Part shown: positions 1-61,623 of the stretch, piece by piece
Layout: every line of letters starts with the position of its first letter
How positions within the stretch are numbered: the stretch's first letter is position 1
Virus record (IMG/VR): IMGVR_UViG_3300042731_006244
Span: 1-61,623 of that record
Source of the DNA: a virus
DNA length: 61,623 bases
Direction: 5' to 3' (one strand)
Notes under the pieces: generated by a model
Database searches by the model: none
Told to the model about the DNA's origin: nothing
Seen by the model: only the letters and a program-made list of their open reading frames with translations
Translations under genes and position numbers: made by a program

Positions 1-69
1 TAATGTGGCAAGTATGATAACATTAAATGCAAATGGTTCTATAATATTTTATACTAAAACTTCTGGTAC
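1..69. repeat. Overlap of a circular map, left copy
   Basis: The first 69 bases are identical to the last 69 (61555-61623), and the tail-fibre reading frame passes through the join in phase. This marks closure of a circular or circularly permuted genome of about 61.55 kb. So short an overlap is more likely an assembly overlap than a packaged terminal repeat. Confidence 0.88.
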
Positions 70-835
70 CGCCGATGCAGTTTTAACATGGGATAGTAAA
101 TTTAAAATAGATAATGCAACTGATAGTATTGGAATAGGGGGCTATGCTGGAGGTAGTAATAGAGATGCTCGTTTTTATTTTGCAAGCGATGCATATTTTC
201 AATGGTTTGAGTCAACTAATGAATTATATTTTCTTAATTCAAAAATATTTGTTACTGACGATATATATACCGATAATCATTATCCAAATGGGCCAAATGC
301 ATATGAATCTGGCAATGCATCAAATTATTGGACAGAAGTTAATGCAAAAGATTTTACTGATCGGTCTGCAATTTGGATGGAAAATCCAGATCAAGCATAT
401 GAATTAATAAGAACTCTTAGAAATGAAGAAGAATTTGGATTTTGTGCTAACGTGGAGTCAAGGGGACAGCATAGGTCCAAATATAGTCATTTTCCTGATT
501 ATTGTTGGGATGATGCACTTGAAGAAATAAATGAAGATGTTAATTATGAAGATACAGATGAAATTGATGAGAAAGCTTTTGAATCTCAAAATAGACAAAT
601 ACCACAATATCAAAGAGGGGACAAAATAGTTGTAAAAGGAGAAAAGACAAGATTAAGAGTGAAAAAACAAGTAAGAAAAAATAAACAAACAGGAGAGCAA
701 GAAGAATACAGAAAAATAAGTATAGCAGCGGAAGGGTTTAAGTTAAGTGCTGGAATAAGTATATTGTTTGGAGCTGTTCAGAAGTGCATTCATGAAATAG
801 AAAATCTTAAAAGTAGCTCAATAAGAGGTGTATAA
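1..835 (+). CDS. Tail fibre-like protein, C-terminal part (joins 61154-61554)
   Basis: This is the 3' part of a gene split by linearisation. Joined through the 69-base overlap to 61154 it gives one 411-residue protein. The part here has glycine- and aromatic-rich beta-type sequence, then a charged segment with YEDTDEIDEK, a Lys/Arg-rich stretch and a C-terminal amphipathic helix. The C-terminal region may be a trimerisation or chaperone tail, but I see no clear peptidase S74 motif. It follows the tail-tip gene and a cupin gene, as receptor-binding proteins often do. It is coupled to the next gene by TAATG. Confidence 0.6.
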   Translation, partial: NVASMITLNANGSIIFYTKTSGTADAVLTWDSKFKIDNATDSIGIGGYAGGSNRDARFYFASDAYFQWFESTNELYFLNSKIFVTDDIYTDNHYPNGPNAYESGNASNYWTEVNAKDFTDRSAIWMENPDQAYELIRTLRNEEEFGFCANVESRGQHRSKYSHFPDYCWDDALEEINEDVNYEDTDEIDEKAFESQNRQIPQYQRGDKIVVKGEKTRLRVKKQVRKNKQTGEQEEYRKISIAAEGFKLSAGISILFGAVQKCIHEIENLKSSSIRGV

Positions 836-1086
836 TGTATGAGATAAGAATAAAAGAACTCGATAAAATCAAGAAAGAAAAAGCAGCTGAAATAGATAGG
901 CTTAATCGTAGAATTGAGGAAGTAAAGAGTTCTCTCCAAATCATGGAAAAACAGAAAGAAGTTGATTTCGCAAAACTTAATCAGCTTAACATGCAATTGA
1001 GAATTAAAATTGATGAACATAACCGGGCTGCTTGGATAATAGAAGAATATGAGAAGCTAAAAGAATCGGAGGTGCAGGATGAATAA
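835..1086 (+). CDS. Small coiled-coil protein
   Basis: 83 residues, almost wholly heptad-like (Leu/Ile spacing, many Lys/Glu), so a single long coiled coil. The start overlaps the stop of the fibre gene (TAATG), suggesting reinitiation. A protein of similar style lies at 51999, after the other fibre-like gene, so a fibre chaperone or accessory role is possible but unproven. Confidence 0.65.
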   Translation: MYEIRIKELDKIKKEKAAEIDRLNRRIEEVKSSLQIMEKQKEVDFAKLNQLNMQLRIKIDEHNRAAWIIEEYEKLKESEVQDE

Positions 1087-1621
1087 TCTTTATCTCTACT
1101 CCCCTATGTATGTCCAGGCAAATGATATATTGAGTGCATATATCCAGAATATTACTTACCAGGAATTAGCAAGAAATGAACGAACTGACAAGACACAACC
1201 TGAGCATTGCGTATCGGAACGATTTGATTTTTTAAAAGTGATAGAAATGGCTAATAGAAAACATGGTCAAATAGACAATCTGGTAATAGCTGCTGATATG
1301 TGGCCTTACGGAATCAATCTATGTTGGGGGGATCCAGAAGGCATTGTGCAAATAGATTCTTTTTACGAATATCCTCACAAATGGGATATTCAGGATATTA
1401 AATTGATAGGGCTTAATGCAGGAAGAAAATTAAAATCAGATCGGGAAACCTTTGTAGAATCTTTATTAAACGCAATTCATAGCAACGGAGAATATTTTAT
1501 AAAGGGGAAAATAATTTATTATGCTGAACCATTTTTCAGAATTTTATTTGAAAATGAGGATGCAAAATTAAAACGGATATTGGCAGGCAAATTTAGGACG
1601 ATTTATAGAGAAAAGCCTTGA
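1079..1621 (+). CDS. Hypothetical protein, 180 aa
   Basis: Starts after a good GGAGGTG site and overlaps the preceding gene by 8 bases. Soluble, mixed alpha/beta composition, no recognised motif. It is the last gene of the tail-fibre run. A structured non-coding segment follows. Confidence 0.6.
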   Translation: MNNLYLYSPMYVQANDILSAYIQNITYQELARNERTDKTQPEHCVSERFDFLKVIEMANRKHGQIDNLVIAADMWPYGINLCWGDPEGIVQIDSFYEYPHKWDIQDIKLIGLNAGRKLKSDRETFVESLLNAIHSNGEYFIKGKIIYYAEPFFRILFENEDAKLKRILAGKFRTIYREKP

Positions 1622-1646
1622 ATATGTTTGTAGGATATGATAAGCT
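1618..1646 (+). promoter_or_regulatory. Weak sigma70-like promoter candidate
   Basis: TTGAAT, 17-base spacer, TAAGCT. A long stem begins a few bases downstream, matching the promoter-then-structured-leader arrangement seen at 19130, 22992, 25329, 41748 and 43566. The hexamers are poor. Confidence 0.35.
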
Positions 1647-1649
1647 ATG

Positions 1650-1780
1650 TTTGTGAGTAAGAATATCTTAATAAAAAAGCATGACAAACCTTTTTTCAAT
1701 GTTTTGTTGTATTTCATAAAATCTTTTTTGCTTACTCACACAAAATCCGGGGTGCGACATAACGTCCATCCCGGTATTTT
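1650..1780 (+). ncRNA. Structured leader or small RNA candidate
   Basis: GTGAGTAAG (1653-1661) pairs perfectly with CTTACTCAC (1731-1739). An A-run/T-run pair lies inside. A second hairpin with CCGGG/CCCGG arms (1747-1751, 1770-1774) is followed by TATTTTAG. The 180-base gap 1622-1803 holds no gene. It resembles the other leaders but lacks their U-run and clear pseudoknot. Confidence 0.45.
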
Positions 1781-1803
1781 AGATGAAGGAAGTTTATTTT
1801 TAG

Positions 1804-2049
1804 ATGATTAAATATATCATAGATAAAAAAACAAAAATAGCTTGTACAAAGTGTGGCTATAAAAATGAGCCTTTTATTATCATAAAAAAGCAAACCATAA
1901 ATAATGAGCATATGCGAACTTGTAAAAAATGCGGTACCATGATTACCTATGATGTAAAGATACAATATGAACAGACGGAACCATTAAAGCTATTACAAGA
2001 AATTAGAAGTGAAGAGGATATTGTTAATGCAATATCAGAAGATATATGA
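1804..2049 (+). CDS. Zinc-ribbon protein
   Basis: 81 residues with two CxxC knuckles, CTKC near residue 14 and CKKC near residue 40, separated by a short beta-rich segment. This is a zinc-ribbon layout. The ribosome site is weak (GAAGGAAG, far upstream). First gene of the run that leads into the radical SAM module. Confidence 0.6.
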   Translation: MIKYIIDKKTKIACTKCGYKNEPFIIIKKQTINNEHMRTCKKCGTMITYDVKIQYEQTEPLKLLQEIRSEEDIVNAISEDI

Positions 2050-2245
2050 ATATAATACAGGAAAAGGATTGAATAGATTAGGAATCTTTCAAGGTGAATA
2101 TAATGAAAGTATAATTTTGCAAGATTTATGTATTTCTAGTCTTTATGTATTTTTACCTAAAATTCTAAGCGCCGGATCCACTGGATGGTATAAAGAATTA
2201 TCAGGACAAGAAAAAACAAAAATAATAAATAGGATGAAGAAATGA
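2027..2245 (+). CDS. Hypothetical protein, 72 aa
   Basis: ATG at 2027 chosen because GAAGAGG lies nine bases upstream; an in-frame GTG at 2009 is the alternative. Its stop overlaps the next start (ATGA), so it is coupled to the radical SAM gene. It overlaps the zinc-ribbon gene by 23 bases. No recognised domain. Confidence 0.5.
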   Translation: MQYQKIYEYNTGKGLNRLGIFQGEYNESIILQDLCISSLYVFLPKILSAGSTGWYKELSGQEKTKIINRMKK

Positions 2246-3207
2246 ACAAAATTATTCCGCGCCAAATCGCTATCGAAATAACAAACAGATGCAATCTTTT
2301 CTGCACTGACTGCATGCATACACTAGCCGGGAATCATAATCCTGTTGATATGAGCTTTGAGTATTTCAAATCAGTTGTGGATAGAAATACATTCGGGGCA
2401 ACCATTATGCCGTATATGAATAATGAACCACTTTTGCACCCGGATATAACCCGGATGATGGAATATGTAATAAGTAAAGGCCAGCGTTGTTATATCACGA
2501 CAAATGGTACCATATGGAATGAGGATTTATTCAAGCTGATTACAGAAAAAAATAGTTTTTATCAGATAATATTTTCATTAGATGGATTATGGAATAATAC
2601 AATAGAAAAATGTAGGCCAGGAAGTAATAAATATATACTTTTAAATTATATTGAACGATTTAAAAAATTGAAAGAAGAGAAAGGCAACAATTTAGATATG
2701 TGTCTTAAGATTTGTCGGCGAGGTCAGGATTGGGAAGAAATAGAAAATTTTATTTATTTTTGGCTTAAAGATGAAATTGATTATATTTGTATTGGCAATA
2801 TGCTTAACCAGGTAGGGATAGAAGTACGAAAATATCCCTGTCAATATTTTGATGATAAGTTTTTGCTGATCAAGGCAAATAAACATATAGTTCCTTGCAT
2901 GTATAATACAATTGTGTACTTTGTAAATTATTTTAATATAGGTAAACTTAATGAAACAGAAAACCTGATAGATGCTTATAACCGGCCTGTCTTGCAAAAA
3001 CTCCGGGAAGATCAGAATAATGGTATATTTCATGGCCCTTGCAAAAGCTGTAATAGTGCTTATACCGGACAGGGATTCAGGGCACAGTATGAGTTTAATG
3101 ACCCTGGTAAAAAAGAGATTGGCACACTATATGGATCATATGATTATTATAATATGACATTTTCCCTGAAAGATAAACCTATGGGAGTACAGTATGGAAA
3201 TATCTAA
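2242..3207 (+). CDS. Radical SAM protein with SPASM/twitch-like C-terminus (A)
   Basis: 321 residues. The CNLFCTDC motif (C17, C21, C24) is the CxxxCxxC that binds the SAM-cleaving 4Fe-4S cluster, followed by a partial TIM-barrel pattern (ITTNGT, FSLDGLW). The C-terminal third has spaced cysteines and ends in CKSCNSAYTGQGFR, suggesting an auxiliary Fe-S cluster. The gene at 3947 shares that ending. Such enzymes modify peptides, sugars or other small molecules; the substrate is unknown. It overlaps the following gene by 14 bases. Confidence 0.85.
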   Translation: MNKIIPRQIAIEITNRCNLFCTDCMHTLAGNHNPVDMSFEYFKSVVDRNTFGATIMPYMNNEPLLHPDITRMMEYVISKGQRCYITTNGTIWNEDLFKLITEKNSFYQIIFSLDGLWNNTIEKCRPGSNKYILLNYIERFKKLKEEKGNNLDMCLKICRRGQDWEEIENFIYFWLKDEIDYICIGNMLNQVGIEVRKYPCQYFDDKFLLIKANKHIVPCMYNTIVYFVNYFNIGKLNETENLIDAYNRPVLQKLREDQNNGIFHGPCKSCNSAYTGQGFRAQYEFNDPGKKEIGTLYGSYDYYNMTFSLKDKPMGVQYGNI

Positions 3208-3739
3208 AATAGCAATAGTTGGATGTCATGAAAGCGGATATAAGGCTCCATTTGTAAATAAGGATATTCAGATATGGACTATGAATTTTGGTATAGAAAA
3301 ATATGATAATATAGATATACTTTTTGATCTTCACAATTGGATAGGTGCTGCGTATATTGCTTCATACTATGAAAAAGTGAAAACAATTAATATTCCCGTA
3401 GTAAAATTAATACATGATCCGAACATTAAAAATGAAATTCTTTTAGATGAAACTGAAATATTTAAAATAATGAAATTCAAACCATGTACAACTATTTCTT
3501 ATATAATAGCCTATGCAATTATGCAAGGAATCAAGGAAATAGATTTCTACGGAATAACATCAGACTTTTATGAAATTCGACCACAACAGGGTTTTGCATT
3601 TGCACGAAGTATTGGGGTTGCTGAATCAATGGGTATTGTTTGCAATCTGAAAAATATATATTTAGGCGATGATGTATCATCAAAAAGAGAAATACATTGG
3701 TTTGGAATATATAGAAATAATAATTTGTTAATGGAATAA
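3194..3739 (+). CDS. Phage Rossmann-like nucleotide-binding protein
   Basis: 181 residues opening with IAIVGCHESGYKAPF, then IWTMNFG and LFDLHNW. This resembles a phage family whose N-terminus reads like a nucleotide-binding fold (IVGS/IVGC, then a statement of location and object). The protein at 53338 has a related opening. It sits between two radical SAM genes and is translationally coupled to the first. A role in handling a nucleotide-sugar or similar ligand is inference only. Confidence 0.5.
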   Translation: MEISKIAIVGCHESGYKAPFVNKDIQIWTMNFGIEKYDNIDILFDLHNWIGAAYIASYYEKVKTINIPVVKLIHDPNIKNEILLDETEIFKIMKFKPCTTISYIIAYAIMQGIKEIDFYGITSDFYEIRPQQGFAFARSIGVAESMGIVCNLKNIYLGDDVSSKREIHWFGIYRNNNLLME

Positions 3740-3743
3740 GAAT

Positions 3744-3938
3744 ATGGTAGCATTAAAAATAATATGTGCAATTATATTTGTATGGTATGAAGGTACTTGC
3801 ATTTGCGCCTTGAAAGGCAAAGATCCATTGGGAATATTTTTACCCAAGAATTGGGATAAAAAACGAATGCCAGTATCAGCTTTTATCTTGCTGCAAGGAT
3901 TATTATTGTTTTTTATAATAGTAATAATCTTTTTATAG
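3744..3938 (+). CDS. Small two-helix membrane protein
   Basis: 64 residues with a hydrophobic N-terminal segment and a strongly hydrophobic C-terminal segment (LLQGLLLFFIIVIIFL). Probably inserted in the inner membrane. Sits four bases after the preceding stop and before the second radical SAM gene. Confidence 0.5.
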   Translation: MVALKIICAIIFVWYEGTCICALKGKDPLGIFLPKNWDKKRMPVSAFILLQGLLLFFIIVIIFL

Positions 3939-3946
3939 GAGGTTCT

Positions 3947-5005
3947 ATGGCCCGGTATCCACGTCAAATTGTAATGGAGTTAAGTAGTGTATGTAATATG
4001 AAATGTACATTGTGTCCTGTTGTAGATGAGACGGCACAACAATACAAGCCTGGTTTTATGGATACTAAATTAGCAATATCTATTATCAACAGGATTAAAG
4101 AAGAGAAAATAAATTGCTCAATAACAAGCAATCTGCTTGGAGAATCTTTATTGCATCCAGATGCAGGGATTATATATAAGCACATGATAGATATGCAGAT
4201 TCCCTTTTCACTTACAACCAATGGAAACGTATGGAAACCTAAAATATTAGATAGGATATTAGATAAAGACAGCAGTTGTTATCTTCTTATTTTTTCTATA
4301 AATGGATTATATGATAACAAATCAAAAAGTCTTGAAAGGTGTATGACAGGATTTAACAAAGAAATGTCTAAAACGCTTATAAATCATGCAATCTCTTTAA
4401 AGTGGAAGAGAAAAATAAAAACTGAGATCGGCGTAAAGATAACACGACGTGGACAGGATTATGAAGAATTTGAGGAGTTAATAAATTACTGGCTAAATGA
4501 AAAGAAAGTAGATTTTGTCAGTATAGGTAAATCTCTTGTAAATAAAGCAGGCGGAATGAGAATATTTCCATGCCGATATCCTGATGATATGGCCCTTGAG
4601 ATAAGAAGTACAGGCGACACTATTGCGTGTGGTTGGCATCCAGAAGTTACAAACGAACTTAAGCTAACATTTGGACAGGTGCCTATAACCGGATCATTGA
4701 TTGATTTCTATAATAATGAAAAGTATAGAGAATTCAGAAAGCATAATTATACAGGTGACTTCCCGGATGTTTGCAAGCGATGTTCAATCGCTTATACTGG
4801 TGATGGATTCAGGGGAAGTGTTAGATTCAGGCATAGTAGATTCCCGAGACGTAAAATTTATTACCATGAAGATTATGCAAATATATTTTATAGCTACAAG
4901 AAGAAATATTCCAGGATTAGTTTTCTGCGTGAGTGGAAGCCGGATCCAGAAATAGTGAATGAAATAAAAAGAGAAGGCAAAAAATTATTTTGGATAAAGG
5001 AGTAA
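3947..5005 (+). CDS. Radical SAM protein with SPASM/twitch-like C-terminus (B)
   Basis: 352 residues, ATG after a strong AGGAGG. The CNMKCTLC motif (C16, C20, C23) carries the radical SAM cluster. SLTTNGNVW and FSINGLYD match paralogue A. The C-terminal cysteines end in CKRCSIAYTGDGFRG, the same signature as 2242. The two enzymes are diverged duplicates with probably related substrates. The extra roughly 50 residues at the end are basic. Confidence 0.85.
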   Translation: MARYPRQIVMELSSVCNMKCTLCPVVDETAQQYKPGFMDTKLAISIINRIKEEKINCSITSNLLGESLLHPDAGIIYKHMIDMQIPFSLTTNGNVWKPKILDRILDKDSSCYLLIFSINGLYDNKSKSLERCMTGFNKEMSKTLINHAISLKWKRKIKTEIGVKITRRGQDYEEFEELINYWLNEKKVDFVSIGKSLVNKAGGMRIFPCRYPDDMALEIRSTGDTIACGWHPEVTNELKLTFGQVPITGSLIDFYNNEKYREFRKHNYTGDFPDVCKRCSIAYTGDGFRGSVRFRHSRFPRRKIYYHEDYANIFYSYKKKYSRISFLREWKPDPEIVNEIKREGKKLFWIKE

Positions 5006-5012
5006 GAATAAA

Positions 5013-5363
5013 ATGAGAAAAGGGAAAAAATTCATGAGATGGATAATAGATAAAATAGGAAAATTATGTATTATAATTGCTTCTAAATGTATTTTTTATG
5101 AAAAAAAAATATATAAACAATACAAAAAATTTAAAGTTAATACAATAGAAAGGTTGGAAGATAAAAAAATACTTACAGCAGGATGCGGATCTGTATTTTT
5201 AAATAAAGAAGATCGTATTATTATATTATTGAATGGTATACATAATGTTATTTTTTGTAACTGGCATATAAAAGATGATAATATAAAAGAAAAAGCAATT
5301 GAAACTTTAAAAGATTATATAAACAAGCTGGAAAGCAATGAATATACTCCTGATCAATCTTAA
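5013..5363 (+). CDS. Hypothetical basic protein, 116 aa
   Basis: ATG eight bases after AAGGAG. Lys-rich, with a short hydrophobic stretch (LCIIIASKCIFY) near residue 20 that could associate with the membrane. Overlaps the start of the next radical SAM gene by 26 bases. No recognised domain. Confidence 0.5.
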   Translation: MRKGKKFMRWIIDKIGKLCIIIASKCIFYEKKIYKQYKKFKVNTIERLEDKKILTAGCGSVFLNKEDRIIILLNGIHNVIFCNWHIKDDNIKEKAIETLKDYINKLESNEYTPDQS

Positions 5364-6570
5364 ATCCCCCGTGTTAGCCGGGCAGAAAAAAACCTACATG
5401 CCACCTGTCCATTTATGGAAAATTCGATCAACTCTATATAGATTTGAACATATTGAAAATGTGCATATATGCGATGAACATATGGGAGAGGATTGTAAAG
5501 ATTTTTTTGCTTATGAAAAATATTATATTGCAGGAATTTCTTGTCGTTTTTCAATACAACATAATGAATATATTCAAGTTGCTAAAATTGCGAAAGAGAG
5601 TAAAACATATGTTGTATCAGGTGGGATACATGCAGCAGTAACAGAAAAACTCGATAATGTTGATATTGTTACGCAAATGAGAGGTGAAGAATTTTTTCAA
5701 AAGATATTGGGAGGCAATCTATCATTCAATATAAATGATTATCCATATCCAAAATTTTCAGAACAAGAAATAAGACAATATTGGGATAAGAATAGACCAC
5801 ATGATTTGCAGTCTAAAACAGACAAATGGATGAGTGTATTGACTTCTATAGGCTGTGATCGCAGATGTAATTTTTGTGGAATAAATAATTTTTCAGGGCA
5901 TTGGCAACCTTATTCCTTAACTTATATGGATAAATATTTTCAATATTTAGCAGAAAAAGGAATACAAGAATTATTTATAGAGGATGATAATTTTATTCTT
6001 GATAAGGATAGATTTATTAAACTTAGGAATTTAATTAAACGATTCAATTTTCATTGGTCCTGTCCTAATGGGATCTATGCCAGGAATCTGCTGGATGAAA
6101 AAGTATTGAAAGCATTTGCCGGTTCTGGGTGTTGGCGGGTATCACTTGCTTTTGAAACCGGATCTAAAAAATCGGCTAAATTAATGGGGCTTGGCAACAA
6201 ATGGATTAACTTCATCAGTGCTGAATATCTGGTTAATCGACTTAAGAAAATGGGTATTCTTACCTGTGGATTTTTTATTATAGGATATCCGGGAGAAACA
6301 GAAGAAGATATACGGAAAACTTTTGATTATGCAAATCGGCTTGATCTTGATCAACGGAATATTTACGTTGCTACACCATACCCTGGGACACAGCTTTACA
6401 AGGACTGTGTAGAAAATAATTATGTAAATGTGAGTGATGATTTTTATAGACAATTGTTATATAAAAATGCTATAATAAATACACCATGGTTATTAGCAGA
6501 GAGAGTCATGGAATTAAAGAAGGAAGATAGAGATAAGGCTTTAAAAAGGGGTAAATTATGTCAGGATTAA
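5338..6570 (+). CDS. B12-binding-like radical SAM enzyme
   Basis: 410 residues. The N-terminal 125 residues look like a Rossmann/cobalamin-binding-type domain (LLINLKSP, ISCRFSIQH, VVSGGIHA). The radical SAM motif is CDRRCNFC (C173, C177, C180), followed by FIEDDNF, SLAFETGS and FFIIGYPGET, typical of class B enzymes that include methyltransferases and methylthiotransferases. There is no visible TRAM domain. Substrate unknown. Third radical SAM gene in 4.4 kb. Confidence 0.85.
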   Translation: MNILLINLKSPVLAGQKKTYMPPVHLWKIRSTLYRFEHIENVHICDEHMGEDCKDFFAYEKYYIAGISCRFSIQHNEYIQVAKIAKESKTYVVSGGIHAAVTEKLDNVDIVTQMRGEEFFQKILGGNLSFNINDYPYPKFSEQEIRQYWDKNRPHDLQSKTDKWMSVLTSIGCDRRCNFCGINNFSGHWQPYSLTYMDKYFQYLAEKGIQELFIEDDNFILDKDRFIKLRNLIKRFNFHWSCPNGIYARNLLDEKVLKAFAGSGCWRVSLAFETGSKKSAKLMGLGNKWINFISAEYLVNRLKKMGILTCGFFIIGYPGETEEDIRKTFDYANRLDLDQRNIYVATPYPGTQLYKDCVENNYVNVSDDFYRQLLYKNAIINTPWLLAERVMELKKEDRDKALKRGKLCQD

Positions 6571-6857
6571 CAGAAGAGCAATGGGATGAAGTCAAGAAAC
6601 GGCTTGACAAAATAGATAAAATGCATGATAAATTATTGATACTTGAAACTAAACTAGGAATAAAAAATGGTAACGGATTGATTGGAAGAATCAAAAAGCT
6701 TGAAGAGAGACCGGGGAAGTATATGAAATGGATTCCTGTGGGTATATGCATAATAATGCTATTCGCTAACATTTATGGCTGGGTGGATTCATCAATCCGG
6801 CAAAACATACAAATACGACAAATGACAACATCCGTTTCTCCTGCTCCTACGCCTTGA
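6558..6857 (+). CDS. Coiled-coil plus transmembrane protein; holin-like candidate
   Basis: 99 residues: an N-terminal charged helix with heptads (residues 5-50), one transmembrane helix (WIPVGICIIMLFANIYGWV), then a short tail. This topology recalls XhlA-type lysis accessory proteins. Its position just before the lysis cassette fits, but holin activity is not shown. Confidence 0.5.
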   Translation: MSGLTEEQWDEVKKRLDKIDKMHDKLLILETKLGIKNGNGLIGRIKKLEERPGKYMKWIPVGICIIMLFANIYGWVDSSIRQNIQIRQMTTSVSPAPTP

Positions 6858-6882
6858 CTAATTCTATCTTTTTTGCTATCTT
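6854..6882 (+). promoter_or_regulatory. Sigma70-like promoter before the membrane/lysis cassette
   Basis: TTGACT, 17 bases, TATCTT. The -10 is part of a 12-base palindrome TATCTTAAGATA (6877-6888), which could be an operator. The gene at 6923 starts 40 bases downstream. Confidence 0.5.
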
Positions 6883-6922
6883 AAGATATGGTACGATACA
6901 ATAACGAAAACAGGAGGACTCT

Positions 6923-7258
6923 ATGAAAATTACAAAGGCCACAAAATGGGCTTTATGGGGGATAGGAATACTCATATTATTTGTTACAATAATGACTATT
7001 GTTTCTTTATCCCTGAAAGAAGAATTCGGCGTAAAGAATGCCGATATTGACCGGAAAATCTATGAACAGAGTAAATCTTATATTCATGGAAAATTACAGG
7101 ATCTTGCAAAATATTATGAAGAATACCAGAAAACTGATGCATCCGGGAAAGAAGTTATCAGGAATTTGATACAAATGAATTTTGCAAGTTTTGATTGCGC
7201 TAATATAGACAATCAAAAGCTTAAGATATTTTTAATAGAAATGAGAGGTTTTAAATGA
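6923..7258 (+). CDS. Membrane-anchored hypothetical protein
   Basis: 111 residues with an N-terminal transmembrane helix (IGILILFVTIMTIVSL) and a helical C-terminal domain. Strong AGGAGG site. Overlaps the next start by ATGA. Family unknown. Confidence 0.6.
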   Translation: MKITKATKWALWGIGILILFVTIMTIVSLSLKEEFGVKNADIDRKIYEQSKSYIHGKLQDLAKYYEEYQKTDASGKEVIRNLIQMNFASFDCANIDNQKLKIFLIEMRGFK

Positions 7259-7761
7259 GGAAAATTATTTTTATTCTAATATTTTTAATTATTGGGTATT
7301 TTGTATTTTCATCTGGAGAAATAGAGAATACAGCAGATGATGAACAAACTCAACAAACAGAAACTATGATGCTTGAAGCTCATCGGCAAACCGGAATGCC
7401 TGATATTATTAATTATCAACAAAAGAAACTTATGAAAATGATTTATGAGTTGTGTGACAAAGAAGATTTAATTTGTTATGCATATATGTTTTCAGATTAT
7501 CAAGGGAAACTTATTTATATCGGGAAATGCATAGGGTTCGGAATTCCATTTAGTGCACAATTTTCTAACCCAGAAAGAGAATTATATCCAGGTGGTTATA
7601 ATAGAGGATTTGGTGCTATCCCACAACCTGAACCAAATGGGTTATTTATGCCTACTTCCAGTAGTGCAACTTGGTTAATAATGATTGACCCGGAAACAAA
7701 GGAACCGAGACCGGTATATTTTGAGCCGACTATAGTTGTGTCACCATTTAAATTACAATAA
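7255..7761 (+). CDS. Secreted or membrane-anchored phage protein, 168 aa
   Basis: Starts with a hydrophobic signal/anchor (MRKIIFILIFLIIGYFVF), followed by a conserved-looking domain with CYAYMFSDYQGKLIYIGKCIGFGIPFS and a Tyr/Pro-rich end. The pattern recalls a phage protein family of unknown function. Likely periplasmic or membrane exposed. Followed by a clear terminator. Confidence 0.6.
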   Translation: MRKIIFILIFLIIGYFVFSSGEIENTADDEQTQQTETMMLEAHRQTGMPDIINYQQKKLMKMIYELCDKEDLICYAYMFSDYQGKLIYIGKCIGFGIPFSAQFSNPERELYPGGYNRGFGAIPQPEPNGLFMPTSSSATWLIMIDPETKEPRPVYFEPTIVVSPFKLQ

Positions 7762-7795
7762 CCCGCATTCTTAATCGTACCATAGTGGGTTTTAG

Positions 7796-7822
7796 GGTGG
7801 CCCTTCGGGGCTGCCTTTTTTT
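7796..7822 (+). terminator. Intrinsic terminator with UUCG tetraloop
   Basis: GGTGGCCC and GGGCTGCC arms close a TTCG loop, followed by seven T. Ends the transcript of the 6923-7761 genes. Confidence 0.85.
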
Positions 7823-7823
7823 C

Positions 7824-7852
7824 TTGACATTATCCTGGAAAGTATGTATAAT
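7824..7852 (+). promoter_or_regulatory. Strong sigma70 promoter
   Basis: TTGACA, 17-base spacer, TATAAT: a consensus promoter directly after the terminator. It must start transcription near 7859. Confidence 0.85.
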
Positions 7853-7858
7853 AATAGA

Positions 7859-7973
7859 TGTGCGTGATATTTTTTTTGTATTCATGAAAACCTCCTTGTA
7901 TATATGTTTTTTTGTTTGCCTTGACTGCACGCACAACCGGTAGCAGCACTCCCAGGCTGCTGCCGGATTTTTT
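7859..7973 (+). ncRNA. Small RNA of about 115 nt with exposed CCUCC
   Basis: From the predicted start, TGTGCGTG (7859-7866) pairs perfectly with CACGCACA (7928-7935). The 61-base loop is U-rich and contains CCTCC (7891-7895), the complement of a Shine-Dalgarno sequence. A GC-rich hairpin with CCGGTAGCAGC / GCTGCTGCCGG arms and six T ends the RNA at about 7973. It is a self-contained transcription unit; a trans-acting translational repressor is one possibility. Confidence 0.7.
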
Positions 7974-7988
7974 GAAGGGCGGTAAAGG

Positions 7989-8108
7989 ATGAAAATGATA
8001 TTAAGTATAGGTATTGCTATGATAATTTGCTTTTTTTCTGCTATAATTTGGGTGATATATTTTTTCAAGAATTTATTTGGGAGGAAATATGAAAACCGAT
8101 CTAATTAA
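7989..8108 (+). CDS. Very small membrane protein, 39 aa
   Basis: AAAGGATG start, one transmembrane helix (ILSIGIAMIICFFSAIIWVIYFF) and a short basic tail. Overlaps the next gene by 20 bases. Possibly a lysis or membrane accessory peptide. Confidence 0.5.
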   Translation: MKMILSIGIAMIICFFSAIIWVIYFFKNLFGRKYENRSN

Positions 8109-8361
8109 GGGTTCTATGATGCGATACCTAACCCTTTGGTCTTTCCGGGTAGGTGCTATCATAATTGGCTATGCAGTAGCTATGCTTACTTGGTCATTTT
8201 TGGTAAGTGCTACCGAATGGGCTGGAACATTTCTCGGGATATTCATGGCCGGAGTAGGGCTTATCGGGGGAGGGATTGCCGGAAAAGGTTTTCAGAAACG
8301 ATATGAAAACAATCATCAGGAAAGACAGGGGAAGGACAGGGAAAATGACAGAGGAATATAA
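8089..8361 (+). CDS. Two-helix membrane protein, 90 aa; holin-like candidate
   Basis: Start at 8089 chosen for its GGGAGGAAAT ribosome site. Two predicted transmembrane helices (residues about 18-40 and 44-66) with a glycine-rich second helix and a highly charged tail. Size and topology fit a class II holin, and it lies upstream of the spanin-like genes. Confidence 0.5.
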   Translation: MKTDLIKGSMMRYLTLWSFRVGAIIIGYAVAMLTWSFLVSATEWAGTFLGIFMAGVGLIGGGIAGKGFQKRYENNHQERQGKDRENDRGI

Positions 8362-8497
8362 CATAGATCAAAGCTGTCAACATACCACCTGTGATTATTG
8401 GGGACAAGGCGGATGTATGTTGCCGGGACGGTGTATATACGCTCCCACAGATGAGGAAATATATGATTATATGAGTACCATAGAATTGGGAATATAG
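8345..8497 (+). CDS. Cysteine-rich small protein, 50 aa
   Basis: Four cysteines (QSCQHTTCDYWGQGGCMLPGRC), a pattern seen in tiny phage metal-binding or disulphide proteins. Overlaps the preceding membrane protein gene by 17 bases in another frame. Confidence 0.5.
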   Translation: MTEEYNIDQSCQHTTCDYWGQGGCMLPGRCIYAPTDEEIYDYMSTIELGI

Positions 8498-8529
8498 GAG
8501 AAAGAAGGATTGATATAATGGAGGTAAAA

Positions 8530-8691
8530 ATGAAATTAAGCAAACTTGGTTTTTGGTTATGGCTGCCAGTACGGTTTATATGCTGGTGTCTTCTGTGGAT
8601 TATCCGTATACTTATGACCGGTATTACTTTTATTGGGTATGGATATTGGGCTGCAAAAGAAAGATGGGATGATTTGGAATTAGGAATATAG
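8530..8691 (+). CDS. Small membrane protein, 53 aa
   Basis: Preceded by GGAGGT. An aromatic- and leucine-rich helix (WLWLPVRFICWCLLWIIRIL) is followed by a second short hydrophobic segment. An in-frame ATG at 8518 is an alternative start. Function unknown; lies in the lysis region. Confidence 0.5.
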   Translation: MKLSKLGFWLWLPVRFICWCLLWIIRILMTGITFIGYGYWAAKERWDDLELGI

Positions 8692-8704
8692 GAGGATAAT
8701 GTAA

Positions 8705-8953
8705 ATGGATTTAAGAACAGGAGAAATAAGAGAAGAAGAAAAAATGACTCTTGAACAATTGAAACATTCGTTAGAAATTTTACAAGCAGATATGACAGAA
8801 AAACAAAAAAGAGAAAAAAAAGTATCACTAAAAGACCATAAATCTAAACTTGGTAAATTGTTAACTAAACAAAGAAAATTAAAAGGATATTCTCAAATGT
8901 CAATAAATCAGAAAAGAAATATAAGAAATAAGCTAAGAAAGAAAAGTAAATGA
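8705..8953 (+). CDS. Basic coiled-coil-like protein, 82 aa
   Basis: Highly charged, Lys/Arg-rich, helical throughout; no motif recognised. Ends with ATGA overlap into the spanin-like pair. Confidence 0.5.
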   Translation: MDLRTGEIREEEKMTLEQLKHSLEILQADMTEKQKREKKVSLKDHKSKLGKLLTKQRKLKGYSQMSINQKRNIRNKLRKKSK

Positions 8954-9453
8954 AATGGTCAAGAAAACTATTATTAAGTATATTATTATTCTCATTGTCG
9001 CTTGCTTGTTATGGGCAATCATCGGATACATTATCGGCTTTGGAGAATTGCGTAATGTCCAGGCCAGTGAAAAATTACTTTCTGAACAACTTGAATCAGC
9101 AATTGAAACTATTGACCGACTTAACTCAATTAATGATATTAACCAATCCAGGATCGAAAGAGATAGAGAAACTATTGAGCAATTACAAAGGGATATTCAA
9201 AATACAAAGAATGATTATATCGAACTTGCAGAACAGAATAACAGACTCGGAGAAACAAATAACCGACTTACAAAGTTCAAACGCAGAATGGAAGAGAGAG
9301 AACGTGGAGCAGGAGAAATTATTGAACAGCTTAGAGGAAAAGTTGAGCAATTCAGAGAAGATATTGAAGCGATACCAGAGACGCATCTGGATTGAACGGG
9401 TAGTCCTGGTAGTGTTGGCCGGGGCTGCTATTGTATGGGGGATGAATCGGTGA
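8950..9453 (+). CDS. Spanin-like protein with signal sequence, coiled coil and C-terminal TM
   Basis: 167 residues. N-terminal signal (KLLLSILLFSLSLACYGQ) with a Cys at 20 in a loose lipobox context (S-L-A-C), a helical middle, a clear coiled coil (residues about 88-145) and a C-terminal transmembrane helix (VVLVVLAGAAIVWGM). A lipoprotein end plus a C-terminal TM is the layout of a unimolecular spanin. It overlaps almost all of the 8955 gene in another frame. Lipidation is uncertain because the lipobox is imperfect. Confidence 0.6.
   Translation: MKWSRKLLLSILLFSLSLACYGQSSDTLSALENCVMSRPVKNYFLNNLNQQLKLLTDLTQLMILTNPGSKEIEKLLSNYKGIFKIQRMIISNLQNRITDSEKQITDLQSSNAEWKRENVEQEKLLNSLEEKLSNSEKILKRYQRRIWIERVVLVVLAGAAIVWGMNR
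8955..9395 (+). CDS. Rz-like inner-membrane spanin
   Basis: 146 residues: an N-terminal transmembrane helix (IIILIVACLLWAIIGYIIG) and a long charged coiled coil up to residue 130, the topology of an Rz inner-membrane spanin. Starts five bases after the 8950 start and lies wholly inside that gene in another frame. Rz/Rz1 genes are known to be nested in this way, which supports both frames. Confidence 0.65.
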   Translation: MVKKTIIKYIIILIVACLLWAIIGYIIGFGELRNVQASEKLLSEQLESAIETIDRLNSINDINQSRIERDRETIEQLQRDIQNTKNDYIELAEQNNRLGETNNRLTKFKRRMEERERGAGEIIEQLRGKVEQFREDIEAIPETHLD

Positions 9454-9824
9454 TTAAACAGCAACAGGATGTATACAATTGGAAACTTTTCCGTTGGGGT
9501 TTGATAGGATTAGGTTGTACTTTTGTTCTTATATACATTTTTTTCGTAGCGGTAAGTATACAGTACTACGAAAGAAACTATACCATATGGGGAAGGTTAG
9601 GACCTATTTTCCTGGAGTGCCTGCCTTGCCTTATAGGTGCCGGAATTGGCTTTGCGGTAGGATTTGCTTTCCGGGGAAAAGAACGGAAAGACATTGCAAT
9701 TCTTCTTTCTGAAAAATCAGATCATGAAAAGCTACTCTTGCTCGGGCTTATCTGGAAAAGCATGGAAGAAAAACCACAGGCTTTTTTGCCCGGGCTTGGA
9801 AAGATTAAGGACATACAATTATGA
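9435..9824 (+). CDS. Two-helix membrane protein, 129 aa
   Basis: Transmembrane helices at about residues 20-42 and 62-80 (IGAGIGFAVGFAF), soluble C-terminus. Overlaps the 8950 gene by 19 bases. Fits a holin or antiholin in size and position but is not diagnostic. Confidence 0.55.
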   Translation: MGDESVIKQQQDVYNWKLFRWGLIGLGCTFVLIYIFFVAVSIQYYERNYTIWGRLGPIFLECLPCLIGAGIGFAVGFAFRGKERKDIAILLSEKSDHEKLLLLGLIWKSMEEKPQAFLPGLGKIKDIQL

Positions 9825-9902
9825 TAGTGATTAGGGAACGAATATACAACCGGGACTCATTTCGGCCAGAATATATATTGATATATTGCAAGGAGGTGGA
9901 GA

Positions 9903-10217
9903 ATGAAAGTAAGAGACAGGATAGTGATAGGCATAATGGCCTTAATAACAGCGATAGGAATTGCATGGGGGATAATTGGCAGATTGGAAAAGCCAATCTT
10001 GACAATCCAGGCCCAACCTGTCCAGGATGAGGAGAAGGCCCGTACTGTTGAATTAGTACAGGGCGATGAGGAAATAATTGAATACCTATATGGCCCGATG
10101 GAGTACGTTGATGAACCGCTGTATGGAAAATTCTGGAAGCGGACAAATGGAATGTTGAAAGTCTGGTATATTATACCTGCCGGTCCAGCAATTGAAATAG
10201 AAGAGATATTTGAATAG
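9903..10217 (+). CDS. Membrane-anchored hypothetical protein, 104 aa
   Basis: Strong AAGGAGGTGGAGA site. N-terminal anchor (IVIGIMALITAIGIAWGIIG), then a soluble acidic domain. The overlapping frame from 9821 has no comparable features and is treated as a shadow. Confidence 0.6.
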   Translation: MKVRDRIVIGIMALITAIGIAWGIIGRLEKPILTIQAQPVQDEEKARTVELVQGDEEIIEYLYGPMEYVDEPLYGKFWKRTNGMLKVWYIIPAGPAIEIEEIFE

Positions 10218-10228
10218 GAGGAAATGAA

Positions 10229-10852
10229 ATGAGAAAAGTAAATGGAGAAAACATATATCACTATCAAAAAAATGACGGCATAGTTGAGATAATGCAGGAC
10301 TATATATTCCGGGAACTAAAAAAGATGACTAAGGAAAAAGAGGGAGTAGCAAGGGATACTCTTATAGAATTGCGGAACAGAATTACCCTGCATAATTCAT
10401 GTTTTCCCGCTTCTTTTTGCGACGGTGCGGAATCCTGTGGCTGGCCCATGGATGTTTTCACCCCTGGGATACAAGCATCTGATGCGGTTATGTGTATCAT
10501 CAATAATCCACACAACGCAAAGCTATTTCATAAGGCGAGTCGATATGTCCCTCAAACATGGGGATATAACGAAATCCCTGATTATTACCCCAAGCTTGCA
10601 GAAATTATCTGGGGTGATCCAAATATGTGCAGATATACCAGACGTATTACTTATGATGATTATTGCGGGTATATTGATAATGAATGTTGCGTAGTATACG
10701 CTCACCCCGGCCATATGGTAGTGGGTAAAGGATATGATATAACAGATGGTAAGAAATCTATAGTTTACAACGATCCATACCGGAAAAAAAATATGACTGA
10801 ATCCGCAAAGACAATAGGTATTTGTGTGATTATTTTTCCTTACAATAAATAA
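10229..10852 (+). CDS. C39-like cysteine peptidase, endolysin candidate
   Basis: 207 residues after an AGGAGG site. The C-terminal half has HPGHMVVGKGYD and SIVYNDPYR, like the His and Asp motifs of peptidase C39-type domains; SCGWPMD (C70) is a candidate nucleophile region. Such domains occur in phage lysins. Its place at the end of the membrane/spanin cassette supports a role in wall cleavage. There is no signal peptide, so export would need a holin. Confidence 0.55.
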   Translation: MRKVNGENIYHYQKNDGIVEIMQDYIFRELKKMTKEKEGVARDTLIELRNRITLHNSCFPASFCDGAESCGWPMDVFTPGIQASDAVMCIINNPHNAKLFHKASRYVPQTWGYNEIPDYYPKLAEIIWGDPNMCRYTRRITYDDYCGYIDNECCVVYAHPGHMVVGKGYDITDGKKSIVYNDPYRKKNMTESAKTIGICVIIFPYNK

Positions 10853-10856
10853 CCAA

Positions 10857-10980
10857 GGGGGAGGCAGCGCTCCCCCTGTCCTTGCCCGGACAGTATCCAG
10901 GCGATTGCCCTCATTTAGCGTCGGGCAGCTGATCCGGGTTGTTCGCTTGCGCAAGGCTACCGGACGAAACCTTATATTCG
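10857..10980 (+). other. 3' non-coding region with stacked hairpins
   Basis: GGGGGAG/CTCCCCC (10857-10876) is followed immediately by TGTCC/GGACA (10877-10892) and other GC-rich pairings. There is no U-run after the first two, so they look like RNA 3'-end structures rather than classical terminators. The gap between convergent genes (10853-11087) holds no gene. Confidence 0.5.
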
Positions 10981-11087
10981 CTATGAAAAGTTATTTTTGT
11001 AACGTCAATATAAAAGCCGGTATATACCATTTTTACAGGGCCCGTATTTTAGACTACTCCCCCCGGTTGATTTGATTTTAACTGTTA

Positions 11088-11246
11088 TCATACTTTACTC
11101 GCTTTCTCTTTTGCCCATTTAATCCAACAGTCTTTACATTCCGATAAATCACATTCTTCTTTTGATTTATCGAAATCTGGACATATTGGATATTCTTTAT
11201 CTAGAAAATCTGCAAATATTTCAATCATTCTATCCTTTATATTCAT
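11088..11246 (-). CDS. Small cysteine-containing protein, 52 aa
   Basis: One of only two minus-strand genes. GGAGGA lies five bases before the ATG. Spaced cysteines (ICPDFD..EC..SEC..DC) suggest a metal-binding peptide. Downstream of, and probably cotranscribed with, the 11554 gene. Confidence 0.6.
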   Translation of the reverse strand: MNIKDRMIEIFADFLDKEYPICPDFDKSKEECDLSECKDCWIKWAKEKASKV

Positions 11247-11260
11247 ACATTCCTCCTTAT

Positions 11261-11554
11261 TTACATCTCTGTAAAATCCAGGGTATCTATATTTATGTCA
11301 CAAGGTATCTGTGACATAACAGCCTTTTGAGTTTTCAGGTATTTAGCCGGGGAAACATCGTAATACAACTTGAAAGGACCGTGAGTCCTGTTGAAATCAG
11401 CAAGGGAGTCAATCTTGTTTGTTCTCCAATCCTGGTAAGTAGTACCTGTCTTAATACCTGCCCATGACATTTTAAGCCCTTCTGATAGGGTAAGACTGTA
11501 CTTGATTCTTAGCCTGTGGGCTTCGGTCATAATCTCGCTTAAATTGTATTTCAT
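11261..11554 (-). CDS. Phage/plasmid small protein of the YNLSEIMTEAHRL type
   Basis: 97 residues. ATG at 11554 chosen for its AAGGAGAG site; an upstream in-frame start has none. The N-terminus (NLSEIMTEAHRLRIKY...LSEGLKMSWAGIK) resembles a family of small phage and plasmid proteins of unknown function with a short helical repeat. Driven by the minus-strand promoter at 11575-11603. Confidence 0.6.
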   Translation of the reverse strand: MKYNLSEIMTEAHRLRIKYSLTLSEGLKMSWAGIKTGTTYQDWRTNKIDSLADFNRTHGPFKLYYDVSPAKYLKTQKAVMSQIPCDINIDTLDFTEM

Positions 11555-11574
11555 GTTTCTCTCCTTACATTGAT

Positions 11575-11603
11575 AGTATACCATAACGACGTTTGAAAGT
11601 CAA
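11575..11603 (-). promoter_or_regulatory. Minus-strand sigma70 promoter with shared operator-like sequence
   Basis: On the minus strand: TTGACT, 17 bases, TATACT. The spacer starts TTCAAACG and ends GG, as in the + promoter at 12130-12158 (TTGACG, TTCAAACG...GG, TATACT). Two promoters in opposite directions with the same embedded sequence suggest control by one regulator. Confidence 0.75.
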
Positions 11604-11631
11604 GTTTTTTCTTCTATTATATTGCCGCTTA

Positions 11632-11651
11632 AGCGTTTTTTTTGTATATTG
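11632..11651. terminator. Small palindrome followed by T-run
   Basis: CGCTTAAGCG followed by eight T, on the + strand ahead of the 11668 gene. Could be a weak terminator or attenuator, or a protein-binding palindrome. Confidence 0.35.
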
Positions 11652-11667
11652 AAACCAGGAGGATTTT

Positions 11668-11901
11668 ATGAAAGTAGAAAAAACAAATAGAGGATTTGAG
11701 ATAATTTATTTTAAAGATCGATACGATATGGCATGTTCTTTACAACAGAGTTCTGCAATAGACGATACAGAAAGAGGATTTGAAAATCCGGGATCTTCTT
11801 TTATATGGCTTGGCAGTAGTGAAAGAATGCATCTTGACAGGGAAACAGTAACAGAATTGATAAAACATTTGAAAAAATGGGTAGAGACAGGGAAATTTTA
11901 A
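11668..11901 (+). CDS. Conserved small phage protein (CSLQQSSA...MHLDRE type)
   Basis: 77 residues. RGFEIIYFKDRYDMACSLQQSSA, WLG and MHLDRETVTELIKHLKKWVETG match a very widespread but uncharacterised small phage protein family. AGGAGG site. Confidence 0.7.
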   Translation: MKVEKTNRGFEIIYFKDRYDMACSLQQSSAIDDTERGFENPGSSFIWLGSSERMHLDRETVTELIKHLKKWVETGKF

Positions 11902-11911
11902 GGAGTGCTAA

Positions 11912-12079
11912 ATGAAAATATACAACTCCCGTGAAGTATCAGAAAAAACCGGAGTAACCATGCGCACCCTGCAACGTTGGTCAAAGGCTGGAATTATCGG
12001 TACCCGGCTTGGCAGGGAATATATGTATACCGATGAAGACCTGGAAATAATTGCACAAAAACACTTAACAGACAAGTAG
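11912..12079 (+). CDS. MerR/excisionase-type helix-turn-helix protein
   Basis: 55 residues; AAGGAG site. VSEKTGVTMRTLQRWSKAGIIGTRLGREYMY is the winged helix-turn-helix of MerR and excisionase-like DNA-binding proteins (HTH_17). It is the only obvious regulator near the two promoters with a shared operator-like sequence and is the best candidate to bind them. No integrase is seen, so an excisionase role is less likely. Confidence 0.75.
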   Translation: MKIYNSREVSEKTGVTMRTLQRWSKAGIIGTRLGREYMYTDEDLEIIAQKHLTDK

Positions 12080-12086
12080 TATTATG

Positions 12087-12120
12087 AGAAAAAAAAGTGA
12101 AATTTTTTCAACTTTTTTCT
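12087..12120. terminator. AT-rich hairpin terminator
   Basis: An A-run arm (AGAAAA...GT) pairs with ACTTTTTTCT around an inner GAAA/TTTC. It lies between the HTH gene and the promoter at 12130 and separates two transcription units. Confidence 0.6.
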
Positions 12121-12129
12121 ATAATACTC

Positions 12130-12158
12130 TTGACGTTCAAACGATAATGCGGTATACT
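12130..12158 (+). promoter_or_regulatory. Strong sigma70 promoter, early RNA-rich region
   Basis: TTGACG, 17 bases, TATACT, with TTCAAACG and GG placed as in the minus promoter at 11575. Transcription would begin near 12165 and enter the long structured leader. Confidence 0.8.
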
Positions 12159-12164
12159 TATAAT

Positions 12165-12503
12165 AGAAAGGGTGAGGGAAACCTTACACGGAAAACCTTG
12201 AGGGCGGTAGCCCAGGAGGAAACCGAAAACCGGCACAACGGCACGGAAATAGCTTGAGCGTTGAACCTTGGAAGGGGGGAGCAATAGAGCGAAAGAAAGT
12301 CGGTCGGAACGTCAGGGAAGGAAACCAGGGACACAGGGGCGTGAGACTTGATTACATACTACCGGGAGCTCAACTCTTTCGGGTGTCCATATAGGGATGA
12401 AAACCCTGAAAAACACAGCGGGCAGTACAACGCTAACAATCATACTGCTACGGCACGGATGGTGCTCCCCGACGGGGGAAAATCGAAAGGCAAGGAGGAA
12501 TGT
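12165..12503 (+). ncRNA. Long structured leader RNA of about 340 nt
   Basis: There is no convincing gene between the promoter and the ATG at 12504. The sequence is purine-rich and full of local helices: GTGAGG-GAAA-CCTTAC with a GNRA loop, GGGC-GGTA-GCCC, AGGG-ATGAAAA-CCCT, GCAGTA...TACTGC and CCCC-GAC-GGGG just before the ribosome site. This looks like an ornate non-coding RNA. I see no group I or II intron core. GOLLD- or ROOL-like giant phage RNAs are a loose analogy only. Confidence 0.6.
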
Positions 12504-12758
12504 ATGATAATTGAAACAAACAGAAAGATAAAATTTGGTCCTGTAAATTGGTATGTAGGTCAATGTTATTCACAGATAGCAAGTGAAGATCAATATGAGA
12601 TTATTTCATTAGTAGAGGGTGAAACTATTGGAAAAAGAATAGTTTCAACAATTTCTTGGAATAATCTGAATAAGAAATATAATCCTGTGACTTCGGAAAA
12701 ACATAAATTTGAATATCGAGAAAATAACGGATACCAAGAAGGCGTTTTAATTGTGTAA
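12504..12758 (+). CDS. Hypothetical protein, 84 aa
   Basis: ATG at 12504 chosen for AAGGAGGAATGT; the frame is open further upstream but that part lies in the structured leader. Beta-rich, no motif. First of many small early proteins separated by structured RNA. Confidence 0.6.
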   Translation: MIIETNRKIKFGPVNWYVGQCYSQIASEDQYEIISLVEGETIGKRIVSTISWNNLNKKYNPVTSEKHKFEYRENNGYQEGVLIV

Positions 12759-12764
12759 CCACAG

Positions 12765-12817
12765 GGAAACAGCACAGTAACCATGCTGGCATCACGGTAT
12801 AGAGGCCGTGTGTTTCC
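12765..12817 (+). ncRNA. tRNA-like minihelix 1
   Basis: GGAAACA pairs with TGTTTCC over seven bases, like an acceptor stem. Inside are CAGCA/TGCTG with a nine-base loop and CACGG/CCGTG with an eight-base loop in the T-arm position. There is no D-arm and the T-loop is not canonical. It lies in the gap between two small genes. Confidence 0.45.
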
Positions 12818-12861
12818 GTATTTTACCGGCCGCCGGGTTACGGGGCGGAGAGGAGAAGACT

Positions 12862-13029
12862 ATGAAAACTTATGTTGTAAGAATGAGGAATGGATATTAT
12901 GAAGCAACATCAAAGAAAGATGCAGTTGAGTTTTTGAACTCAACCGAAAAAGCAGAAGACATAATTTTAAGCCAGTCAAAACAGAAAAATTACTGGCATG
13001 ACAGGGTAAACATAATTATGACAAAATAA
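12862..13029 (+). CDS. Hypothetical protein, 55 aa
   Basis: GAGAGGAGAAGACT ribosome site preceded by a CCGCC/GGCGG hairpin. Starts MKTYVVRMRNGYYEATSKKDAVEFL, which suggests a small beta-beta-alpha fold. Unknown function. Confidence 0.55.
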   Translation: MKTYVVRMRNGYYEATSKKDAVEFLNSTEKAEDIILSQSKQKNYWHDRVNIIMTK

Positions 13030-13036
13030 TCACTCA

Positions 13037-13087
13037 GGAAACAAGGTTGACCATATCAGGTGAGGGGTTCAATTCCCCCTGTTTCCA
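13037..13087 (+). ncRNA. tRNA-like minihelix 2 (acceptor plus canonical T-arm)
   Basis: Acceptor-like GGAAACA/TGTTTCC and a T-arm with GGGG-TTCAATT-CCCC, the canonical TTCRANN loop, ending in A. Only 19 bases replace the D and anticodon arms, far too few for a working tRNA. Resembles a top-half tRNA and could be recognised by RNase P, RNase Z or a tRNA-binding protein. Confidence 0.55.
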
Positions 13088-13128
13088 TATTTTGCTTACC
13101 CCCAGGCATAAGGGGAGAGGAGAAGAAG

Positions 13129-13464
13129 ATGAAACTTAAGAATAATGAAGTATTGATTATTAAGACAAAATTTGCGGATGGTAGTTTTTCGGAAGAAAAA
13201 TATATTTTCGGAAGTGAAGCAAAAGGATTGAGAAAAAATTCGGTTAATCTGAATTACTGGGATGGTAATAATTGGCAGGGGGAAAAAATCAAAATTGTAG
13301 GAATTGAAACTTATAAAGAAATTGATTCGGGACATGGTAATCCCGCTTTTTCATTCTGGAAAAAAATATTACTTAATAATCAGAAATTGACACTCAGCAC
13401 TTCAAATTGTTCCGGTCATTTGCGACCATATTGGACAGAAGATCTAAGAGATATGGAGGCGTAA
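13129..13464 (+). CDS. Hypothetical protein, 111 aa
   Basis: Begins after a CCCC-[CAGGCATAA]-GGGG hairpin whose 3' arm runs into the AGGGGAGAGGAG ribosome site. Beta-rich sequence (YWDGNNWQGEKIKIVGIETY). No family recognised. Confidence 0.55.
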   Translation: MKLKNNEVLIIKTKFADGSFSEEKYIFGSEAKGLRKNSVNLNYWDGNNWQGEKIKIVGIETYKEIDSGHGNPAFSFWKKILLNNQKLTLSTSNCSGHLRPYWTEDLRDMEA

Positions 13465-13466
13465 AT

Positions 13467-13628
13467 ATGAAAAATGAAAAATATTATATAATAATAATCA
13501 AAAAGAATAATGAAATTATTGCAGAATATAGAAAGTATCCTAATATTTATGTACACGATGAAAGTCTAATTATCATGAACATAAATGACAATAATATAAT
13601 TTTCCAGCTTGATTATGTAATGAATTGA
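13467..13628 (+). CDS. Hypothetical protein, 53 aa
   Basis: ATG two bases after the preceding stop, with GGAGG in the end of that gene. Ile/Asn-rich beta-type sequence; unknown. Confidence 0.5.
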   Translation: MKNEKYYIIIIKKNNEIIAEYRKYPNIYVHDESLIIMNINDNNIIFQLDYVMN

Positions 13629-13632
13629 CCTA

Positions 13633-13735
13633 CTCTAGAGGAGGAGTGCACGTGACTTCTCCTCGTTTTATGCGGCTGCCCTGCGGGACAGCTGCACGAA
13701 ACTGCTTGCCCCCAGGCATAAGGGGAGGAGAAGAA
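13633..13735 (+). repeat. Intergenic structured repeat, copy A
   Basis: About 103 bases nearly identical to 14319-14420. Three hairpins: GAGGAG/CTCCTC, GCTGCCC-TGC-GGGACAGC, and CCCC-[CAGGCATAA]-GGGG leading into GGAGGAGAAG. It serves as the 5' region of the 13737 gene. Differences fall mostly in loops, which argues for an RNA structure. Confidence 0.8.
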
Positions 13736-13736
13736 G

Positions 13737-14012
13737 ATGAAGATAACAAGAGATTATTATCTTACAAAAGAAGACAAAAAAGTAATTGCTGATTTTGATC
13801 TCATGGAAAATATTCCTGAGTCGGTAGAAATTACTGACAAGGAGTCGTGGGCTGCGGATATTGCAGCATTTTGGGAAATTGAATACGAAGAAGCACTTGA
13901 ACAGCTTGAAAGAGGTGAAGGTTATTCTTCTGTTTCACTTCCAGGCGGTGGTATGATTGCTATAGAAACAAATGGTGATCATGCGTTTTTTGTAAGAGAT
14001 ATGGAATCATAA
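13737..14012 (+). CDS. Acidic hypothetical protein, 91 aa
   Basis: Follows repeat copy A. N-terminus MKITRDYYLTKEDKKVIADFD, then ADIAAFWEIEYEEALEQLERGEGYSSV and a glycine turn. Strongly acidic; DNA mimicry is conceivable but unsupported. Confidence 0.55.
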   Translation: MKITRDYYLTKEDKKVIADFDLMENIPESVEITDKESWAADIAAFWEIEYEEALEQLERGEGYSSVSLPGGGMIAIETNGDHAFFVRDMES

Positions 14013-14148
14013 GGAGACAGACAACGGCAGAGCGCTCCTCACTGGGCGCTCTCCTCTATGCGGCTGCCTTGCTTGCAGAACATGCAAGACAACTACACGG
14101 AGGTATCCGGGCGTGCTCCCGGCCACACGGGGGAGAGGAGATAGGAAG
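14013..14148 (+). ncRNA. Structured intergenic RNA, diverged third copy
   Basis: AGAGCGCTC...GGCGCTCT hairpin, then the TATGCGGCTGCC block shared with the two 103-base repeats, CTTGCA-GAACA-TGCAAG, and CCGGG-CGTGCT-CCCGG before GGGGAGAGGAG. Same plan as 13633 and 14319 with different arms, as expected for compensatory drift. Confidence 0.55.
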
Positions 14149-14316
14149 ATGATGAGTATGAAGAAGAGATACCAGGATGCTGTGAAGTATCTCAAACATA
14201 ATGAAATAAGACAAATAGAGCTGGCTATTATGAGAGCATATCATGCTCTCATGATAGTTCAAAAATGGGGGTCAACCCCCGATAAAATTGTGTCCAAATT
14301 GAATAAGGAGGAATAA
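14149..14316 (+). CDS. Hypothetical helical protein, 55 aa
   Basis: ATG at 14149 follows GGAGATAGGAAG; MSMKK two codons later is an alternative. Helical and basic (RYQDAVKYLKHNEIRQIELAIMRAYHAL). Unknown. Confidence 0.5.
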   Translation: MMSMKKRYQDAVKYLKHNEIRQIELAIMRAYHALMIVQKWGSTPDKIVSKLNKEE

Positions 14317-14318
14317 TT

Positions 14319-14420
14319 CTCTAGAGGAGGAGCGCACGTGACTTCTCCTCGTTTTATGCGGCTGCCCTGCGGGACAGCTGCACGAAATTGCTTGCCCCCA
14401 GGCATAAGGGGAGGAGAAGA
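14319..14420 (+). repeat. Intergenic structured repeat, copy B
   Basis: Near-identical partner of 13633-13735 with the same three hairpins and ribosome site, here in front of the 14424 gene. The genes that follow the two copies are unrelated, so the RNA element spreads independently of the coding sequence. Confidence 0.8.
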
Positions 14421-14423
14421 TAA

Positions 14424-14606
14424 ATGACTTATAAAGGATATGAAATATCAATTGATATGAAAAATATGATAGTTCAATTCGATGATGGGGACTGTCATAT
14501 TGTCAATTATGATTTTTCACACTTTGATTGTGATAATACAGATAATGTAGATGATGTAGAAATTGCAGTCAAGGAATGGCTTGCTGAATACCCACCCCAG
14601 GGTTAA
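14424..14606 (+). CDS. Acidic hypothetical protein, 60 aa
   Basis: Asp/Asn-rich (FDDGDCHIVNYDFSHFDCDNTDNVDDVEIAVKEW). Its last codons lie inside the CCCC-[AGGGTTAA]-GGGG hairpin element that precedes the next gene. Confidence 0.5.
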   Translation: MTYKGYEISIDMKNMIVQFDDGDCHIVNYDFSHFDCDNTDNVDDVEIAVKEWLAEYPPQG

Positions 14607-14613
14607 GGGGAGA
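14583..14613 (+). repeat. Pre-gene hairpin element, copy 1
   Basis: CACCCCAGGGTTAAGGGGAG: a CCCC/GGGG hairpin whose 3' arm passes into the Shine-Dalgarno region. Repeated at 14812-14842 (31 bases identical) and 15128-15156. Pairing would affect ribosome access to the next gene. Confidence 0.65.
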
Positions 14614-14625
14614 AAGAAGGGAATT

Positions 14626-14760
14626 ATGGAATGTGAATGTGAAATCTGTGGTATAACAGAAAACGTAAAAGACAGAGGCAAAAATTTTGGTAGCCTTTGC
14701 GATGATTGTTATGAAGAGGAGTATGATAGTATTCATCTTGATGATGGAGAAGATGAATAG
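14626..14760 (+). CDS. Zinc-finger-like protein, 44 aa
   Basis: CECEICG and CDDCYEE give two CxxC knuckles within 30 residues; acidic tail. Preceded by the pre-gene hairpin and GAAAGAAGG. Confidence 0.55.
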   Translation: MECECEICGITENVKDRGKNFGSLCDDCYEEEYDSIHLDDGEDE

Positions 14761-14773
14761 AGAACCAATCGAG

Positions 14774-14814
14774 CAGCAGGCCGGGTAAGCCGTAACCGCA
14801 AAGGTAGCCTGCTG
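14774..14814 (+). ncRNA. Three-way-junction-like RNA element
   Basis: Outer stem CAGCAGGC/GCCTGCTG encloses two small hairpins, CGG-GTAAG-CCG and ACC-GCAAA-GGT: a compact 41-nt cloverleaf-like fold between two genes. Confidence 0.5.
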
Positions 14815-14842
14815 AATACCCACCCCAGGGTTAAGGGGAGAA
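14812..14842 (+). repeat. Pre-gene hairpin element, copy 2
   Basis: Identical to copy 1 over 31 bases, directly before the 14853 gene. Confidence 0.65.
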
Positions 14843-14852
14843 GGAGGAGACT

Positions 14853-15131
14853 ATGAACGATAGAATGCATGAAATTTATATGAGAGTTCAGCGAGGGGAT
14901 CAAGCAAGCAAATATTTTAATGAAGTGCTTGAAATTATGTTGAATACGATGTCACAGCTTGATCCGTTTGAGATCGGTTGTTTTTTTATCTGGCTCCGAA
15001 AAGAAGATGTATTTGTTCATAATTCTTCAACGGGGGGATGGGTAGGAGTTAACGATCCCGTTAATATTCCTACTATAAAAGAAAATGAACAATTCAAAAA
15101 TCAAAAACAGCGTCATTTAAAATATGAATAA
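14853..15131 (+). CDS. Hypothetical protein, 92 aa
   Basis: AGGAGGAGACT site after the hairpin element. Sequence MNDRMHEIYMRVQRGDQASKYFNEV... suggests an all-helical N-terminus. No family recognised. Confidence 0.55.
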   Translation: MNDRMHEIYMRVQRGDQASKYFNEVLEIMLNTMSQLDPFEIGCFFIWLRKEDVFVHNSSTGGWVGVNDPVNIPTIKENEQFKNQKQRHLKYE

Positions 15132-15156
15132 CCCACCCCAGGGTTAAGGGGAGAAA
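15128..15156 (+). repeat. Pre-gene hairpin element, copy 3
   Basis: ACCCACCCCAGGGTTAAGGG and following bases repeat copies 1 and 2, in front of the 15172 gene. Confidence 0.6.
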
Positions 15157-15171
15157 GAAGAGAAGAATAGT

Positions 15172-15345
15172 ATGGAAAAGATAATTGAAAGCTGGATCAA
15201 ATCAGCGGAATCGGAAATAATTATCCACAAAACAAACAAGGGTAATTATTACAAAGTATATTGCGGGCAATTCAACCACCAATATCTCCGTATGGTTGAA
15301 TTACTTACTCTCGAAGAAGTAGAAGATTTTAAGAAACAGCAATAA
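15172..15345 (+). CDS. Hypothetical protein, 57 aa
   Basis: MEKIIESWIKSAESEIIIHK start; small alpha/beta protein, unknown. Ribosome site GAAAGAAGAGAAG. Confidence 0.5.
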   Translation: MEKIIESWIKSAESEIIIHKTNKGNYYKVYCGQFNHQYLRMVELLTLEEVEDFKKQQ

Positions 15346-15363
15346 GAGGAAAGGAACAAAATT

Positions 15364-15567
15364 ATGAACTTAGAAAAACTTAATGCCTGTATGTTCAAAG
15401 ACGGTGAACCTGCCATATGTAGTATATGCGGGGAAACTGCCGAGTTACGGCCATACGGAAAAGACGGGGCATGGATATGTTATTCATGCATGATGGAGGA
15501 TAAGGATCTCCAGAAAAACGCTGAACAAATAATCACTGATTTTGTAACAGCGATTATAAATTCGTAA
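15364..15567 (+). CDS. Zinc-ribbon protein, 67 aa
   Basis: CSICG (about residue 19) and CYSCM (about residue 38) form a four-cysteine ribbon; helical C-terminus. AGAGGAAAGG site. It directly precedes the ring-nuclease-like gene. Confidence 0.6.
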   Translation: MNLEKLNACMFKDGEPAICSICGETAELRPYGKDGAWICYSCMMEDKDLQKNAEQIITDFVTAIINS

Positions 15568-15577
15568 GGGGAAAAGT

Positions 15578-15961
15578 ATGAAGATAGTATTTTTCAATTG
15601 TAGTATTATGACAGGCGAAGGCATTTTTATCAAGAGAAAAGTTTCTCTTGAAGTTGTGAAAAAAATGATACAGAATGCCGAGGAGATAGAATCAGCAATT
15701 GGGCATGAATCAACTGCTCAAATTCTTACAGAATTGACAGGGATTAATATACCTGTCAACCGCATAAAATATGAGCAGAAATGTGAGGAAATTGCTATTG
15801 TGTTTCAACTTCGTTCACGTCCGAATGAAGGGAAAATTCTCACCAGAGAAGAAATAGAAGAAACAGGGTACGATTTTTTTCTTGTGAAAAAATATGGATC
15901 AGTGAATGTAGGTGGAAATTATTTTGGCTTGGATGAGATAGATATGATCGACCGGCGTTAA
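15578..15961 (+). CDS. AcrIII-1-type viral ring nuclease (DUF1874)
   Basis: 127 residues. IESAIGHESTAQILTELTG, NRIKYEQ, then VFQLRSRPNEGKILTREEIE follow the order and wording of DUF1874, the family of viral anti-CRISPR AcrIII-1 proteins. These cleave cyclic tetra-adenylate, the second messenger of type III CRISPR. The family's catalytic His corresponds to H43 in AIGHEST; the R...NEGK segment fits the ligand-binding loop. It should blunt type III defence in the host. It lies among early small genes, as expected for an anti-defence protein. Confidence 0.8.
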   Translation: MKIVFFNCSIMTGEGIFIKRKVSLEVVKKMIQNAEEIESAIGHESTAQILTELTGINIPVNRIKYEQKCEEIAIVFQLRSRPNEGKILTREEIEETGYDFFLVKKYGSVNVGGNYFGLDEIDMIDRR

Positions 15962-16017
15962 CACGAATTACAGGATTGCCTGGCGGGATGCAATCGACCT
16001 TGGCAACACAGGAATCT

Positions 16018-16137
16018 ATGGGAAAATGCCCCTCGTGTGATAGTGATTTATACGAAACTGAAGAAGGCATTTTCTGTAGTGGTTGTCAGTATCAGTGGGA
16101 ACAATACAATAAGGAGAATGATAATGTGGAAGATTAA
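16018..16137 (+). CDS. Small zinc-ribbon peptide, 39 aa
   Basis: MGKCPSCDSDLYETEEGIFCSGCQ: two CxxC pairs in the first 25 residues. Overlaps the next gene by 14 bases. Confidence 0.6.
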   Translation: MGKCPSCDSDLYETEEGIFCSGCQYQWEQYNKENDNVED

Positions 16138-16465
16138 GGAGAAAGGACACAAATTTATAATTGTCCCTCATTCTGAGTGTACGACAATACACTCAGTAAC
16201 CGGTAATTTCGTGTCTGCGAAAATCAAGGGAAAAACAAGATACAGCTCTTCGGATGGGTCTTGGGATGGAAAAACGGGTTGGTTTTTTGAAACGATTAAG
16301 GGGACCTGCTGTATATGCAAGAAAACAAAAAAGTTTGATTTCCTTCGATATCTCGGAAAAAATTATTCTGATCAAGAAGAAATCTGCCCAGAATGTATTA
16401 TTCGGATGGGTGATGATTTTTTAGAAGCATATAATTCGATTAAGGGAGTAGAGTATGGTAATTAA
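16124..16465 (+). CDS. Zinc-finger-containing protein, 113 aa
   Basis: ATG at 16124 chosen, seven bases after AAGGAGA. C-terminal half has CCICKKTKKFDFL and EEICPECIIRMG, a split four-cysteine site. Unknown function. Confidence 0.55.
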   Translation: MWKIKEKGHKFIIVPHSECTTIHSVTGNFVSAKIKGKTRYSSSDGSWDGKTGWFFETIKGTCCICKKTKKFDFLRYLGKNYSDQEEICPECIIRMGDDFLEAYNSIKGVEYGN

Positions 16466-17063
16466 TGGTAATTTATTTCCTAATGAGGGAGTGCATAAGA
16501 ATTGTGAATTAAGAAGAATGGCAGGAAAAAGAAATTTTAGTTTTTATTCCTGTTATTGGTTCAAGTCAAGGGCTGATGACGAAAATCCTATGCCCTTTGT
16601 GGAAAATACAGATTTATATAATTCTGATTATGCAGAATGGAAGAAAATTGTCAACGCAACATGCTATTATAACCACGATGATGGTGATGTGCATGTTGGA
16701 CAATTAACACAGGACTGGAATGGACACAAAAAGGGTGCTTACGTTGTATATCACTCCCCCGCCCTTAATGGACATTGGGCGGCGGTAGAAAATAACCGAT
16801 GCGTTAGAATATACAAATATGATGAAGAAAGAAATATTATGACCGACGGCCAGCAATGGTTTATGTATTTCAAAACTGCGGAAAAGGGAATTGATGATTT
16901 TGAGAAAACGTTTCGGGATTATCAGAAATATGGAAAAAAACCATGGGCTCCTGGTGAGTTGCGTGATTACGGGACAAAGGTTGATCAAAAGGGGAATACC
17001 CTTTGGTTTCATACTGATGGATATACAAAGAATTGCCAGTGTACTTATGAGATCAAAAAATAA
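16455..17063 (+). CDS. Hypothetical protein, 202 aa
   Basis: Largest gene of this stretch; aromatic-rich (YSCYWFKSRADDENP, HVGQLTQDWNGHKKGAYVVY, NGHWAAVENNRCVRIYKY). Short overlap with the previous gene. No family recognised; a carbohydrate- or peptide-binding fold is possible from composition only. Confidence 0.55.
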   Translation: MVINGNLFPNEGVHKNCELRRMAGKRNFSFYSCYWFKSRADDENPMPFVENTDLYNSDYAEWKKIVNATCYYNHDDGDVHVGQLTQDWNGHKKGAYVVYHSPALNGHWAAVENNRCVRIYKYDEERNIMTDGQQWFMYFKTAEKGIDDFEKTFRDYQKYGKKPWAPGELRDYGTKVDQKGNTLWFHTDGYTKNCQCTYEIKK

Positions 17064-17156
17064 CCAGCAAGGATGCGGGGGCGGGGGTTATCCCGTCCCT
17101 GCCGGGTCAGTACCGGCGTGATTGTAAACCCCATATGGGGAGAAAAGGAGTGAGCA
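17064..17156 (+). ncRNA. Structured intergenic RNA
   Basis: Contains GGCGGGG-GTTAT-CCCGTCC, GCCGG-GTCAGTA-CCGGC (five-base stem with a seven-base loop like a T-arm) and CCCCATATGGGG just before AGAAAAGGAG. Same plan as the other pre-gene structures. Confidence 0.45.
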
Positions 17157-17390
17157 ATGAAAATACTATTAATAATTTTTTTGGTTGTATTAATTACTAT
17201 CTTAATTTATGAGGGTAGTTTGGTTGCAAAAAATGATAATGCAACTATCCGAACAAGAGGTGTTGTGATGATAGTGATTGGGATTTTTCTGAATTATCCA
17301 TTATGGAAAATAGGAAAAGCTATATTAGAAAAAACAGAAAAAAAGTTCGATTTCGAACTCTCTAAACGGGAGAAAAGGAGTGAGCAATGA
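17157..17390 (+). CDS. Two-helix membrane protein, 77 aa
   Basis: Transmembrane segments at residues 2-20 and about 36-52, charged C-terminus. Ends in ATGA overlap with the next gene. Confidence 0.55.
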   Translation: MKILLIIFLVVLITILIYEGSLVAKNDNATIRTRGVVMIVIGIFLNYPLWKIGKAILEKTEKKFDFELSKREKRSEQ

Positions 17391-17488
17391 AAGAAATATA
17401 TTGCTGTTTATGCGGAAACAAACAAGGAGAAAAAATCTATGTGCATAGCACTTGCCTGGAGAAAAGGAAGGAAAGGAGATTAGTATGA
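17387..17488 (+). CDS. Small zinc-finger peptide, 33 aa
   Basis: CCLCGNKQGEKIYVHSTCL: CxxC...HxxC in a 33-residue basic peptide, coupled at both ends by ATGA overlaps. Confidence 0.45.
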   Translation: MKEIYCCLCGNKQGEKIYVHSTCLEKRKERRLV

Positions 17489-17859
17489 TACCAACAATAA
17501 CAGAAGGATGTAATGTAGTAATCAAAAAAGAAAAGTTGGAGGAATATTTTTCGAGCATGAAAGAGCGAATAAACGAGATGAGCTGGAAAAAAGAGTTGGA
17601 ACAAATCGAACAAAATCAAATTCGGGGCACTGTGAAAACAGTATACAAAAATATACAACGGGCAGAGATTATATTTGCAGACCATGAATATACTCTACCA
17701 ATTAAGACGTTAATCAGGATCGAATTGAATCTATGGAAATTGTTTTCGAGTTTTGTCGATGCTGCGGTACAAGTAGCAGAAGTAGCGCAAAAAAATCAGA
17801 TTTCTTCTTTGAAAAACCTGATTGCTATCAAGAAAGCATGGACAGGTAAGGATACCTAG
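17485..17859 (+). CDS. Hypothetical protein, 124 aa
   Basis: Helical Lys/Glu-rich N-terminus, then a small beta segment and a C-terminal amphipathic helix. Preceded by AAAGGAGA. No family recognised. Confidence 0.5.
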   Translation: MIPTITEGCNVVIKKEKLEEYFSSMKERINEMSWKKELEQIEQNQIRGTVKTVYKNIQRAEIIFADHEYTLPIKTLIRIELNLWKLFSSFVDAAVQVAEVAQKNQISSLKNLIAIKKAWTGKDT

Positions 17860-17899
17860 GGATCTCATACGTCCACCTACGTCCACTGAGATCCCTGGG
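17855..17899 (+). terminator. Long hairpin with tandem loop repeat
   Basis: CCTAGGGATCTCA and TGAGATCCCTGGG form a 13-base-pair stem (one GU), enclosing TACGTCCACC followed by TACGTCCAC. It overlaps the stop of the preceding gene. There is no U-run, so it may act as RNA stabiliser or binding site rather than terminator. Confidence 0.45.
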
Positions 17900-17921
17900 T
17901 TTTCAGGGAAAGGAGGTGTCA

Positions 17922-17954
17922 ATGATAATTGATAGAGTATTTCAAAATGAATAA
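17922..17954 (+). CDS. Possible leader peptide, 10 aa
   Basis: A perfect AAAGGAGGTGTCA ribosome site precedes a ten-codon frame (MIIDRVFQNE). So strong a site for so short a frame suggests a leader peptide or a decoy ribosome-binding site. Confidence 0.3.
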   Translation: MIIDRVFQNE

Positions 17955-18052
17955 GAAGGATGATTACCTGGGACTATCCCCCTGGTTTTCATATAGCAAG
18001 GTTGGCGGGGGCAGGGAGACTTGCCCCTTCCGGTATATTACAAGGAGGGTTT

Positions 18053-18499
18053 ATGAAGACTTACAAAATTCTATTTTCAAGAAATAAAAAGTACGAAGAA
18101 GGTTATATTGTGGAAAAGGGTTGCCAGAATTATATGTATACAATTGATCCAGAGAAACCAGGTGAACCAATTGGTGGAGTATGGACAGAAGATCCTAAAG
18201 TATGGGTTCGGAACAGAAGTATTGATATTCTTGTTATGAAAAAGGAGGAAACTGAGACTTTTGAAAAAATACAAAAGTTGACAGAAGAGCATACAAAGAA
18301 GGAAGAAAAAAGAGAAATGGCAATCTGTTTTTTTTGCAAGGAATCTGGTATTAAGAAGAACATGGTGCCAGGAAAGCAAGGTGGAAGATATGCTCATTCT
18401 ATATGTCTTGGTACCAATCAAGGGCTAGCAGCTCTTGAAAAATTAACTACAGTTAATAAAGAAATAGGTGAATTGATCAGTCAATTCAAAATTCTTTAG
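18053..18499 (+). CDS. Hypothetical protein with C-terminal zinc-knuckle, 148 aa
   Basis: ATG after CAAGGAGGGTTT. N-terminal beta-rich part, central charged helix, then CFFCKESGI...HSICLG, a CxxC...C motif. Unknown function. Confidence 0.5.
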   Translation: MKTYKILFSRNKKYEEGYIVEKGCQNYMYTIDPEKPGEPIGGVWTEDPKVWVRNRSIDILVMKKEETETFEKIQKLTEEHTKKEEKREMAICFFCKESGIKKNMVPGKQGGRYAHSICLGTNQGLAALEKLTTVNKEIGELISQFKIL

Positions 18500-18595
18500 G
18501 CCGGGGCTTTCCCCGGATGCCCGGTGACCTGCCGGTACAGATGATGAGTCATCTACCCCCGGGTGTGTGGACTAATAGCAGGTAGAAGGAGGATA
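18500..18595 (+). ncRNA. Structured intergenic RNA
   Basis: CCGGGG-CTTT-CCCCGG hairpin at the start, then an outer CCTGC/GCAGG pair enclosing AGATGA-TGAG-TCATCT. Followed by AAGGAGG for the next gene. Confidence 0.45.
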
Positions 18596-18599
18596 GATT

Positions 18600-18863
18600 A
18601 TGATTGACATTGAAATAACCAAGTATGTATTGTCAGTACGGAATCTTATGTATTTCTATAAGAATATGTTTCCATTAATGCATAAGAAGAAAAATGATAC
18701 AATCAAGAAACTTGCACAGGAGTTCAAGATTTCTGAAGAATATCTGATAGATATACTGTCCCGGGACAGTGTGAAGGTCGCTATCCAAGATTGGATAGAT
18801 ATGGACAATGAATTGAACAATGAATTAGAAAGGAGTATTAATGTCAACAATTATAAAAAATAA
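18600..18863 (+). CDS. Helix-turn-helix-like protein, 87 aa
   Basis: KKLAQEFKISEEYLIDILSRDSVK resembles a small HTH. The rest is acidic and helical. May be a regulator; no close family recognised. Overlaps the next gene. Confidence 0.45.
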   Translation: MIDIEITKYVLSVRNLMYFYKNMFPLMHKKKNDTIKKLAQEFKISEEYLIDILSRDSVKVAIQDWIDMDNELNNELERSINVNNYKK

Positions 18864-19110
18864 GAAGGGAGCAGAAATCCTGCTGAAAGAGAAAAGAAAA
18901 CTATTCCTTGAAACGCTTTGCCCGATATTCCGGGAACCCTGCAAACAATGTCACAGCTTCACAGATGGATGTATTGTCAAGGCAAAAGAAAATTACCTGG
19001 TGATGGATCCGGTCTGTACTTGTGCGCTTGTAACCGGATGTATCGATGTTGAGCAGATGGGAGTTATCAAGGAGCCGGAGGAAAAATTCACACTTCCAGT
19101 CCGGTATTAA
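18841..19110 (+). CDS. Cysteine-rich protein, 89 aa
   Basis: Seven cysteines (LCPIFREPCKQCHSFTDGC ... VCTCALVTGC) suggest a metal cluster or two zinc sites. GAAAGGAGTATT ribosome site inside the preceding gene. Confidence 0.5.
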   Translation: MSTIIKNKKGAEILLKEKRKLFLETLCPIFREPCKQCHSFTDGCIVKAKENYLVMDPVCTCALVTGCIDVEQMGVIKEPEEKFTLPVRY

Positions 19111-19129
19111 AAAACTTTTATGGACAGGG

Positions 19130-19158
19130 TTGACTTTTCCTTGGGGATTGAGTATTAT
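19130..19158 (+). promoter_or_regulatory. Sigma70 promoter of pseudoknot leader R2
   Basis: TTGACT, 17 bases, TATTAT; predicted start near 19165, the first base of the leader stem. Confidence 0.75.
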
Positions 19159-19164
19159 TACCTT

Positions 19165-19251
19165 ATCAGGGGTACAGACTGATGTATATAAGCCATTATC
19201 TGGCTTGGAAGGGCTGTACCCCCTGAAAAGCCGGATAATGGCTTATTTTTT
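19165..19251 (+). ncRNA. Pseudoknot leader R2 with terminator-like end
   Basis: Stem 1: TCAG+GGGTACAG (19166-19177) pairs with CTGTACCC+CTGA (19214-19226, one bulged C). AAGCCATTATC in its loop (19190-19200) is complementary over 11 bases to GATAATGGCTT (19234-19244), after which comes a six-T run. Alternatively both segments fold as AAGCC/GGCTT hairpins with complementary loops, the second being an ordinary terminator. The RNA can thus switch between a pseudoknot and terminator hairpins ahead of the 19267 gene. Confidence 0.75.
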
Positions 19252-19266
19252 GTGAGGTAACAGAAT

Positions 19267-19476
19267 ATGAAAAATAATATGGATCCGAGAATAGGGTTGA
19301 AGGTCGAAAAATGGAAAGCTGCATATATAGAGTGTGAAGATTGTGGTTTCGGCGAAGAAGCAGTTATGGGGAGAGGAATTGAGTCTGCAAGAAGACGGGC
19401 TAAGTATCATGCAACTGTGAAAAAACATACTGTTAGGTTTTCTATAGACATTCATTATATTTACAGGGAGGCGTAA
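19267..19476 (+). CDS. Hypothetical protein, 69 aa
   Basis: Contains ECEDCGFGEEAVMGRGIESARRRAKYHATVKKH, a CxxC and a two-His end typical of small phage zinc proteins. TAATG coupling to the next gene. Confidence 0.55.
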   Translation: MKNNMDPRIGLKVEKWKAAYIECEDCGFGEEAVMGRGIESARRRAKYHATVKKHTVRFSIDIHYIYREA

Positions 19477-19628
19477 TGGATTTCACAACAGATAATGGAG
19501 AAGGCATGTGTCGAATGTGTGATGATCCCACAGATATATGTGATATGGATACAGGATCTTTCATATGCATACGGTGTCTGCGAGAGATTATAAAAGACGG
19601 TAAGAAATTCCTGGATAAGAGGAAATAA
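19476..19628 (+). CDS. Zinc-finger-like protein, 50 aa
   Basis: CRMCDD...CDMD..CIRC gives a four- to five-cysteine site; basic C-terminal helix. Start overlaps the previous stop. Confidence 0.55.
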   Translation: MDFTTDNGEGMCRMCDDPTDICDMDTGSFICIRCLREIIKDGKKFLDKRK

Positions 19629-19630
19629 CC

Positions 19631-19778
19631 CTGGTATTGATGGCGGGACTGTAGCCGGGATTGATCATCCGTCGAATGGAAAGACCGTGAAAATGCATAC
19701 CTATGCAGTCCGGGTCACGGAGGCAGAAATTGACAGGGAGCATGGAACTGATCATCCATGCCCCGCCATGAATACCAG
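19631..19778 (+). ncRNA. Large multi-branched RNA
   Basis: CTGGTATT-G-ATGGCGGG pairs with CCCGCCAT-G-AATACCAG: 16 pairs around one G-G mismatch closing a 148-nt domain. Inside are CCGTGA...TCACGG capped by TGCATA-CC-TATGCA, and GCATGGA-ACTGATCA-TCCATGC. TGATCATCC occurs twice. This part of the gap 19629-19942 has no gene. Confidence 0.65.
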
Positions 19779-19782
19779 AGCC

Positions 19783-19849
19783 GGGGAGTCAAGGATTGCT
19801 ACGGAGTTATGCAAGCTCTGTGTGAGGGGTTCAATTCCCCTGCTCTCCA
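19783..19849 (+). ncRNA. tRNA-like element 3
   Basis: GGGGAGT/GCTCTCC acceptor-like stem, AGGGG-TTCAATT-CCCCT canonical T-arm and a terminal A. The 35 bases between hold CGGAG/CTCTG as an anticodon-like stem but no D-arm. The core GGATTGCTA-GGAG-TTA recurs in the element at 23697. Probably not a translating tRNA. Confidence 0.55.
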
Positions 19850-19942
19850 GAGGTGTGAAAAGCTGAGGACATCAGGAGCCTACCGTTGAAAGGCTTAGCG
19901 AACCAACCGTATTTTTTTGAAAGGAAAACAAGGAGGTAAAGG

Positions 19943-20857
19943 ATGAGTAAGAAAAAGGGATTGCTACCATTTTTTAGAAAGAAAAAAGAAGGCCAGCCAC
20001 CATCACCGGTACGGAAAAAACAGCCTGAAATTATCAATATTGACGTAGATAATCCTATGTCAATTCTGGCAGGAATGGCTGCAACCGGAAATCTTCCATT
20101 AGAACAGATGGAAAAACTCATGAATCTACGGGACCGGATGGAAGCCGACAAGGCAAAAAAAGAATTCTTAAAAGCAAAATCAGATTTTCAAGCAGACTGC
20201 CCTATAATAGAAAAAACAAAAAGTGGATGGAATAACAATTATAAGTATGCACCATTTGAAGCTATTATAAAACAAATCAAAAATATTCTTAAAAGTTATG
20301 GATTTTCTTATACTTTTCATCAAAAGCAGACTGAAAAAAATATAGAAGTAACCTGTACATTATATCATATAAGCGGACATGAAGAGAAAACATCATTAAC
20401 CGCACCCTGGGATGATTCAGGCGGGAAAAATGTTATTCAAAGTATAGGAAGTACAGTAACTTATCTTAAACGATATACTCTTCTTGATATACTCGGGATA
20501 GGTACTGCTGATTCAGATGATGATGGAAAAAGTTATCCCGAATCGTTTGTAAAAGACATAGAATATAATAGAAAAGTTTTCCATTATGCTATTATCGGGC
20601 TCTTGGCTGGAAAAGTATTTGGGGATCCGGATCGAGAAAAATTTAAAGCCATCTACAAAGCAGGTGGTTTCAAAACTATTCAAGATTACCAGCGTAATTA
20701 TAACCAGACCATGAAAGAAAAACAAAGACGGGAAAATAGCGAAAAATCAAAGAACGTAAAACCCAGTAATAAACGGGAGCAAAAGCAACCTTCTAAATTA
20801 TTTGATCCTTCGCTTAATGATGATCCAGATAATTATATTGTGAAAGGAGCAATATGA
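19943..20857 (+). CDS. erf: ERF-family single-strand annealing recombinase
   Basis: 304 residues after AAGGAGG. The block FLKAKSDFQADCPIIEKTK...YKYAPFEAIIKQIKNILKSYGFSYTFH and GSTVTYLKRYTLLDILGIGTADSDDDG is the ERF domain of phage annealing proteins, which coat ssDNA and anneal complementary strands in recombination-dependent replication or circularisation. The N-terminal 45 residues are basic and probably disordered. Confidence 0.88.
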   Translation: MSKKKGLLPFFRKKKEGQPPSPVRKKQPEIINIDVDNPMSILAGMAATGNLPLEQMEKLMNLRDRMEADKAKKEFLKAKSDFQADCPIIEKTKSGWNNNYKYAPFEAIIKQIKNILKSYGFSYTFHQKQTEKNIEVTCTLYHISGHEEKTSLTAPWDDSGGKNVIQSIGSTVTYLKRYTLLDILGIGTADSDDDGKSYPESFVKDIEYNRKVFHYAIIGLLAGKVFGDPDREKFKAIYKAGGFKTIQDYQRNYNQTMKEKQRRENSEKSKNVKPSNKREQKQPSKLFDPSLNDDPDNYIVKGAI

Positions 20858-21147
20858 AAATACCATCTGAAGAAAGAATAAGTAAACAGATAAGTAAATA
20901 TATTAGAAAGCCAGAAAAGATATATTACGACTGCAATTGCGGGGCACTGCATAAGAAAGATGAATTTTCCATTTGCCCCAAGTGTGGCAAGAAGATGTGT
21001 CCATCCTGTATCCGGTTAGACGGAAAGCACAAAGGGAATTATTGCTGGATCCCAGGAAGGTTGAAAATACAGCAGAATCCTTGGTCTGATATATATACAG
21101 TAATAGACATGGAAACCGGTGAAGTAAGTACGGTGAGGTTTGGATGA
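20854..21147 (+). CDS. Zinc-binding protein, 97 aa
   Basis: CNCGALHKKDEF, CPKCGKKMCPSC: at least six cysteines in a treble-clef or double-ribbon arrangement. Coupled to erf by ATGA and downstream in the recombination operon. Confidence 0.6.
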   Translation: MKIPSEERISKQISKYIRKPEKIYYDCNCGALHKKDEFSICPKCGKKMCPSCIRLDGKHKGNYCWIPGRLKIQQNPWSDIYTVIDMETGEVSTVRFG

Positions 21148-21434
21148 AAGATAAAAACTATTTTCTGAAACCAATAACCTTTTCCCGGGTGCTGCAAGGA
21201 TTTTCTTACAAGGATAATTATCGGACCATTCTGTATCGGGAATGTGAGCCCATAACTGGTGTGATTATAGGCCGGGTAATTAGATATGAAGGGAATTATC
21301 ACCCAGCCACACAAGGGATATACAGTGACTGGGGATATCAAGGCTGGCTGGATGACCGGAAAGGTACATGGTTCTGGGTTGTGGCAGTAAGCATGAACCG
21401 GACTTGTTTGGTGCCGGTAGGAAGAGAAATATGA
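21144..21434 (+). CDS. Hypothetical protein, 96 aa
   Basis: Beta-rich (EPITGVIIGRVIRYEGNYHPATQGIYSDWGYQGWL), no motif known to me. ATGA overlaps at both ends. Confidence 0.55.
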   Translation: MKDKNYFLKPITFSRVLQGFSYKDNYRTILYRECEPITGVIIGRVIRYEGNYHPATQGIYSDWGYQGWLDDRKGTWFWVVAVSMNRTCLVPVGREI

Positions 21435-21691
21435 AAAGGACAATTGAAATAGACAGAAATGATGCAAAAAACATATGGTGGGATTGGTTTGTTACAAATA
21501 AAAAATACTGGCCACATGGATTGACATATGCAAAACTGAATAGAACTCAAGCACATATATGGCATGATAATGAACTATGGTATGATTTGCTTAATAGGCA
21601 TAGTATGATAGACAAATTTCCTTGGAAAGCCAAGATAGATGATAAAGAAAATTATGACCATGCAATTGCCGGACATGATACAGGGCGATAA
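21431..21691 (+). CDS. Hypothetical protein, 86 aa
   Basis: ATG at 21431 chosen because it overlaps the previous stop and follows AAGAGAAAT. Trp-rich (KNIWWDWFVTNKKYWPHG). Unknown. Confidence 0.5.
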   Translation: MKRTIEIDRNDAKNIWWDWFVTNKKYWPHGLTYAKLNRTQAHIWHDNELWYDLLNRHSMIDKFPWKAKIDDKENYDHAIAGHDTGR

Positions 21692-22163
21692 ACTATACAA
21701 TCAGCGCTGCCCTACCTGCGGACAAACAATAGCCCAGCCCAGGTCTATAGGTGATCGTTCACAGAATAATCGTACACATGGAAATTGTGCATCTATTGCA
21801 CAACAGATCAATGAAAGAAATCCTGACAAACCCCCCGTAACTCCTGCTATGGTATATGAGATCATGAAAAGATTTGCCGTGAAAGACGGAGTATATCCTG
21901 GGATCAAATTCAATTTTGCAGGAACAATATTGATTGAACCAATTTCACAAGCCGATGCAACCATGAAAGAAGTTAATGGATTTTGTAATGTGATTAATCG
22001 CTATGCAGATGAAAATGATATGTGGCTATGGGAATATACCCAGGATGGCAAAACAAAATACAAAAGCATAGGTGGGCGAACCCTGGAAGAAATGCTACAA
22101 GATTATCCTGAACTTAACCGGGAACTACGCCCACCTGAGCAGGATGAGTTAGAAATATTTTAA
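21675..22163 (+). CDS. Recombination-operon protein with CPTCG, about 162 aa
   Basis: Start uncertain; MIQGDKLYNQRCPTCGQT at 21675 preferred, in-frame ATGs at 21639 and 21657 possible. Contains CPTCG and SQNNRTHGNCASIAQQI, then an alpha/beta region. Position after erf suggests a Nin-region-like DNA metabolism factor, but I cannot name it. Confidence 0.5.
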   Translation: MIQGDKLYNQRCPTCGQTIAQPRSIGDRSQNNRTHGNCASIAQQINERNPDKPPVTPAMVYEIMKRFAVKDGVYPGIKFNFAGTILIEPISQADATMKEVNGFCNVINRYADENDMWLWEYTQDGKTKYKSIGGRTLEEMLQDYPELNRELRPPEQDELEIF

Positions 22164-22172
22164 GGAGGTACT

Positions 22173-22370
22173 ATGAACCCAGAACAAATGGAAATATCTG
22201 AATTATGGAATACAATTCGTAATTATCTATGCAACCAACATGCCAGCGCATTAAACAAGCTGGCCATTGAATGCCTGGATGAAATGAACAGGCGGGTTAT
22301 GATAGTTGAAAAAGGATTGGATAATATAAATGAGTTATTAAAGGATGCCAAAGATGCAAAAATAAAATAA
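22173..22370 (+). CDS. Helical hypothetical protein, 65 aa
   Basis: AAGGAGGTACT site. All-helical. Unknown. Confidence 0.5.
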   Translation: MNPEQMEISELWNTIRNYLCNQHASALNKLAIECLDEMNRRVMIVEKGLDNINELLKDAKDAKIK

Positions 22371-22383
22371 GAAGGAATAAATC

Positions 22384-22719
22384 ATGAAACGCACCCCCAT
22401 AAAAAAAACCGGCAAGATAGGCCGGATTAACCGGGAAGCGAACAGACGCCTTAAGGTTATCTATATGAAGAAAGGCATCACCTGTTGTGAGGTGAACCTT
22501 CCAGGGTGCCTGTTTACCTGGGCAAGATCATGGCATCATCGTTATCCTCGGCAGGATTATTATGACCGGGACCGGGAAAAGCATATTGCTAATTTAGCAG
22601 ATTTTAAATCAACTTTGTTGGTATGTAATAATTGCCATAAGCAGCTACAACAAGATAAAGAATTAAGTGAGCAATATTTTGATCGAGTCATGGAAGACCG
22701 GAAAAGGAGAGGTATATGA
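22384..22719 (+). CDS. HNH-like nuclease/zinc protein, 111 aa
   Basis: CCEVNLPGCLFTWARSWHHRYPR and LLVCNNCHKQLQQD fit a zinc-bound HNH-type (beta-beta-alpha-metal) domain with WHH in the active-site strand and CxxC at the end. Phage proteins of this type act on branched or nicked DNA or help packaging. In the recombination operon. Confidence 0.6.
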   Translation: MKRTPIKKTGKIGRINREANRRLKVIYMKKGITCCEVNLPGCLFTWARSWHHRYPRQDYYDRDREKHIANLADFKSTLLVCNNCHKQLQQDKELSEQYFDRVMEDRKRRGI

Positions 22720-22847
22720 AACCAGAATACAAATGTCCCCATGTCCCAAGGGTAAAATGCCCACCCAAGGAACGGGATTGTGATCAATGCCCTTTCTGGA
22801 AGGGTATAGGAATTGTCCCGGTAATACACAAGAAAAGGAAGGAATAG
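22716..22847 (+). CDS. Small cysteine-rich protein, 43 aa
   Basis: KCPHVPRVKCPPKERDCDQCPFWKG: four cysteines and a His in 25 residues. Coupled to the preceding gene by ATGA. Confidence 0.55.
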   Translation: MKPEYKCPHVPRVKCPPKERDCDQCPFWKGIGIVPVIHKKRKE

Positions 22848-22848
22848 A

Positions 22849-22995
22849 ATGAAATTTTCGGCTAAAATATATTGCAATAATATTGCATTGCCAATTTCTA
22901 TTTTAGTAACCAATTTTATTGGAAGAATTGTATTTGATATAAGCTTTTTTATAATTCATTTGAAATTGGAGTTCAAAAAGAAAAAAAAGCCTTGA
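22849..22995 (+). CDS. Small membrane protein, 48 aa
   Basis: Two short hydrophobic stretches and a poly-Lys end. Its stop codon overlaps the -35 element of the next promoter. Confidence 0.45.
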   Translation: MKFSAKIYCNNIALPISILVTNFIGRIVFDISFFIIHLKLEFKKKKKP

Positions 22996-23020
22996 TACTT
23001 TTCCCGGGATATGCTATACT
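22992..23020 (+). promoter_or_regulatory. Sigma70 promoter of pseudoknot leader R3
   Basis: TTGATA, 17 bases, TATACT. Predicted start near 23027. Confidence 0.75.
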
Positions 23021-23026
23021 GTGATT

Positions 23027-23112
23027 ATCAGGGTGTACGACTGATTAAGAGCCGTTTTTCATGGCTGTCTTTGGGCGTACAACTCAGATAGCCAGGAGAA
23101 ACGGTTTTTTTT
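23027..23112 (+). ncRNA. Pseudoknot leader R3 with U-run
   Basis: Stem 1: TGTACG (23034-23039) with CGTACA (23076-23081), extended outward by TATC/GATA. CCGTTTTTC in its loop (23052-23060) pairs over nine bases with GAGAAACGG (23096-23104), followed at once by eight T. A competing pairing GGCTGTC/GATAGCC exists, so alternative folds are likely. The 23126 gene follows. Confidence 0.7.
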
Positions 23113-23125
23113 ATGGAGGTAAAAG

Positions 23126-23452
23126 ATGAGTTTAGATATTTATTTAAATTGCAAATGTTGTGGCAATTTATGTTACAAGGCAAATGTTACTCATAATTTA
23201 GGAAGGATGGCATCAGAAGCAGGAATTTATAATTGCCTTTGGAGAGCACCGGAAAATAACTATACAAAAGCAGAACAGTTAATTAATCCATTAAAAGCGG
23301 GTATAGAAAAAATGGAGAAAAATCCAGAAAGATTTAAACAATTTAATCCTGAAAATGGCTGGGGTGATTACGAAGGATTCTTAAGATGGCTAAAAGAACT
23401 TCTTTGTCAGTGTGAAGAATATCCAGATTGTAAAATAGATACATCACGTTGA
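23126..23452 (+). CDS. Conserved phage protein (MSLDIYL...THNLGRMA type)
   Basis: 108 residues. MSLDIYL, CCGNLCY, NVTHNLGRMASEAGIYNCLWR, AEQLINPL and NPENGWGDYEGFLRWL match a common uncharacterised phage family. Strong GGAGGT site behind leader R3. Confidence 0.75.
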   Translation: MSLDIYLNCKCCGNLCYKANVTHNLGRMASEAGIYNCLWRAPENNYTKAEQLINPLKAGIEKMEKNPERFKQFNPENGWGDYEGFLRWLKELLCQCEEYPDCKIDTSR

Positions 23453-23484
23453 ATGGAGTAGTGCAGGATTATAGGGAGGCAACC

Positions 23485-23628
23485 ATGAATATAAGGAAGG
23501 AAAAACCGCTTAGATGGTATACAGTAGGAAGGAAGACTGTGCAGGCCGGAAGTCCTGGAGAAGCCAGGCGGATAGCCCATGATATGGAGCGGCATGAGAA
23601 AAAGACAGGTACGCAACCGTGTCGTTGA
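23485..23628 (+). CDS. Basic hypothetical protein, 47 aa
   Basis: Arg/Lys-rich, with AGSPGEARRIAHDMERHEKK; GGGAGGCAACC site. Unknown. Confidence 0.5.
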   Translation: MNIRKEKPLRWYTVGRKTVQAGSPGEARRIAHDMERHEKKTGTQPCR

Positions 23629-23668
23629 CCGGGTGCCTGATATATTAACATAGTAGTAGTATTTTTTT

Positions 23669-23696
23669 GGCGTCTCGTTGAAGAGGCCGGGACGCT
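23669..23696 (+). ncRNA. Hairpin upstream of tRNA-like element 4
   Basis: GCGTCTCG and CGGGACGC form an eight-base-pair stem with a ten-base loop immediately before the tRNA-like sequence. Confidence 0.45.
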
Positions 23697-23784
23697 ACAG
23701 CAGTAATCGACTGCATGCAGCATAGAATTGCCGGATTGCTAAGGAGATTAAGGTAATGCCCGGTTCAAATCCGGGCCTGCTGTA
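23697..23784 (+). ncRNA. tRNA-like element 4
   Basis: ACAGCAG/CTGCTGT acceptor-like stem, GCCCGG-TTCAAAT-CCGGGC T-arm and a terminal A: 88 nt, the length of a class II tRNA. TTGCTAA could be a Ser(GCU) anticodon loop but its flanks do not pair properly. ATTGCC/GGTAAT pairs around it, and CTGCATGCAG replaces a D-arm. Shares GGATTGCTA-GGAG-TTA with element 3. Confidence 0.55.
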
Positions 23785-23855
23785 AAGAGTAGAATAATAT
23801 GACTATAATAGAATCAATCCGTGGGAATATGGCAACGGGGAGGAAATAAGTATAT

Positions 23856-24035
23856 ATGGATATGGATATTACAGAACATAAGGAAAGGCATAGAGTATTA
23901 CATAAATATCTTGATGAATTAGTGGCAGATTTTATAAGTAATACAAAGCAATTACCATCAAGTACAGTACTTTCAAATTTTATGATTTGGGCACATAAGC
24001 AAATTGAAAATCCTGATGAATATAAAGGCAAATAA
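23856..24035 (+). CDS. Helical hypothetical protein, 59 aa
   Basis: MDMDITEHKERHRVLHKYLDEL: all-helical. Its stop TAA lies in the first TAATGGCCCGTGAAAAG repeat, so a short MAREK frame begins on its last base. Confidence 0.5.
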   Translation: MDMDITEHKERHRVLHKYLDELVADFISNTKQLPSSTVLSNFMIWAHKQIENPDEYKGK

Positions 24036-24050
24036 TGGCCCGTGAAAAGA
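24027..24050 (+). repeat. MAREK mini-cistron repeat 1
   Basis: GGCAAATAATGGCCCGTGAA plus AAGA. The stop of the upstream gene overlaps an ATG that opens MAREKNTV (24035-24061), which ends in an ATGA overlap with another ten-codon frame (24058-24090). Confidence 0.6.
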
Positions 24051-24092
24051 ATACTGTATGAATAAAAACTATAAAGGTATATGGAGGTAAGG

Positions 24093-24365
24093 ATGGAAGA
24101 AATAAAACCATGTCCATTTTGTGGAAATATCGATATTGAGGTATTTTTTCAAGATGCGGCAGGGGTACAATGCATAAATTGTGAAGCTTTAATTTTTGGG
24201 CATGGTTCAGAAGAAAAAGCAATACAAGCTTGGAATAAACGTAAAGCAAATAAAAAATACAAAAAGATGTGGGAACATCTGAAAGCGACATACAAACAAG
24301 TAATTTGTCCCCCTAAAACAGGTGACCTAGAGGTAATGCGTTTGATAGAGGAGAGATACAAATGA
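24093..24365 (+). CDS. Lar-like zinc-ribbon protein
   Basis: 90 residues. KPCPFCGNIDIEVF...VQCINCEALIFG...EKAIQAWNKR follows the Lar/restriction-alleviation-like pattern (CPFCG, CxxC, AIxAWNxR) common in phages. Alleviation of host restriction is the namesake role, but many relatives are untested. Confidence 0.65.
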   Translation: MEEIKPCPFCGNIDIEVFFQDAAGVQCINCEALIFGHGSEEKAIQAWNKRKANKKYKKMWEHLKATYKQVICPPKTGDLEVMRLIEERYK

Positions 24366-24565
24366 AAGCAATAATTACCATCAAATCATGTTTTAATTGC
24401 AGGAATCATAATATATGCAAACACAGGAGTAGAATTTTCGACAATTTTGAATTAGCAAGTTTTATAATTGAAGATATTTCGGGGCTTATAAATCTTATTT
24501 CAGAAGGAATCGCATGTCGATGTAAATATTATGAACCACATGTGAGGGCAAATAATGGCCCGTGA
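24362..24565 (+). CDS. Cysteine-rich hypothetical protein, 67 aa
   Basis: CFNCRNHNICKHRS and IACRCKYYEP: CxxC...CxH and CxC motifs as in small phage zinc proteins. Its C-terminal codons run through the second MAREK repeat in another frame. Confidence 0.55.
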   Translation: MKAIITIKSCFNCRNHNICKHRSRIFDNFELASFIIEDISGLINLISEGIACRCKYYEPHVRANNGP

Positions 24566-24570
24566 AAAGA
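24547..24570 (+). repeat. MAREK mini-cistron repeat 2
   Basis: Same 24 bases as repeat 1. The frame MAREKRRKV (24555-24584) contains GGAGAAAGG, the ribosome site of the next gene, and ends in an ATGA overlap with its start at 24581. Confidence 0.6.
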
Positions 24571-24580
24571 GGAGAAAGGT

Positions 24581-24733
24581 ATGAAAATTTTAATATCAGT
24601 ATTTGCTTCAATTATAATATTTGCGATATTCATGAGGGGATTTGTTCTACCCGATTTGGTGAAATTAATAGCTTGGGGATTCACAGGAATAATCATATTG
24701 ATAGCAATGATATTTTTCAAGAAAGGTAAATAA
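24581..24733 (+). CDS. Two-helix membrane peptide, 50 aa
   Basis: Two hydrophobic helices (ISVFASIIIFAIFMRGF and LIAWGFTGIIILIAMIFF) in 50 residues. Followed by MAREK repeat 3. Confidence 0.5.
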   Translation: MKILISVFASIIIFAIFMRGFVLPDLVKLIAWGFTGIIILIAMIFFKKGK

Positions 24734-24748
24734 TGGCCCGTGAAAAGA
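24725..24748 (+). repeat. MAREK mini-cistron repeat 3
   Basis: One base differs from repeats 1 and 2 (GGTAAA for GGCAAA). Frame MAREKNTGLFY (24733-24768) runs to just before the ribosome site of the nuclease gene. Confidence 0.6.
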
Positions 24749-24777
24749 ATACAGGGCTTTTTTATTGAAAGGGGTTT

Positions 24778-25332
24778 ATGCAACAAGATTTAATCCCGAT
24801 CAATCATTACCAACTATGTAAGTTGACCGCTGAACGATTTCTTAAGGAATCCGATGTGGTATTGTATGAATACAATTGCCAGATTACTGATGAAATGCCG
24901 GATGTGTTGTGTTTTAAAAATGGGTATACCACACTATACGAAATTAAGACATCAATATCTGATTTTAAAGCGGATGTATTAAAGGAATGTCGAAGCAAAT
25001 ATAAAGTTAAATACTGGCCATATTTCCATCGACATAAATCAGAAACAAAAAAACTGATATGGGGGAATCCTGAAATTAGCGAATTCGTTCAGGAAGCACC
25101 GCATTTAGGATGTCATAGATATTATGTCTGTCCTTACGGAATGATAAACAGTGAAGATGTAGGGAAATGGGGTTTGTACTGGGTGAAGAATAATCGGTTT
25201 TATTTCAAGAAGAGATCTGCCAAGTTTGTGCGAAATATTCACTTGGAAATAAAACTACTTACCCATGCCATACGGAAATATGCGAGCCTGGATGATACAA
25301 ATATCCTGGTGAATATTTATGATAACCCTTGA
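24778..25332 (+). CDS. PD-(D/E)XK-type nuclease, MmcB/VRR-like
   Basis: 184 residues. DEMPDVLCF...TTLYEIKTSISDFKAD provides the D...ExK active-site pattern of PD-(D/E)XK nucleases; the SDFKAD continuation is like MmcB-type DNA repair nucleases. GCHRYYVCPYGMI follows. Likely DNA repair or recombination. Confidence 0.65.
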   Translation: MQQDLIPINHYQLCKLTAERFLKESDVVLYEYNCQITDEMPDVLCFKNGYTTLYEIKTSISDFKADVLKECRSKYKVKYWPYFHRHKSETKKLIWGNPEISEFVQEAPHLGCHRYYVCPYGMINSEDVGKWGLYWVKNNRFYFKKRSAKFVRNIHLEIKLLTHAIRKYASLDDTNILVNIYDNP

Positions 25333-25357
25333 CACATCCACCAGGATATGTTAAGTT
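25329..25357 (+). promoter_or_regulatory. Sigma70-like promoter of pseudoknot leader R4
   Basis: TTGACA, 17 bases, TAAGTT. Predicted start near 25364, where the first stem begins. Confidence 0.65.
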
Positions 25358-25361
25358 AAGA

Positions 25362-25440
25362 TAGGGTTGACAATAAAGGCAATTTACCGGGGTTTGTTCT
25401 CCTGTCAACCCGAGACGCCCCGGTTGATTGCCTTTTTTTT
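25362..25440 (+). ncRNA. Pseudoknot leader R4 with U-run
   Basis: Stem 1: GGGTTGACA (25364-25372) with TGTCAACCC (25403-25411). Stem 2: AAGGCAAT (25376-25383) and CCGGGG (25387-25392), inside loop 1, with CCCCGG (25418-25423) and ATTGCCTT (25427-25434). Crossing order makes this an H-type pseudoknot; eight T follow. It lies 14 bases before the initiator gene. Confidence 0.8.
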
Positions 25441-25453
25441 ATTAAGGTAAGAA

Positions 25454-26275
25454 ATGAATAAGAACTTTAAAGGATTATGGATACCAGAAGAAATTATTAA
25501 GGATGAAAATTTAACCTGGATGGAAAAATTATTTATCGCTGAAATCGATAACTTGGACAATTCACATGGATGCTATGCCAGTAATAATTATTTTGCAAAG
25601 ATATTTCAATTAACCCCTGGACGGTGTTCGCAGATAATAACCAGTCTAAAAAAGAAGGGATATGTGTCTATTTCTTTTAAAAAGAAAGGTAAAATCATAG
25701 AAAAAAGGGTACTTAGAATATTAAATAGGGGTATTAAGAATACTAAAGGGGGTATTAAATATTCTAAAGAAGGTATTAAGAATATTAAAGGGGGGTATTT
25801 AGAAAATGCGGAAGAGATATTAAATATTAATACATTGAATAAGAATATAGAATATAATAATAAATGCGATTCAAAAGAATCGCACCAACAAAAAATCGAT
25901 TTGCAAATTCCTGAATCAGAATCAGTAAAGCAATATCTATATGATGATAAAAACTGGAAATACCTTGAATCTCTTTTCAGGGAAAAACAGGAATATGATA
26001 ACTGGGGAAAACAGCGAAAACATTGCAAAGAATTAGATAAGCGAATTCAAATAACTTACCGGGCCAGGGCACCTGATATGACCTTGAAGGAATTTACACA
26101 GAAATGTGTAGAATTTTTCTGGTGGCTTAAGAAGAAAAGCGGTATAGAGATATGGAAAAAGCAAGCTTTTTTTCCGTCAACTTTAAATAGCGAAAGGATA
26201 TGGACTATGTTTCTGGAAGAAATACAGAAGAGAAAGAAACCGACAGAAGAGGATTATTTAAGAGGCATAGAGTAA
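25454..26275 (+). CDS. Replication initiator, winged-helix/DnaD-like
   Basis: 273 residues. The N-terminus (GLWIPEEIIKDENLTWMEKLFIAEIDNLD...CYASNNYFAKIFQLTPGRCSQIITSLKKKGYV) is the winged helix-turn-helix typical of phage replisome organisers. A repeat-rich linker is followed by a C-terminal domain (LTLKEFTQKCVEFFWWLKKK). Like lambda O, the gene carries repeats in its middle that could be the origin. The phage would recruit host helicase and polymerase. Confidence 0.75.
   Translation: MNKNFKGLWIPEEIIKDENLTWMEKLFIAEIDNLDNSHGCYASNNYFAKIFQLTPGRCSQIITSLKKKGYVSISFKKKGKIIEKRVLRILNRGIKNTKGGIKYSKEGIKNIKGGYLENAEEILNINTLNKNIEYNNKCDSKESHQQKIDLQIPESESVKQYLYDDKNWKYLESLFREKQEYDNWGKQRKHCKELDKRIQITYRARAPDMTLKEFTQKCVEFFWWLKKKSGIEIWKKQAFFPSTLNSERIWTMFLEEIQKRKKPTEEDYLRGIE
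25727..25802 (+). repeat. Iterons inside the initiator gene, candidate origin
   Basis: Three 21-base units of the form GGGGTATTAAGAATACTAAA plus a partial fourth, encoding GIKNTKG/GIKYSKE/GIKNIKG. An A/T-rich tract follows (25806-25870). Iterons next to an AT-rich unwinding region inside an initiator gene match known phage origins. Confidence 0.65.
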
Positions 26276-26433
26276 TGATAAGAATTTATAAAAACTATAA
26301 AGATATAGAATTTATAGTACAAGTAACAATAGGTAATTGGGTTGAGTGTGGAATTGATTATTTACAATATGATATAAGAAAACCTTATCATTTGTTAAAT
26401 GCAGAATTACTTTATTTAAGGGGAATTGAATGA
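26275..26433 (+). CDS. Hypothetical protein, 52 aa
   Basis: TAATG coupling to the initiator gene. Beta-rich start (MIRIYKNYKDIEFIVQV). Unknown. Confidence 0.5.
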   Translation: MIRIYKNYKDIEFIVQVTIGNWVECGIDYLQYDIRKPYHLLNAELLYLRGIE

Positions 26434-26621
26434 GTCTAAAAAATATGTCTTCGAAAAATATAAACATACTGTTCGGGAAATTGGAAGGTAAAGAACCGGT
26501 AAAATGTGATAATACATGTAAGTATTATAAATTTTCTCATCTGGATGTCGCATGTGTTTTATCTGAAGTTTATTCAGTGAAAAAGGGTGAACTTTGTTAT
26601 AATTATAAGAGGGAAAAATAG
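26430..26621 (+). CDS. Cysteine-rich hypothetical protein, 63 aa
   Basis: KCDNTCKYYKFSHLDVACVLSEVYSVKKGELCYNYK: four spaced cysteines as in small Fe-S or zinc proteins. ATGA coupling upstream. Confidence 0.55.
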   Translation: MSLKNMSSKNINILFGKLEGKEPVKCDNTCKYYKFSHLDVACVLSEVYSVKKGELCYNYKREK

Positions 26622-26622
26622 G

Positions 26623-27015
26623 ATGAATTACAAACAATTTATAATAGAATTACAGAAATATTATGGTGTCTATGAAAATGAATTTGTCCGTAAAGAAGTA
26701 TATGACTATGTAAGGCAAAATTATTATGAATGTGAGCTTGTACAGTTATTACAGAACATAAAACGACATTTTTCCCGGGAATGGAAGATAAGACCGGATA
26801 TTGCTGTAGTTATAGAAACTGAAAAAACATATCCTGTAATTTCATGGGGAGCTGGAGGTGATCGAGTAATACCATCAGGAGCTAAAAAACGAAGTAAGTT
26901 GATTGAAGAGGCAGAAGAAGATTTTTCCCAGGAAATACATGAAATGTGGAAAGAGATGAAAGAGGCAATGGATGAACGGATGAAGCAAGTAAGGAAGGAA
27001 GGAAATGATAAATAA
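26623..27015 (+). CDS. Hypothetical protein, 130 aa
   Basis: Start at 26623 after AAGAGGG. An N-terminal helical domain (KQFIIELQKYYGVYENEFVRKEVYDYV), then WKIRPDIAVV and a charged helical tail. Position after the initiator suggests a replication accessory (loader-like) role, but no motif proves it. Confidence 0.5.
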   Translation: MNYKQFIIELQKYYGVYENEFVRKEVYDYVRQNYYECELVQLLQNIKRHFSREWKIRPDIAVVIETEKTYPVISWGAGGDRVIPSGAKKRSKLIEEAEEDFSQEIHEMWKEMKEAMDERMKQVRKEGNDK

Positions 27016-27223
27016 TATTCTGCCATTAGTAAAGACAGAAAAAAGTATAGCCCTTAAAATAGGGGAATCAATAATGATTGGATTTATATGGACACCTGGA
27101 AGGCGATTTATTTTAGAAAAAAGAATTGGAAAATATATTAACGGTACATATAAAGTAACCCATTTTAGAATAGGATATTTTGAAATTATTAAAAGGATTC
27201 CAATAACAATAATAGAAATGTGA
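27005..27223 (+). CDS. Hypothetical protein, 72 aa
   Basis: Overlaps the previous gene by 11 bases. Beta-rich, no motif recognised. Confidence 0.45.
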   Translation: MINNILPLVKTEKSIALKIGESIMIGFIWTPGRRFILEKRIGKYINGTYKVTHFRIGYFEIIKRIPITIIEM

Positions 27224-27234
27224 GAAGATTAAGG

Positions 27235-27444
27235 ATGAAAGATTATAGTGATCTGATCAAAGAAATAGAGAAGCTTTTCAAAGATTTTTTGAAAACGGAT
27301 AAGAAACCAGGACTTGCAATTGCAATGACATTGCCACCTGGTTACAAAGATGTGCATTGGATGACTAATTTATCAAGAGATGATGGAATTTCTTTATTTC
27401 AAAATACAGCAAAGAAAATGAAAGATTTAAGGAGAGAGAATTGA
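27235..27444 (+). CDS. Hypothetical protein, 69 aa
   Basis: ATG at 27235 preferred, seven bases after GAGAAG; GTG at 27220 possible. Central segment PGLAIAMTLPPGYKDVHWMTNLSR. Unknown. Confidence 0.5.
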   Translation: MKDYSDLIKEIEKLFKDFLKTDKKPGLAIAMTLPPGYKDVHWMTNLSRDDGISLFQNTAKKMKDLRREN

Positions 27445-27689
27445 AAAGTAAAGTAAGTAAGAAAAGGGTATGTAATGAAAAATGCCCTAAATGCAAATCA
27501 AAATTAGCTTTGGCAAAAGTTTATGGATTACCAGTATTTGATATCGAGCCTTACGAAAATGGCAAGGAGGAGTATGTAAGAAAAAAAGATGGAAGAATTG
27601 TCGAAGAATTAGAAGTTTCTCTAACTTTAAAACTGTGTCCTGATTGTTATTACTATGTAATAATAGATCAGGAATTAGATAAGTTATAA
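27441..27689 (+). CDS. Zinc-ribbon protein, 82 aa, TTG start
   Basis: TTG start after AAGGAGAGAGAA, overlapping the previous stop. CNEKCPKCKSKL at the N-terminus and LCPDCYYYV near the C-terminus form a split ribbon. Confidence 0.55.
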   Translation: MKSKVSKKRVCNEKCPKCKSKLALAKVYGLPVFDIEPYENGKEEYVRKKDGRIVEELEVSLTLKLCPDCYYYVIIDQELDKL

Positions 27690-27700
27690 TGAGGGGAAAA

Positions 27701-27880
27701 ATGACAAATCAGGAAAGATATGATGATATAATAACCGCCTTAGATATTGGGCGGGTAAAGTTGAATGACTGGGAGCGGGAATTTCTTGACAAAACAGATA
27801 GGCTATGGCTGTCAAAAGGAAAAGAGTTGACCTGGCCGCATCAAAAAAAGCTTATCCAGATATGGGAGAAAATAGAATAG
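27701..27880 (+). CDS. Hypothetical protein, 59 aa
   Basis: ATG at 27701 preferred after GAGGGG. DRLWLSKGKELTWPHQKKLIQIWEKI resembles the end of several small phage proteins that bind replication factors, but it is too short to classify. Confidence 0.5.
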   Translation: MTNQERYDDIITALDIGRVKLNDWEREFLDKTDRLWLSKGKELTWPHQKKLIQIWEKIE

Positions 27881-27891
27881 GGGATGAAGTG

Positions 27892-28140
27892 ATGATATAT
27901 AAAGATACAAAATTATATATCGAGCTATTGGAATTATTAAAAGTATGCAGTGAGAATATTATTTGCCCTTTTTGTGGTAATGATTTACGTAAAAGATATG
28001 ATTGTAAAATGTGTGAAATAGATCATATGAGTCAAGATTGTTTAAGAGAAGGTAAGCATGTGGAAAATTGTCTACTTGAAAAACATGCCGCATTAGTAGA
28101 GATAGATATAGATTGCCGGAAGAAGGTGGTGAAAACATGA
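27892..28140 (+). CDS. Zinc-finger protein, 82 aa
   Basis: ICPFCGNDLRKRYDCKMCEIDHMSQDC: two CxxC pairs plus additional Cys/His. Ends ATGA into the DUF1643 gene. Confidence 0.55.
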   Translation: MIYKDTKLYIELLELLKVCSENIICPFCGNDLRKRYDCKMCEIDHMSQDCLREGKHVENCLLEKHAALVEIDIDCRKKVVKT

Positions 28141-28625
28141 TAAGAAAAGCAATTATAGAAGGTAATTATAGATATCAATTATATCGGGAATGGGATTCTG
28201 AAAAAAAATCGATAATGTGGATTATGCTGAATCCTTCAATTGCGGATGGAAAAAAAGATGATCCAACGATACGGAAAATAATTAGGATTTCTGATAAACT
28301 CGGATATGGAAGTTTATACGTAGGCAATCTATACGCTTATATTTGCACGAATTCAAAGCAACTGTTTAGGGAAAATATAGATTATAAAGGTCCTTACAGA
28401 TATTTATATTTACAGAATATGTTATGTCAAACAGAAAAAGTAATACTTGCGTGTGGCAGAAAGGCAAAGGAAAAAGATTTGCAGGCTTTAATGAAAATGA
28501 TGAAAATTTATAAAAATAAAATATACTGTCTAAAAATCAATAAAAATAGCACCCCTGCTCATCCTTTATATTTGTCTGAAAAAAACATCAAGCTGATTGA
28601 ATATAGAATACCAGAGGAGAAGTGA
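28137..28625 (+). CDS. DUF1643 family protein
   Basis: 162 residues. YRYQLYREWDSEKKSIMWIMLNPSIADGKKDDPTIRKIIRISDKLGYGSLYVGNLYAYICTNSKQLF is the DUF1643 signature (LNPS-AD--DPTI, NL-A). The family is frequent in phages and mobile elements; biochemical function unknown. Confidence 0.8.
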   Translation: MIRKAIIEGNYRYQLYREWDSEKKSIMWIMLNPSIADGKKDDPTIRKIIRISDKLGYGSLYVGNLYAYICTNSKQLFRENIDYKGPYRYLYLQNMLCQTEKVILACGRKAKEKDLQALMKMMKIYKNKIYCLKINKNSTPAHPLYLSEKNIKLIEYRIPEEK

Positions 28626-28708
28626 TAACCAAAGACAATACAAAAAAGACTGGAAAAGGTTTCAAAGAAAATGGGAACTGCCAGCAATAATTAAAAGGAG
28701 GATGAAAG

Positions 28709-29014
28709 ATGAAACAAACAAAACCAGATTGGATGAAAGAAAAATTGCAAGATAAAAATATTGATACGCTTTTACGTTTATTACTTGATGCGATTGTAGA
28801 TTCTAATATTCAAGTAATATATGAAGCATTTAAGCAATTGGAAAAAGAAAACCAGGCTCAGCGATGTTGTGGAAATTGTAAAAATAATAGTGTAATGGAA
28901 ACAGGTGTAACAAGAGAAGAAAATTGTGGTATTGGGAAATTAATAGATTCGAGTAATAAATATTGTGATCAATGGAAGTTTGATAGATTGTCTCAGAAGG
29001 ACAGGAAAGTATGA
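28709..29014 (+). CDS. Hypothetical protein, 101 aa
   Basis: AAAGGAGG site. Helical N-terminus, then CCGNCKNNSVMETGVTREENCG and YCDQWKFD: a cysteine cluster near the end. Unknown. Confidence 0.5.
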   Translation: MKQTKPDWMKEKLQDKNIDTLLRLLLDAIVDSNIQVIYEAFKQLEKENQAQRCCGNCKNNSVMETGVTREENCGIGKLIDSSNKYCDQWKFDRLSQKDRKV

Positions 29015-29015
29015 A

Positions 29016-29195
29016 ATGACAGTTGAAGAAGCACAAGAAATAGCAGAAAGACTGGCAGATGAAAAGGGCGTATATGGAATATATCCTGGGAAATATGTCA
29101 ATCATCCAGATGATTGCGGATGCAGAATATGCTTTGTTCTTAAAAAAACAGATGAATTATTAGAGTCCAGAACAGAACAAGGAGAATTGTTTTGA
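29016..29195 (+). CDS. Hypothetical protein, 59 aa
   Basis: MTVEEAQEIAERLADEKGVYGIYPGKY, then CGCRICFVL. Leads directly into the methyltransferase gene. Confidence 0.5.
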   Translation: MTVEEAQEIAERLADEKGVYGIYPGKYVNHPDDCGCRICFVLKKTDELLESRTEQGELF

Positions 29196-29845
29196 CAGAT
29201 GGATTATTCCCGGAAAGTGAAACAACCCCAGTTATAAAATCTATATCATACTCTCAGGATGCAATATTACAGGCGATAATATACCTATTTATACCGGCTG
29301 GCCGGATTCATCTTGATCCCTGTTATAATAAGGGTGGATTTTACCGATCCGGGAAAATAGTGGCGCCGGCGCCGGAATTTCGATATGACATTAAACCTAT
29401 CCCGGGTACTCAGGTACAAAAAAAAGATTGCAGAGATCTCCCTATTGCTGAGAATTCGATAGAAAGTATAATTTTTGATCCGCCTTTCCTTACAACGAAG
29501 CCAACCGGGAAAGAAAAGGAAAATAGTAATATCATGCATCAGAGGTTTTCATCATTCAAAAATATTCCAGAATATCAATTATTTATAATAGAATCATTTA
29601 TAGAATTTCAAAGAATACTTATACCAGGCGGAATTCTTATTGTGAAATGCCAGGATACGGTAAGATCAGGAAAACAATATTGGAATCATATATATGTGTA
29701 TGATAGAGCAATTGCCAATAATTTTTACCCGGAAGATTTATTTGTCCTGCTTGCAAAGAATAGGCCAATTTCTGGTAAGATTAAGAGACAGCAGCATGCC
29801 CGGAAATTTCATAGTTATTTCTGGGTGTTTAGGAAGGTGATATAA
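29192..29845 (+). CDS. DNA methyltransferase-like protein with DPPF motif
   Basis: 217 residues, TTG start after AAGGAGAA. IIFDPPF (about residues 93-99) is the catalytic D/NPP[F/Y/W] motif of amino-methyltransferases; IHLDPCYNKGGFY and the RILIPGGILIVK strand fit a Rossmann MTase core. Probably modifies phage DNA against host restriction. No cognate restriction gene is seen. Confidence 0.7.
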   Translation: MTDGLFPESETTPVIKSISYSQDAILQAIIYLFIPAGRIHLDPCYNKGGFYRSGKIVAPAPEFRYDIKPIPGTQVQKKDCRDLPIAENSIESIIFDPPFLTTKPTGKEKENSNIMHQRFSSFKNIPEYQLFIIESFIEFQRILIPGGILIVKCQDTVRSGKQYWNHIYVYDRAIANNFYPEDLFVLLAKNRPISGKIKRQQHARKFHSYFWVFRKVI

Positions 29846-30399
29846 TGAAAGTAGCGATATTATGTGAGTTTAGCGGAATAGTCCGGGATGCTTTTCTATC
29901 AGCCGGACATGATACGATAAGTTGCGACCTTGAACCAACCGAACGGCCAGGTCCCCATATTCAAGGGGATTGCCGGGAATATGATTGGTCTAGGTATGAC
30001 CTTGTAATAGCGCATCCTCCTTGTACTCATACTGCTTGTAGCGGAGCAAGATGGTTTTCTGAAAAGAAAAAAGATGGAAGACAAAAAAAAGCAATAGAGT
30101 TTTTTATGTGGTTTACTAGGCTTGAAAATAAGAGAATTGTAATTGAACATCCAATTTCTATAATGTCAACTTTGTATAGAAAGCCGGATCAAATAATACA
30201 ACCGTGGCAATTTGGACATGAAGAAAAAAAAGCAATTTGTCTATGGCTGAAAGGTGTCAAAAAATTAGAACCGACAAAAATTATGAAAAAAAGATTTTCG
30301 AGAATTCATTATATGGGAAGTTCTAAAAAAAATAGAAGCCGGGAAAGATCTCGGTTTTTCCCCGGAATAGCAAAAGCAATGACAGAACAATGGTTTTAA
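29845..30399 (+). CDS. C5-cytosine methyltransferase-like phage protein
   Basis: 184 residues. VAILCEFSGIVRDAF...DTISCDLEP, then LVIAHPPCTHTACSGARWF, with the Pro-Cys at 59-60 like the C5-MTase catalytic loop. It is much shorter than typical enzymes and lacks a visible target-recognition domain. Relatives occur widely in phages as putative DNA methylases. TAATG coupled to the preceding MTase. Confidence 0.65.
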   Translation: MKVAILCEFSGIVRDAFLSAGHDTISCDLEPTERPGPHIQGDCREYDWSRYDLVIAHPPCTHTACSGARWFSEKKKDGRQKKAIEFFMWFTRLENKRIVIEHPISIMSTLYRKPDQIIQPWQFGHEEKKAICLWLKGVKKLEPTKIMKKRFSRIHYMGSSKKNRSRERSRFFPGIAKAMTEQWF

Positions 30400-30409
30400 G
30401 GAGGAAATA

Positions 30410-30796
30410 ATGGAAGAAGACATACAAAAATATCATATGATTCAACTATTTAATTTTGTTGATTTAACACAATCAAATGCAATTATAGCACAACTGGTAA
30501 TCGAAAGACTACAGCGATTTGATATGTGGGAATCCCCGGATTACATGGTTGCAATCCTGGGACCGGGGGTATACATGATCTTGCAGGACAGGAAAATAGT
30601 GTATATAGGTTGTGCAAAGGAAATGATGTCTCGGGTGAAACAGCATAAAAAGGAAGGTAAGCTAAAACCGGGGGAGCGGATAATAACCGTGAAAACCGTG
30701 GATTTCCAGCAGGCTAAAAACCTGGAGACTAAATTGATGCCGGATGTTAATCCGGTGAGGAATAAGATAAGAAGATTGTTTGGGAGGAAAATATGA
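30410..30796 (+). CDS. GIY-YIG nuclease domain protein
   Basis: 128 residues. GPGVYMILQDRKIVYIGCAKEMMSRVKQH has GVY (about 53) and YIG (about 65) with the following Arg, the core of GIY-YIG nucleases. C-terminal basic helix. Could act in DNA repair or as a homing-like enzyme. Confidence 0.7.
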   Translation: MEEDIQKYHMIQLFNFVDLTQSNAIIAQLVIERLQRFDMWESPDYMVAILGPGVYMILQDRKIVYIGCAKEMMSRVKQHKKEGKLKPGERIITVKTVDFQQAKNLETKLMPDVNPVRNKIRRLFGRKI

Positions 30797-31104
30797 AATT
30801 AACTGTAATAGAAAAGAATCAGATAATACAAAAGATAATGGCAATAAGTGAGAGTTTCCTAGATGCTATAGATGAGATTGAGAAAGCATCTACTTACAAA
30901 ACCAGGAAAGAAATAAAACTGACTGACAAAGAACTTAAAGACCGGAAACAAGAATTTATAAACGGCTTTATTTTACTTATAAGAAATTTTGTTTGCCTGG
31001 AGCAGTATGTTGAAAAGAAAGGATTGAAAGAGGAATCACAGGAGTTTATTAAGCTTGTGATTATTGAATTCAAAAAGCGGAAAGAAAAGCGGGAGCAAGG
31101 TTGA
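30793..31104 (+). CDS. Helical hypothetical protein, 103 aa
   Basis: Lys/Glu-rich, coiled-coil-like throughout. ATGA coupling to the GIY-YIG gene. Ends on the promoter of the Csf operon. Confidence 0.5.
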   Translation: MKLTVIEKNQIIQKIMAISESFLDAIDEIEKASTYKTRKEIKLTDKELKDRKQEFINGFILLIRNFVCLEQYVEKKGLKEESQEFIKLVIIEFKKRKEKREQG

Positions 31105-31130
31105 CATATAAGTAAGGCCATGCTATAATA
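31102..31130 (+). promoter_or_regulatory. Strong sigma70 promoter ahead of the Csf operon
   Basis: TTGACA, 17 bases, TATAAT: full consensus. The next genes are three small frames and then csf2. No terminator is visible before the terminase genes, so this may drive csf2-csf1-rSAM-csf3 and packaging genes together. Confidence 0.8.
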
Positions 31131-31165
31131 ATGGCAAGGGTAAAGTGAATAAAAGGAGGCCCCGG

Positions 31166-31432
31166 ATGATATGGGACATAATTAAACAAATAATTGCAGC
31201 AGGGATGGTATCATGGATAGGATTTCTTATTATTAGTGTATACAAGGGATTTAAAATAAAAGATAAGTTATCAGACTGGGTACAAGCTTTTATAAAAATA
31301 AAAGATTATACAAAAGCAGATAATTACATAGATGCGTATAATCACGCAGAAGATAAGCTGTATATCTGGAATATTATTTTATGGACAAGTATCTTTGTGC
31401 TATTAACTTTTTTAATCATATTTTTTAGGTGA
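31166..31432 (+). CDS. Two-helix membrane protein, 88 aa
   Basis: ATG at 31166 chosen, seven bases after AAAAGGAGG; GTG at 31145 possible. Hydrophobic helix near the N-terminus and another at the C-terminus (ILWTSIFVLLTFLIIFF). First gene after the promoter. Confidence 0.55.
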   Translation: MIWDIIKQIIAAGMVSWIGFLIISVYKGFKIKDKLSDWVQAFIKIKDYTKADNYIDAYNHAEDKLYIWNIILWTSIFVLLTFLIIFFR

Positions 31433-31435
31433 ATA

Positions 31436-31585
31436 ATGTTAGAGAATCAAGAAATGAAAATTAATGAATATTATGCTGATTTAAAAGGAATTAGTTATGA
31501 GGAATACTTACAAGAAAAAGAAATAGAAAAAAATGATACAAGTGATTATAATTATGATCCTACTTATGGCGGGAGATGTACTTAA
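31436..31585 (+). CDS. Acidic hypothetical protein, 49 aa
   Basis: Glu/Tyr-rich (MLENQEMKINEYYADLKGISYEEYLQEKEIEK). Unknown; second gene of the promoter-led operon. Confidence 0.45.
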   Translation: MLENQEMKINEYYADLKGISYEEYLQEKEIEKNDTSDYNYDPTYGGRCT

Positions 31586-31618
31586 CTATGTTAAGAAATA
31601 TAAGGCATGGAGTGAGTA

Positions 31619-31771
31619 ATGGCAAGGCGAAAAGTAAATAAAAATAATTGTCAATGTATGTATTGTGGTGCTTATTTTAAACTTGATTATAGAAATAGAA
31701 AAGGATGTTGTATTAAATGTGAACAATTAACTATAAAGCTACTATTAAAAGAAGGTTTGAATAAGAAATGA
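31619..31771 (+). CDS. Small zinc-finger protein, 50 aa
   Basis: CQCMYCGAYFKL and GCCIKCEQ: a four-cysteine ribbon. It begins MARRKVN and directly precedes csf2. A DNA- or RNA-binding partner is possible. Confidence 0.5.
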   Translation: MARRKVNKNNCQCMYCGAYFKLDYRNRKGCCIKCEQLTIKLLLKEGLNKK

Positions 31772-31794
31772 CTAAATAATTAAGGAGGTCCAGA

Positions 31795-33048
31795 ATGGAC
31801 ATAATTTATGTAATTAAAATTTTATATGCATTAAGATTGCATGCGAATTTAAAAATCAAAAGAAATTTATCAGAGTTTATTGCTGATAAAATTGTGCAAG
31901 CAAGTTCGGAACCAACATTATTGGGGGTAGTTGAGAAACTGGCAAAACTTTTAAATTCTGATATGGGAAAAATTTATGATATATCAGGAATTGATTTTTT
32001 AATTATTCAAAAAACTGATGGATTGAAATATCTTAATTGGTTGCGACAATACCCTAGAATAGCAGCTATGATAATTTGTCTTTCAAAATGGAAAGATATA
32101 GAATTGGCTTGTGAACAAATAGAAGTTGAGGATATTGAAGATTCAGAGGGACAAGCTTTGCCGCAAGGAAGTTTTGATATTGGAATTAATTTCACGACAA
32201 TATCTCCGCTTTCTCATGGATCTGATCAGAAAGCAGGAAATGCGACTCTTTTTAGAAGAATGCAAGTTTTAAGTGATACCGGAAATGTTTTGAATTTGCC
32301 ATTTTATGCAGGTAATGCAATTAGAGGAGAGATAAGAGATTTATTGGCAGATCATTTTCTTGAATCAATAGGAATTGGAGTTAATAAAACAAATCCAAAG
32401 ATAACAAAATGGTTTTTTCATATTATTTATTCTGGTGGGGGTTTAGCGTCAGATTCAGAAGCATCAAAAGCTTTTTCTGAAAAATTGGGGAAATTTGGAT
32501 CTTCCAGGGCAGAAGAAATACATTTATTTCGGGATACATTACCATTTTTTTCATTATTGGGTGGTGGACTCGGAAATAGAATATTATCTGGACGTATTAA
32601 TATTTCTGATTTTCGGCCAGGATGTTATGAATGGGGAAATGGTGCAAAAAAAGTACATGAACTTTTTGAATGGCAATATCTAACAAGACGTGATGATTTT
32701 GAAGGACATGAAGAAGGAGAAAACGCTTCCATGATTGCAAATACGGAATGTATTAAAGCAGGTGTGAAATTTTATGGCGGAATAGACATGTCAAAGCATA
32801 TTTCTTATCTTGAAAAAGCAGCTTTAGGATTGGGACTTGAATTATTACAAGAGAAAGGATATATAGGAGCAGATAATAGAAGGGGATTTGGTAAAATAAA
32901 AGTAGAATTGACAAATTGTCCTGAGCCTAAACTATATTTAGATTTTTTAAAAGATAAGAAAGATGAAATATTAAAATATCTTAATGAATTGAATGTATTT
33001 GCAATAGAAAAGAAAATCGTTAAAATTGCAAAGAAAGAAAATAAATGA
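31795..33048 (+). CDS. csf2: Csf2/Cas7-like RAMP protein, type IV CRISPR backbone subunit
   Basis: 417 residues after a perfect AAGGAGGTCCAGA site. SFDIGINFTTISPLSHGS (about 126-143), FRRMQVL and LPFYAGNAIRGEIRDLL (about 168-184) are hallmarks of Cas7-group RAMPs. GADNRRGFGKI (about 358-368) is the C-terminal glycine-rich loop. Cas7 subunits form a helical filament along a guide RNA. About 120 extra N-terminal residues precede the RAMP core. The stop overlaps the csf1 start (ATGA). Confidence 0.8.
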   Translation: MDIIYVIKILYALRLHANLKIKRNLSEFIADKIVQASSEPTLLGVVEKLAKLLNSDMGKIYDISGIDFLIIQKTDGLKYLNWLRQYPRIAAMIICLSKWKDIELACEQIEVEDIEDSEGQALPQGSFDIGINFTTISPLSHGSDQKAGNATLFRRMQVLSDTGNVLNLPFYAGNAIRGEIRDLLADHFLESIGIGVNKTNPKITKWFFHIIYSGGGLASDSEASKAFSEKLGKFGSSRAEEIHLFRDTLPFFSLLGGGLGNRILSGRINISDFRPGCYEWGNGAKKVHELFEWQYLTRRDDFEGHEEGENASMIANTECIKAGVKFYGGIDMSKHISYLEKAALGLGLELLQEKGYIGADNRRGFGKIKVELTNCPEPKLYLDFLKDKKDEILKYLNELNVFAIEKKIVKIAKKENK

Positions 33049-33707
33049 ATGCGTTTGATTTAATTTTTAATCAGATTAGAAATTATCCTGATATAAATAT
33101 TCCTGAACAGACAGAGAAAGGTATATGTTGTGTTACCGGGGAAGAATGTCAAACTATAAAACGGAAAGGTTTTTTTTCATCTAATTTTACAAATACAAAT
33201 ATCTTAAAAGCTCCTGATTCCGATAAGATTGGAATAGCTGCTGCTATTGTTTTGAAATATCGTCCTGAACGATCATCATGGTTTGTTAATGAAAAAGAAT
33301 TTATAAGATTTGATAAGAATTTATTTCGTGATATGTTTTTATCAGGAGTTAAAAATTCTAAATGTTGGGCTATATATATAACGACATCTTATAAAAAACA
33401 TGGTGCATTTGTAACTACAATAAATAAAGGTAAATATGGTATATGGAGATTTGAACAGTTAAATGTCGATGCAAGGGATGGAAAAAAAAATAGATTATGG
33501 TATAATAGCATATTTGCAGCTTTAAAAGATGGAATAGGAAGAAGTGTTATTGAAACTCTTGATTGTTCTGCATGGTTAATCAAAAAAATTGGTCTTAAAA
33601 AATGGTTGCAATTTTATGACTGGGCTAAAGATAAATATCAAAGTCCTCTTTATAAATTGTGTTGCTATTTATTACCAAGTCAACAGGATTTGAAAAATGA
33701 AAATTAA
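33045..33707 (+). CDS. csf1: Csf1-like type IV signature protein (Cas8-like)
   Basis: 220 residues. KGICCVTGEECQTIKRKGFFSSNFTN (about 26-50) has a cysteine knuckle and the F-S-S-N-F-T segment expected for Csf1, the small Cas8-like subunit of type IV complexes. The rest is mixed alpha/beta with LWYNSIFAALKDGIGRSV. The zinc site appears degenerate (C28, C29 and C35; no clear second CxxC). Assignment rests partly on synteny between Csf2- and Csf3-like genes. Confidence 0.7.
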   Translation: MNAFDLIFNQIRNYPDINIPEQTEKGICCVTGEECQTIKRKGFFSSNFTNTNILKAPDSDKIGIAAAIVLKYRPERSSWFVNEKEFIRFDKNLFRDMFLSGVKNSKCWAIYITTSYKKHGAFVTTINKGKYGIWRFEQLNVDARDGKKNRLWYNSIFAALKDGIGRSVIETLDCSAWLIKKIGLKKWLQFYDWAKDKYQSPLYKLCCYLLPSQQDLKNEN

Positions 33708-34947
33708 TATAATAGAACCATGTGCAAAAGATAGAAAAGGAAGTATTGGAGCTTTTTATGTAAAATATCATGCAGAAAAGGCAGGATTTAAAGTAGATTA
33801 TTTAAATTCAACAAATGCTAAGTATGATATAGAAATGATAAGTTTACATCATTGTTCAGATTTTATAAAATTAGCACAATTACCTAAAAAAGCAAAAATA
33901 AGATTAGTAGGCGGACATCCTATGCAAAATAATCCACGTCCTATTATTTCATTTGCAGATGCGGTTTTTATTGGGGAAGCAGAAAATTCAATAGGAAAAT
34001 CTCTTAATATTATTAAACAAGAAGGGATAAAAGGATTAAGCAAGATACCGGGATGGATAATATCTGAGAATTGGGAATATGGAAAAGAAATCCCAAAAAC
34101 AATAATTTGTGATCCATTGCCTGATAATCCACCTTATCTAAATCGTCCAGAAACATTATCCAGGGCATGGTATGTTGAAATAGCTAGGGGATGTCCATTT
34201 AAATGTTATTATTGTGAATTAGGATATAGTACAAAATTTAGAACATATAAATATAATCAGATAAAAAAAGTTATAGATTTATGTGATTTATCTAAAACAA
34301 AAAAAATAAATTTTTATGCACCTGATGAAGCAAGTCATTCAGATTATAAAAAATTATATCAATATCTTTCTGGTAAAGGATTTTTATCGGCATTTTCTTC
34401 AATGCGATTAGAATCTGTTATGAAAAATAATCCTCCAATTAAAATGAATCAACTTATAAGAATAGGAATAGATGGATTGACAGAAAAAATAAGATTTTTA
34501 GTTAATAAAAAAATAACTAATAAAATGATAGTTGATTATTTTAAAATGTTATTAAATAATGGACATGTTAATTTTAAAATGTTTTTTATATTTGGATATC
34601 CCTGGGAAAAGTTAGAAGATTTTAATGAATTCGAAAAGTTAATGAAACAAATTTTTAGATTAGATATGAAAAAAAATGTAAGTTTAAGAATTAAATGGAC
34701 GCCTTTTATACCACAGCCATGTACTCCTTTGAGAAATAAGAATGCTAAATATAAGTGGAAAATGGTTGATAAAATAATGGTATGGCATGCGCTAAATAAA
34801 CGTCCTAAAAATGAGCCTGGGTTTTTTGTTGAAAATGACGGATTAATGACTGCTAAAAGTCATAAATTGCAATGCGATTTAACTAAAGGTGATGAGAGAA
34901 TTTTGTATAATTTTAAAAAAATAGAAAGGCCATTATATGAGTTTTGA
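33697..34947 (+). CDS. B12-binding-like radical SAM protein embedded in the csf operon
   Basis: 416 residues. An N-terminal Rossmann/cobalamin-like domain (KINIIEPCAKD, IRLVGGHPMQ, FIGEAENS) precedes GCPFKCYYCELG with C166, C170 and C173, the CxxxCxxC radical SAM site, then FYAPDEAS, GIDGLTEKIR and FFIFGYPWEK. It sits between csf1 and csf3, overlapping both by about 11 bases. Type IV-B loci usually carry a CysH-like gene beside csf genes; here a radical SAM gene holds the comparable accessory position. Confidence 0.85.
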   Translation: MKINIIEPCAKDRKGSIGAFYVKYHAEKAGFKVDYLNSTNAKYDIEMISLHHCSDFIKLAQLPKKAKIRLVGGHPMQNNPRPIISFADAVFIGEAENSIGKSLNIIKQEGIKGLSKIPGWIISENWEYGKEIPKTIICDPLPDNPPYLNRPETLSRAWYVEIARGCPFKCYYCELGYSTKFRTYKYNQIKKVIDLCDLSKTKKINFYAPDEASHSDYKKLYQYLSGKGFLSAFSSMRLESVMKNNPPIKMNQLIRIGIDGLTEKIRFLVNKKITNKMIVDYFKMLLNNGHVNFKMFFIFGYPWEKLEDFNEFEKLMKQIFRLDMKKNVSLRIKWTPFIPQPCTPLRNKNAKYKWKMVDKIMVWHALNKRPKNEPGFFVENDGLMTAKSHKLQCDLTKGDERILYNFKKIERPLYEF

Positions 34948-35590
34948 AAATTTACAGATAACATTTTTTCTTGATGGTACAGGATTGATAATTGACAAAA
35001 ATGAACCGATACATTTAGATGCATTACTTGCATGGTCATTAATACCAAAATTTGTAAAATTGGATAATATAGGAAGATCGGATAAGCCATTTGATTGCCC
35101 TCTTCCGCTTGAAAAATGGAATATAAAAAATCAGTGGGGCTGGAAAGCGTCTGCATTGTTCCCTGGGGATTATCAAATTGAAACTATACAATACTGGAGA
35201 AAGAAATTTAGACAAAACAGAATAGAAAAAATGAAAGGTTCGGTTAATACGCAACAAGGAATATACAGAGAATATAATACTCCCATGTGCTTGTTATTGA
35301 CAGAGAAAATGATTGCTTATGCTGTTGGAGAGAAAAGTAAGATAAAGAAAGCATTAAAAGAAATAAAGCATCTTGGTAAAAAACGGGCATATGGAAAAGG
35401 GAAAGTAATAAGTGTAAAAGTAGAAGAAATTGAAGAGGATTGGAGTATTGTAAAAGATGGAAAAGCTATGCGGTGGTTACCTAAAAAAAATGGTATACGA
35501 TTAGTGAGATGTAGACCACCTTATTGGAATAGAATAGAACGAATAAATTGCTGTGAAGTTGGTGAAAAATATAGTAATGGCAAGAAGTAA
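34937..35590 (+). CDS. csf3: Csf3/Cas5-like RAMP protein
   Basis: 217 residues. N-terminal RAMP strand FENLQITFFLDGTGLI and PIHLDALLAWSL, basic centre, and GKKRAYGKGKV (about 147-157), the glycine-rich loop of Cas5/Csf3. Cas5 caps the 5' handle of the guide RNA. Followed by RWLPKKNGIRLVRCRPPYW. The last 14 bases overlap the small terminase start, tying the csf genes to packaging genes. Confidence 0.78.
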   Translation: MSFENLQITFFLDGTGLIIDKNEPIHLDALLAWSLIPKFVKLDNIGRSDKPFDCPLPLEKWNIKNQWGWKASALFPGDYQIETIQYWRKKFRQNRIEKMKGSVNTQQGIYREYNTPMCLLLTEKMIAYAVGEKSKIKKALKEIKHLGKKRAYGKGKVISVKVEEIEEDWSIVKDGKAMRWLPKKNGIRLVRCRPPYWNRIERINCCEVGEKYSNGKK

Positions 35591-36002
35591 GCATTCAACA
35601 ACAGCACAACATATACTTGAAGATCGAATACATATGATAATGAATTTATGTCTTGCTTGTACTCCTAGATGGGAGATTCTTCAAATAGTTTCAAAAGAAA
35701 AGTGGCGGGTTTCTGACAGAACTATTGATTCATATATTACTAAGGCCAGGGAAAGAATTGTAGCTACAAAAATCCCGGAAAAAGAAGAATGGATAAAAGA
35801 GGCAAAGGCCCGATATGAAGATTTGTATAAACAATCTCATAATGTAGGTGATTATGGGGAATGCAGGCGTATATTAGATAGCATGGGGAAAATGTTTGGG
35901 TTTGAAGTTACTAATATAAATGCTAATATCATAGGCATAACTATGGAAGATCTGCACCGAGAAGCGGATGAATGGGAAGCAGAACAGGAGAAAGGGAAAT
36001 AA
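35577..36002 (+). CDS. terS: Terminase small subunit
   Basis: 141 residues from MARSKHSTTAQHI. N-terminal helix-turn-helix (RWEILQIVSKEKWRVSDRTIDSYITKARERI) for pac/cos recognition, helical oligomerisation region behind. Directly upstream of, and overlapping, the large subunit. Confidence 0.8.
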   Translation: MARSKHSTTAQHILEDRIHMIMNLCLACTPRWEILQIVSKEKWRVSDRTIDSYITKARERIVATKIPEKEEWIKEAKARYEDLYKQSHNVGDYGECRRILDSMGKMFGFEVTNINANIIGITMEDLHREADEWEAEQEKGK

Positions 36003-37440
36003 ACCCTTTCTATTCAAATACATAGACAATCCTCTTATGTATATAGAAAAGCGTTTAGGTATCCGTACTTGGTCTGGAATGCGGTATATTGTAGATTCGG
36101 TATGGAATAATGAGCGAACGTCTGTCCGAGCAGCTCATGGAGTGGGTAAAACATTTACGGCTGCGGTAATAGCGGTTACTTTTCTTAATCTTTTTCGGAA
36201 ATCAATTGTGATTACAACAGCTCCAGTAGAAAGACAGGTCCGGGATTTGCTATGGAAAGAAATTGGTAATCTTTACATGACAGTTATAGGCTGGGTTAGT
36301 GGTAACTATACAACCTCACCGCTCCGGGTGAAAATACAACCAGATTGGTATATGGTAGGGTTTTCTACGGAAAAACAGCACAATCTGGAAGGATATCACG
36401 GTCCCCATATTCTCTGGATACTTGATGAAGCTAAGGGCCTGCCGCAATGGGTATTCGATGCCGTTGAGGGATCTATGACAGGGGGTACTGCCAGGATATT
36501 AGAGATATCGACTACTGATGGGGCGAAGCAACAAACACCTTTTTTTAAGCATCACACGAGAGAGAGAACCCAGTGGAAAACTATACATTTCTCAGCTTTT
36601 GATTCGCCATTTGTGAGGCCATACAAATTTAAACATCTCAATCCTAAAATGTGCAAGGAATTACAGAAATATGGAAAACCCAAGAGAAAAATGGAATGGG
36701 ATTTAAAATTAAAAAAGAAAATACAGGTTACAGATGAAAAGTGGATTAAAGATAAAGAGAAAACCTGGTTATTAAACAGAAAAGATTTATGGGATACAAA
36801 AGTATGTGGTGAATTATCTGATATAACCATGTTCAATATTATCCCGCTATCCTGGGTAGAATCTGCGGTAAATGCAGAAGTCGTGAATACAAATAATACA
36901 AGTGAATATGGTGTAGATATTGGCGCTGGCGGGGATCCATCGGTCATTATAAAAAGGCTTGACAAAAAGGTAGTATACTGTTATGCTTGGGTGGATAGTA
37001 ATACTATGAATACCACGGGGAAAATAGTACAGATGCGTGATGATGCAGGAATAGTGAAAATAGATATGATCGGAGTAGGACATGGACCATTTGATAGGCT
37101 TGCGGAGATGGGAATCCCCGTAATTGGTATTGATAGCCGGAATAAACCACAACCACAATATGAAGATGAATATAGAAATCTTCGTGCGGAAATGTGGTTC
37201 AGTCTGAGAAATCTTTTTTTTCAACAATATACACACGGTAATGTGATATCAATACCAGATGATGAGGAACTTATTGAAGAATTAACAGTAGTACAATATG
37301 AGACCGCATCGAATGGCAGAATAGTTGTGGAAGACAAGGAGAAAGTGAAAGAACGGATAGGGCGGTCAACAAATAAGGCGGATGCTCTAGTATATGCATT
37401 TGCTGATATGAGATATTGGTTAATGGGAAATGAGGAGTAA
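35968..37440 (+). CDS. terL: Terminase large subunit
   Basis: 490 residues. Walker A AAHGVGKT (55-62), Walker B-like HILWILDEAKGL (about 145-156), coupling region, then YGVDIGAGGDPSVI and KADALVYAFADMRYW of the RNase H-like nuclease domain. Powers DNA packaging. Overlaps terS by 35 bases. Confidence 0.92.
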   Translation: MNGKQNRRKGNKPFLFKYIDNPLMYIEKRLGIRTWSGMRYIVDSVWNNERTSVRAAHGVGKTFTAAVIAVTFLNLFRKSIVITTAPVERQVRDLLWKEIGNLYMTVIGWVSGNYTTSPLRVKIQPDWYMVGFSTEKQHNLEGYHGPHILWILDEAKGLPQWVFDAVEGSMTGGTARILEISTTDGAKQQTPFFKHHTRERTQWKTIHFSAFDSPFVRPYKFKHLNPKMCKELQKYGKPKRKMEWDLKLKKKIQVTDEKWIKDKEKTWLLNRKDLWDTKVCGELSDITMFNIIPLSWVESAVNAEVVNTNNTSEYGVDIGAGGDPSVIIKRLDKKVVYCYAWVDSNTMNTTGKIVQMRDDAGIVKIDMIGVGHGPFDRLAEMGIPVIGIDSRNKPQPQYEDEYRNLRAEMWFSLRNLFFQQYTHGNVISIPDDEELIEELTVVQYETASNGRIVVEDKEKVKERIGRSTNKADALVYAFADMRYWLMGNEE

Positions 37441-37443
37441 GCA

Positions 37444-37587
37444 ACGAAGCCTAAACGATTATTAATAGGAAAACTTATAAAAGTAAATGAGAATGATGTA
37501 GAACTACAATATTTTGATACAATTAATATAAATCTTAGTATAGATGAATTACATCAACTTTATAAAATCAAATTAGATAAGGAATAA
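37444..37587 (+). CDS. Small gene with ACG in place of ATG
   Basis: A 47-codon open frame (KPKRLLIGKLIKVNENDVEL...) has GAGGAG six bases before an ACG codon but no ATG, GTG or TTG. It ends TAATG into the next gene. Either a non-standard ACG start or a start codon recently lost; codon use looks like the neighbours. Confidence 0.4.
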   Translation, partial: TKPKRLLIGKLIKVNENDVELQYFDTININLSIDELHQLYKIKLDKE

Positions 37588-37832
37588 TGGCAAGAGAAAA
37601 GCAAAATTCAAAAAATGAAACGGTAATTTTCCTTGAAAATAATCGAGAAAGAATAAAAGAGTTTATATTGGAAAAACCCAGAAAACGGAGTGAAATAGCT
37701 ATAAAGCTGGGGATCACTAATAAACAGTTTGATAATATTTATTCAACAGCTAGTTTTTCATGGCCTATTTATGAGATAGATGAAGAAAAACGTGAATCTT
37801 TAGTGGGATGGTTAGATAGGGAGAAAGTATGA
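37587..37832 (+). CDS. Helix-turn-helix-like protein, 81 aa
   Basis: RIKEFILEKPRKRSEIAIKLGITNKQFDNIYSTASFSWPIYE reads as a winged-helix DNA-binding segment. Between terL and portal; coupled to both sides. Confidence 0.55.
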   Translation: MAREKQNSKNETVIFLENNRERIKEFILEKPRKRSEIAIKLGITNKQFDNIYSTASFSWPIYEIDEEKRESLVGWLDREKV

Positions 37833-39409
37833 TTGAATTCATAACTAACATATTTCTTTCAGCTAAGGTAAAAAAAGAACGATTACTAAATGAGTTGAAA
37901 GAGCAAGAAGCTATAAAACAATATCTCGAATCATCGATAAGTAGCACAAATCGGCTAAAACAGCAATTTGAAGATGAGGATGAGGCTAAATGGATGGAAG
38001 CTGGGCATAATGAAGAAAAGCAGTTATCTGAAATGGACCATGAAACTATGATTAAACAGGCACAACTTTTCTATTATAAAAATCCACACGCCCGGGGAAT
38101 TGTACGATTATATGAAAAGTATGTAGTAGGCCGGGGTTTCCAGATGTATCCTAAAACAAAAAATGAATTGTGGCAGGAAGCCTGGAAAGAGTTTTTTAAA
38201 GAGAATAAAATGGTTAGGCGAAGAAAAGAAATAATAAGGCGGCTTGTGAGAGATGGTGAATGTTTTATACGATTTTTCCTTTTATCAGAAGGAAAAGTAA
38301 AAATTCGTTTTATGAATCCTCTTAAGGTAAAGGATCCAGATAAAAAAGTGAGTTATGGCATAGAAACTAACCCGGATGATATAGAAGATGTTAAGTATTA
38401 TTGTTACGGCAATGAAAAGATACCAGCAGAACAAGTAATACATGACAAGATACTGGTAGATTCAGATGTGAAGCGCGGTAGATCATTACTTGAAGTAATA
38501 GCCAGGCCATTGGCCCAGTATAAAGACTGGATATCTGACCGGATGAAGCTAAATAAGATTCGTGCTGTTGTGGGATTGGTAAAAAAAGTAACCGGGACAA
38601 GTGCTCAGGTCGCCAATATTGCATCCGCTTATAATACAACCAAAAGAAAAGCACCAGACGGCAGCGCTTATCATAGATTACCGGAAGGGGTAAGTCAGTT
38701 TACGACAAGCAGAGGGATAGATTACGAATTTAAAACACCCAATTTGCAGGCAGGGGATGTACAGAATGACGGATATGCTTTGCTTAATATGATTGCAGCC
38801 GGACCGGGGCTGCCGAATTGGATGGTGACATCAGATCCAAGTAATAGTAACTACGCAAGTACGATGATTAGTGAGGCTCCAGGGGTGAAAGAATTCCAGG
38901 ATATGCAAGATTGGATTCAAACAACCTTTGAGGAAATTTATGATAAGGTTATGGAGCACGCCTTAAAAACCACAAATTTACCACAACAGGAAGAAGTTGA
39001 GGAAATAGATGAGGAAGGCAATAAAGTAACAAAGCTTGTAGATATAGACAAAGAGGTCCATATAGTTTTCCCTGAACTTGTACACCGGGATATATTCAAC
39101 GAGACAAAGGCACTTGGAATGCAACGGAATGAGGGCGCTATTTCGCTACATACTTATTCTGGCCGGCTTGATCTGGATTACGATGAAGAACAGGAAATGT
39201 TGAGACAGGAAAGGGAAGAAGAGGAAAGTCTGGGTATTGACCGGGAAGACGATGAGAATGGTCAACCGGGGAAGGAACCGGATATCCCGGAAGATCTGGA
39301 AACAGAGGAAGCCTTTAAAAAGGCAAGGAGAGAATATATTACCAGAGCAAAAAAAGAAGGCCCGGTCAATTCGGATACAAAAGGAGCAAATGATCCAAGT
39401 AATTGGTAA
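37829..39409 (+). CDS. Portal protein
   Basis: 526 residues in the canonical position after terL. FYYKNPHARGIVRLYEKYVVGRGFQMYP, RRLVRDGECFIRFF, DSDVKRGRSLLEVIARPLAQYKDW and NYASTMISEAPGVKEFQ fit the lambda/HK97-like portal fold. Forms the dodecameric vertex ring. Acidic C-terminus. Confidence 0.85.
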   Translation: MIEFITNIFLSAKVKKERLLNELKEQEAIKQYLESSISSTNRLKQQFEDEDEAKWMEAGHNEEKQLSEMDHETMIKQAQLFYYKNPHARGIVRLYEKYVVGRGFQMYPKTKNELWQEAWKEFFKENKMVRRRKEIIRRLVRDGECFIRFFLLSEGKVKIRFMNPLKVKDPDKKVSYGIETNPDDIEDVKYYCYGNEKIPAEQVIHDKILVDSDVKRGRSLLEVIARPLAQYKDWISDRMKLNKIRAVVGLVKKVTGTSAQVANIASAYNTTKRKAPDGSAYHRLPEGVSQFTTSRGIDYEFKTPNLQAGDVQNDGYALLNMIAAGPGLPNWMVTSDPSNSNYASTMISEAPGVKEFQDMQDWIQTTFEEIYDKVMEHALKTTNLPQQEEVEEIDEEGNKVTKLVDIDKEVHIVFPELVHRDIFNETKALGMQRNEGAISLHTYSGRLDLDYDEEQEMLRQEREEEESLGIDREDDENGQPGKEPDIPEDLETEEAFKKARREYITRAKKEGPVNSDTKGANDPSNW

Positions 39410-39418
39410 GGAGAGAAT

Positions 39419-39586
39419 ATGCCAGTAATGAAATGTACAGAGAAAGGTAGACCTGGTTGGAAATTTGGGGAATCCGGGAAATGCTATACATATACACCAG
39501 GTGATTTGAAAAGTGAAAAGGAAGCAAAACGGAAGGCCCATTTACAAGGAGTGGCTATGGGGGAAGGAAAGTTGCCGGATGAATAA
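39419..39586 (+). CDS. Conserved small phage protein after portal, 55 aa
   Basis: MPVMKCTEKGRPGWKFGESGKCYTYTPGD...AKRKAHLQGVAMGEG matches a short, widespread protein often found near portal genes. Possibly a metal-binding or head accessory protein. Confidence 0.65.
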   Translation: MPVMKCTEKGRPGWKFGESGKCYTYTPGDLKSEKEAKRKAHLQGVAMGEGKLPDE

Positions 39587-39782
39587 AAAAAGTTGGATGA
39601 ATGAAAAAAGTTGTCGTATATGTATTCATTGTCATGTATGTCGAATTTATATTAAAATATTTTTAGAAATATTTAGAAAAGATGAAATGTTAAGAGATAC
39701 ATTAAAGGCAAATGCAATGAAGATAATATTTATTCAAATCGCCAATGGATGTAAAGGATTTAAAGAAATGGAATTTAAATGA
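39579..39782 (+). CDS. Cysteine/His-containing protein, 67 aa
   Basis: CRICIHCHVCRIYIK: clustered CxxCxxCHxC, likely metal binding; basic helical tail. Starts in the end of the previous gene. Confidence 0.5.
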   Translation: MNKKSWMNEKSCRICIHCHVCRIYIKIFLEIFRKDEMLRDTLKANAMKIIFIQIANGCKGFKEMEFK

Positions 39783-39804
39783 ATAACAAGATTTGAGCTA
39801 TTGA

Positions 39805-39960
39805 ATGAGTGATATAAATTATCTTGAAAAATTATATACAGGAGAATTGTATAAAAAAGTTATTGATGAGATATGCGGTGAAAGTAATACAGAGAATTCA
39901 GATAAAGGCAATTGGTTTATAAATCTGAATGGAGAATATAAAAATATAAAGGAGATATGA
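39805..39960 (+). CDS. Hypothetical protein, 51 aa
   Basis: MSDINYLEKLYTGELYKKVIDEI: helical acidic peptide; no motif. Lies in a run of tiny genes between portal and MuF-like genes. Confidence 0.45.
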   Translation: MSDINYLEKLYTGELYKKVIDEICGESNTENSDKGNWFINLNGEYKNIKEI

Positions 39961-39964
39961 TAAA

Positions 39965-40096
39965 ATGAATAATCATGAATGGTGTCTTAAAAATGATAAA
40001 CTTTATAAAGAAGCATGGAAGGAATATTGGGCGGAATATTTAATAAATAACCCTCCTCCTCCGCCATCGCCAAGACATCCAAAAAAGAAGAAATAA
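39965..40096 (+). CDS. Small proline-rich peptide, 43 aa
   Basis: Helical Trp-rich start, then NNPPPPPSPRHPKKKK: poly-Pro and a basic tail. Unknown. Confidence 0.45.
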   Translation: MNNHEWCLKNDKLYKEAWKEYWAEYLINNPPPPPSPRHPKKKK

Positions 40097-40097
40097 A

Positions 40098-40286
40098 ATG
40101 AATGCTGAAATATTAGATTATGATGAAAAAATATGTGATATTTGTAATAATAAAACGATATGTGTTTCTATTTCAAATATTTGCAATAATGTATCTGTTT
40201 ATTGCATAGATTGTTTAAAAACAATGTTAAAAAATATGCATGAACAAGAATATCAGGATTTTTTAAGTTTACCAGATAATGACTGA
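40098..40286 (+). CDS. Zinc-finger-like protein, 62 aa
   Basis: KICDICNNKTICVSISNICNNVSVYCIDCLKTM: two CxxC plus extra Cys. Overlaps the next start. Confidence 0.5.
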   Translation: MNAEILDYDEKICDICNNKTICVSISNICNNVSVYCIDCLKTMLKNMHEQEYQDFLSLPDND

Positions 40287-40497
40287 TATAACTGAATGGA
40301 GAATTAGAACTATGAAAAACCAAGAATATATACAAATTCGTGAAATGACAGATATTGCTATTGTAATAAGTATATTACGAAGCATTGGCCTTAAAGATTA
40401 TCATCCTAATATATCACAGGAAAAGTATAATATAATAATAGCAGAATTAGAAAAGTGGTTAAGTAAATGCAGAAAAAGTATAGAGATAAATGACTGA
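40279..40497 (+). CDS. Hypothetical protein, 72 aa
   Basis: Coupled start at 40279, or MKNQEY at 40312. Helical (IAIVISILRSIGLKDYHP...IIIAELEKWLSKCRKS). Overlaps the next start. Confidence 0.5.
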   Translation: MTDITEWRIRTMKNQEYIQIREMTDIAIVISILRSIGLKDYHPNISQEKYNIIIAELEKWLSKCRKSIEIND

Positions 40498-41404
40498 ACA
40501 AGAAATAAATACACGACTGGAAGATATAAGCAATCAACGCAATATTAAGAATATACAAAATATCGTAAAAGCAGAAGATAAACTATTCTCTTTATACAAC
40601 CGTGAATCTAAACGAATAGCTAATATGGTTATGACAGGGGACGTATCATTCGAGGATTTAAGTGATATTACGACTAATCTTAACACGGTAAAAACCAGGA
40701 TAGACGAAAAAGCTACAGGAATTATAACAGACGCAGTAAACAGAAGTGCAAAAAATAGCATGTCAAATGTTAAGGCGCAGATAAATGTGTTTAAGAATAT
40801 TCTACCTGAAGAGATAGTAGATGCCGAAATTCAGCCGGAAGTATTTAATCAGGTTTGGTTTGAGTTAGTAGAAATAATGGAAAAATCGGAAGACGGGATA
40901 GAATTATCAGACCGGATATGGGATATTAACCAAACTGCTATGGATCAAATACGTATATACATGATGGAAGCTATGGTTGAAGGTGTGTCTTTTGCGGAGA
41001 TTTACCAGCAAATCAAATCTTTCTTGTTACTTCCAGATGTGGATATGAGAACAAAAAAATGGCGGGAGTTTTTCAAAGAACATCCACCCGGTCGGGGTGT
41101 ATATAGATCAGCTTTTGCAAATATTATGAGGGTATTAAGAACAGAGACAAATCGGGCTTTTCGGCTGGGAATAGTGGAGTATGCTAAGAACAGGGACTGG
41201 ATATATGGGATTAAGTTTGAATTATCGGCGGCACATTCGATATATGACATCTGCGATGAATATGCTACTCAGGATATAGACGGATTAGGCCCTGGTATAT
41301 ACCGGCCGGAAACTGTACCTACAAATCCTCACGCACACTGTTTGTGTCACCTGCGGTTAATACCCCGGTATGATATATTTAACATAGAAGGGATGGGAAT
41401 GTGA
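40490..41404 (+). CDS. MuF/gp7-like head morphogenesis protein
   Basis: 304 residues. Long helical N-terminus, then FANIMRVLRTETNRAFRLGIVEYAKN, CDEYATQDIDGLGPGIY, TNPHAHCLCHLRLIP, the end signature of Mu gpF/SPP1 gp7 minor capsid proteins. Acts in procapsid assembly. Confidence 0.85.
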   Translation: MTEQEINTRLEDISNQRNIKNIQNIVKAEDKLFSLYNRESKRIANMVMTGDVSFEDLSDITTNLNTVKTRIDEKATGIITDAVNRSAKNSMSNVKAQINVFKNILPEEIVDAEIQPEVFNQVWFELVEIMEKSEDGIELSDRIWDINQTAMDQIRIYMMEAMVEGVSFAEIYQQIKSFLLLPDVDMRTKKWREFFKEHPPGRGVYRSAFANIMRVLRTETNRAFRLGIVEYAKNRDWIYGIKFELSAAHSIYDICDEYATQDIDGLGPGIYRPETVPTNPHAHCLCHLRLIPRYDIFNIEGMGM

Positions 41405-41739
41405 ATAAATTCATGATTTATGTTGATCATCATAAACTTATTCGCTTTGAAGAATTAGCTTTGGAGCTGGCGGAAGGTATTGAGACGCATTGTCAAATTG
41501 AGGTCAACATTAATCCGGAAAAAACCCAGGCTGTGGTGAATTTATTATTACTTAACTATAATCCTGCCCGGATATCCTCTATGGTATTCATGGATCCGGG
41601 AAAGTTTGAGGAGTTTAGAATGATAGCGCTGGATATTTCCAAGGCCAGTAACAGTAATATTAAGATAGATATCCATATTAATCAGGAGAAAACAAAAGCA
41701 CAGGCGAATATTATGCTATTAGGGGTGAATAAAATTTAA
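41401..41739 (+). CDS. Hypothetical protein with internal duplication, 112 aa
   Basis: GTG start. Two similar halves (VDHHKLIRFEELALELAEGIETHCQIEVNINPEKTQAVVNLLLL and FMDPGKFEEFRMIALDISKASNSNIKIDIHINQEKTKAQANIMLL) show a tandem duplication of one beta-alpha-beta unit. Function unknown. Confidence 0.6.
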   Translation: MNKFMIYVDHHKLIRFEELALELAEGIETHCQIEVNINPEKTQAVVNLLLLNYNPARISSMVFMDPGKFEEFRMIALDISKASNSNIKIDIHINQEKTKAQANIMLLGVNKI

Positions 41740-41747
41740 AAATACAC

Positions 41748-41776
41748 TTGACTTTTATTTTCTTTTTTTATATGAT
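41748..41776 (+). promoter_or_regulatory. Sigma70 promoter of the tRNA-like/Ro60 unit (R6)
   Basis: TTGACT, 17 bases, TATGAT. Predicted start near 41783. Confidence 0.7.
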
Positions 41777-41782
41777 TACAAT

Positions 41783-41858
41783 CATGAAGCTCGGAAAGCT
41801 CAATACTGGCAATAATTCTGTTTCTCATTCCTTGCTTTCCGAGCAGAGGAACGGAAAA
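41783..41858 (+). ncRNA. Pseudoknot leader R6
   Basis: GCTCGGAAAG (41789-41798) pairs perfectly with CTTTCCGAGC (41835-41844). TTCTGTTTC inside the loop (41816-41824) pairs with GGAACGGAA (41848-41856) including two GU. Same crossing plan as R2-R5 but without a U-run, so transcription can continue into the Y-like RNAs and the Ro60 gene. Confidence 0.65.
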
Positions 41859-41860
41859 TA

Positions 41861-41926
41861 AGGAGTGGTGTAAAATACAGTTACTTCGAAGATAATGAAA
41901 TACTGTATTTGATAAGTTTCCCTCCT
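41861..41926 (+). ncRNA. Y-like stem motif, copy A
   Basis: Outer helix AGGAG/CTCCT continuing past a bulged T as GG/CC. Conserved strands TGGTG-TA and GATAAGTTTCC flank helix AAATACAG/CTGTATTT. The inner loop begins TACTTCGA. Copies B and C keep the unpaired bases while helices change together. Confidence 0.65.
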
Positions 41927-41934
41927 AATATATG

Positions 41935-42012
41935 GAGACTGTAGCTCAGTTGGTAGAGCAATAGAGATAGGTCTATTCGTATGTGTCGCTAGTTCAAGTC
42001 TAGTCAGTCTCC
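41935..42012 (+). tRNA. tRNA-like gene 1 (non-canonical)
   Basis: Acceptor GAGACTG/CAGTCTC with an extra G-C pair, D-arm TAGCTCAGTTGGTAGAGC and T-arm GCTAG-TTCAAGT-CTAGT are all good. The anticodon arm is not: AATAG/CTATT leaves an eight-base loop lacking the usual T33 layout, and the variable segment is about ten bases. No anticodon can be assigned with confidence. May be a tRNA mimic rather than an adaptor. Confidence 0.5.
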
Positions 42013-42017
42013 TGTGG

Positions 42018-42142
42018 AGAATGGTAGCTCAGTTGGTAGAGCGCTATGTACTTTATTCGATAGTTTCCCTGTATTGTGGTGATAGAATAAAGATACTTCG
42101 ACTATAATCGAGCGGTCACGGGTTCGAGTCCCGCCCATTCTC
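42018..42142 (+). tRNA. tRNA-like gene 2 with embedded Y-like stem (copy B)
   Basis: Acceptor AGAATGG/CCATTCT (plus outer G-C), D-arm and T-arm (CGGG-TTCGAGT-CCCG) are canonical. The anticodon region is replaced by the stem motif in swapped order: CTTTATTC (42051-42058), GATAGTTTCC, a short loop, TGGTGATA, GAATAAAG (42085-42092), TACTTCGA. CGCT/AGCG may close it. It reads as a tRNA body carrying a Ro-type stem, not as a normal tRNA. Confidence 0.6.
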
Positions 42143-42144
42143 TT

Positions 42145-42217
42145 AACCAGTGGTGATAGAATGCAGCTACTTCGACTGTAAATTGAAATTAAACTGTATT
42201 CAATAGTTTCCCTGGTT
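42145..42217 (+). ncRNA. Y-like stem motif, copy C
   Basis: Outer helix AACCAG/CTGGTT with bulged T then GG/CC; TGGTGATA and AATAGTTTCC strands; helix GAATGCAG/CTGTATTC; loop starting CTACTTCGACTGTAA. Same order as copy A. It ends 25 bases before the Ro60-like gene. Confidence 0.65.
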
Positions 42218-42242
42218 TTATTTTATTACCTGAAGGTTATCT

Positions 42243-43541
42243 ATGGCGAGTATGAATAAAAGAAAAAAAAATAATAGAATAACACATGAAGGGGCGCAGG
42301 CTCATTCGATAAATGCTTATCAGGAATTAAGACGGTCAGTATTATCATGTCTATTATGGGAATCACAATTTTACGAAGATGGTATTTCGATTACTCAAAG
42401 AATAGCTGATTTATGCCAAATAGTTGATTCTAGCAAGATTAAACAGCTTGCAATTGAAGCCCGGACAAAACAGCATTTACGGCATGTACCATTATTGCTT
42501 TGCGTGTGTCTTGCTGCAAAGGGAGATCTTAATAGTGATACTGTTAATCAGATTATTTTAAGGCCAGATGAATTGACAGAATTACTTGCATTGTATTGGA
42601 TGAATGGAAAGAAGGCTATTCCTGCCCAAATGAAAAAAGGGTTAGCTTTATCTTTTAAAAAGTTTGATGAATATCAACTTGCTAAATATAACCGGAAAAA
42701 AACTGTTAAGTTATTGGATGTCATGAGACTTATACACCCTAAACCAGAGAATGATAGCCAGGCTCAATTATGGAAACGATTACGGGACAATGAATTGAAA
42801 GTCCCGGATACTTGGGAAACTGCTTTATCGGGTGGGGCCGATAAGAAACAAACTTTCGAAAGATTGATGAGGGAAAAGAGATTGGGTGGGTTAGCTTTTT
42901 TGAGAAATTTGAGAAATATGATTGAATCAAATGTTAATAAAAAAATAATAACTGATTATATGAACATAGCTAATTTTTCAAGGATTCTTCCTTTCCGATT
43001 TATCGCGGCTCAAATGACAAATCCGTCTTTAACTTGTGAACTGGAAAAAGGTATGATTCGGGCACTTTCAAAAGAGCAAAAGTTGAAAGGTAAAACTATA
43101 TTGCTTGTAGATGTATCAGGATCTATGGTAGGAGAACGAATTTCAAAAAGATCGGAACTTGACAGATTAAAAGCAGCTTCCGGGGTGGCAATATTAGTCA
43201 GAGAGATTTGTGAGGATATAAGAATATTTACGTTTTCTGATAATATTGCAGAGATCCCTAATTATCATGGTTTTGCAATTATGGATTATATTGATAAACT
43301 TGATCATTCAGCAACATATTTAGGAAGAGCAATAGAATATCTTGAACAATTTAATTTTGACCGGCTAATAATTATCACCGATGAGCAGAGTCATGATAAA
43401 GTAAAACAACCAGATGGATATAAAGGATACATTTTGAATGTCGCATCATATAAAAATGGTATTGGATATGGGAAATGGATACACATAGACGGATGGAGTG
43501 AGTCAGTCATCAAATTTATACAGGAATATGAGAATTATTAA
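42243..43541 (+). CDS. rsr: TROVE-domain Ro60/Rsr-like RNA-binding protein
   Basis: 432 residues. The N-terminal 260 residues are helical repeats typical of the TROVE ring (QELRRSVLSCLLWESQFYEDG, RHVPLLLCVCLAAKGD, GGLAFLRNLRNMI, ILPFRFIAAQM). The C-terminal von Willebrand A-like domain has DVSGSM (about 290), the MIDAS motif. Ro60 orthologues bind Y RNAs on the outside of a ring and misfolded RNA ends in the centre. Candidate Y RNAs lie just upstream, as in bacterial rsr loci. Confidence 0.88.
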   Translation: MASMNKRKKNNRITHEGAQAHSINAYQELRRSVLSCLLWESQFYEDGISITQRIADLCQIVDSSKIKQLAIEARTKQHLRHVPLLLCVCLAAKGDLNSDTVNQIILRPDELTELLALYWMNGKKAIPAQMKKGLALSFKKFDEYQLAKYNRKKTVKLLDVMRLIHPKPENDSQAQLWKRLRDNELKVPDTWETALSGGADKKQTFERLMREKRLGGLAFLRNLRNMIESNVNKKIITDYMNIANFSRILPFRFIAAQMTNPSLTCELEKGMIRALSKEQKLKGKTILLVDVSGSMVGERISKRSELDRLKAASGVAILVREICEDIRIFTFSDNIAEIPNYHGFAIMDYIDKLDHSATYLGRAIEYLEQFNFDRLIIITDEQSHDKVKQPDGYKGYILNVASYKNGIGYGKWIHIDGWSESVIKFIQEYENY

Positions 43542-43565
43542 AATGAATAGGGTTCCCCAAATGGC

Positions 43566-43595
43566 TTGACAATATATTAAGGTATTGAGTATTAT
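43566..43595 (+). promoter_or_regulatory. Sigma70 promoter of pseudoknot leader R5
   Basis: TTGACA, 18 bases, TATTAT. Predicted start near 43602. Confidence 0.75.
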
Positions 43596-43601
43596 GAAGT
43601 A

Positions 43602-43690
43602 TAGATAATCTGGATACGGCAGATTTAGTATAAAAGGCTATGAGATCGGGTGAGGTGCCGTATCCACCCCCCGAACTGATAGCCTTTTTT
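43602..43690 (+). ncRNA. Pseudoknot leader R5 with U-run
   Basis: Stem 1: GGATACGGCA (43612-43621) with TGCCGTATCC (43656-43665). Stem 2: AAAGGCTAT (43633-43641) and TCGGG (43646-43650) in the loop with CCCGA (43670-43674) and ATAGCCTTT (43679-43687), then T. Fully crossing helices of 10 and 14 pairs. Confidence 0.82.
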
Positions 43691-43704
43691 GTGGAGGAAA
43701 GAAC

Positions 43705-43944
43705 ATGAAAGAATTTTGGTTAGTAGTATTTCATAAAAATAAATATATGATTTTTCGGTTAGAGAGAAAAAAAAAATTGAAAATGGGAGAAAAAGGATAT
43801 AGGAAAATATTGATAAATAATCAGAAAAGCATAGCTTATGGATGTTTTAAGAAAAAGAAAAAAGCAAAAAAATTATTAAAAAAGATTCAAAGCACAATTG
43901 CTATGACTGATTTATTTAATATGTATGATAGATTAACAATGTGA
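43705..43944 (+). CDS. Basic hypothetical protein, 79 aa
   Basis: GGAGGAAAGAAC site behind leader R5. Lys-rich (KKKKKAKKLLKKIQ); possible nucleic-acid binding. Unknown. Confidence 0.55.
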   Translation: MKEFWLVVFHKNKYMIFRLERKKKLKMGEKGYRKILINNQKSIAYGCFKKKKKAKKLLKKIQSTIAMTDLFNMYDRLTM

Positions 43945-43955
43945 AAGGAAAAATT

Positions 43956-44333
43956 ATGCAGATAATTATTAATTATTTTAAATCATTCACATTATTTAAC
44001 ATTATTGTAATATGCATGTCAACGTTAAGTAGTATTATTTCTTTAATACATTTTATAAACGGGAAAATAAAAATTAAGAGATTAATCAGATTATTTATCT
44101 ATATAGCTATATGGACTATTATCCCTGTGACAATCTGGTTGTATATTATAAATAATTACAATTTAAATACAGTACAAATTTGGTGTGCAATAGTTATGAT
44201 AGAAGCTATTTATTTTCTTTGTTTTTTCCCATTATTAGGATTAAAAGTATTAATTTTATGTACAAAAGATTGGCTAAAAGGTGAGGATATGTTTGAAAAT
44301 GCAGGAAATTACTTTTGTATTTTCAATGATTAA
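43956..44333 (+). CDS. Multi-pass membrane protein, 125 aa
   Basis: ATG at 43956 after GAAAGGA. Three to four hydrophobic segments (LFNIIVICMSTLSSIISLI; LFIYIAIWTIIPVTIWLYII; VMIEAIYFLCFFPLLGL). Function unknown. Confidence 0.55.
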   Translation: MQIIINYFKSFTLFNIIVICMSTLSSIISLIHFINGKIKIKRLIRLFIYIAIWTIIPVTIWLYIINNYNLNTVQIWCAIVMIEAIYFLCFFPLLGLKVLILCTKDWLKGEDMFENAGNYFCIFND

Positions 44334-44344
44334 TATCTACCTTC

Positions 44345-44372
44345 CGTTCTGATAGCTTTTTTAGTGAAAGGA
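44345..44372 (+). repeat. Partial copy of the R5 3' end
   Basis: GTTCTGATAGCTTTTTTAGTG matches GAACTGATAGCCTTTTTTGTG at 43672-43692, including the ribosome-site context, but without the promoter or 5' arm. Suggests duplication, with the two genes between acquired by insertion or recombination. Confidence 0.5.
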
Positions 44373-44378
44373 AGAATT

Positions 44379-45068
44379 ATGGAAAAAGAAATATGGAAAT
44401 CAATTGGAAAATATGACCCGATATATGAAGGGTATTATGAAGTAAGTAATTTTGGAAGAATAAAATCGTTGGAAAGAATTGTTGAAAGAAAAAGTGGACA
44501 TCTATTAACTGTAAAAGAGAAAATAAGAAATAAATTTACTAATGAAACTGATATAAGAAATGGGAAAGGAATAAATCATAGTTATATAACATTGTCTTAT
44601 AAGGCGCAAGTAAAATCTTTGCCTATTGATGAAATGGTTTTAATTTGTTTTGGAATTTTGAAACCTTCTGAGGAACATCGTGTGTTTCATATAGATAAAA
44701 ATGTTAGAAATAATAAATTATCAAATTTAACGTGGATGACTGATAAAGAAATAGAAGAATTATTTATAAAGCAAAGCGGTTTTGAAGAATGGGGAAAAAT
44801 AAGAGATTTAGATATACCTAATATAGAGAGATATGAAATAAATAGAAAAGGAGATGTAAGAATAAAACCATATATGGGAAAAGCGCCATTTGGATTATCA
44901 AAAAAATCAGCATATTGGAAAAAATATAAAATATTAAAGAAATATAAATCTGGAAAATTTGGTATGGAATATGTAAGAATAAATATCGGAAAAACAGAAA
45001 GATTTAAATGCAAAAATTTAAGAGTTCCTGTATGTTTATTATATTATCTGGCATGGAGAGAAGAATAA
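44379..45068 (+). CDS. NUMOD4/HNH homing-endonuclease-like protein
   Basis: 229 residues. EIWKSIGKYDPIYEGYYEVSNFGRIKSL is the NUMOD4 motif. HRVFHIDKNVRNNKLSNLTWMT is the HNH His/Asn segment. A second NUMOD-like repeat (IPNIERYEINRKGDVR) follows. Probably a free-standing homing endonuclease, consistent with the duplicated leader end next to it. Confidence 0.8.
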   Translation: MEKEIWKSIGKYDPIYEGYYEVSNFGRIKSLERIVERKSGHLLTVKEKIRNKFTNETDIRNGKGINHSYITLSYKAQVKSLPIDEMVLICFGILKPSEEHRVFHIDKNVRNNKLSNLTWMTDKEIEELFIKQSGFEEWGKIRDLDIPNIERYEINRKGDVRIKPYMGKAPFGLSKKSAYWKKYKILKKYKSGKFGMEYVRINIGKTERFKCKNLRVPVCLLYYLAWREE

Positions 45069-45081
45069 AAATTAATTAATA

Positions 45082-45109
45082 CTTGACAAAAAATAAATAT
45101 CTGCTATAA
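45082..45109 (+). promoter_or_regulatory. Strong sigma70 promoter before capsid genes
   Basis: TTGACA, 16 bases, TATAAT. Confidence 0.8.
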
Positions 45110-45115
45110 TAGTAT

Positions 45116-45233
45116 ACATATCTAAAGAAAGGAAAAACCTTACTTCCTTTCCGTTTCAATAGGGCAACCTGAAAAGGCCCCGTGTAATTTCTCAGAGTGA
45201 AATATATCTGAAAAATTATGCGGGGCTTTTTTT
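45116..45233 (+). ncRNA. Structured leader R7 with terminator
   Basis: GAAAGGAA/TTCCTTTC hairpin (45127-45151) followed by GCCCCG (45177-45182) with CGGGGC (45221-45226), inner GTAATTT/AAATTAT, and a T-run. No crossing helices here, so it is an attenuator-like leader related in plan rather than in fold to R2-R6. Confidence 0.65.
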
Positions 45234-45258
45234 ATTAATAATCATAAGGAGGGGCTAT

Positions 45259-45786
45259 ATGCCTACAACTACAATGGAGAAAGCACAGACTGGCTTTAAA
45301 AAAGATGAAGTCATAAATTTTGCTTTGGAAAATCTTAAAAAGAAGAGACCGACTGAAACTTTTAAGAAAAAAGAAATTGAAGAGCAAATGAATCAAGTCA
45401 TTGAGGATTGCATGGAAAAGGTGGGCGGCAGAACAGCCAAAGAAATAGCTGCTCAACTTGCTAATATATACGGTGCCGTCCCATTTCATTTCAGCTTTGA
45501 TGGAGATCGGCCATTTACCCCGGAGGAAAAGCAGAAGTATAATCTTATGGGGCATTCGGACAGGGAGTTGAGAAAAGCTTTAAATAAAATCCGAGGGCAG
45601 CAACGAAAAGAGGCAAAGATAAAATGGGATAAGACTAGACGGGAAGAAGTGAGTTTATTCCGGCGATACTTTGACTGGTATCTTAAGGAAACCAGGGGAG
45701 ATCATAAGAGAAATAAGCTGGAGGTAATAATTGGTGTTGGCGATGATATTACTTATAAGGAAGGACATTATAAAAAGATATACTAG
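45259..45786 (+). CDS. Hypothetical protein before prohead protease, 175 aa
   Basis: AAGGAGGGGCTAT site. Helical, charged (MEKVGGRTAKEIAAQLANIYG; RRYFDWYLKETRGDHKRNK). Position suggests a head assembly factor. Unknown family. Confidence 0.55.
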   Translation: MPTTTMEKAQTGFKKDEVINFALENLKKKRPTETFKKKEIEEQMNQVIEDCMEKVGGRTAKEIAAQLANIYGAVPFHFSFDGDRPFTPEEKQKYNLMGHSDRELRKALNKIRGQQRKEAKIKWDKTRREEVSLFRRYFDWYLKETRGDHKRNKLEVIIGVGDDITYKEGHYKKIY

Positions 45787-45794
45787 AGGTGGAT

Positions 45795-47201
45795 ATGAAT
45801 AAAACGGCAGATAATGTACTTGCAGCATGCATGATTGAGCTGGAAATAAAAAGACTCAGGGAAGCAGGATTAATAGAAGCCAATACTTCAACTGCACCTT
45901 GGGCGGATGTAGATAAAACTAAACTTCCTGCATCATGTTTTTTATGGGTTGATGATCCTAAAAAAAAGAGTACATGGCATTTGCCATACAGAGAAGGTGA
46001 AGGTGGAATTAACCCTGATACGGGGATGTACCGGCAGGCTGGCCCAATAAATATCAATGCTTTGCGTGCGGTTTCCCAAGCGATTGGTGGGGCAAGGACC
46101 GGAACTTCTATGAATCTACCGGCAGAAATCAAGGCAAAGATTAATCGGCTTCTAAAGAAATATAAGATAGGAGAATATGCAAAACAGGAAGGGAAAAAGA
46201 TGAAAATAAAATTCAGAGATTTCACAGAAAGTATTTTTTCAGAGAATGGAGTACAGCATGACAAAGAAAATTGTATTGTGCGGGGAGTTGCTATATTGAA
46301 AGAATCTTCTCAGAATTGCTCCTATAAAAAAGGAAAAGGCCGGAAATATACAGAACGCGCATTACAATCAACTGCTCAATTAATTACAGGTGCAAAATCT
46401 TACATAAATCATGCTACCAGGCAGGAACTTGAAGAAAGAGGCGGTATCCGGGATGTCCGGGATCTATTAGGATATTTTGAAAATGGCCGGATTGATGGAG
46501 GAATTGTAAGAGCAGATTTGCATTATCTGGAAAGTCACAAAAAATGGTTTTCTCCTATTGTTGATAAAATGTCTGATAAAGTAGGCAATTCTATACACGC
46601 ATATGGTCCGTCCTCATTCAATGAGGATACATTATTTGAGACGGTGCAAGATATAAAGGTACTCCGGTCAGCAGATCTTGTGACTGAACCGGGATCAACA
46701 AGTAATCTTTTTGAATCTCTAAGGAGGGATAACGATAAAGATATGGATATGACAACTATTACAATTAACGACCTGAAAGAAAGCAGGCCGGATCTTATAC
46801 AGACGATTGTAGGTCAGTATAAGGAAAGCGAAGACGCTAAAAATATTATAAAAGGAAAGGATGATACAATACAGAAATTAGAAGAAGAAAACAAAACATT
46901 AAAGGAAAGTCTTGACAAATACAAGGTCAAGGAGGCGCTTGCTAAAAAGGAAAAGCTTATTGAAGAAAAGCTTAAAAAAAGCGAGCTGCCAAAAGAAGCT
47001 ATTACAGAAATTTTTAAAAACCAATTGCTTGAGGCTAAAGATGATTCTGTGATTGATGGATTAATAAAAGACCGGAAAGATTTCATTAAATCTTCTAGTG
47101 TCAAAGGAATGGGAGATGAAACAGATCCGGAGAAAGGATTCAACTATACAGAAGCCAGAAAAGATTATGCCAAAGCAATAGAGGGAGTTAAAATTGAATA
47201 A
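45795..47201 (+). CDS. Prohead protease fused to scaffold-like coiled coil
   Basis: The N-terminal region has PASCFLWVDDPKKKSTWHLPYRE and INALRAVSQAIGGARTG, as in many phage prohead protease openings. The central RGVAILKESSQNCSYKKGKGRKYTERAL, SYINHATRQELEERGGIRDVRDLLGYFENG carries the protease-like domain with a His. The C-terminal third (about 330-440) is a Lys/Glu coiled coil typical of scaffolds. A protease-scaffold fusion before the decoration and capsid genes fits. ATG at 45795; the frame contains an internal MKIKFRDFTESIF at about 46201 that could start a shorter form. Confidence 0.75.
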   Translation: MNKTADNVLAACMIELEIKRLREAGLIEANTSTAPWADVDKTKLPASCFLWVDDPKKKSTWHLPYREGEGGINPDTGMYRQAGPININALRAVSQAIGGARTGTSMNLPAEIKAKINRLLKKYKIGEYAKQEGKKMKIKFRDFTESIFSENGVQHDKENCIVRGVAILKESSQNCSYKKGKGRKYTERALQSTAQLITGAKSYINHATRQELEERGGIRDVRDLLGYFENGRIDGGIVRADLHYLESHKKWFSPIVDKMSDKVGNSIHAYGPSSFNEDTLFETVQDIKVLRSADLVTEPGSTSNLFESLRRDNDKDMDMTTITINDLKESRPDLIQTIVGQYKESEDAKNIIKGKDDTIQKLEEENKTLKESLDKYKVKEALAKKEKLIEEKLKKSELPKEAITEIFKNQLLEAKDDSVIDGLIKDRKDFIKSSSVKGMGDETDPEKGFNYTEARKDYAKAIEGVKIE

Positions 47202-47674
47202 TGGATGATAAATACCGTTATCGTTATGGTCCTAAGGTAGAACTTAAAATTAAGAAGACCGGGACCGTCGCCATTAGCGTTGGTGATCTTGTAAGACGTG
47301 TTGGGACAAATGGGCGGATTCAACGTATATCTACATCAACAGATGCTACTGCTCTAGTTGGCGTGGCTATGAGTGCATCTCCCACCACAGATCCAACCGC
47401 AACAATCATAAAAGTATACCAGATTGGATACGGGACAGTATTTGAATTTATCTCCGCTGATGCAGATACGGCGTTCAAATATGGACAGATGTTCAAACTT
47501 ACATCTGCACAGCCGCAACAGCTTACAAAATATGCGACTGCTGGATCAAATATGAACACATCGGCATCAAATGTGTGTGCTATATGTGCGGAAGAATTAG
47601 AGGCTTCTGGAAGTGCCGTGAAGGTGACTTTTCTAGGATCCAAATTCAATAAGACAATCGTGACAGGAGCGTAA
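47201..47674 (+). CDS. Capsid decoration/stabilisation-like protein
   Basis: 157 residues, beta-rich with many Ala/Thr/Val (VELKIKKTGTVAISVGDLVRR; TALVGVAMSASP). Located between protease and capsid, where lambda gpD-like or DUF2190-like proteins lie. TAATG coupling. Confidence 0.6.
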   Translation: MDDKYRYRYGPKVELKIKKTGTVAISVGDLVRRVGTNGRIQRISTSTDATALVGVAMSASPTTDPTATIIKVYQIGYGTVFEFISADADTAFKYGQMFKLTSAQPQQLTKYATAGSNMNTSASNVCAICAEELEASGSAVKVTFLGSKFNKTIVTGA

Positions 47675-47676
47675 TC

Positions 47677-48822
47677 ATGGGTAGAATAGATTGGAGTATT
47701 TTAAAGGAGCACTATGAAAAAGATGGTGAATTCCATTTCGGAAATATGATGATTACGATGATTAATGAAGGTCATATTGATGAAAGTAATTTTTCGCTTA
47801 AAGCATTATGGGAGGCTATGGGTAAACCGAATCTTGCCAGGCAGATGGAGCTTGGTAAACTTATAGGTGAAAATGAATTCAAGGAGCAACTTGATTCCTC
47901 TATGTTTCCTAAAATTACAGGGGCACTTATCAATAAAACTGTAATGAAGGCTTATGATCTCGCATATGGCATAGGTATGAACCTTGTTACAGTACTTGAT
48001 TCCTCACAGAAAGACGATACCCTGGTAGGGTTTACGGCTGCGGACGGATTGGTCGAGATAATTGAGGGTATGGAATATGAAGAAGGTGCCTTCAATGAGA
48101 AATACCATAAAGTCAGAAATAGAAAGTTTGGAAAGACTATCTATCTTACTGAGGAAATGGTAAAATTTGATCAAACAGGGCAGTTTATTAATCGTGCCCG
48201 TAATATTGGGGAGAATGCAAAGTACAAGCAAGAAGAAATTATTATGAATGCTGTACTTGAAACAGCAACGACCGGAGCTTATGCATCGTGGAGGCCAGAA
48301 GGTACATCCACAACGCTATACAGTAGTACTTCAAATGATCCGTTCACATCAGGAACAATTGATAATTCAATAACTGATGTACTTACAGATGAAACAGATA
48401 TTAATGCAGCTATAACTCAGTTTGCAACATTTACGGATGAAGAAGGGCAGTATTTGAATATTATGCCAAATATTCTTTTGACTGCACTTGCCCTGGAAGC
48501 AACCGGGAAAAAGATTGTCAATTCAACTGGGTCCACAGTAGCTACATATAGCTCAGGTGTGATCAATCCATATAAAAATGCCTTTACGCATTATTCGACA
48601 CCATTTGTTGACAATAAAAAAGGTGCAACATACTGGCTGCTTGGAAATTTCAAGAAAGAATTTGTATATACCCAGGTATTTCCATTGCAGATGTTTATGT
48701 TAAAACCGGGTAATACGGAAGAGTGGAAACGTGATGTTGTATTCGGATTTAAAGTACGGTTCATGGGTGGTTGTGGTGCCATTACAAACAGATATGTTGT
48801 AATAAGTACAGGCGGTGGTTAA
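47677..48822 (+). CDS. Major capsid protein
   Basis: 381 residues. HK97-fold style: charged N-arm, GFTAADGLVEIIEGMEYEEGAFNEKYHKVRNRKFGKTIYLTEEMV, P-domain helix GENAKYKQEEIIMNAVLET, long insertion, and a final VVFGFKVRFMGGCGAITNRYVV. Position after protease and decoration protein is canonical. Confidence 0.85.
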   Translation: MGRIDWSILKEHYEKDGEFHFGNMMITMINEGHIDESNFSLKALWEAMGKPNLARQMELGKLIGENEFKEQLDSSMFPKITGALINKTVMKAYDLAYGIGMNLVTVLDSSQKDDTLVGFTAADGLVEIIEGMEYEEGAFNEKYHKVRNRKFGKTIYLTEEMVKFDQTGQFINRARNIGENAKYKQEEIIMNAVLETATTGAYASWRPEGTSTTLYSSTSNDPFTSGTIDNSITDVLTDETDINAAITQFATFTDEEGQYLNIMPNILLTALALEATGKKIVNSTGSTVATYSSGVINPYKNAFTHYSTPFVDNKKGATYWLLGNFKKEFVYTQVFPLQMFMLKPGNTEEWKRDVVFGFKVRFMGGCGAITNRYVVISTGGG

Positions 48823-49076
48823 TGGCTGCGTCTGATATGGTATCAACAATAGATGCACTTATTACGGATTTACTTGCTAATTTTAATAATATTACAAGTT
48901 ATCGGATTGGCAGTAAAGAAGTAAAAAAACATGAAGCCCTTGAAGTACTAAGGAAAATGAGGGCGGATTATTACAAAGCATCAGTTGAAGAACCCTATGA
49001 GGACATAAAACATGTTGCCTATGATCATTCTGATTTTGGAGAAGATGAATCAGAATTTATAGGTGACGAATCGTGA
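48822..49076 (+). CDS. Head-tail connector-like protein, 84 aa
   Basis: TAATG coupling to the capsid gene. Helical (MVSTIDALITDLLANFNNITSYRIGSKEVKKHEALEVLRKMRADY). The position fits an adaptor protein. Confidence 0.55.
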   Translation: MAASDMVSTIDALITDLLANFNNITSYRIGSKEVKKHEALEVLRKMRADYYKASVEEPYEDIKHVAYDHSDFGEDESEFIGDES

Positions 49077-49420
49077 GCTGGACCGCTGATACTGATTGGA
49101 TATTGGATGAAAGTGGCAGTGTGGTAGTTACGGTGTATTCTGCATCGTTTAATCATTCTGCCACTATTCCACCCACGGAAACAACAACTGTTGTAGAAAC
49201 GTCTACCGTATATTTATTTCCAAGATCCGGAATGTTGGTTAAAGATGAGAGAGGCCAGATAATCGATAAGCTTGACATGATAGTTTTTCCAAGCACGTCT
49301 GATATCGCGGTAACTCATCGAATATTTGAATCTGGCACTACGGAATACTATGAGGTAGAAAGGGTTGATGATTTTCATGGTCATAAAGAAATACATGCAA
49401 AGAAAGTTGAGGGCAGATGA
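49073..49420 (+). CDS. Head-tail stopper-like protein, 115 aa
   Basis: GTG start. All-beta (VVTVYSASFNHSATIPPTETTT; RIFESGTTEYYEVERVDDFHGHKEIHAKKVE) as in head closure proteins such as SPP1 gp16/HK97 gp6 relatives. Confidence 0.55.
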   Translation: MSWTADTDWILDESGSVVVTVYSASFNHSATIPPTETTTVVETSTVYLFPRSGMLVKDERGQIIDKLDMIVFPSTSDIAVTHRIFESGTTEYYEVERVDDFHGHKEIHAKKVEGR

Positions 49421-49638
49421 AATTACCAGGAAAACTTACAGAAAAGCATATCAAAGCACATATGGATATGGATAATTCTTATTTTTTTTACAAAAATCAA
49501 AAGATAGATGTAAAAAAAATATGGGAAGAGATTCAGAAAGGCAAGAAATCTAAAAAGGAGAAAATAAGTGCCAGCACCGAAAACAGAAATAGACATCAAA
49601 CAATTTCAGCTAAACCTGAAAAAAATTCAGAACTTTAG
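49417..49638 (+). CDS. Small hypothetical protein, 73 aa
   Basis: Coupled by ATGA; basic. Its last 70 bases overlap the gp10-like gene and encode low-complexity sequence, so only the first 50 residues look selected. Confidence 0.4.
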   Translation: MKLPGKLTEKHIKAHMDMDNSYFFYKNQKIDVKKIWEEIQKGKKSKKEKISASTENRNRHQTISAKPEKNSEL

Positions 49639-49990
49639 TGATCCTATTTTAATTACAGCTATGGAAATTGCTCAAAATGTTGTGAAAAATCATGCACAGG
49701 CTAATCATAGAGCTGCTCCACCTCCAGGGATGGGACATCCCGATAATCGATATTATGACCGGACTGCAAGGCTTACAAATTCTATAAGACCTGAAAAAGT
49801 TAATGCGAAAAGGGATATTATTACCGGAAATGTACTTGCCGGAGTACCTGGATTAGTTGAATATGCGGCAGCAGTTGAATTTGGTACATCTCGGAGTCGT
49901 GCTTATCCTTATTTAGGACCGGCATTAACTCAAAATGAAAAGAAAATACTGCTTATTTTTAGCAAGGCAGTAAAGCAGATAATAAAATGA
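49568..49990 (+). CDS. HK97 gp10-like neck/tail protein
   Basis: 140 residues, GTG start after AAAAGGAGAAAATAA. AMEIAQNVVKNHAQANHRAAPPPGMGHPDNRYYDRTARLTNSIRPE and YAAAVEFGTSRSRAYPYLGPAL are the hallmark (FGT...PYL-PAL) of the HK97 gp10 family. Confidence 0.8.
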   Translation: MPAPKTEIDIKQFQLNLKKIQNFSDPILITAMEIAQNVVKNHAQANHRAAPPPGMGHPDNRYYDRTARLTNSIRPEKVNAKRDIITGNVLAGVPGLVEYAAAVEFGTSRSRAYPYLGPALTQNEKKILLIFSKAVKQIIK

Positions 49991-51719
49991 TTGATTTAAA
50001 AAAACAGATAAGAGAAGTTTTGATAAATGACTCAATTTATCTTTCTCTTATGGGGAATCCCGGGGAAGCACCATATAAGACTTTTCATATTCATCCTCCC
50101 CAAACACCGGATTTTCCGTTTACTGTTTTTTTTTGCAACCTGCTATTGTAAATGATGAGATAGACAGGATTATTATTGAAAAAAAAGTTGTATTGACTAT
50201 AACTGTATGGTCACAAGATAATGCATATGAAGATATTGCAGAAAGGATAATACAACTTTTACATCAATATAAAAATGAGGAAGGATTTAGAATTGTTTTT
50301 GACCGGGAACAAAGCAAGTTATACGATTCAGAAACAAATGCTTATGGTATCAGTATGGCTTTCTTTGTTTTTAGTCGTACGGAGTCACAAATTATGAGTT
50401 TACTTCTTGACCACGGAGATTTACAGGGTTTAGATGATGATGATCATCTGCAATATCATAATGATGCACGGGCAAATACTTGGTTTGCCACAAAAAGTAT
50501 TGCAGATTTAGGGACAAAAGATCATGATTTGCTTGATGGTTTATTAGATGATGATCATACTCAATATCTATTAATAAATGGTACACGGGCTATGACTGGA
50601 GCGTTACAATTAGATGATAATAACATATCTGGCATAAATAATATACTTTTCACAGATGTTAATGGGCAGATTGCCGGAATAGAAAATCAGAATTTACTTG
50701 ATAAAATTGTCGATGAAACAATAACGGGTGAATGGACTTTTTCTGGACATAATGCATTTGGGGCAACCGGGACAGTATCTACAGATAATATTATAACAGT
50801 TGCAGAAACATTTTCTGGTGATACATCAGGTACTCTGATTGGTCAAAATATAGCGATGATTGCAAATCCCGGAGCAGGATCAAGTGCTTTTTATAAGTCA
50901 TTGTATTCATATGTTTTTACGACAGGCGCTGTAAATAGTACGACTGGTAATCTTTGGGGTTACCAGGGATTCGCTGGGAATTCTTGTGGGGGTGGTATAA
51001 GTGTAGGGCAGTTATTTGGAGTTGATGGATATGGACTTATAGGATTACTTTTTTCAGAAACGAATAATACGGCAACTGATATATATGGTGTACGCGGTAC
51101 TGCTGATACTCATAGCTCTAATACAGGAACGGTAGCAAATAATGTGTATGGTATATATGGATGGGGGAAACAGCGTGGGAAAGGAACAGTAACCAATTTA
51201 TATGGGTTATATGGATTATCCCAAATTGGCGATGCTTCAGGGAACGTAACTAATGCATATGCTATTAGAGCTGTATATGATCATGTTTCAGGAACAACAA
51301 TAAATGCATATGGTTTATATATTGACTCTGTTAGTGGAGCAACAAATAATTATGGATTAGTATTAGCAGGTAACGGAGTAGGCTCTGATATAGCATTAGG
51401 AGCTGGACAAAATGCAAAAATATATTTTACCGGATTTCATCTTATAATTGATAGCCAGGTTGTTGGAAGTGGTGATGTTTTATTTCCTCATGATAATCAA
51501 TCATTACGATTTGGTGGTGGTGCGGGAGGTGATGCGGAAATATATTACGATGGAGCGGATTTTGTAATTAATCCACAATTAATTGGAAGTGGTGGTGTGA
51601 AAATATTGAATATGAAAAGTGGAGCTACCCAAGTAGCGGCTGGAGCAGCAGCAGATGAATTATGGAAAACAAATGGACATGCCACACTTCCAGACAATGT
51701 AATTATGATAGGAGTATAA
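49987..51719 (+). CDS. Tail-terminator domain joined by -1 frameshift to a fibre-like protein
   Basis: The first frame (49987-50151) encodes a tail-completion start (YLSLMGNPGEAPYKTFHIHPPQTPDFPFTVFF). At T9 (50126-50134) the homologous sequence continues only in the -1 frame as LQPAIVNDEIDRIIIEKK to 51719. The protein at 52147 has the same domain unbroken (GNPGSVPYNTFYMYPPQTPVFPYVVFLLRPADV). Beyond about residue 135 comes a fibre-like extension with GLDDDDHLQYH and LDDDHTQYL repeats and YGxYG motifs. T TTT TTT is a slippery heptamer, so programmed frameshifting is plausible; a homopolymer error or mutation is the alternative. Full product about 577 residues. Confidence 0.7.
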
Positions 51720-51998
51720 ATGGCAATAGAAATAAAATATGAAAAAATTAATTCTAATAATATGAGAAAATGGATCAAAGATTTAGAATTAACTAACAAA
51801 CAGGACTTACAAGGTTTACGTAATGATTATCAGTTTATTGTGAATATGTCTGATACTATTCTTGAAAAATTAAATATCGATAGCCCAGCAAATGTTAAAA
51901 CAGAGGCACAAATAAAGGTTGATGCAATAGATGATTTACTTGATTTATTTAATAATTCAATTACAAGTGAAGAGATAGAATTTATAAATGAGGATTAA
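51720..51998 (+). CDS. Hypothetical protein, 92 aa
   Basis: Helical, acidic (LRNDYQFIVNMSDTILEKLNIDSP...KVDAIDDLLDLFNN). Begins directly after the fibre-like gene and may be a fibre accessory. Unknown. Confidence 0.5.
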   Translation: MAIEIKYEKINSNNMRKWIKDLELTNKQDLQGLRNDYQFIVNMSDTILEKLNIDSPANVKTEAQIKVDAIDDLLDLFNNSITSEEIEFINED

Positions 51999-52193
51999 AT
52001 GGAAAAATTAGATGAATTAAAATTACAAGCTTTTGATATACGAAGAAAAATAGATATGCTTGAAGGACAAAGAACACAATTAATCCAACAATATAACAAT
52101 ATAATGTTGGAAATTAATAAAACTGAATCTAAAGAGAAAGGAAATAATGACAACGGAAAAATTGCAGATAAGAAACTTGTTGACAAGCGATAG
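51999..52193 (+). CDS. Small coiled-coil protein, 64 aa
   Basis: LDELKLQAFDIRRKIDMLEGQRTQLIQQYNNIM: coiled coil of the same style as the protein at 835. Overlaps the start of the tail-terminator gene. Confidence 0.55.
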   Translation: MEKLDELKLQAFDIRRKIDMLEGQRTQLIQQYNNIMLEINKTESKEKGNNDNGKIADKKLVDKR

Positions 52194-52554
52194 TACTTAT
52201 CTTGCATTATTAGGTAATCCAGGAAGTGTTCCTTATAATACATTTTATATGTATCCGCCACAAACACCGGTATTTCCTTATGTTGTTTTTTTGTTGAGAC
52301 CTGCGGATGTTGATGACACCGTGGATAGAAATTTGTTATCGAGAAGGTATGATTTGCTTTTTCACGTTTTTTCCCAGGATGGGGTATATGAAACTATTGC
52401 AGCCAGAATTATTTATTTGATGCACCAAATAGGAAATAGTAATGGATTCAGAACTGTTTTCATAGGCGAAGTAAATGAAGAATATAAACCAGAATTAAAT
52501 GCTTATAGCATTGAAATAAAATTTAATCTTTTTTCAAGAAAGGGGATTTTATGA
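52147..52554 (+). CDS. Tail completion/terminator protein
   Basis: 135 residues. YLALLGNPGSVPYNTFYMYPPQTPVFPYVVF...RYDLLFHVFSQDGVYETIAARIIYLMHQ matches tail completion proteins (DUF3168/gpU-like). Intact paralogue of the N-terminal domain at 49987, without a fibre extension. Confidence 0.75.
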   Translation: MTTEKLQIRNLLTSDSTYLALLGNPGSVPYNTFYMYPPQTPVFPYVVFLLRPADVDDTVDRNLLSRRYDLLFHVFSQDGVYETIAARIIYLMHQIGNSNGFRTVFIGEVNEEYKPELNAYSIEIKFNLFSRKGIL

Positions 52555-53336
52555 GTCGAGAAGTACTTAAAATATTACCAATCGGGCCAAGCCGGGCGTA
52601 TTGGTCTGATGTGAGATTGGGATCACCGAAAACACAAGTAACTATTCGTACAAATATAGAATCTGTACAGTATGGACTGGAAGACCGTAATGTTAATGTT
52701 GGCAGCCACAAAACAAAGGATATAGCTGAAATTGATATTGTTGTAGCTGATTTAACACCGGATCAAATGAGGTATACTTGGGCACAAGCAATGTCAAAAG
52801 AAAGCGCAACTACAATACAGGATATAGGGTATAGTAGTTCAGTGAGTTCGTTTGTTCATCGGTATTCTGAAGAACACAAGCTAACTGGAACAACAAATGT
52901 GACAGTGGATGGTGCAGGATATGAAACAGGAACTATTAGTGTTTTTAAAATGGATCTTTCAAATATGCCGGGTGGATATACTAAAGGAACTGACTATACC
53001 GCATCTTCTGAGACCGGAAATGTAAAACGTATTGACGCCGGCGGTATTACAGATGGTGAGTGTGTAATGATTGAATATAATCAGAGTGCTACAAGTGCGG
53101 TCGCTTACTATGGCGGGCAGCTTGCGGACTATGAGGGTGAATTAAGAATTACGCATGAACTGGATAACGGAAAACATCTCACTATTGTGGCACCCAGAGC
53201 AAAAAGAATTGGAGCAAGTGAATTTGCTATTCAGATGATGGCTGAGTTTGGTGGGGTTGCTATGACTTTTCATTGCCTTGCTGATATGACACAATGCCCA
53301 GGTAGGCAGTTGTTGCAATTTGCTGTAGAGGCTTAA
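52551..53336 (+). CDS. Major tail (tube) protein
   Basis: 261 residues, beta-rich (TVDGAGYETGTISVFKMDLSNMPGGYTKGTDYTASSETGNVKRI), position directly after the tail terminator and before the tape measure block. Forms the tail tube. Confidence 0.75.
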   Translation: MSREVLKILPIGPSRAYWSDVRLGSPKTQVTIRTNIESVQYGLEDRNVNVGSHKTKDIAEIDIVVADLTPDQMRYTWAQAMSKESATTIQDIGYSSSVSSFVHRYSEEHKLTGTTNVTVDGAGYETGTISVFKMDLSNMPGGYTKGTDYTASSETGNVKRIDAGGITDGECVMIEYNQSATSAVAYYGGQLADYEGELRITHELDNGKHLTIVAPRAKRIGASEFAIQMMAEFGGVAMTFHCLADMTQCPGRQLLQFAVEA

Positions 53337-53337
53337 T

Positions 53338-54438
53338 GTGAATATCAAAGAAAAAGATGATAGAAATCTTCCAGGTGAGTTTATAACTCAAACACAAGAT
53401 GAACGGAACACCGGAATTTTAAAAGGATGGCTACCGTTCTGGGTAAGAAATGCTTTCGAGAATTATTCACATATAATGAATGAGGCAAAATCTCAACATA
53501 TGTGCATATCATCAATTATGAAAGTCAAGGATACCCCGGCGGTTATCGTAGGTTCCGGGCCTTCTCTTGATGAAACTGCACCATTATTGAAAGATTGGAA
53601 ACATGCGATTTTTGCGTGTGGATCTAACGCACTAATTCCTACCCGGTGGGGACATCAACCAGAATATATTTGCGTATTTGATTGTGGTGATACATTATAT
53701 CCGAAGCTGATGGGTTATAACTGGGAGGGATCTACTTTATTATGCCATCCTTCGGTTTCACCGCTTATTTTACAGGCATGGAAATGGGAAAAGAAGTATT
53801 ACCTGATGCGACATAGCGGTGTGCAATGGTTTGATGAAATACAACCACTTGCTTTCGGTAATTTCATTCGGTTTACATGGCAGACACCACCTTGCATTAT
53901 GATGGGTGTGTTTAATGCTGGGTGTACCGTAAATAATGCTATACAACTAGCCAATTTCCTGGGGTATGGTCCGCTTTTTCTTGTAGGTGTGGATTTTGGG
54001 TACCCTGGAAAAAAAGAACGGTGCACAAGATGGGTTATAGAAAATGGGGCCTGGAAAGATATCGGACCGGAAAACTATAATGACCGACAATTACACAAAG
54101 CTGATAATGAAATACTTACTACGGAGGAAAAAATAGAGTATAAATCAGCTATGATGGCAGTATACAAATGGGATAAACCACAATTATTTGATTGCAGCCA
54201 GGGTATAATTACAGAATTACCTAAATTAGACTTTAAGGAGGTTATAGAAAAAAATGGCAGAGGATTTGAACAACACTACAGGACAAATGATGAAATTGAG
54301 CGAATCTGTAATGAGTATGACAATAGCCGGAAAAAATTACAGGCTAAACGAAATGCCGATAGGGAAAGTAAAAAAACTTCTTCTGAAACTGAACGAATCA
54401 TTTCAAATAATTCAACAGAAAATCCAGGAAAGGAATGA
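53338..54438 (+). CDS. DUF115/MptE-like Rossmann protein within the tail cluster
   Basis: 366 residues, GTG start. TPAVIVGSGPSLDETAPLLKDWKHAIFACGSNALIPTRWGHQPEYICVFDCGD is the DUF115 core shared with motility-associated (Maf-type) transferases and 6-hydroxymethylpterin pyrophosphokinase-like proteins. GTGs/Cys-rich later part MMGVFNAGCTVNNAIQLANFLGYGPLFLVGVDFGYP. It may modify virion proteins with a sugar. Its 3' end overlaps the tail chaperone gene by 185 bases in another frame. Confidence 0.7.
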   Translation: MNIKEKDDRNLPGEFITQTQDERNTGILKGWLPFWVRNAFENYSHIMNEAKSQHMCISSIMKVKDTPAVIVGSGPSLDETAPLLKDWKHAIFACGSNALIPTRWGHQPEYICVFDCGDTLYPKLMGYNWEGSTLLCHPSVSPLILQAWKWEKKYYLMRHSGVQWFDEIQPLAFGNFIRFTWQTPPCIMMGVFNAGCTVNNAIQLANFLGYGPLFLVGVDFGYPGKKERCTRWVIENGAWKDIGPENYNDRQLHKADNEILTTEEKIEYKSAMMAVYKWDKPQLFDCSQGIITELPKLDFKEVIEKNGRGFEQHYRTNDEIERICNEYDNSRKKLQAKRNADRESKKTSSETERIISNNSTENPGKE

Positions 54439-54730
54439 TACCAGTAATGATTTTAAGGATTTCATAATTAATTTTAGTGATGTTTTATTCCCGGAATTAA
54501 CAGATATTTTCAATATTATTTTTAGTTGCGGCAATGAAGATTTTGAAAAGTTTAGTGTGGAATTTGTTGAAAATAATATAAGTCTGGCTGCGATAAAACG
54601 GATATTTCAGACCGTTATAAAAATGAATGAATTGGAGGATGCTATCCCTTTTTTCAAGGACTCTTTCCTGGAATTATTACCATCGATGATAAGAAAAGAA
54701 ATACAAGAAAGGAAAGAGGAGAAAAATTAA
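54254..54730 (+). CDS. Tail assembly chaperone (G-like)
   Basis: 158 residues between tube and tape measure genes. NMPIGKV-type start, LLKLNESFQIIQQKI, VLFPELTDIFNIIFSCG. The first 185 bases overlap the preceding gene in another frame, so the dual-coding stretch encodes both C- and N-termini. A short downstream frame (54757) may be a G-T-like extension. Confidence 0.65.
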   Translation: MAEDLNNTTGQMMKLSESVMSMTIAGKNYRLNEMPIGKVKKLLLKLNESFQIIQQKIQERNDTSNDFKDFIINFSDVLFPELTDIFNIIFSCGNEDFEKFSVEFVENNISLAAIKRIFQTVIKMNELEDAIPFFKDSFLELLPSMIRKEIQERKEEKN

Positions 54731-54756
54731 CTGAATATGAAGCGTATCATTTATTT

Positions 54757-54918
54757 ATGAAGACTTATCCAGGGTATACCATAAAAAAAATAGAAGATGA
54801 ATTATCATGGAGAGTTATCAGGGAAATGATAAAATGTTGGAATAAAAAAGCACCTTCTTTTAAAAAAATGTCTGATAATGAGTTACTTGCAAATCTTTCG
54901 CAAATGGGATTGTTATAA
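54757..54918 (+). CDS. Second tail assembly chaperone frame (T-like)
   Basis: 53 residues (MKTYPGYTIKKIEDELSWRVIREMIKCWN). The frame is open upstream (EKLTEYEAYHLF) to the end of the 54254 gene in -1 phase, as in G/GT chaperones made by frameshift, but no perfect slippery heptamer is visible near GAGAAAAATTAA. There is no good ribosome site for separate initiation. Confidence 0.5.
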   Translation: MKTYPGYTIKKIEDELSWRVIREMIKCWNKKAPSFKKMSDNELLANLSQMGLL

Positions 54919-57227
54919 TGGGCATAGTTGGTAGTTTAATAGCAAAACTAATACTCGATAAAACAGGATTTCGTAAAGGTCTGGAATCTGCGGATAAAGA
55001 TGCAAAGCAATTCAAATCAAAAAGTGGAAATACATTTAAATCGGTTGCAAAAGTGGCGGCAGGTGCATTTATGGCCATTGCGTCAGCAGCAATTGCTACT
55101 GGTGGTGCTGCTTTAAAAGCCGCCGCTGATTTTGAAAAGCAGAAAGTAGCTTTTGAAGTAATGCTTGGATCGGCAGGGAAAGCTCAAACATTACTTGAAC
55201 AGATAGAAGAATTTTCAGCAACAACACCTTTCCAGATGCCGGGATTGATTGAGGGTACAAAAAGACTTCTTGCTTTCGGTGTGGCAGAAGGTGAATTGAT
55301 AGAAAAGATGAAAAATCTTGGTAACGCCGCAATGGGTAATCAGGAAGTGCTTGGAAGATTAGTAGATGCGTATGGAAAATTGCGGGCAAAAGGCACTGCT
55401 ACAATGGAAGAGCTTAATAGGTTCACCGAGGCAGGGGTACCGATAGTTCAGACATTAGCAGATCAATACGAAGTGAGTACAGGGGAATTATTGAAAATGG
55501 TTTCCCAGGGAAAAGTAAGTTTCCAGGATGTTGACAAAGCATTGACAGGATTAACTACGGGCACAGGGAAATTTGCAGGCATGATTGAAAAACAAGCACA
55601 AACTCTAGGAGGTGTGTTTAGTACGCTCAAGGATAATATAGGATTAATTGCAAAGGATATAGGGACTGAACTTGCTCCGGCTGCAAAGGAGGCTATAGGC
55701 GGTGCAATAGATTTTTTTCAGAAAAATAGATCTATTATTGTTGCCACATTTACGGCATTACCTAAACTTGCTATGGAAACATTTCAAGCAATAGGAAAAA
55801 TAATTGAGAGAACATTTTCATGGGATACAATATCAGGATTATTTTCTGCTATGTGGAGCGGAATGATAAATCAATTTAAAATTACATGGGAATATTTCCC
55901 TAAAATAGCTATAGCTGCTATCGACGTTATAACAGCACCCCTACAAGCAATTGGTGAATTTTTGATAGATATTTTCAAAGCTGCATGGGTAAGCATAAAA
56001 AATACAGGGATAGCTGCATTTAACGCAATTATAATAGGTCCTATAAATGATATGATAGAAGCTGTGAACTTTTTATCGTTTGGCGCTCTTGATTTCAAAC
56101 CATTTGAAGTGATTGAAAAAGAGGCTATTCCCGCAATTCGTGAATGGGGTGAAATTTGGGATAAAAATATGAAGGAAGGCAAAGAAGGTTTACAGGTACT
56201 TGCTGATACCGCGGTTAAATTCGTTAGTGACACAACATCTAATTATGCATCTATGTTTTCGGAAATGGGGGCATTATACGAAGAAGATGTTACGGCGTAT
56301 TTGGATGCCGTCGACAAGATTATAGAAGAAGAAAAGAAAAAATTAGAGGCTAGTAAACAAGCGAAAGAAGAATTATCGGGGGAAGAGGTTGAAATAGTCA
56401 AAGAAAAAACAAAAGAAGAAATTGAACTTGAAATTAAAAGACATGAAACTTTACTTGAATTATATGGCACGGAAGAAGAACAGTTTATAGACTCAATAGA
56501 AAAAAAAGCAGAAAAATATAAAGAATTGCTTGGCGAAGAATTTGATGCTGCAAAATGGACTGCTGATCAGATTGCGCAATATAGAAAAGAAAAAGAAGAA
56601 GAGGCACTACAGGATTTTAAAAATAAAATCCAGGAACGTTTAAATACCGTAAATACATGGATGAATTATAGCATGGGTATAATCGGGGCATACTATGATT
56701 ATCAATCATCTATGATAGACGCAAATACAGAAGATGAAAAAAAAGCGGCATATAAAAAGGCAAAAATGGCCCGCCAACAATTTATGTGGAATAAACTTGC
56801 AACATTAGTACAAATAGGCATAGACACAGCAGGTGCAGCAATAAAGGCTTTGCCTAATATAGTTTTGGCTGGAATAATTACTGCTATGGGTATAGCAAAA
56901 GGTATTTTCGTAGCCGCTAAGGTACCACCACCTTTGCCCACGTTTCAACATGGTGGCTGGGTTGGCGGGATGTCCGGGATTGATCGGAATATGATAATGG
57001 CAAGTCAGGGAGAATTTGTAGTAAACCGTGAATCTGCAAGAAATAATAGAGAATTACTTGAAAGTATAAATGCTGGTAAAAGCGCTATTAGCATCATGCC
57101 ATCTGTGATCAATATTGTGACAAGTGATGGGCGGATAATAGGGAAAGCTGATCTGCAATTCATTCAAAAAGAAAGTAAATATGGAGGGGTACTTATTCAT
57201 CCCCGGGCAATAAGTGAGGCTGTATGA
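54918..57227 (+). CDS. Tape measure protein
   Basis: 769 residues. Lambda-like domain (GAALKAAADFEKQKVAFEVMLGSAGKAQTLLEQIEEFSATTPFQMPGLIEGTKRLLAFGV...GNQEVLGRLVDAYGKLRAKGTATMEELNRFTEAGVPI), hydrophobic segments, central coiled coil and a hydrophobic stretch near residue 640. TAATG coupled. At about 0.15 nm per residue it predicts a tail of roughly 115 nm. Confidence 0.9.
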   Translation: MGIVGSLIAKLILDKTGFRKGLESADKDAKQFKSKSGNTFKSVAKVAAGAFMAIASAAIATGGAALKAAADFEKQKVAFEVMLGSAGKAQTLLEQIEEFSATTPFQMPGLIEGTKRLLAFGVAEGELIEKMKNLGNAAMGNQEVLGRLVDAYGKLRAKGTATMEELNRFTEAGVPIVQTLADQYEVSTGELLKMVSQGKVSFQDVDKALTGLTTGTGKFAGMIEKQAQTLGGVFSTLKDNIGLIAKDIGTELAPAAKEAIGGAIDFFQKNRSIIVATFTALPKLAMETFQAIGKIIERTFSWDTISGLFSAMWSGMINQFKITWEYFPKIAIAAIDVITAPLQAIGEFLIDIFKAAWVSIKNTGIAAFNAIIIGPINDMIEAVNFLSFGALDFKPFEVIEKEAIPAIREWGEIWDKNMKEGKEGLQVLADTAVKFVSDTTSNYASMFSEMGALYEEDVTAYLDAVDKIIEEEKKKLEASKQAKEELSGEEVEIVKEKTKEEIELEIKRHETLLELYGTEEEQFIDSIEKKAEKYKELLGEEFDAAKWTADQIAQYRKEKEEEALQDFKNKIQERLNTVNTWMNYSMGIIGAYYDYQSSMIDANTEDEKKAAYKKAKMARQQFMWNKLATLVQIGIDTAGAAIKALPNIVLAGIITAMGIAKGIFVAAKVPPPLPTFQHGGWVGGMSGIDRNMIMASQGEFVVNRESARNNRELLESINAGKSAISIMPSVINIVTSDGRIIGKADLQFIQKESKYGGVLIHPRAISEAV

Positions 57228-58360
57228 GTCTGATTCACTTTAAATATCTGAATGAAGTCGATAAAGGTACTGTATTCCGATATTCGAGCCAGCTTGCCGG
57301 ATTACCAGCAACTAATATTCAGAATACTGTAAAAGCAAAAGCTTGGAGGACCGAGTCTGATTTTGTAGTGACAACATACAACCGGGAATTTGTTTTCCGT
57401 AATACTGCAACAAGTTCGGTATTGCAATTTTCTATTCCATCCGGGACATATACAGGATCCGGGCTTGCATCGACTATTCAGACAAATCTTAATAGCGTGG
57501 GAAATTATGCAGATCATGTGTGTAATTATAATTCTGCTACACAAATTTTTACGTTTGGGAGATCTGCTACATCAACCGGATTATTTCAAATGGTTTTCAG
57601 TAATGCGGCTTACAAGCATAATACAGTTGCGGTGCTAACTGGATTTGAAAATGGCGCGGATTATTCTGGATCTTTTAATTATACGTCTACTTCCACATTT
57701 GGAAATGAACATGAATTGATAGTATCATTCACAAGTACTCAAAGTGTGGATTCATTGATTATAGATGGGCATAATCTGGCAACCGGAACGGTAATAAGAT
57801 TTCGAGGAACTAAGGAAACAGCAACCATTTTTTCAGGCGGATGGAATACGGCAACCGGGATTACATTGAGTTCGACTATTGCGTATAATTCAAGTATAAT
57901 TTCAGTTGAATTCACTGCCACATCCATGAAACATATGCAGATATACTGGTATGATCGGTCACAAAGATATTCACAGATTGGTCGAATATTTGCCGGAACT
58001 TACTTTGAGCCGCAATATCGATATGATAATGATGTGCTTTTTCGGAAAAAAACGATTCTGAGAAGGACAAATCAGCAATTATCATATTCCGGGGTTACGT
58101 GGTGTGATCGGAGAAATTCTGTATATGAGTATGAAATCGGGATTGATCCCCTTGATCCTTATTATAATCCTACAACAAAATCAACTTTGGAGGCTATGTT
58201 TGATTACGTAGGTAATCATACACCTTTTTGGATAAGTTTAAATACCTCACTTAATAGTAATACTATCTATGGGCTATTGACAGATGATACAGAATATGAT
58301 AGATTAGAGAATACACCGGTTTTGCTAGCCGGGACTATTACCGTGAGGGAGCAAAAGTGA
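57224..58360 (+). CDS. Distal tail/baseplate-type protein, 378 aa
   Basis: Beta-rich, after the tape measure gene. HELIVSFTSTQSVDSLIIDGHNLATGTVIRFRG resembles a jelly-roll in tail tip-associated proteins. Likely part of the tail tip complex. Confidence 0.6.
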   Translation: MSLIHFKYLNEVDKGTVFRYSSQLAGLPATNIQNTVKAKAWRTESDFVVTTYNREFVFRNTATSSVLQFSIPSGTYTGSGLASTIQTNLNSVGNYADHVCNYNSATQIFTFGRSATSTGLFQMVFSNAAYKHNTVAVLTGFENGADYSGSFNYTSTSTFGNEHELIVSFTSTQSVDSLIIDGHNLATGTVIRFRGTKETATIFSGGWNTATGITLSSTIAYNSSIISVEFTATSMKHMQIYWYDRSQRYSQIGRIFAGTYFEPQYRYDNDVLFRKKTILRRTNQQLSYSGVTWCDRRNSVYEYEIGIDPLDPYYNPTTKSTLEAMFDYVGNHTPFWISLNTSLNSNTIYGLLTDDTEYDRLENTPVLLAGTITVREQK

Positions 58361-58524
58361 ATAATAAATATAACATACTTTTATGGTTTTTTTCTTTATT
58401 TTCTTTAAATGTATTAATCGTGGGGATTAAATCTAAACTAACATTATCTATAATTTTATCAGCGATTGGATTATGTATATTTATCGGATTGATTATATAT
58501 GATAAAATTAAAGGTGAAAAATGA
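58357..58524 (+). CDS. Two-helix membrane peptide, 55 aa
   Basis: GTG start in a GTGA overlap. Hydrophobic (ILLWFFSLFSLNVLIVGI; LTLSIILSAIGLCIFIGLIIY). An odd membrane gene inside the tail cluster; unknown. Confidence 0.5.
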   Translation: MNNKYNILLWFFSLFSLNVLIVGIKSKLTLSIILSAIGLCIFIGLIIYDKIKGEK

Positions 58525-58540
58525 AAGTATTTTTTATATT

Positions 58541-58615
58541 ATGTTTGATCTCTATCAATTTAAAATACAATTAAAAGAAATAGATATAAGATATAAAAAG
58601 ATAGGTACTGAATGA
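58541..58615 (+). CDS. Possible tiny protein, 24 aa
   Basis: MFDLYQFKIQLKEIDIRYKKIGTE ends ATGA into the tail-tip gene. It may serve only as a coupling frame; a 17-codon frame (58521) lies upstream. Confidence 0.3.
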   Translation: MFDLYQFKIQLKEIDIRYKKIGTE

Positions 58616-60534
58616 GCATAACAACCTATGCGGAATTAATAGCCGATCCTTCATCTAAAAAACGGGCTTTAATTGAAATAGAACCGAGTCAGCAATTGAT
58701 TATCTGGACAAATCATGCAGGTGATATTTATTACACAGAGATAGATCCTATACATGTATTAAGTGTAGATGAAGATGGAATCGCATTGACAGAAGTAAAC
58801 AGTTTAGGGGCTGTTTCTGCTGGGGAATGGTATTATGATGATGCGACAAATCTGATTTATGTAGAGATGTCTGGATCTGATTCACCGTATCAACATGAAG
58901 TTGTGGCAAATTATAGATGGTATGCTTGTAATGATGTGGATGAAGAAGGCGGAGTTATTTTTAATGATCGATATTATGAACCGTTATTATTGACGATTCC
59001 TGCTATCCGGCAGAGTAAGAAAGATCCTTTTTGGGGTATTTCTATTACTTCCCAGGGAAATGCTAGTTTTGCCAATGCTGATATAGGGGACGGGACCGGA
59101 TATTTTGATACAATTTTCAATTCTTATGCATGGATAAATAAATCTATTACAATTCTATGGGGGGGTGAAGATCTTCCTTATTCAGAATACAAAAAAGCTT
59201 TTAAAGGAATAATTGAAAATAAAGATTTTACCACGGGCGATTTTAAAATTTCATTTGTTGACAAAAAAGACAAATGGGATACTGTGATTCCTCTTAATTC
59301 ATTTGACCAAACGACATACCCGGATCTTGATGATGAAGACGTGGGTAAACCTATACCCTGGGGCTGGGGAATAATAAATAGACAGCCTGTTGTGTGTGTG
59401 ACTAGAGGTGCCGGGACTGCGACTAATACACATAAATTCAAGATAGTTGACACATCTCTGCATAGTATAGTTTCAATTGATCAAGTATATGTAAAAGGAA
59501 ATAATGCAGCTCATTCCAGTGCTGATATTGCAGCAGCAACATTCAAACTTTCTTCGACTGTATATACTCCTGGTGATGCGGTTACTGTAAGTTACCACGG
59601 CTATGAATCAGGAACTATAATTGAAAATCCAGTTGTAATCACACGGCAAATAGGAGAGCAAATCAGTGAAGAATATACATCAACTATCTGGAATCAAACG
59701 GATATAGAAAACGCAGAAGCAGATGTAGAAGAATTTCCTGTAGGAGTGAGCGTAACTGAGTTTACGAAAGCAATTGATGTCGTGCCAGAAATAATGAGGA
59801 GTTGTTTAGGTACATTTTTTCTGGATAATGACGGGCTTTATTCTATTAATATTTGGACTCCAAATCTTGAAGAGGATTTAGATAATATTAATGAAGACGA
59901 TATCATTGATGGATCCTTAACGGCAGAATCAAATATTGATGATATAAGAAAAACGATAAAAACAGGTTGGAATAAAAATCATTCAAAAAACACATACTCT
60001 TATAAAGAAAAAAGTACTACTATCACAGAACGATTACATGGAATAATAAAGAAAAGAATAATTAAAACTCTATTATCAGATGAGGACGCTGTAGACATAT
60101 ATAATGATAGAATATCATTATTAAGTAAAAATGCGACAATAAATATTAGTTTTAAATCTAAACTTCAATTTTCATTAAAAAATATAGGGGATAGAGCAAC
60201 TATATCATTAAGACGTACAACTGATAGCGATTATATACCTTGGATGAATGTGTCAACTATTGAAATTAAAGAGATTATAAAGGATTTCTTAAATAATACA
60301 CTTACAATGACTGTTGATAATCTCAAAGGCATAGGGGAGGAAATAGGTAATTGGACGGCGGATGATGTGGAATTTCCTTTGGAAATGGGAGGTGGATCCG
60401 GGAATACATGGGATCCAACATGGAGTGCTGAGAAAAAAGCTTATGCGCTACAACATTGGGGATACTGGACAGATGATGATGGATTCATTGATTCATCTGA
60501 TAGTACCACCTGGAATAAATCAATATGGTGGTGA
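58612..60534 (+). CDS. Tail tip protein, 640 aa
   Basis: Large beta-rich protein in the position of the baseplate hub. Segments ALIEIEPSQQLIIWTNHAGDIYY, RYYEPLLLTIPAIRQSKKDPFWG, DVGKPIPWGWGIINRQPVVCV and ITRQIGEQISEEYTSTIW resemble tail tip proteins of siphoviruses that use a DUF-type hub. Acidic Trp-rich C-terminus. Confidence 0.65.
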   Translation: MSITTYAELIADPSSKKRALIEIEPSQQLIIWTNHAGDIYYTEIDPIHVLSVDEDGIALTEVNSLGAVSAGEWYYDDATNLIYVEMSGSDSPYQHEVVANYRWYACNDVDEEGGVIFNDRYYEPLLLTIPAIRQSKKDPFWGISITSQGNASFANADIGDGTGYFDTIFNSYAWINKSITILWGGEDLPYSEYKKAFKGIIENKDFTTGDFKISFVDKKDKWDTVIPLNSFDQTTYPDLDDEDVGKPIPWGWGIINRQPVVCVTRGAGTATNTHKFKIVDTSLHSIVSIDQVYVKGNNAAHSSADIAAATFKLSSTVYTPGDAVTVSYHGYESGTIIENPVVITRQIGEQISEEYTSTIWNQTDIENAEADVEEFPVGVSVTEFTKAIDVVPEIMRSCLGTFFLDNDGLYSINIWTPNLEEDLDNINEDDIIDGSLTAESNIDDIRKTIKTGWNKNHSKNTYSYKEKSTTITERLHGIIKKRIIKTLLSDEDAVDIYNDRISLLSKNATINISFKSKLQFSLKNIGDRATISLRRTTDSDYIPWMNVSTIEIKEIIKDFLNNTLTMTVDNLKGIGEEIGNWTADDVEFPLEMGGGSGNTWDPTWSAEKKAYALQHWGYWTDDDGFIDSSDSTTWNKSIWW

Positions 60535-60535
60535 T

Positions 60536-60700
60536 ATGGAAATAAAAAGTTTTGAAGGTATGTTTTTGCTTGATTTAATAAATGAAGTTAAGGAATTTAT
60601 AAATCAACCAAAAATAAAATTGCTAAATATATCTCATGCAGCAAATGGTAATATAAATCCTAAATATACTATATTAGTAATATATGAGGAGTTGCAATAA
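60536..60700 (+). CDS. Hypothetical protein, 54 aa
   Basis: MEIKSFEGMFLLDLINEVKEFINQPKIKLLNISHAANGNINPKYTILVIYEELQ-type alpha/beta layout; short spacing after the tail-tip gene. Unknown. Confidence 0.5.
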   Translation: MEIKSFEGMFLLDLINEVKEFINQPKIKLLNISHAANGNINPKYTILVIYEELQ

Positions 60701-60701
60701 C

Positions 60702-61154
60702 ATGGAGTTAGATTTACGTGGGAAAGAAGATAATATACCTATTGTTAGACGTGTAGATCGACCGTGGGGATATTATAAACTTTTTGCAGAAAATATACCT
60801 TGCACTGCAAAAGTGTTGCATATTAAACGAAATGAAATGCTGTCTTTACAATATCATCGTTTTCGAGATCAGATATATTATTGTCTGGATGATTTTGATA
60901 TATGGACAAGTGATAGAGCAATTCCAATAGAAATTGATGGTGATATGAATTTTTTGAAGATTTTTTCTGAAAAACATATAAAAGTTAATAAACATCGACG
61001 TGGTGATATATTATATATACCTAAATTACATCTTCATCGTCCGGTATATCGTGGAATGTTCAAATATGGTTGTATAGTGGATATGGCTTTTGGGTTTAAT
61101 GATGAAAATGATATTATACGTGTAAAAGATAAATATGGAAGGGAGAATAAATAA
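60702..61154 (+). CDS. Cupin, phosphomannose isomerase type II-like
   Basis: 150 residues. RVDRPWGYYKLF, CTAKVLHIKRNEMLSLQYHRFRDQIYYCL and HRRGDILYIPKLHLHRPVYRG match the C-terminal cupin of mannose-6-phosphate isomerase/GDP-mannose pyrophosphorylase fusions, including the Q-HRF and H-H metal residues. Next to fibre genes, so it may supply or sense an activated sugar or act on a glycan. TAATG coupled to the fibre gene. Confidence 0.75.
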   Translation: MELDLRGKEDNIPIVRRVDRPWGYYKLFAENIPCTAKVLHIKRNEMLSLQYHRFRDQIYYCLDDFDIWTSDRAIPIEIDGDMNFLKIFSEKHIKVNKHRRGDILYIPKLHLHRPVYRGMFKYGCIVDMAFGFNDENDIIRVKDKYGRENK

Positions 61155-61623
61155 TGCCAATACCTAGTAATACAACTACTATAAGTGGGGTTACAAAGAA
61201 ATCGCAATATGATACATTATATGATAATGCTATTCTTTGTGATACAGGCGGAACCCCAGGAGGGGCACAAACCGTGCCAGGTGTAAAAACCTTTACAGAT
61301 GGACTAAAAGTTGAAAATATAAGTGCGATAAATGGTGATGGACTATATTTAAAAGATGATGGTGGAAATATTGGATTATTTATAGAAGATGGTGGAAATG
61401 CTATTGGATTGTTTACTGATGATGTTGAATCATGGGATGCTAGTATGAATGTTTTGGAATCATATGCAAGTACTTTAATGCTTTCAGCTACTGGAATATA
61501 TACATATTGGGTGTCAAATGCTTATTATGACGGATCGTGGAAATATAAAACTACTAATGTGGCAAGTATGATAACATTAAATGCAAATGGTTCTATAATA
61601 TTTTATACTAAAACTTCTGGTAC
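61154..61623 (+). CDS. Tail fibre-like protein, N-terminal part (continues at 1-835)
   Basis: Starts MPIPSNTTTISGVTKKSQYDTLYDNAILCDTGG and has a DGGNIGLFIEDGGNAIGLFTDD tandem repeat, typical of beta-helical or trimeric fibres. It runs off the window at 61623 and joins in phase to position 2 after removing the 69-base overlap. Confidence 0.65.
   Translation, partial: MPIPSNTTTISGVTKKSQYDTLYDNAILCDTGGTPGGAQTVPGVKTFTDGLKVENISAINGDGLYLKDDGGNIGLFIEDGGNAIGLFTDDVESWDASMNVLESYASTLMLSATGIYTYWVSNAYYDGSWKYKTTNVASMITLNANGSIIFYTKTSG
61555..61623. repeat. Overlap of a circular map, right copy
   Basis: Identical to bases 1-69; see the left copy. Confidence 0.88.

Follow-up and report, generated by a model that had tools for sequence, protein, structure and literature searches.

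The window analysed here is a virus record of 61,623 bases that carries on its + strand a four-gene operon (31795–35590), composed of csf2, csf1, a gene encoding a radical SAM enzyme (hereafter rSAM) and csf3, all of them intact. The genes are joined by stop/start overlaps of 4 nt (csf2/csf1), 11 nt (csf1/rSAM) and 11 nt (rSAM/csf3), in agreement with the first-pass annotation, which had described four genes in one coupled operon with rSAM between csf1 and csf3. The following features were assigned:

31101–31129, + strand: sigma-70-type promoter-like site (consensus match only, 12/12, with extended TG)
31795–33048, + strand: csf2 (fused cas11-cas7), backbone subunit, by profiles and fold; Cas7 domain at residues ~127–404
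31795–32148, + strand: N-terminal Cas11-like (small-subunit) domain of Csf2, residues ~1–118; six helices in the model
33045–33707, + strand: csf1 (Cas8-like large subunit), by profiles PDLC01721 (3.7e-12) and PDLC01574 (4.7e-7)
33697–34947, + strand: B12-type radical SAM enzyme (rSAM) in the accessory (CysH) slot, by profiles and fold
34192–34215, + strand: CX3CX2C motif of rSAM (C166, C170, C173) for a [4Fe-4S] cluster; cysteines invariant in 17 family members
34937–35590, + strand: csf3 (Cas5-like), by profile matches
35577–37440, + strand: probable terminase small subunit, then large subunit (35968–37440); outside the system, physically coupled to it

The promoter-like site reads TTGACA-17-TATAAT, a perfect match that includes the extended TG, and is the probable promoter of the gene block containing the operon, an assignment for which the consensus match is the only support. 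The consensus promoter of the first-pass annotation holds with respect to the match itself, but the site lies ~0.7 kb upstream of csf2 and not directly before it, with several small ORFs in between. At the other end, csf3 overlaps by 14 nt the gene with the likely start at 35577, which is probably the terminase small subunit, judged by its position only and without a family match; this overlap-coupling of the operon to the terminase genes had gone unnoticed before. The record contains three further radical SAM genes elsewhere, and its only Rfam matches are two tRNAs at 41935–42142, with no Rfam RNA found near the operon.

Profile searches identified the three Csf proteins. Csf2 matched PADLOC typeIV_Cas7 (PDLC01724) at 2e-45 and NCBIfam TIGR03115 at 4e-11, Csf3 matched typeIV_Cas5 at 1e-43 and TIGR03116 at 2.4e-28, and Csf1, which is kept in six close relatives at 37–50% identity, matched typeIV_Cas8 at 3.7e-12. 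The NCBIfam scores of Csf2 and Csf3 are under the equivalog cut-offs, indicating that both proteins are diverged members of their families. In a fold search, the AlphaFold model of Csf2 (pLDDT 81) scored Z ~16 with type IV Csf2 compared to Z ~12 with type III Csm3. These results support the identities Csf2/Cas7, Csf1 and Csf3/Cas5 that had been read from the sequence, and place the two RAMP-like proteins within type IV Cas7 and Cas5, not outside these families.

Csf2 is longer in the window (417 residues) than in loci where it is unfused (~285–340 residues), and its N-terminal ~118 residues are helical in the AlphaFold model. This Cas11-like N-terminal domain was missed in the first reading. 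The PADLOC profile Cas11_0_IV matched Csf2 of the window at E 0.002 and also matched 7/20 relatives, the best at 3.6e-5, and the N-terminus matched the solved Cas11c chain PDB 11fs_N at E 0.002. When aligned by hhalign with unfused type IV Cas11, the N-terminus gave a probability of 70% (E 4e-5); the controls, consisting of unrelated and column-shuffled profiles, all gave ≤2.5%. In the fold search with the whole Csf2 model, the matches listed were all to the Cas7 domain and none to the N-terminal domain. The space between csf2 and csf1 is too small for a separate cas11. On present sequence evidence, Csf2 is a Cas11–Cas7 fusion, with the Cas11 identity resting on profile matches that are weak but independent of one another. 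Because in the published IV-B structure Cas11 is found on each Csf2–Csf2 interface (PMC7937560), we infer that a near one-to-one fusion of Cas11 with Cas7 would be sterically plausible.

The rSAM protein matched Pfam PF04055 at 1.3e-10, above the cut-off, and a Pfam B12-binding match remained below the cut-off. C166, C170 and C173 of the CX3CX2C motif are the only cysteines that are invariant among 17 members of the family. The best fold match of the AlphaFold model (pLDDT 90) was MgmA (PDB 9ccb), the methyl-coenzyme M reductase glutamine C-methylase, with Z 28.1 over 365 aligned residues, followed by AprD4 (Z 22.7), CysS (22.1) and MiaB (21.7); sequence profiles concur on MgmA and CysS. MgmA shares the fold over nearly the whole of rSAM, as well as the CX3CX2C motif and the N-terminal Rossmann domain, but is only 17% identical to rSAM, has a known substrate, which rSAM does not, and has no known linkage to csf genes. 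Given the CX3CX2C motif and an N-terminal Rossmann domain resembling a B12-binding domain, the features of B12-dependent radical SAM methylases are met, and rSAM most likely belongs to the cobalamin-dependent methylase class, whereby the use of cobalamin is inferred from the predicted fold only and methyl transfer is likewise an inference. A separate candidate, a methylthiotransferase of the MiaB/RimO/MtaB type, was excluded, as such enzymes have three further invariant cysteines, which serve a second cluster, and the rSAM family does not.

The 61.6-kb record contains neither a CRISPR array nor a mini-array, be it in the surroundings of the operon or elsewhere. Cas1, Cas6 and a DinG-type helicase were each sought in the whole record and not found, and no match to PF01507 or PF11922 indicated a CysH, PAPS-reductase or DUF3440 protein anywhere in it. 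These absences hold for the present record only, because the virus record may be incomplete; with that restriction, the system is array-less and without CysH, as proposed earlier. With a Csf2-type Cas7, a Csf3-type Cas5 and a Csf1-type large subunit, the features of type IV are present. Regarding the subtype, the Cas11-like small subunit expected of IV-B is met by the N-terminal domain of Csf2, subject to the weak profile evidence (70% probability) given above, and the lack of an array and of adaptation genes is met as well; the CysH-like accessory gene of IV-B is not, its slot being occupied by rSAM. The IV-A features (DinG helicase, Cas6 and array) are not met, and neither is that of IV-C, a Cas10-like large subunit with an HD domain replacing Csf1, as a Csf1 homologue is present and the operon contains no other large subunit. 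The system is best called an IV-B-like variant that combines a fused Cas11–Cas7 with a radical SAM enzyme occupying the slot of CysH.

When viral contigs were scanned with one protein at a time (Csf2, rSAM, Csf3 or the terminase), no matches were obtained, and an alignment of Csf2 with archaeal-plasmid Csf2 was needed to reach the close relatives in these contigs. A second search round with the fused family yielded more relatives, among them two contigs of Anaerolineae and a prophage in Sulfuriferula multivorans, of which strain TTN has a chromosomal fused locus of the CysH type (L038); many of the relatives are metagenomic contigs. Scanning the viral contigs with the rSAM family only, using seed rows that came partly from csf loci, gave 17 matches at ≥509 bits, with the next 21 at ≤55 bits, a gap in bit score implying that the rSAM family is discrete. 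The rSAM gene was adjoined by csf2 and/or csf3 in 17/17 of the strong matches, two of which (L053 and L054) are near-identical contigs, and in 0/21 of the weak ones. It was these rSAM scans, and not those with csf, that first led to most of the unfused rSAM loci. The radical SAM neighbour is therefore recurrent in related loci, where its absence would have refuted the first-pass annotation. At a threshold of 1e-40, no member of the rSAM family was found in 298 genomes from the class to which an Anaerolineales relative belongs, a search in which the positive control was found at 2.7e-212. No close rSAM relatives were found in 50,697 phages or 72,556 plasmids, only proteins of ~22% identity, with 2/3 of the plasmid matches annotated as TIGR03960.

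Comparison of the related loci, denoted by L numbers, indicates which enzymes the accessory position accepts. In fused loci the gene order is csf2-csf1-X-csf3, where X is the accessory enzyme. X is rSAM in the window and in L012, L015, L016, L028, L046, L058 and L066, and also in L040, where the contig ends after rSAM; it is a CysH-type enzyme in L011, L014, L023, L025, L029, L031, L032 and L039; and it is IbrA/IbrB-like, with or without CysH, in L013, L027, L030, L036 and L037, the IbrA/IbrB-like pair comprising a DUF3440 PAPS-reductase (IbrA-like) and a ParB-like protein. In unfused loci, the enzyme is located after csf3 or between csf2 and csf3 and is again either CysH/IbrA or rSAM. An rSAM gene after csf3 occupies the position of CysH in plasmids and in phage SPI1, and the rSAM gene of L060, flanked by csf2 and csf3, corresponds in position to CysH of L018 and L019. 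Across both gene orders, rSAM and the CysH/IbrA class were never found in one locus. In L023/L024 and L031/L032, where the gene lacks a clear PP-loop motif, the assignment to the CysH class rests on profile matches alone, and in L009, a Gordonia plasmid locus, neither enzyme class is recognisable by Pfam.

In a tree of Csf2 and Csf3 from 38 loci, the enzyme class changes 6 times, with at least 4 of the changes forced by well-supported branches, and the AU test rejects a grouping of all rSAM loci in one clade (p = 3e-11), which costs 306 log-likelihood units. The window (rSAM), L011 (CysH) and L012 (rSAM) form a supported group of three in this tree. In the rSAM tree, the window pairs with L062 (67% identity, support 100/99), which has an unfused Csf core; the identity between the two is 34% for Csf2 and 30% for Csf3, indicating that the enzyme gene has moved between distant cores. 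An exchange on a much closer background is seen with L015 and L016, which are 92% identical in Csf2, 89% in Csf1 and 90% in Csf3. Their rSAM proteins are 48% identical from end to end, and strong similarity at the DNA level (83–87%) is restricted to the flanking csf genes. The divergence of rSAM between csf genes so alike implies that the enzyme was exchanged as a cassette. CysH-type enzymes in the identical slot of related loci, the mutual exclusion of these enzymes and rSAM and the repeated swaps support the earlier proposal that rSAM replaces CysH. As ATP-pyrophosphatases differ from radical SAM enzymes in the reactions that they catalyse, a functional equivalence of the two is inferred solely from their position and mutual exclusion.

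Type IV-B systems (Mycobacterium sp. JS623, PDB 7jhy, and the CysH loci of plasmids and phages) have Csf1, Csf2, Csf3 and Cas11-like parts in common with the window, as well as the lack of an array, adaptation genes, nuclease and DinG, the presence of a single accessory-enzyme gene within the operon and the location on a mobile element. The window differs in the fusion of Cas11 to the N-terminus of Cas7, in having a radical SAM protein and not a CysH-like ATP-pyrophosphatase, and in the gene order, which is cas7-csf1-enzyme-csf3 compared to csf1-cas11-csf2-csf3-cysH in type IV-B. The csf locus of Skermania phage SPI1 (KR011061) is likewise a phage-borne operon with one accessory enzyme, but Cas11 is separate, the enzyme is of the CysH type and follows csf3, and Csf2 is 26% identical over 40% of the query. 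The type IV-B system of Fuxivirus, a Bathyarchaeia virus, is also virus-borne and without adaptation genes, but contains CysH and a one-spacer mini-array, and no radical SAM enzyme was reported there (PMC10848311). The fusion effectors of types III-D and III-E likewise unite Cas7 and Cas11 in one polypeptide; these have several Cas7 domains per chain and an active RNase, whereas the protein of the window has one Cas11 and one Cas7 domain and a type IV sequence. An association of radical SAM enzymes with Csf proteins was unreported in the literature searched, including the 2025 CRISPR classification, although a mention in two main type IV surveys of 2020–2021 cannot be excluded.

Within what sequences and predicted models can establish, we regard as demonstrated the identities of the genes, their coupling in an operon, the fusion, the lack of an array and of CysH, the linkage of the rSAM family to csf genes, the mutual exclusion of the enzyme classes and their repeated swapping. 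The explanation that we favour for these results, and consider reasonably probable, is that the phage encodes a type IV-B-like RNP without an array, served by a modifying enzyme that can be exchanged; the reaction and substrate of this enzyme, its physical contact with the RNP and the advantage for the phage have not been shown. A studied IV-B complex holds heterogeneous RNA of ~55–60 nt ready for base pairing (PMC7937560), and the CysH-like gene of IV-B has been called strictly conserved and likely key to the role of the system (PMC8175902; PMC7937560), with CasCysH proposed to adenylate nucleic acid bound to the RNP (PMC8175902). In the favoured mechanism, the Cas11–Cas7 fusion would form the RNA-binding backbone, capped by Csf1 and Csf3, and the RNP would, by inference, assemble on a small RNA and present this RNA, or its nucleic-acid pairing partner, to the enzyme as substrate. 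The rSAM enzyme could then place a covalent mark, e.g. a methyl group, whereby nucleic acids of the host or of rivals may function differently in the course of infection; both steps are inferred, as was the possible modification of RNA or of the complex in the first-pass annotation. The swapping of enzymes as cassettes by csf cores would mean that the RNP needs a chemically active partner and tolerates different chemistries. The interchange of CysH with an unrelated probable methylase suggests that the conserved feature is covalent modification and not a given reaction, and the repeated swaps suggest that the complex serves to deliver or receive a chemical modification, not to cut. A more specific version, which we put forward only tentatively, considers the Csf RNP a CRISPR-derived analogue of a guide-RNA modification complex, in which a captured small RNA would bring the interchangeable enzyme to a nucleic-acid target to be marked without cutting.

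The main rival to RNA or paired nucleic acid as substrate is a modification of the Csf proteins themselves by rSAM while the complex matures, by analogy with MgmA, whose methylation target is a glutamine of methyl-coenzyme M reductase. We consider this unlikely, while acknowledging that the best fold match is to this protein C-methylase (Z 28.1 compared to 22.7 for the next), that rSAM is coupled to the csf genes in the operon, and that position 118 of Csf3 offers a hint, being Pro in 12/12 CysH-class loci tested and in 0/8 rSAM loci. The hint is not significant against matched controls, as three Csf columns separate the enzyme classes and comparable label sets equal this in 8–11% of cases; Csf1 has no single residue separating the rSAM and CysH classes; and MiaB, an RNA enzyme, also reaches Z 21.7, so the shared fold does not reveal the substrate. 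To a similarly small extent we allow for an anti-defence sponge, in which guide RNAs, such as the crRNAs of the host, would be captured by the RNP and then inactivated or marked by the enzyme. Such a role has been proposed for array-less type IV-B systems (discussed in PMC8175902) and would be in line with a phage-borne operon adjoining packaging genes and with CRISPR repeats in the phage record of a relative, which suggest a host spacer against that relative, but the one IV-B complex studied showed no crRNA enrichment (PMC7937560), and we found no guide-specific element.

A role of rSAM as metabolic cargo in a tolerant insertion slot, unrelated to the RNP, appears improbable. Radical SAM genes are common in anaerobic phages; the present record contains three more, and the slot also accepts IbrA/IbrB-like genes. 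These observations, compatible with cargo, are opposed by the strict linkage of the rSAM family to csf genes (17/17 versus 0/21), the fact that rSAM and CysH strictly exclude each other in two gene orders and the stop/start overlaps on both sides of rSAM.

To our knowledge, type IV-B is the least understood of the CRISPR–Cas subtypes. For the preferred reading, an RNP with an exchangeable modifying enzyme, the closely related cores of the window and L011, equipped with the chemically different enzymes rSAM and CysH, respectively, allow a search for a common substrate, and L015 and L016, with two different rSAM genes on a nearly identical core, provide a further pair. The repeated replacement of CysH by an unrelated enzyme indicates that the need shared by these systems is a catalytic partner, and not sulfate or PAPS chemistry, which narrows the hypotheses to the modification of something that the RNP holds.

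In the window and in the related loci L011, L012, L013 and L014, the csf operon is mostly found among genes for packaging and head proteins. In the window and L013, it immediately precedes the terminase genes (window 35577-37440), in L011 and L012 it is within about 3 kb of such genes, and in the Mu-like L014 it is located between the portal and minor head genes. The tRNA genes of the window sit among structural genes:

Window 41935-42142, two tRNA genes (Rfam)

The accessory slot, i.e. the position of the enzyme gene in the operon, has an additional occupant, an IbrA/IbrB-like pair consisting of a DUF3440 PAPS-reductase and a ParB-like protein, which haloarchaeal plasmids also carry in this slot. 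In L055 and L057, a second radical SAM protein, different from the csf-linked enzyme, overlaps both csf3 and the csf-linked gene, implying two radical SAM enzymes in tandem. The window has three further radical SAM genes near its left end, without close kinship to the csf-linked one.

L013 2493-4195, IbrA/IbrB-like pair; also in L027, L030, L036, L037 and plasmid loci L006 and L008
L055 7613-9016, second B12-type radical SAM protein
L057 7523-9004, second B12-type radical SAM protein
Window 2242-3207, 3947-5005 and 5338-6570, further radical SAM genes

CRISPR-related elements were observed in two relatives:

L055 (IMGVR 2820327087_000001) 17790-17970, CRISPR-like repeat cluster
L054 7765-8352, Cas6e-like gene (PF08798, 3e-13)

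The L055 cluster is located within a phage gene. In it a 36-nt repeat (GTTGCAACAGGGTCCCTCCCCGAAAGGGGTTTGAAA) occurs three times, together with two spacers, and a duplicated 34-nt piece of phage sequence flanks the whole. The cluster could be due to either an assembly join at a phage-targeting host spacer or a genuine mini-array insertion. The Cas6e-like gene sits between csf2 and csf3 of L054, an unfused radical SAM locus, in whose 48.8-kb record no CRISPR array was found despite this gene.

Csf3 position 118 (codon at window 35288-35290) is proline in all CysH-class fused loci, where Csf2 carries the Cas11-like domain, and in none of the radical SAM loci. Although not significant against matched controls, this pattern is suggestive of enzyme docking.
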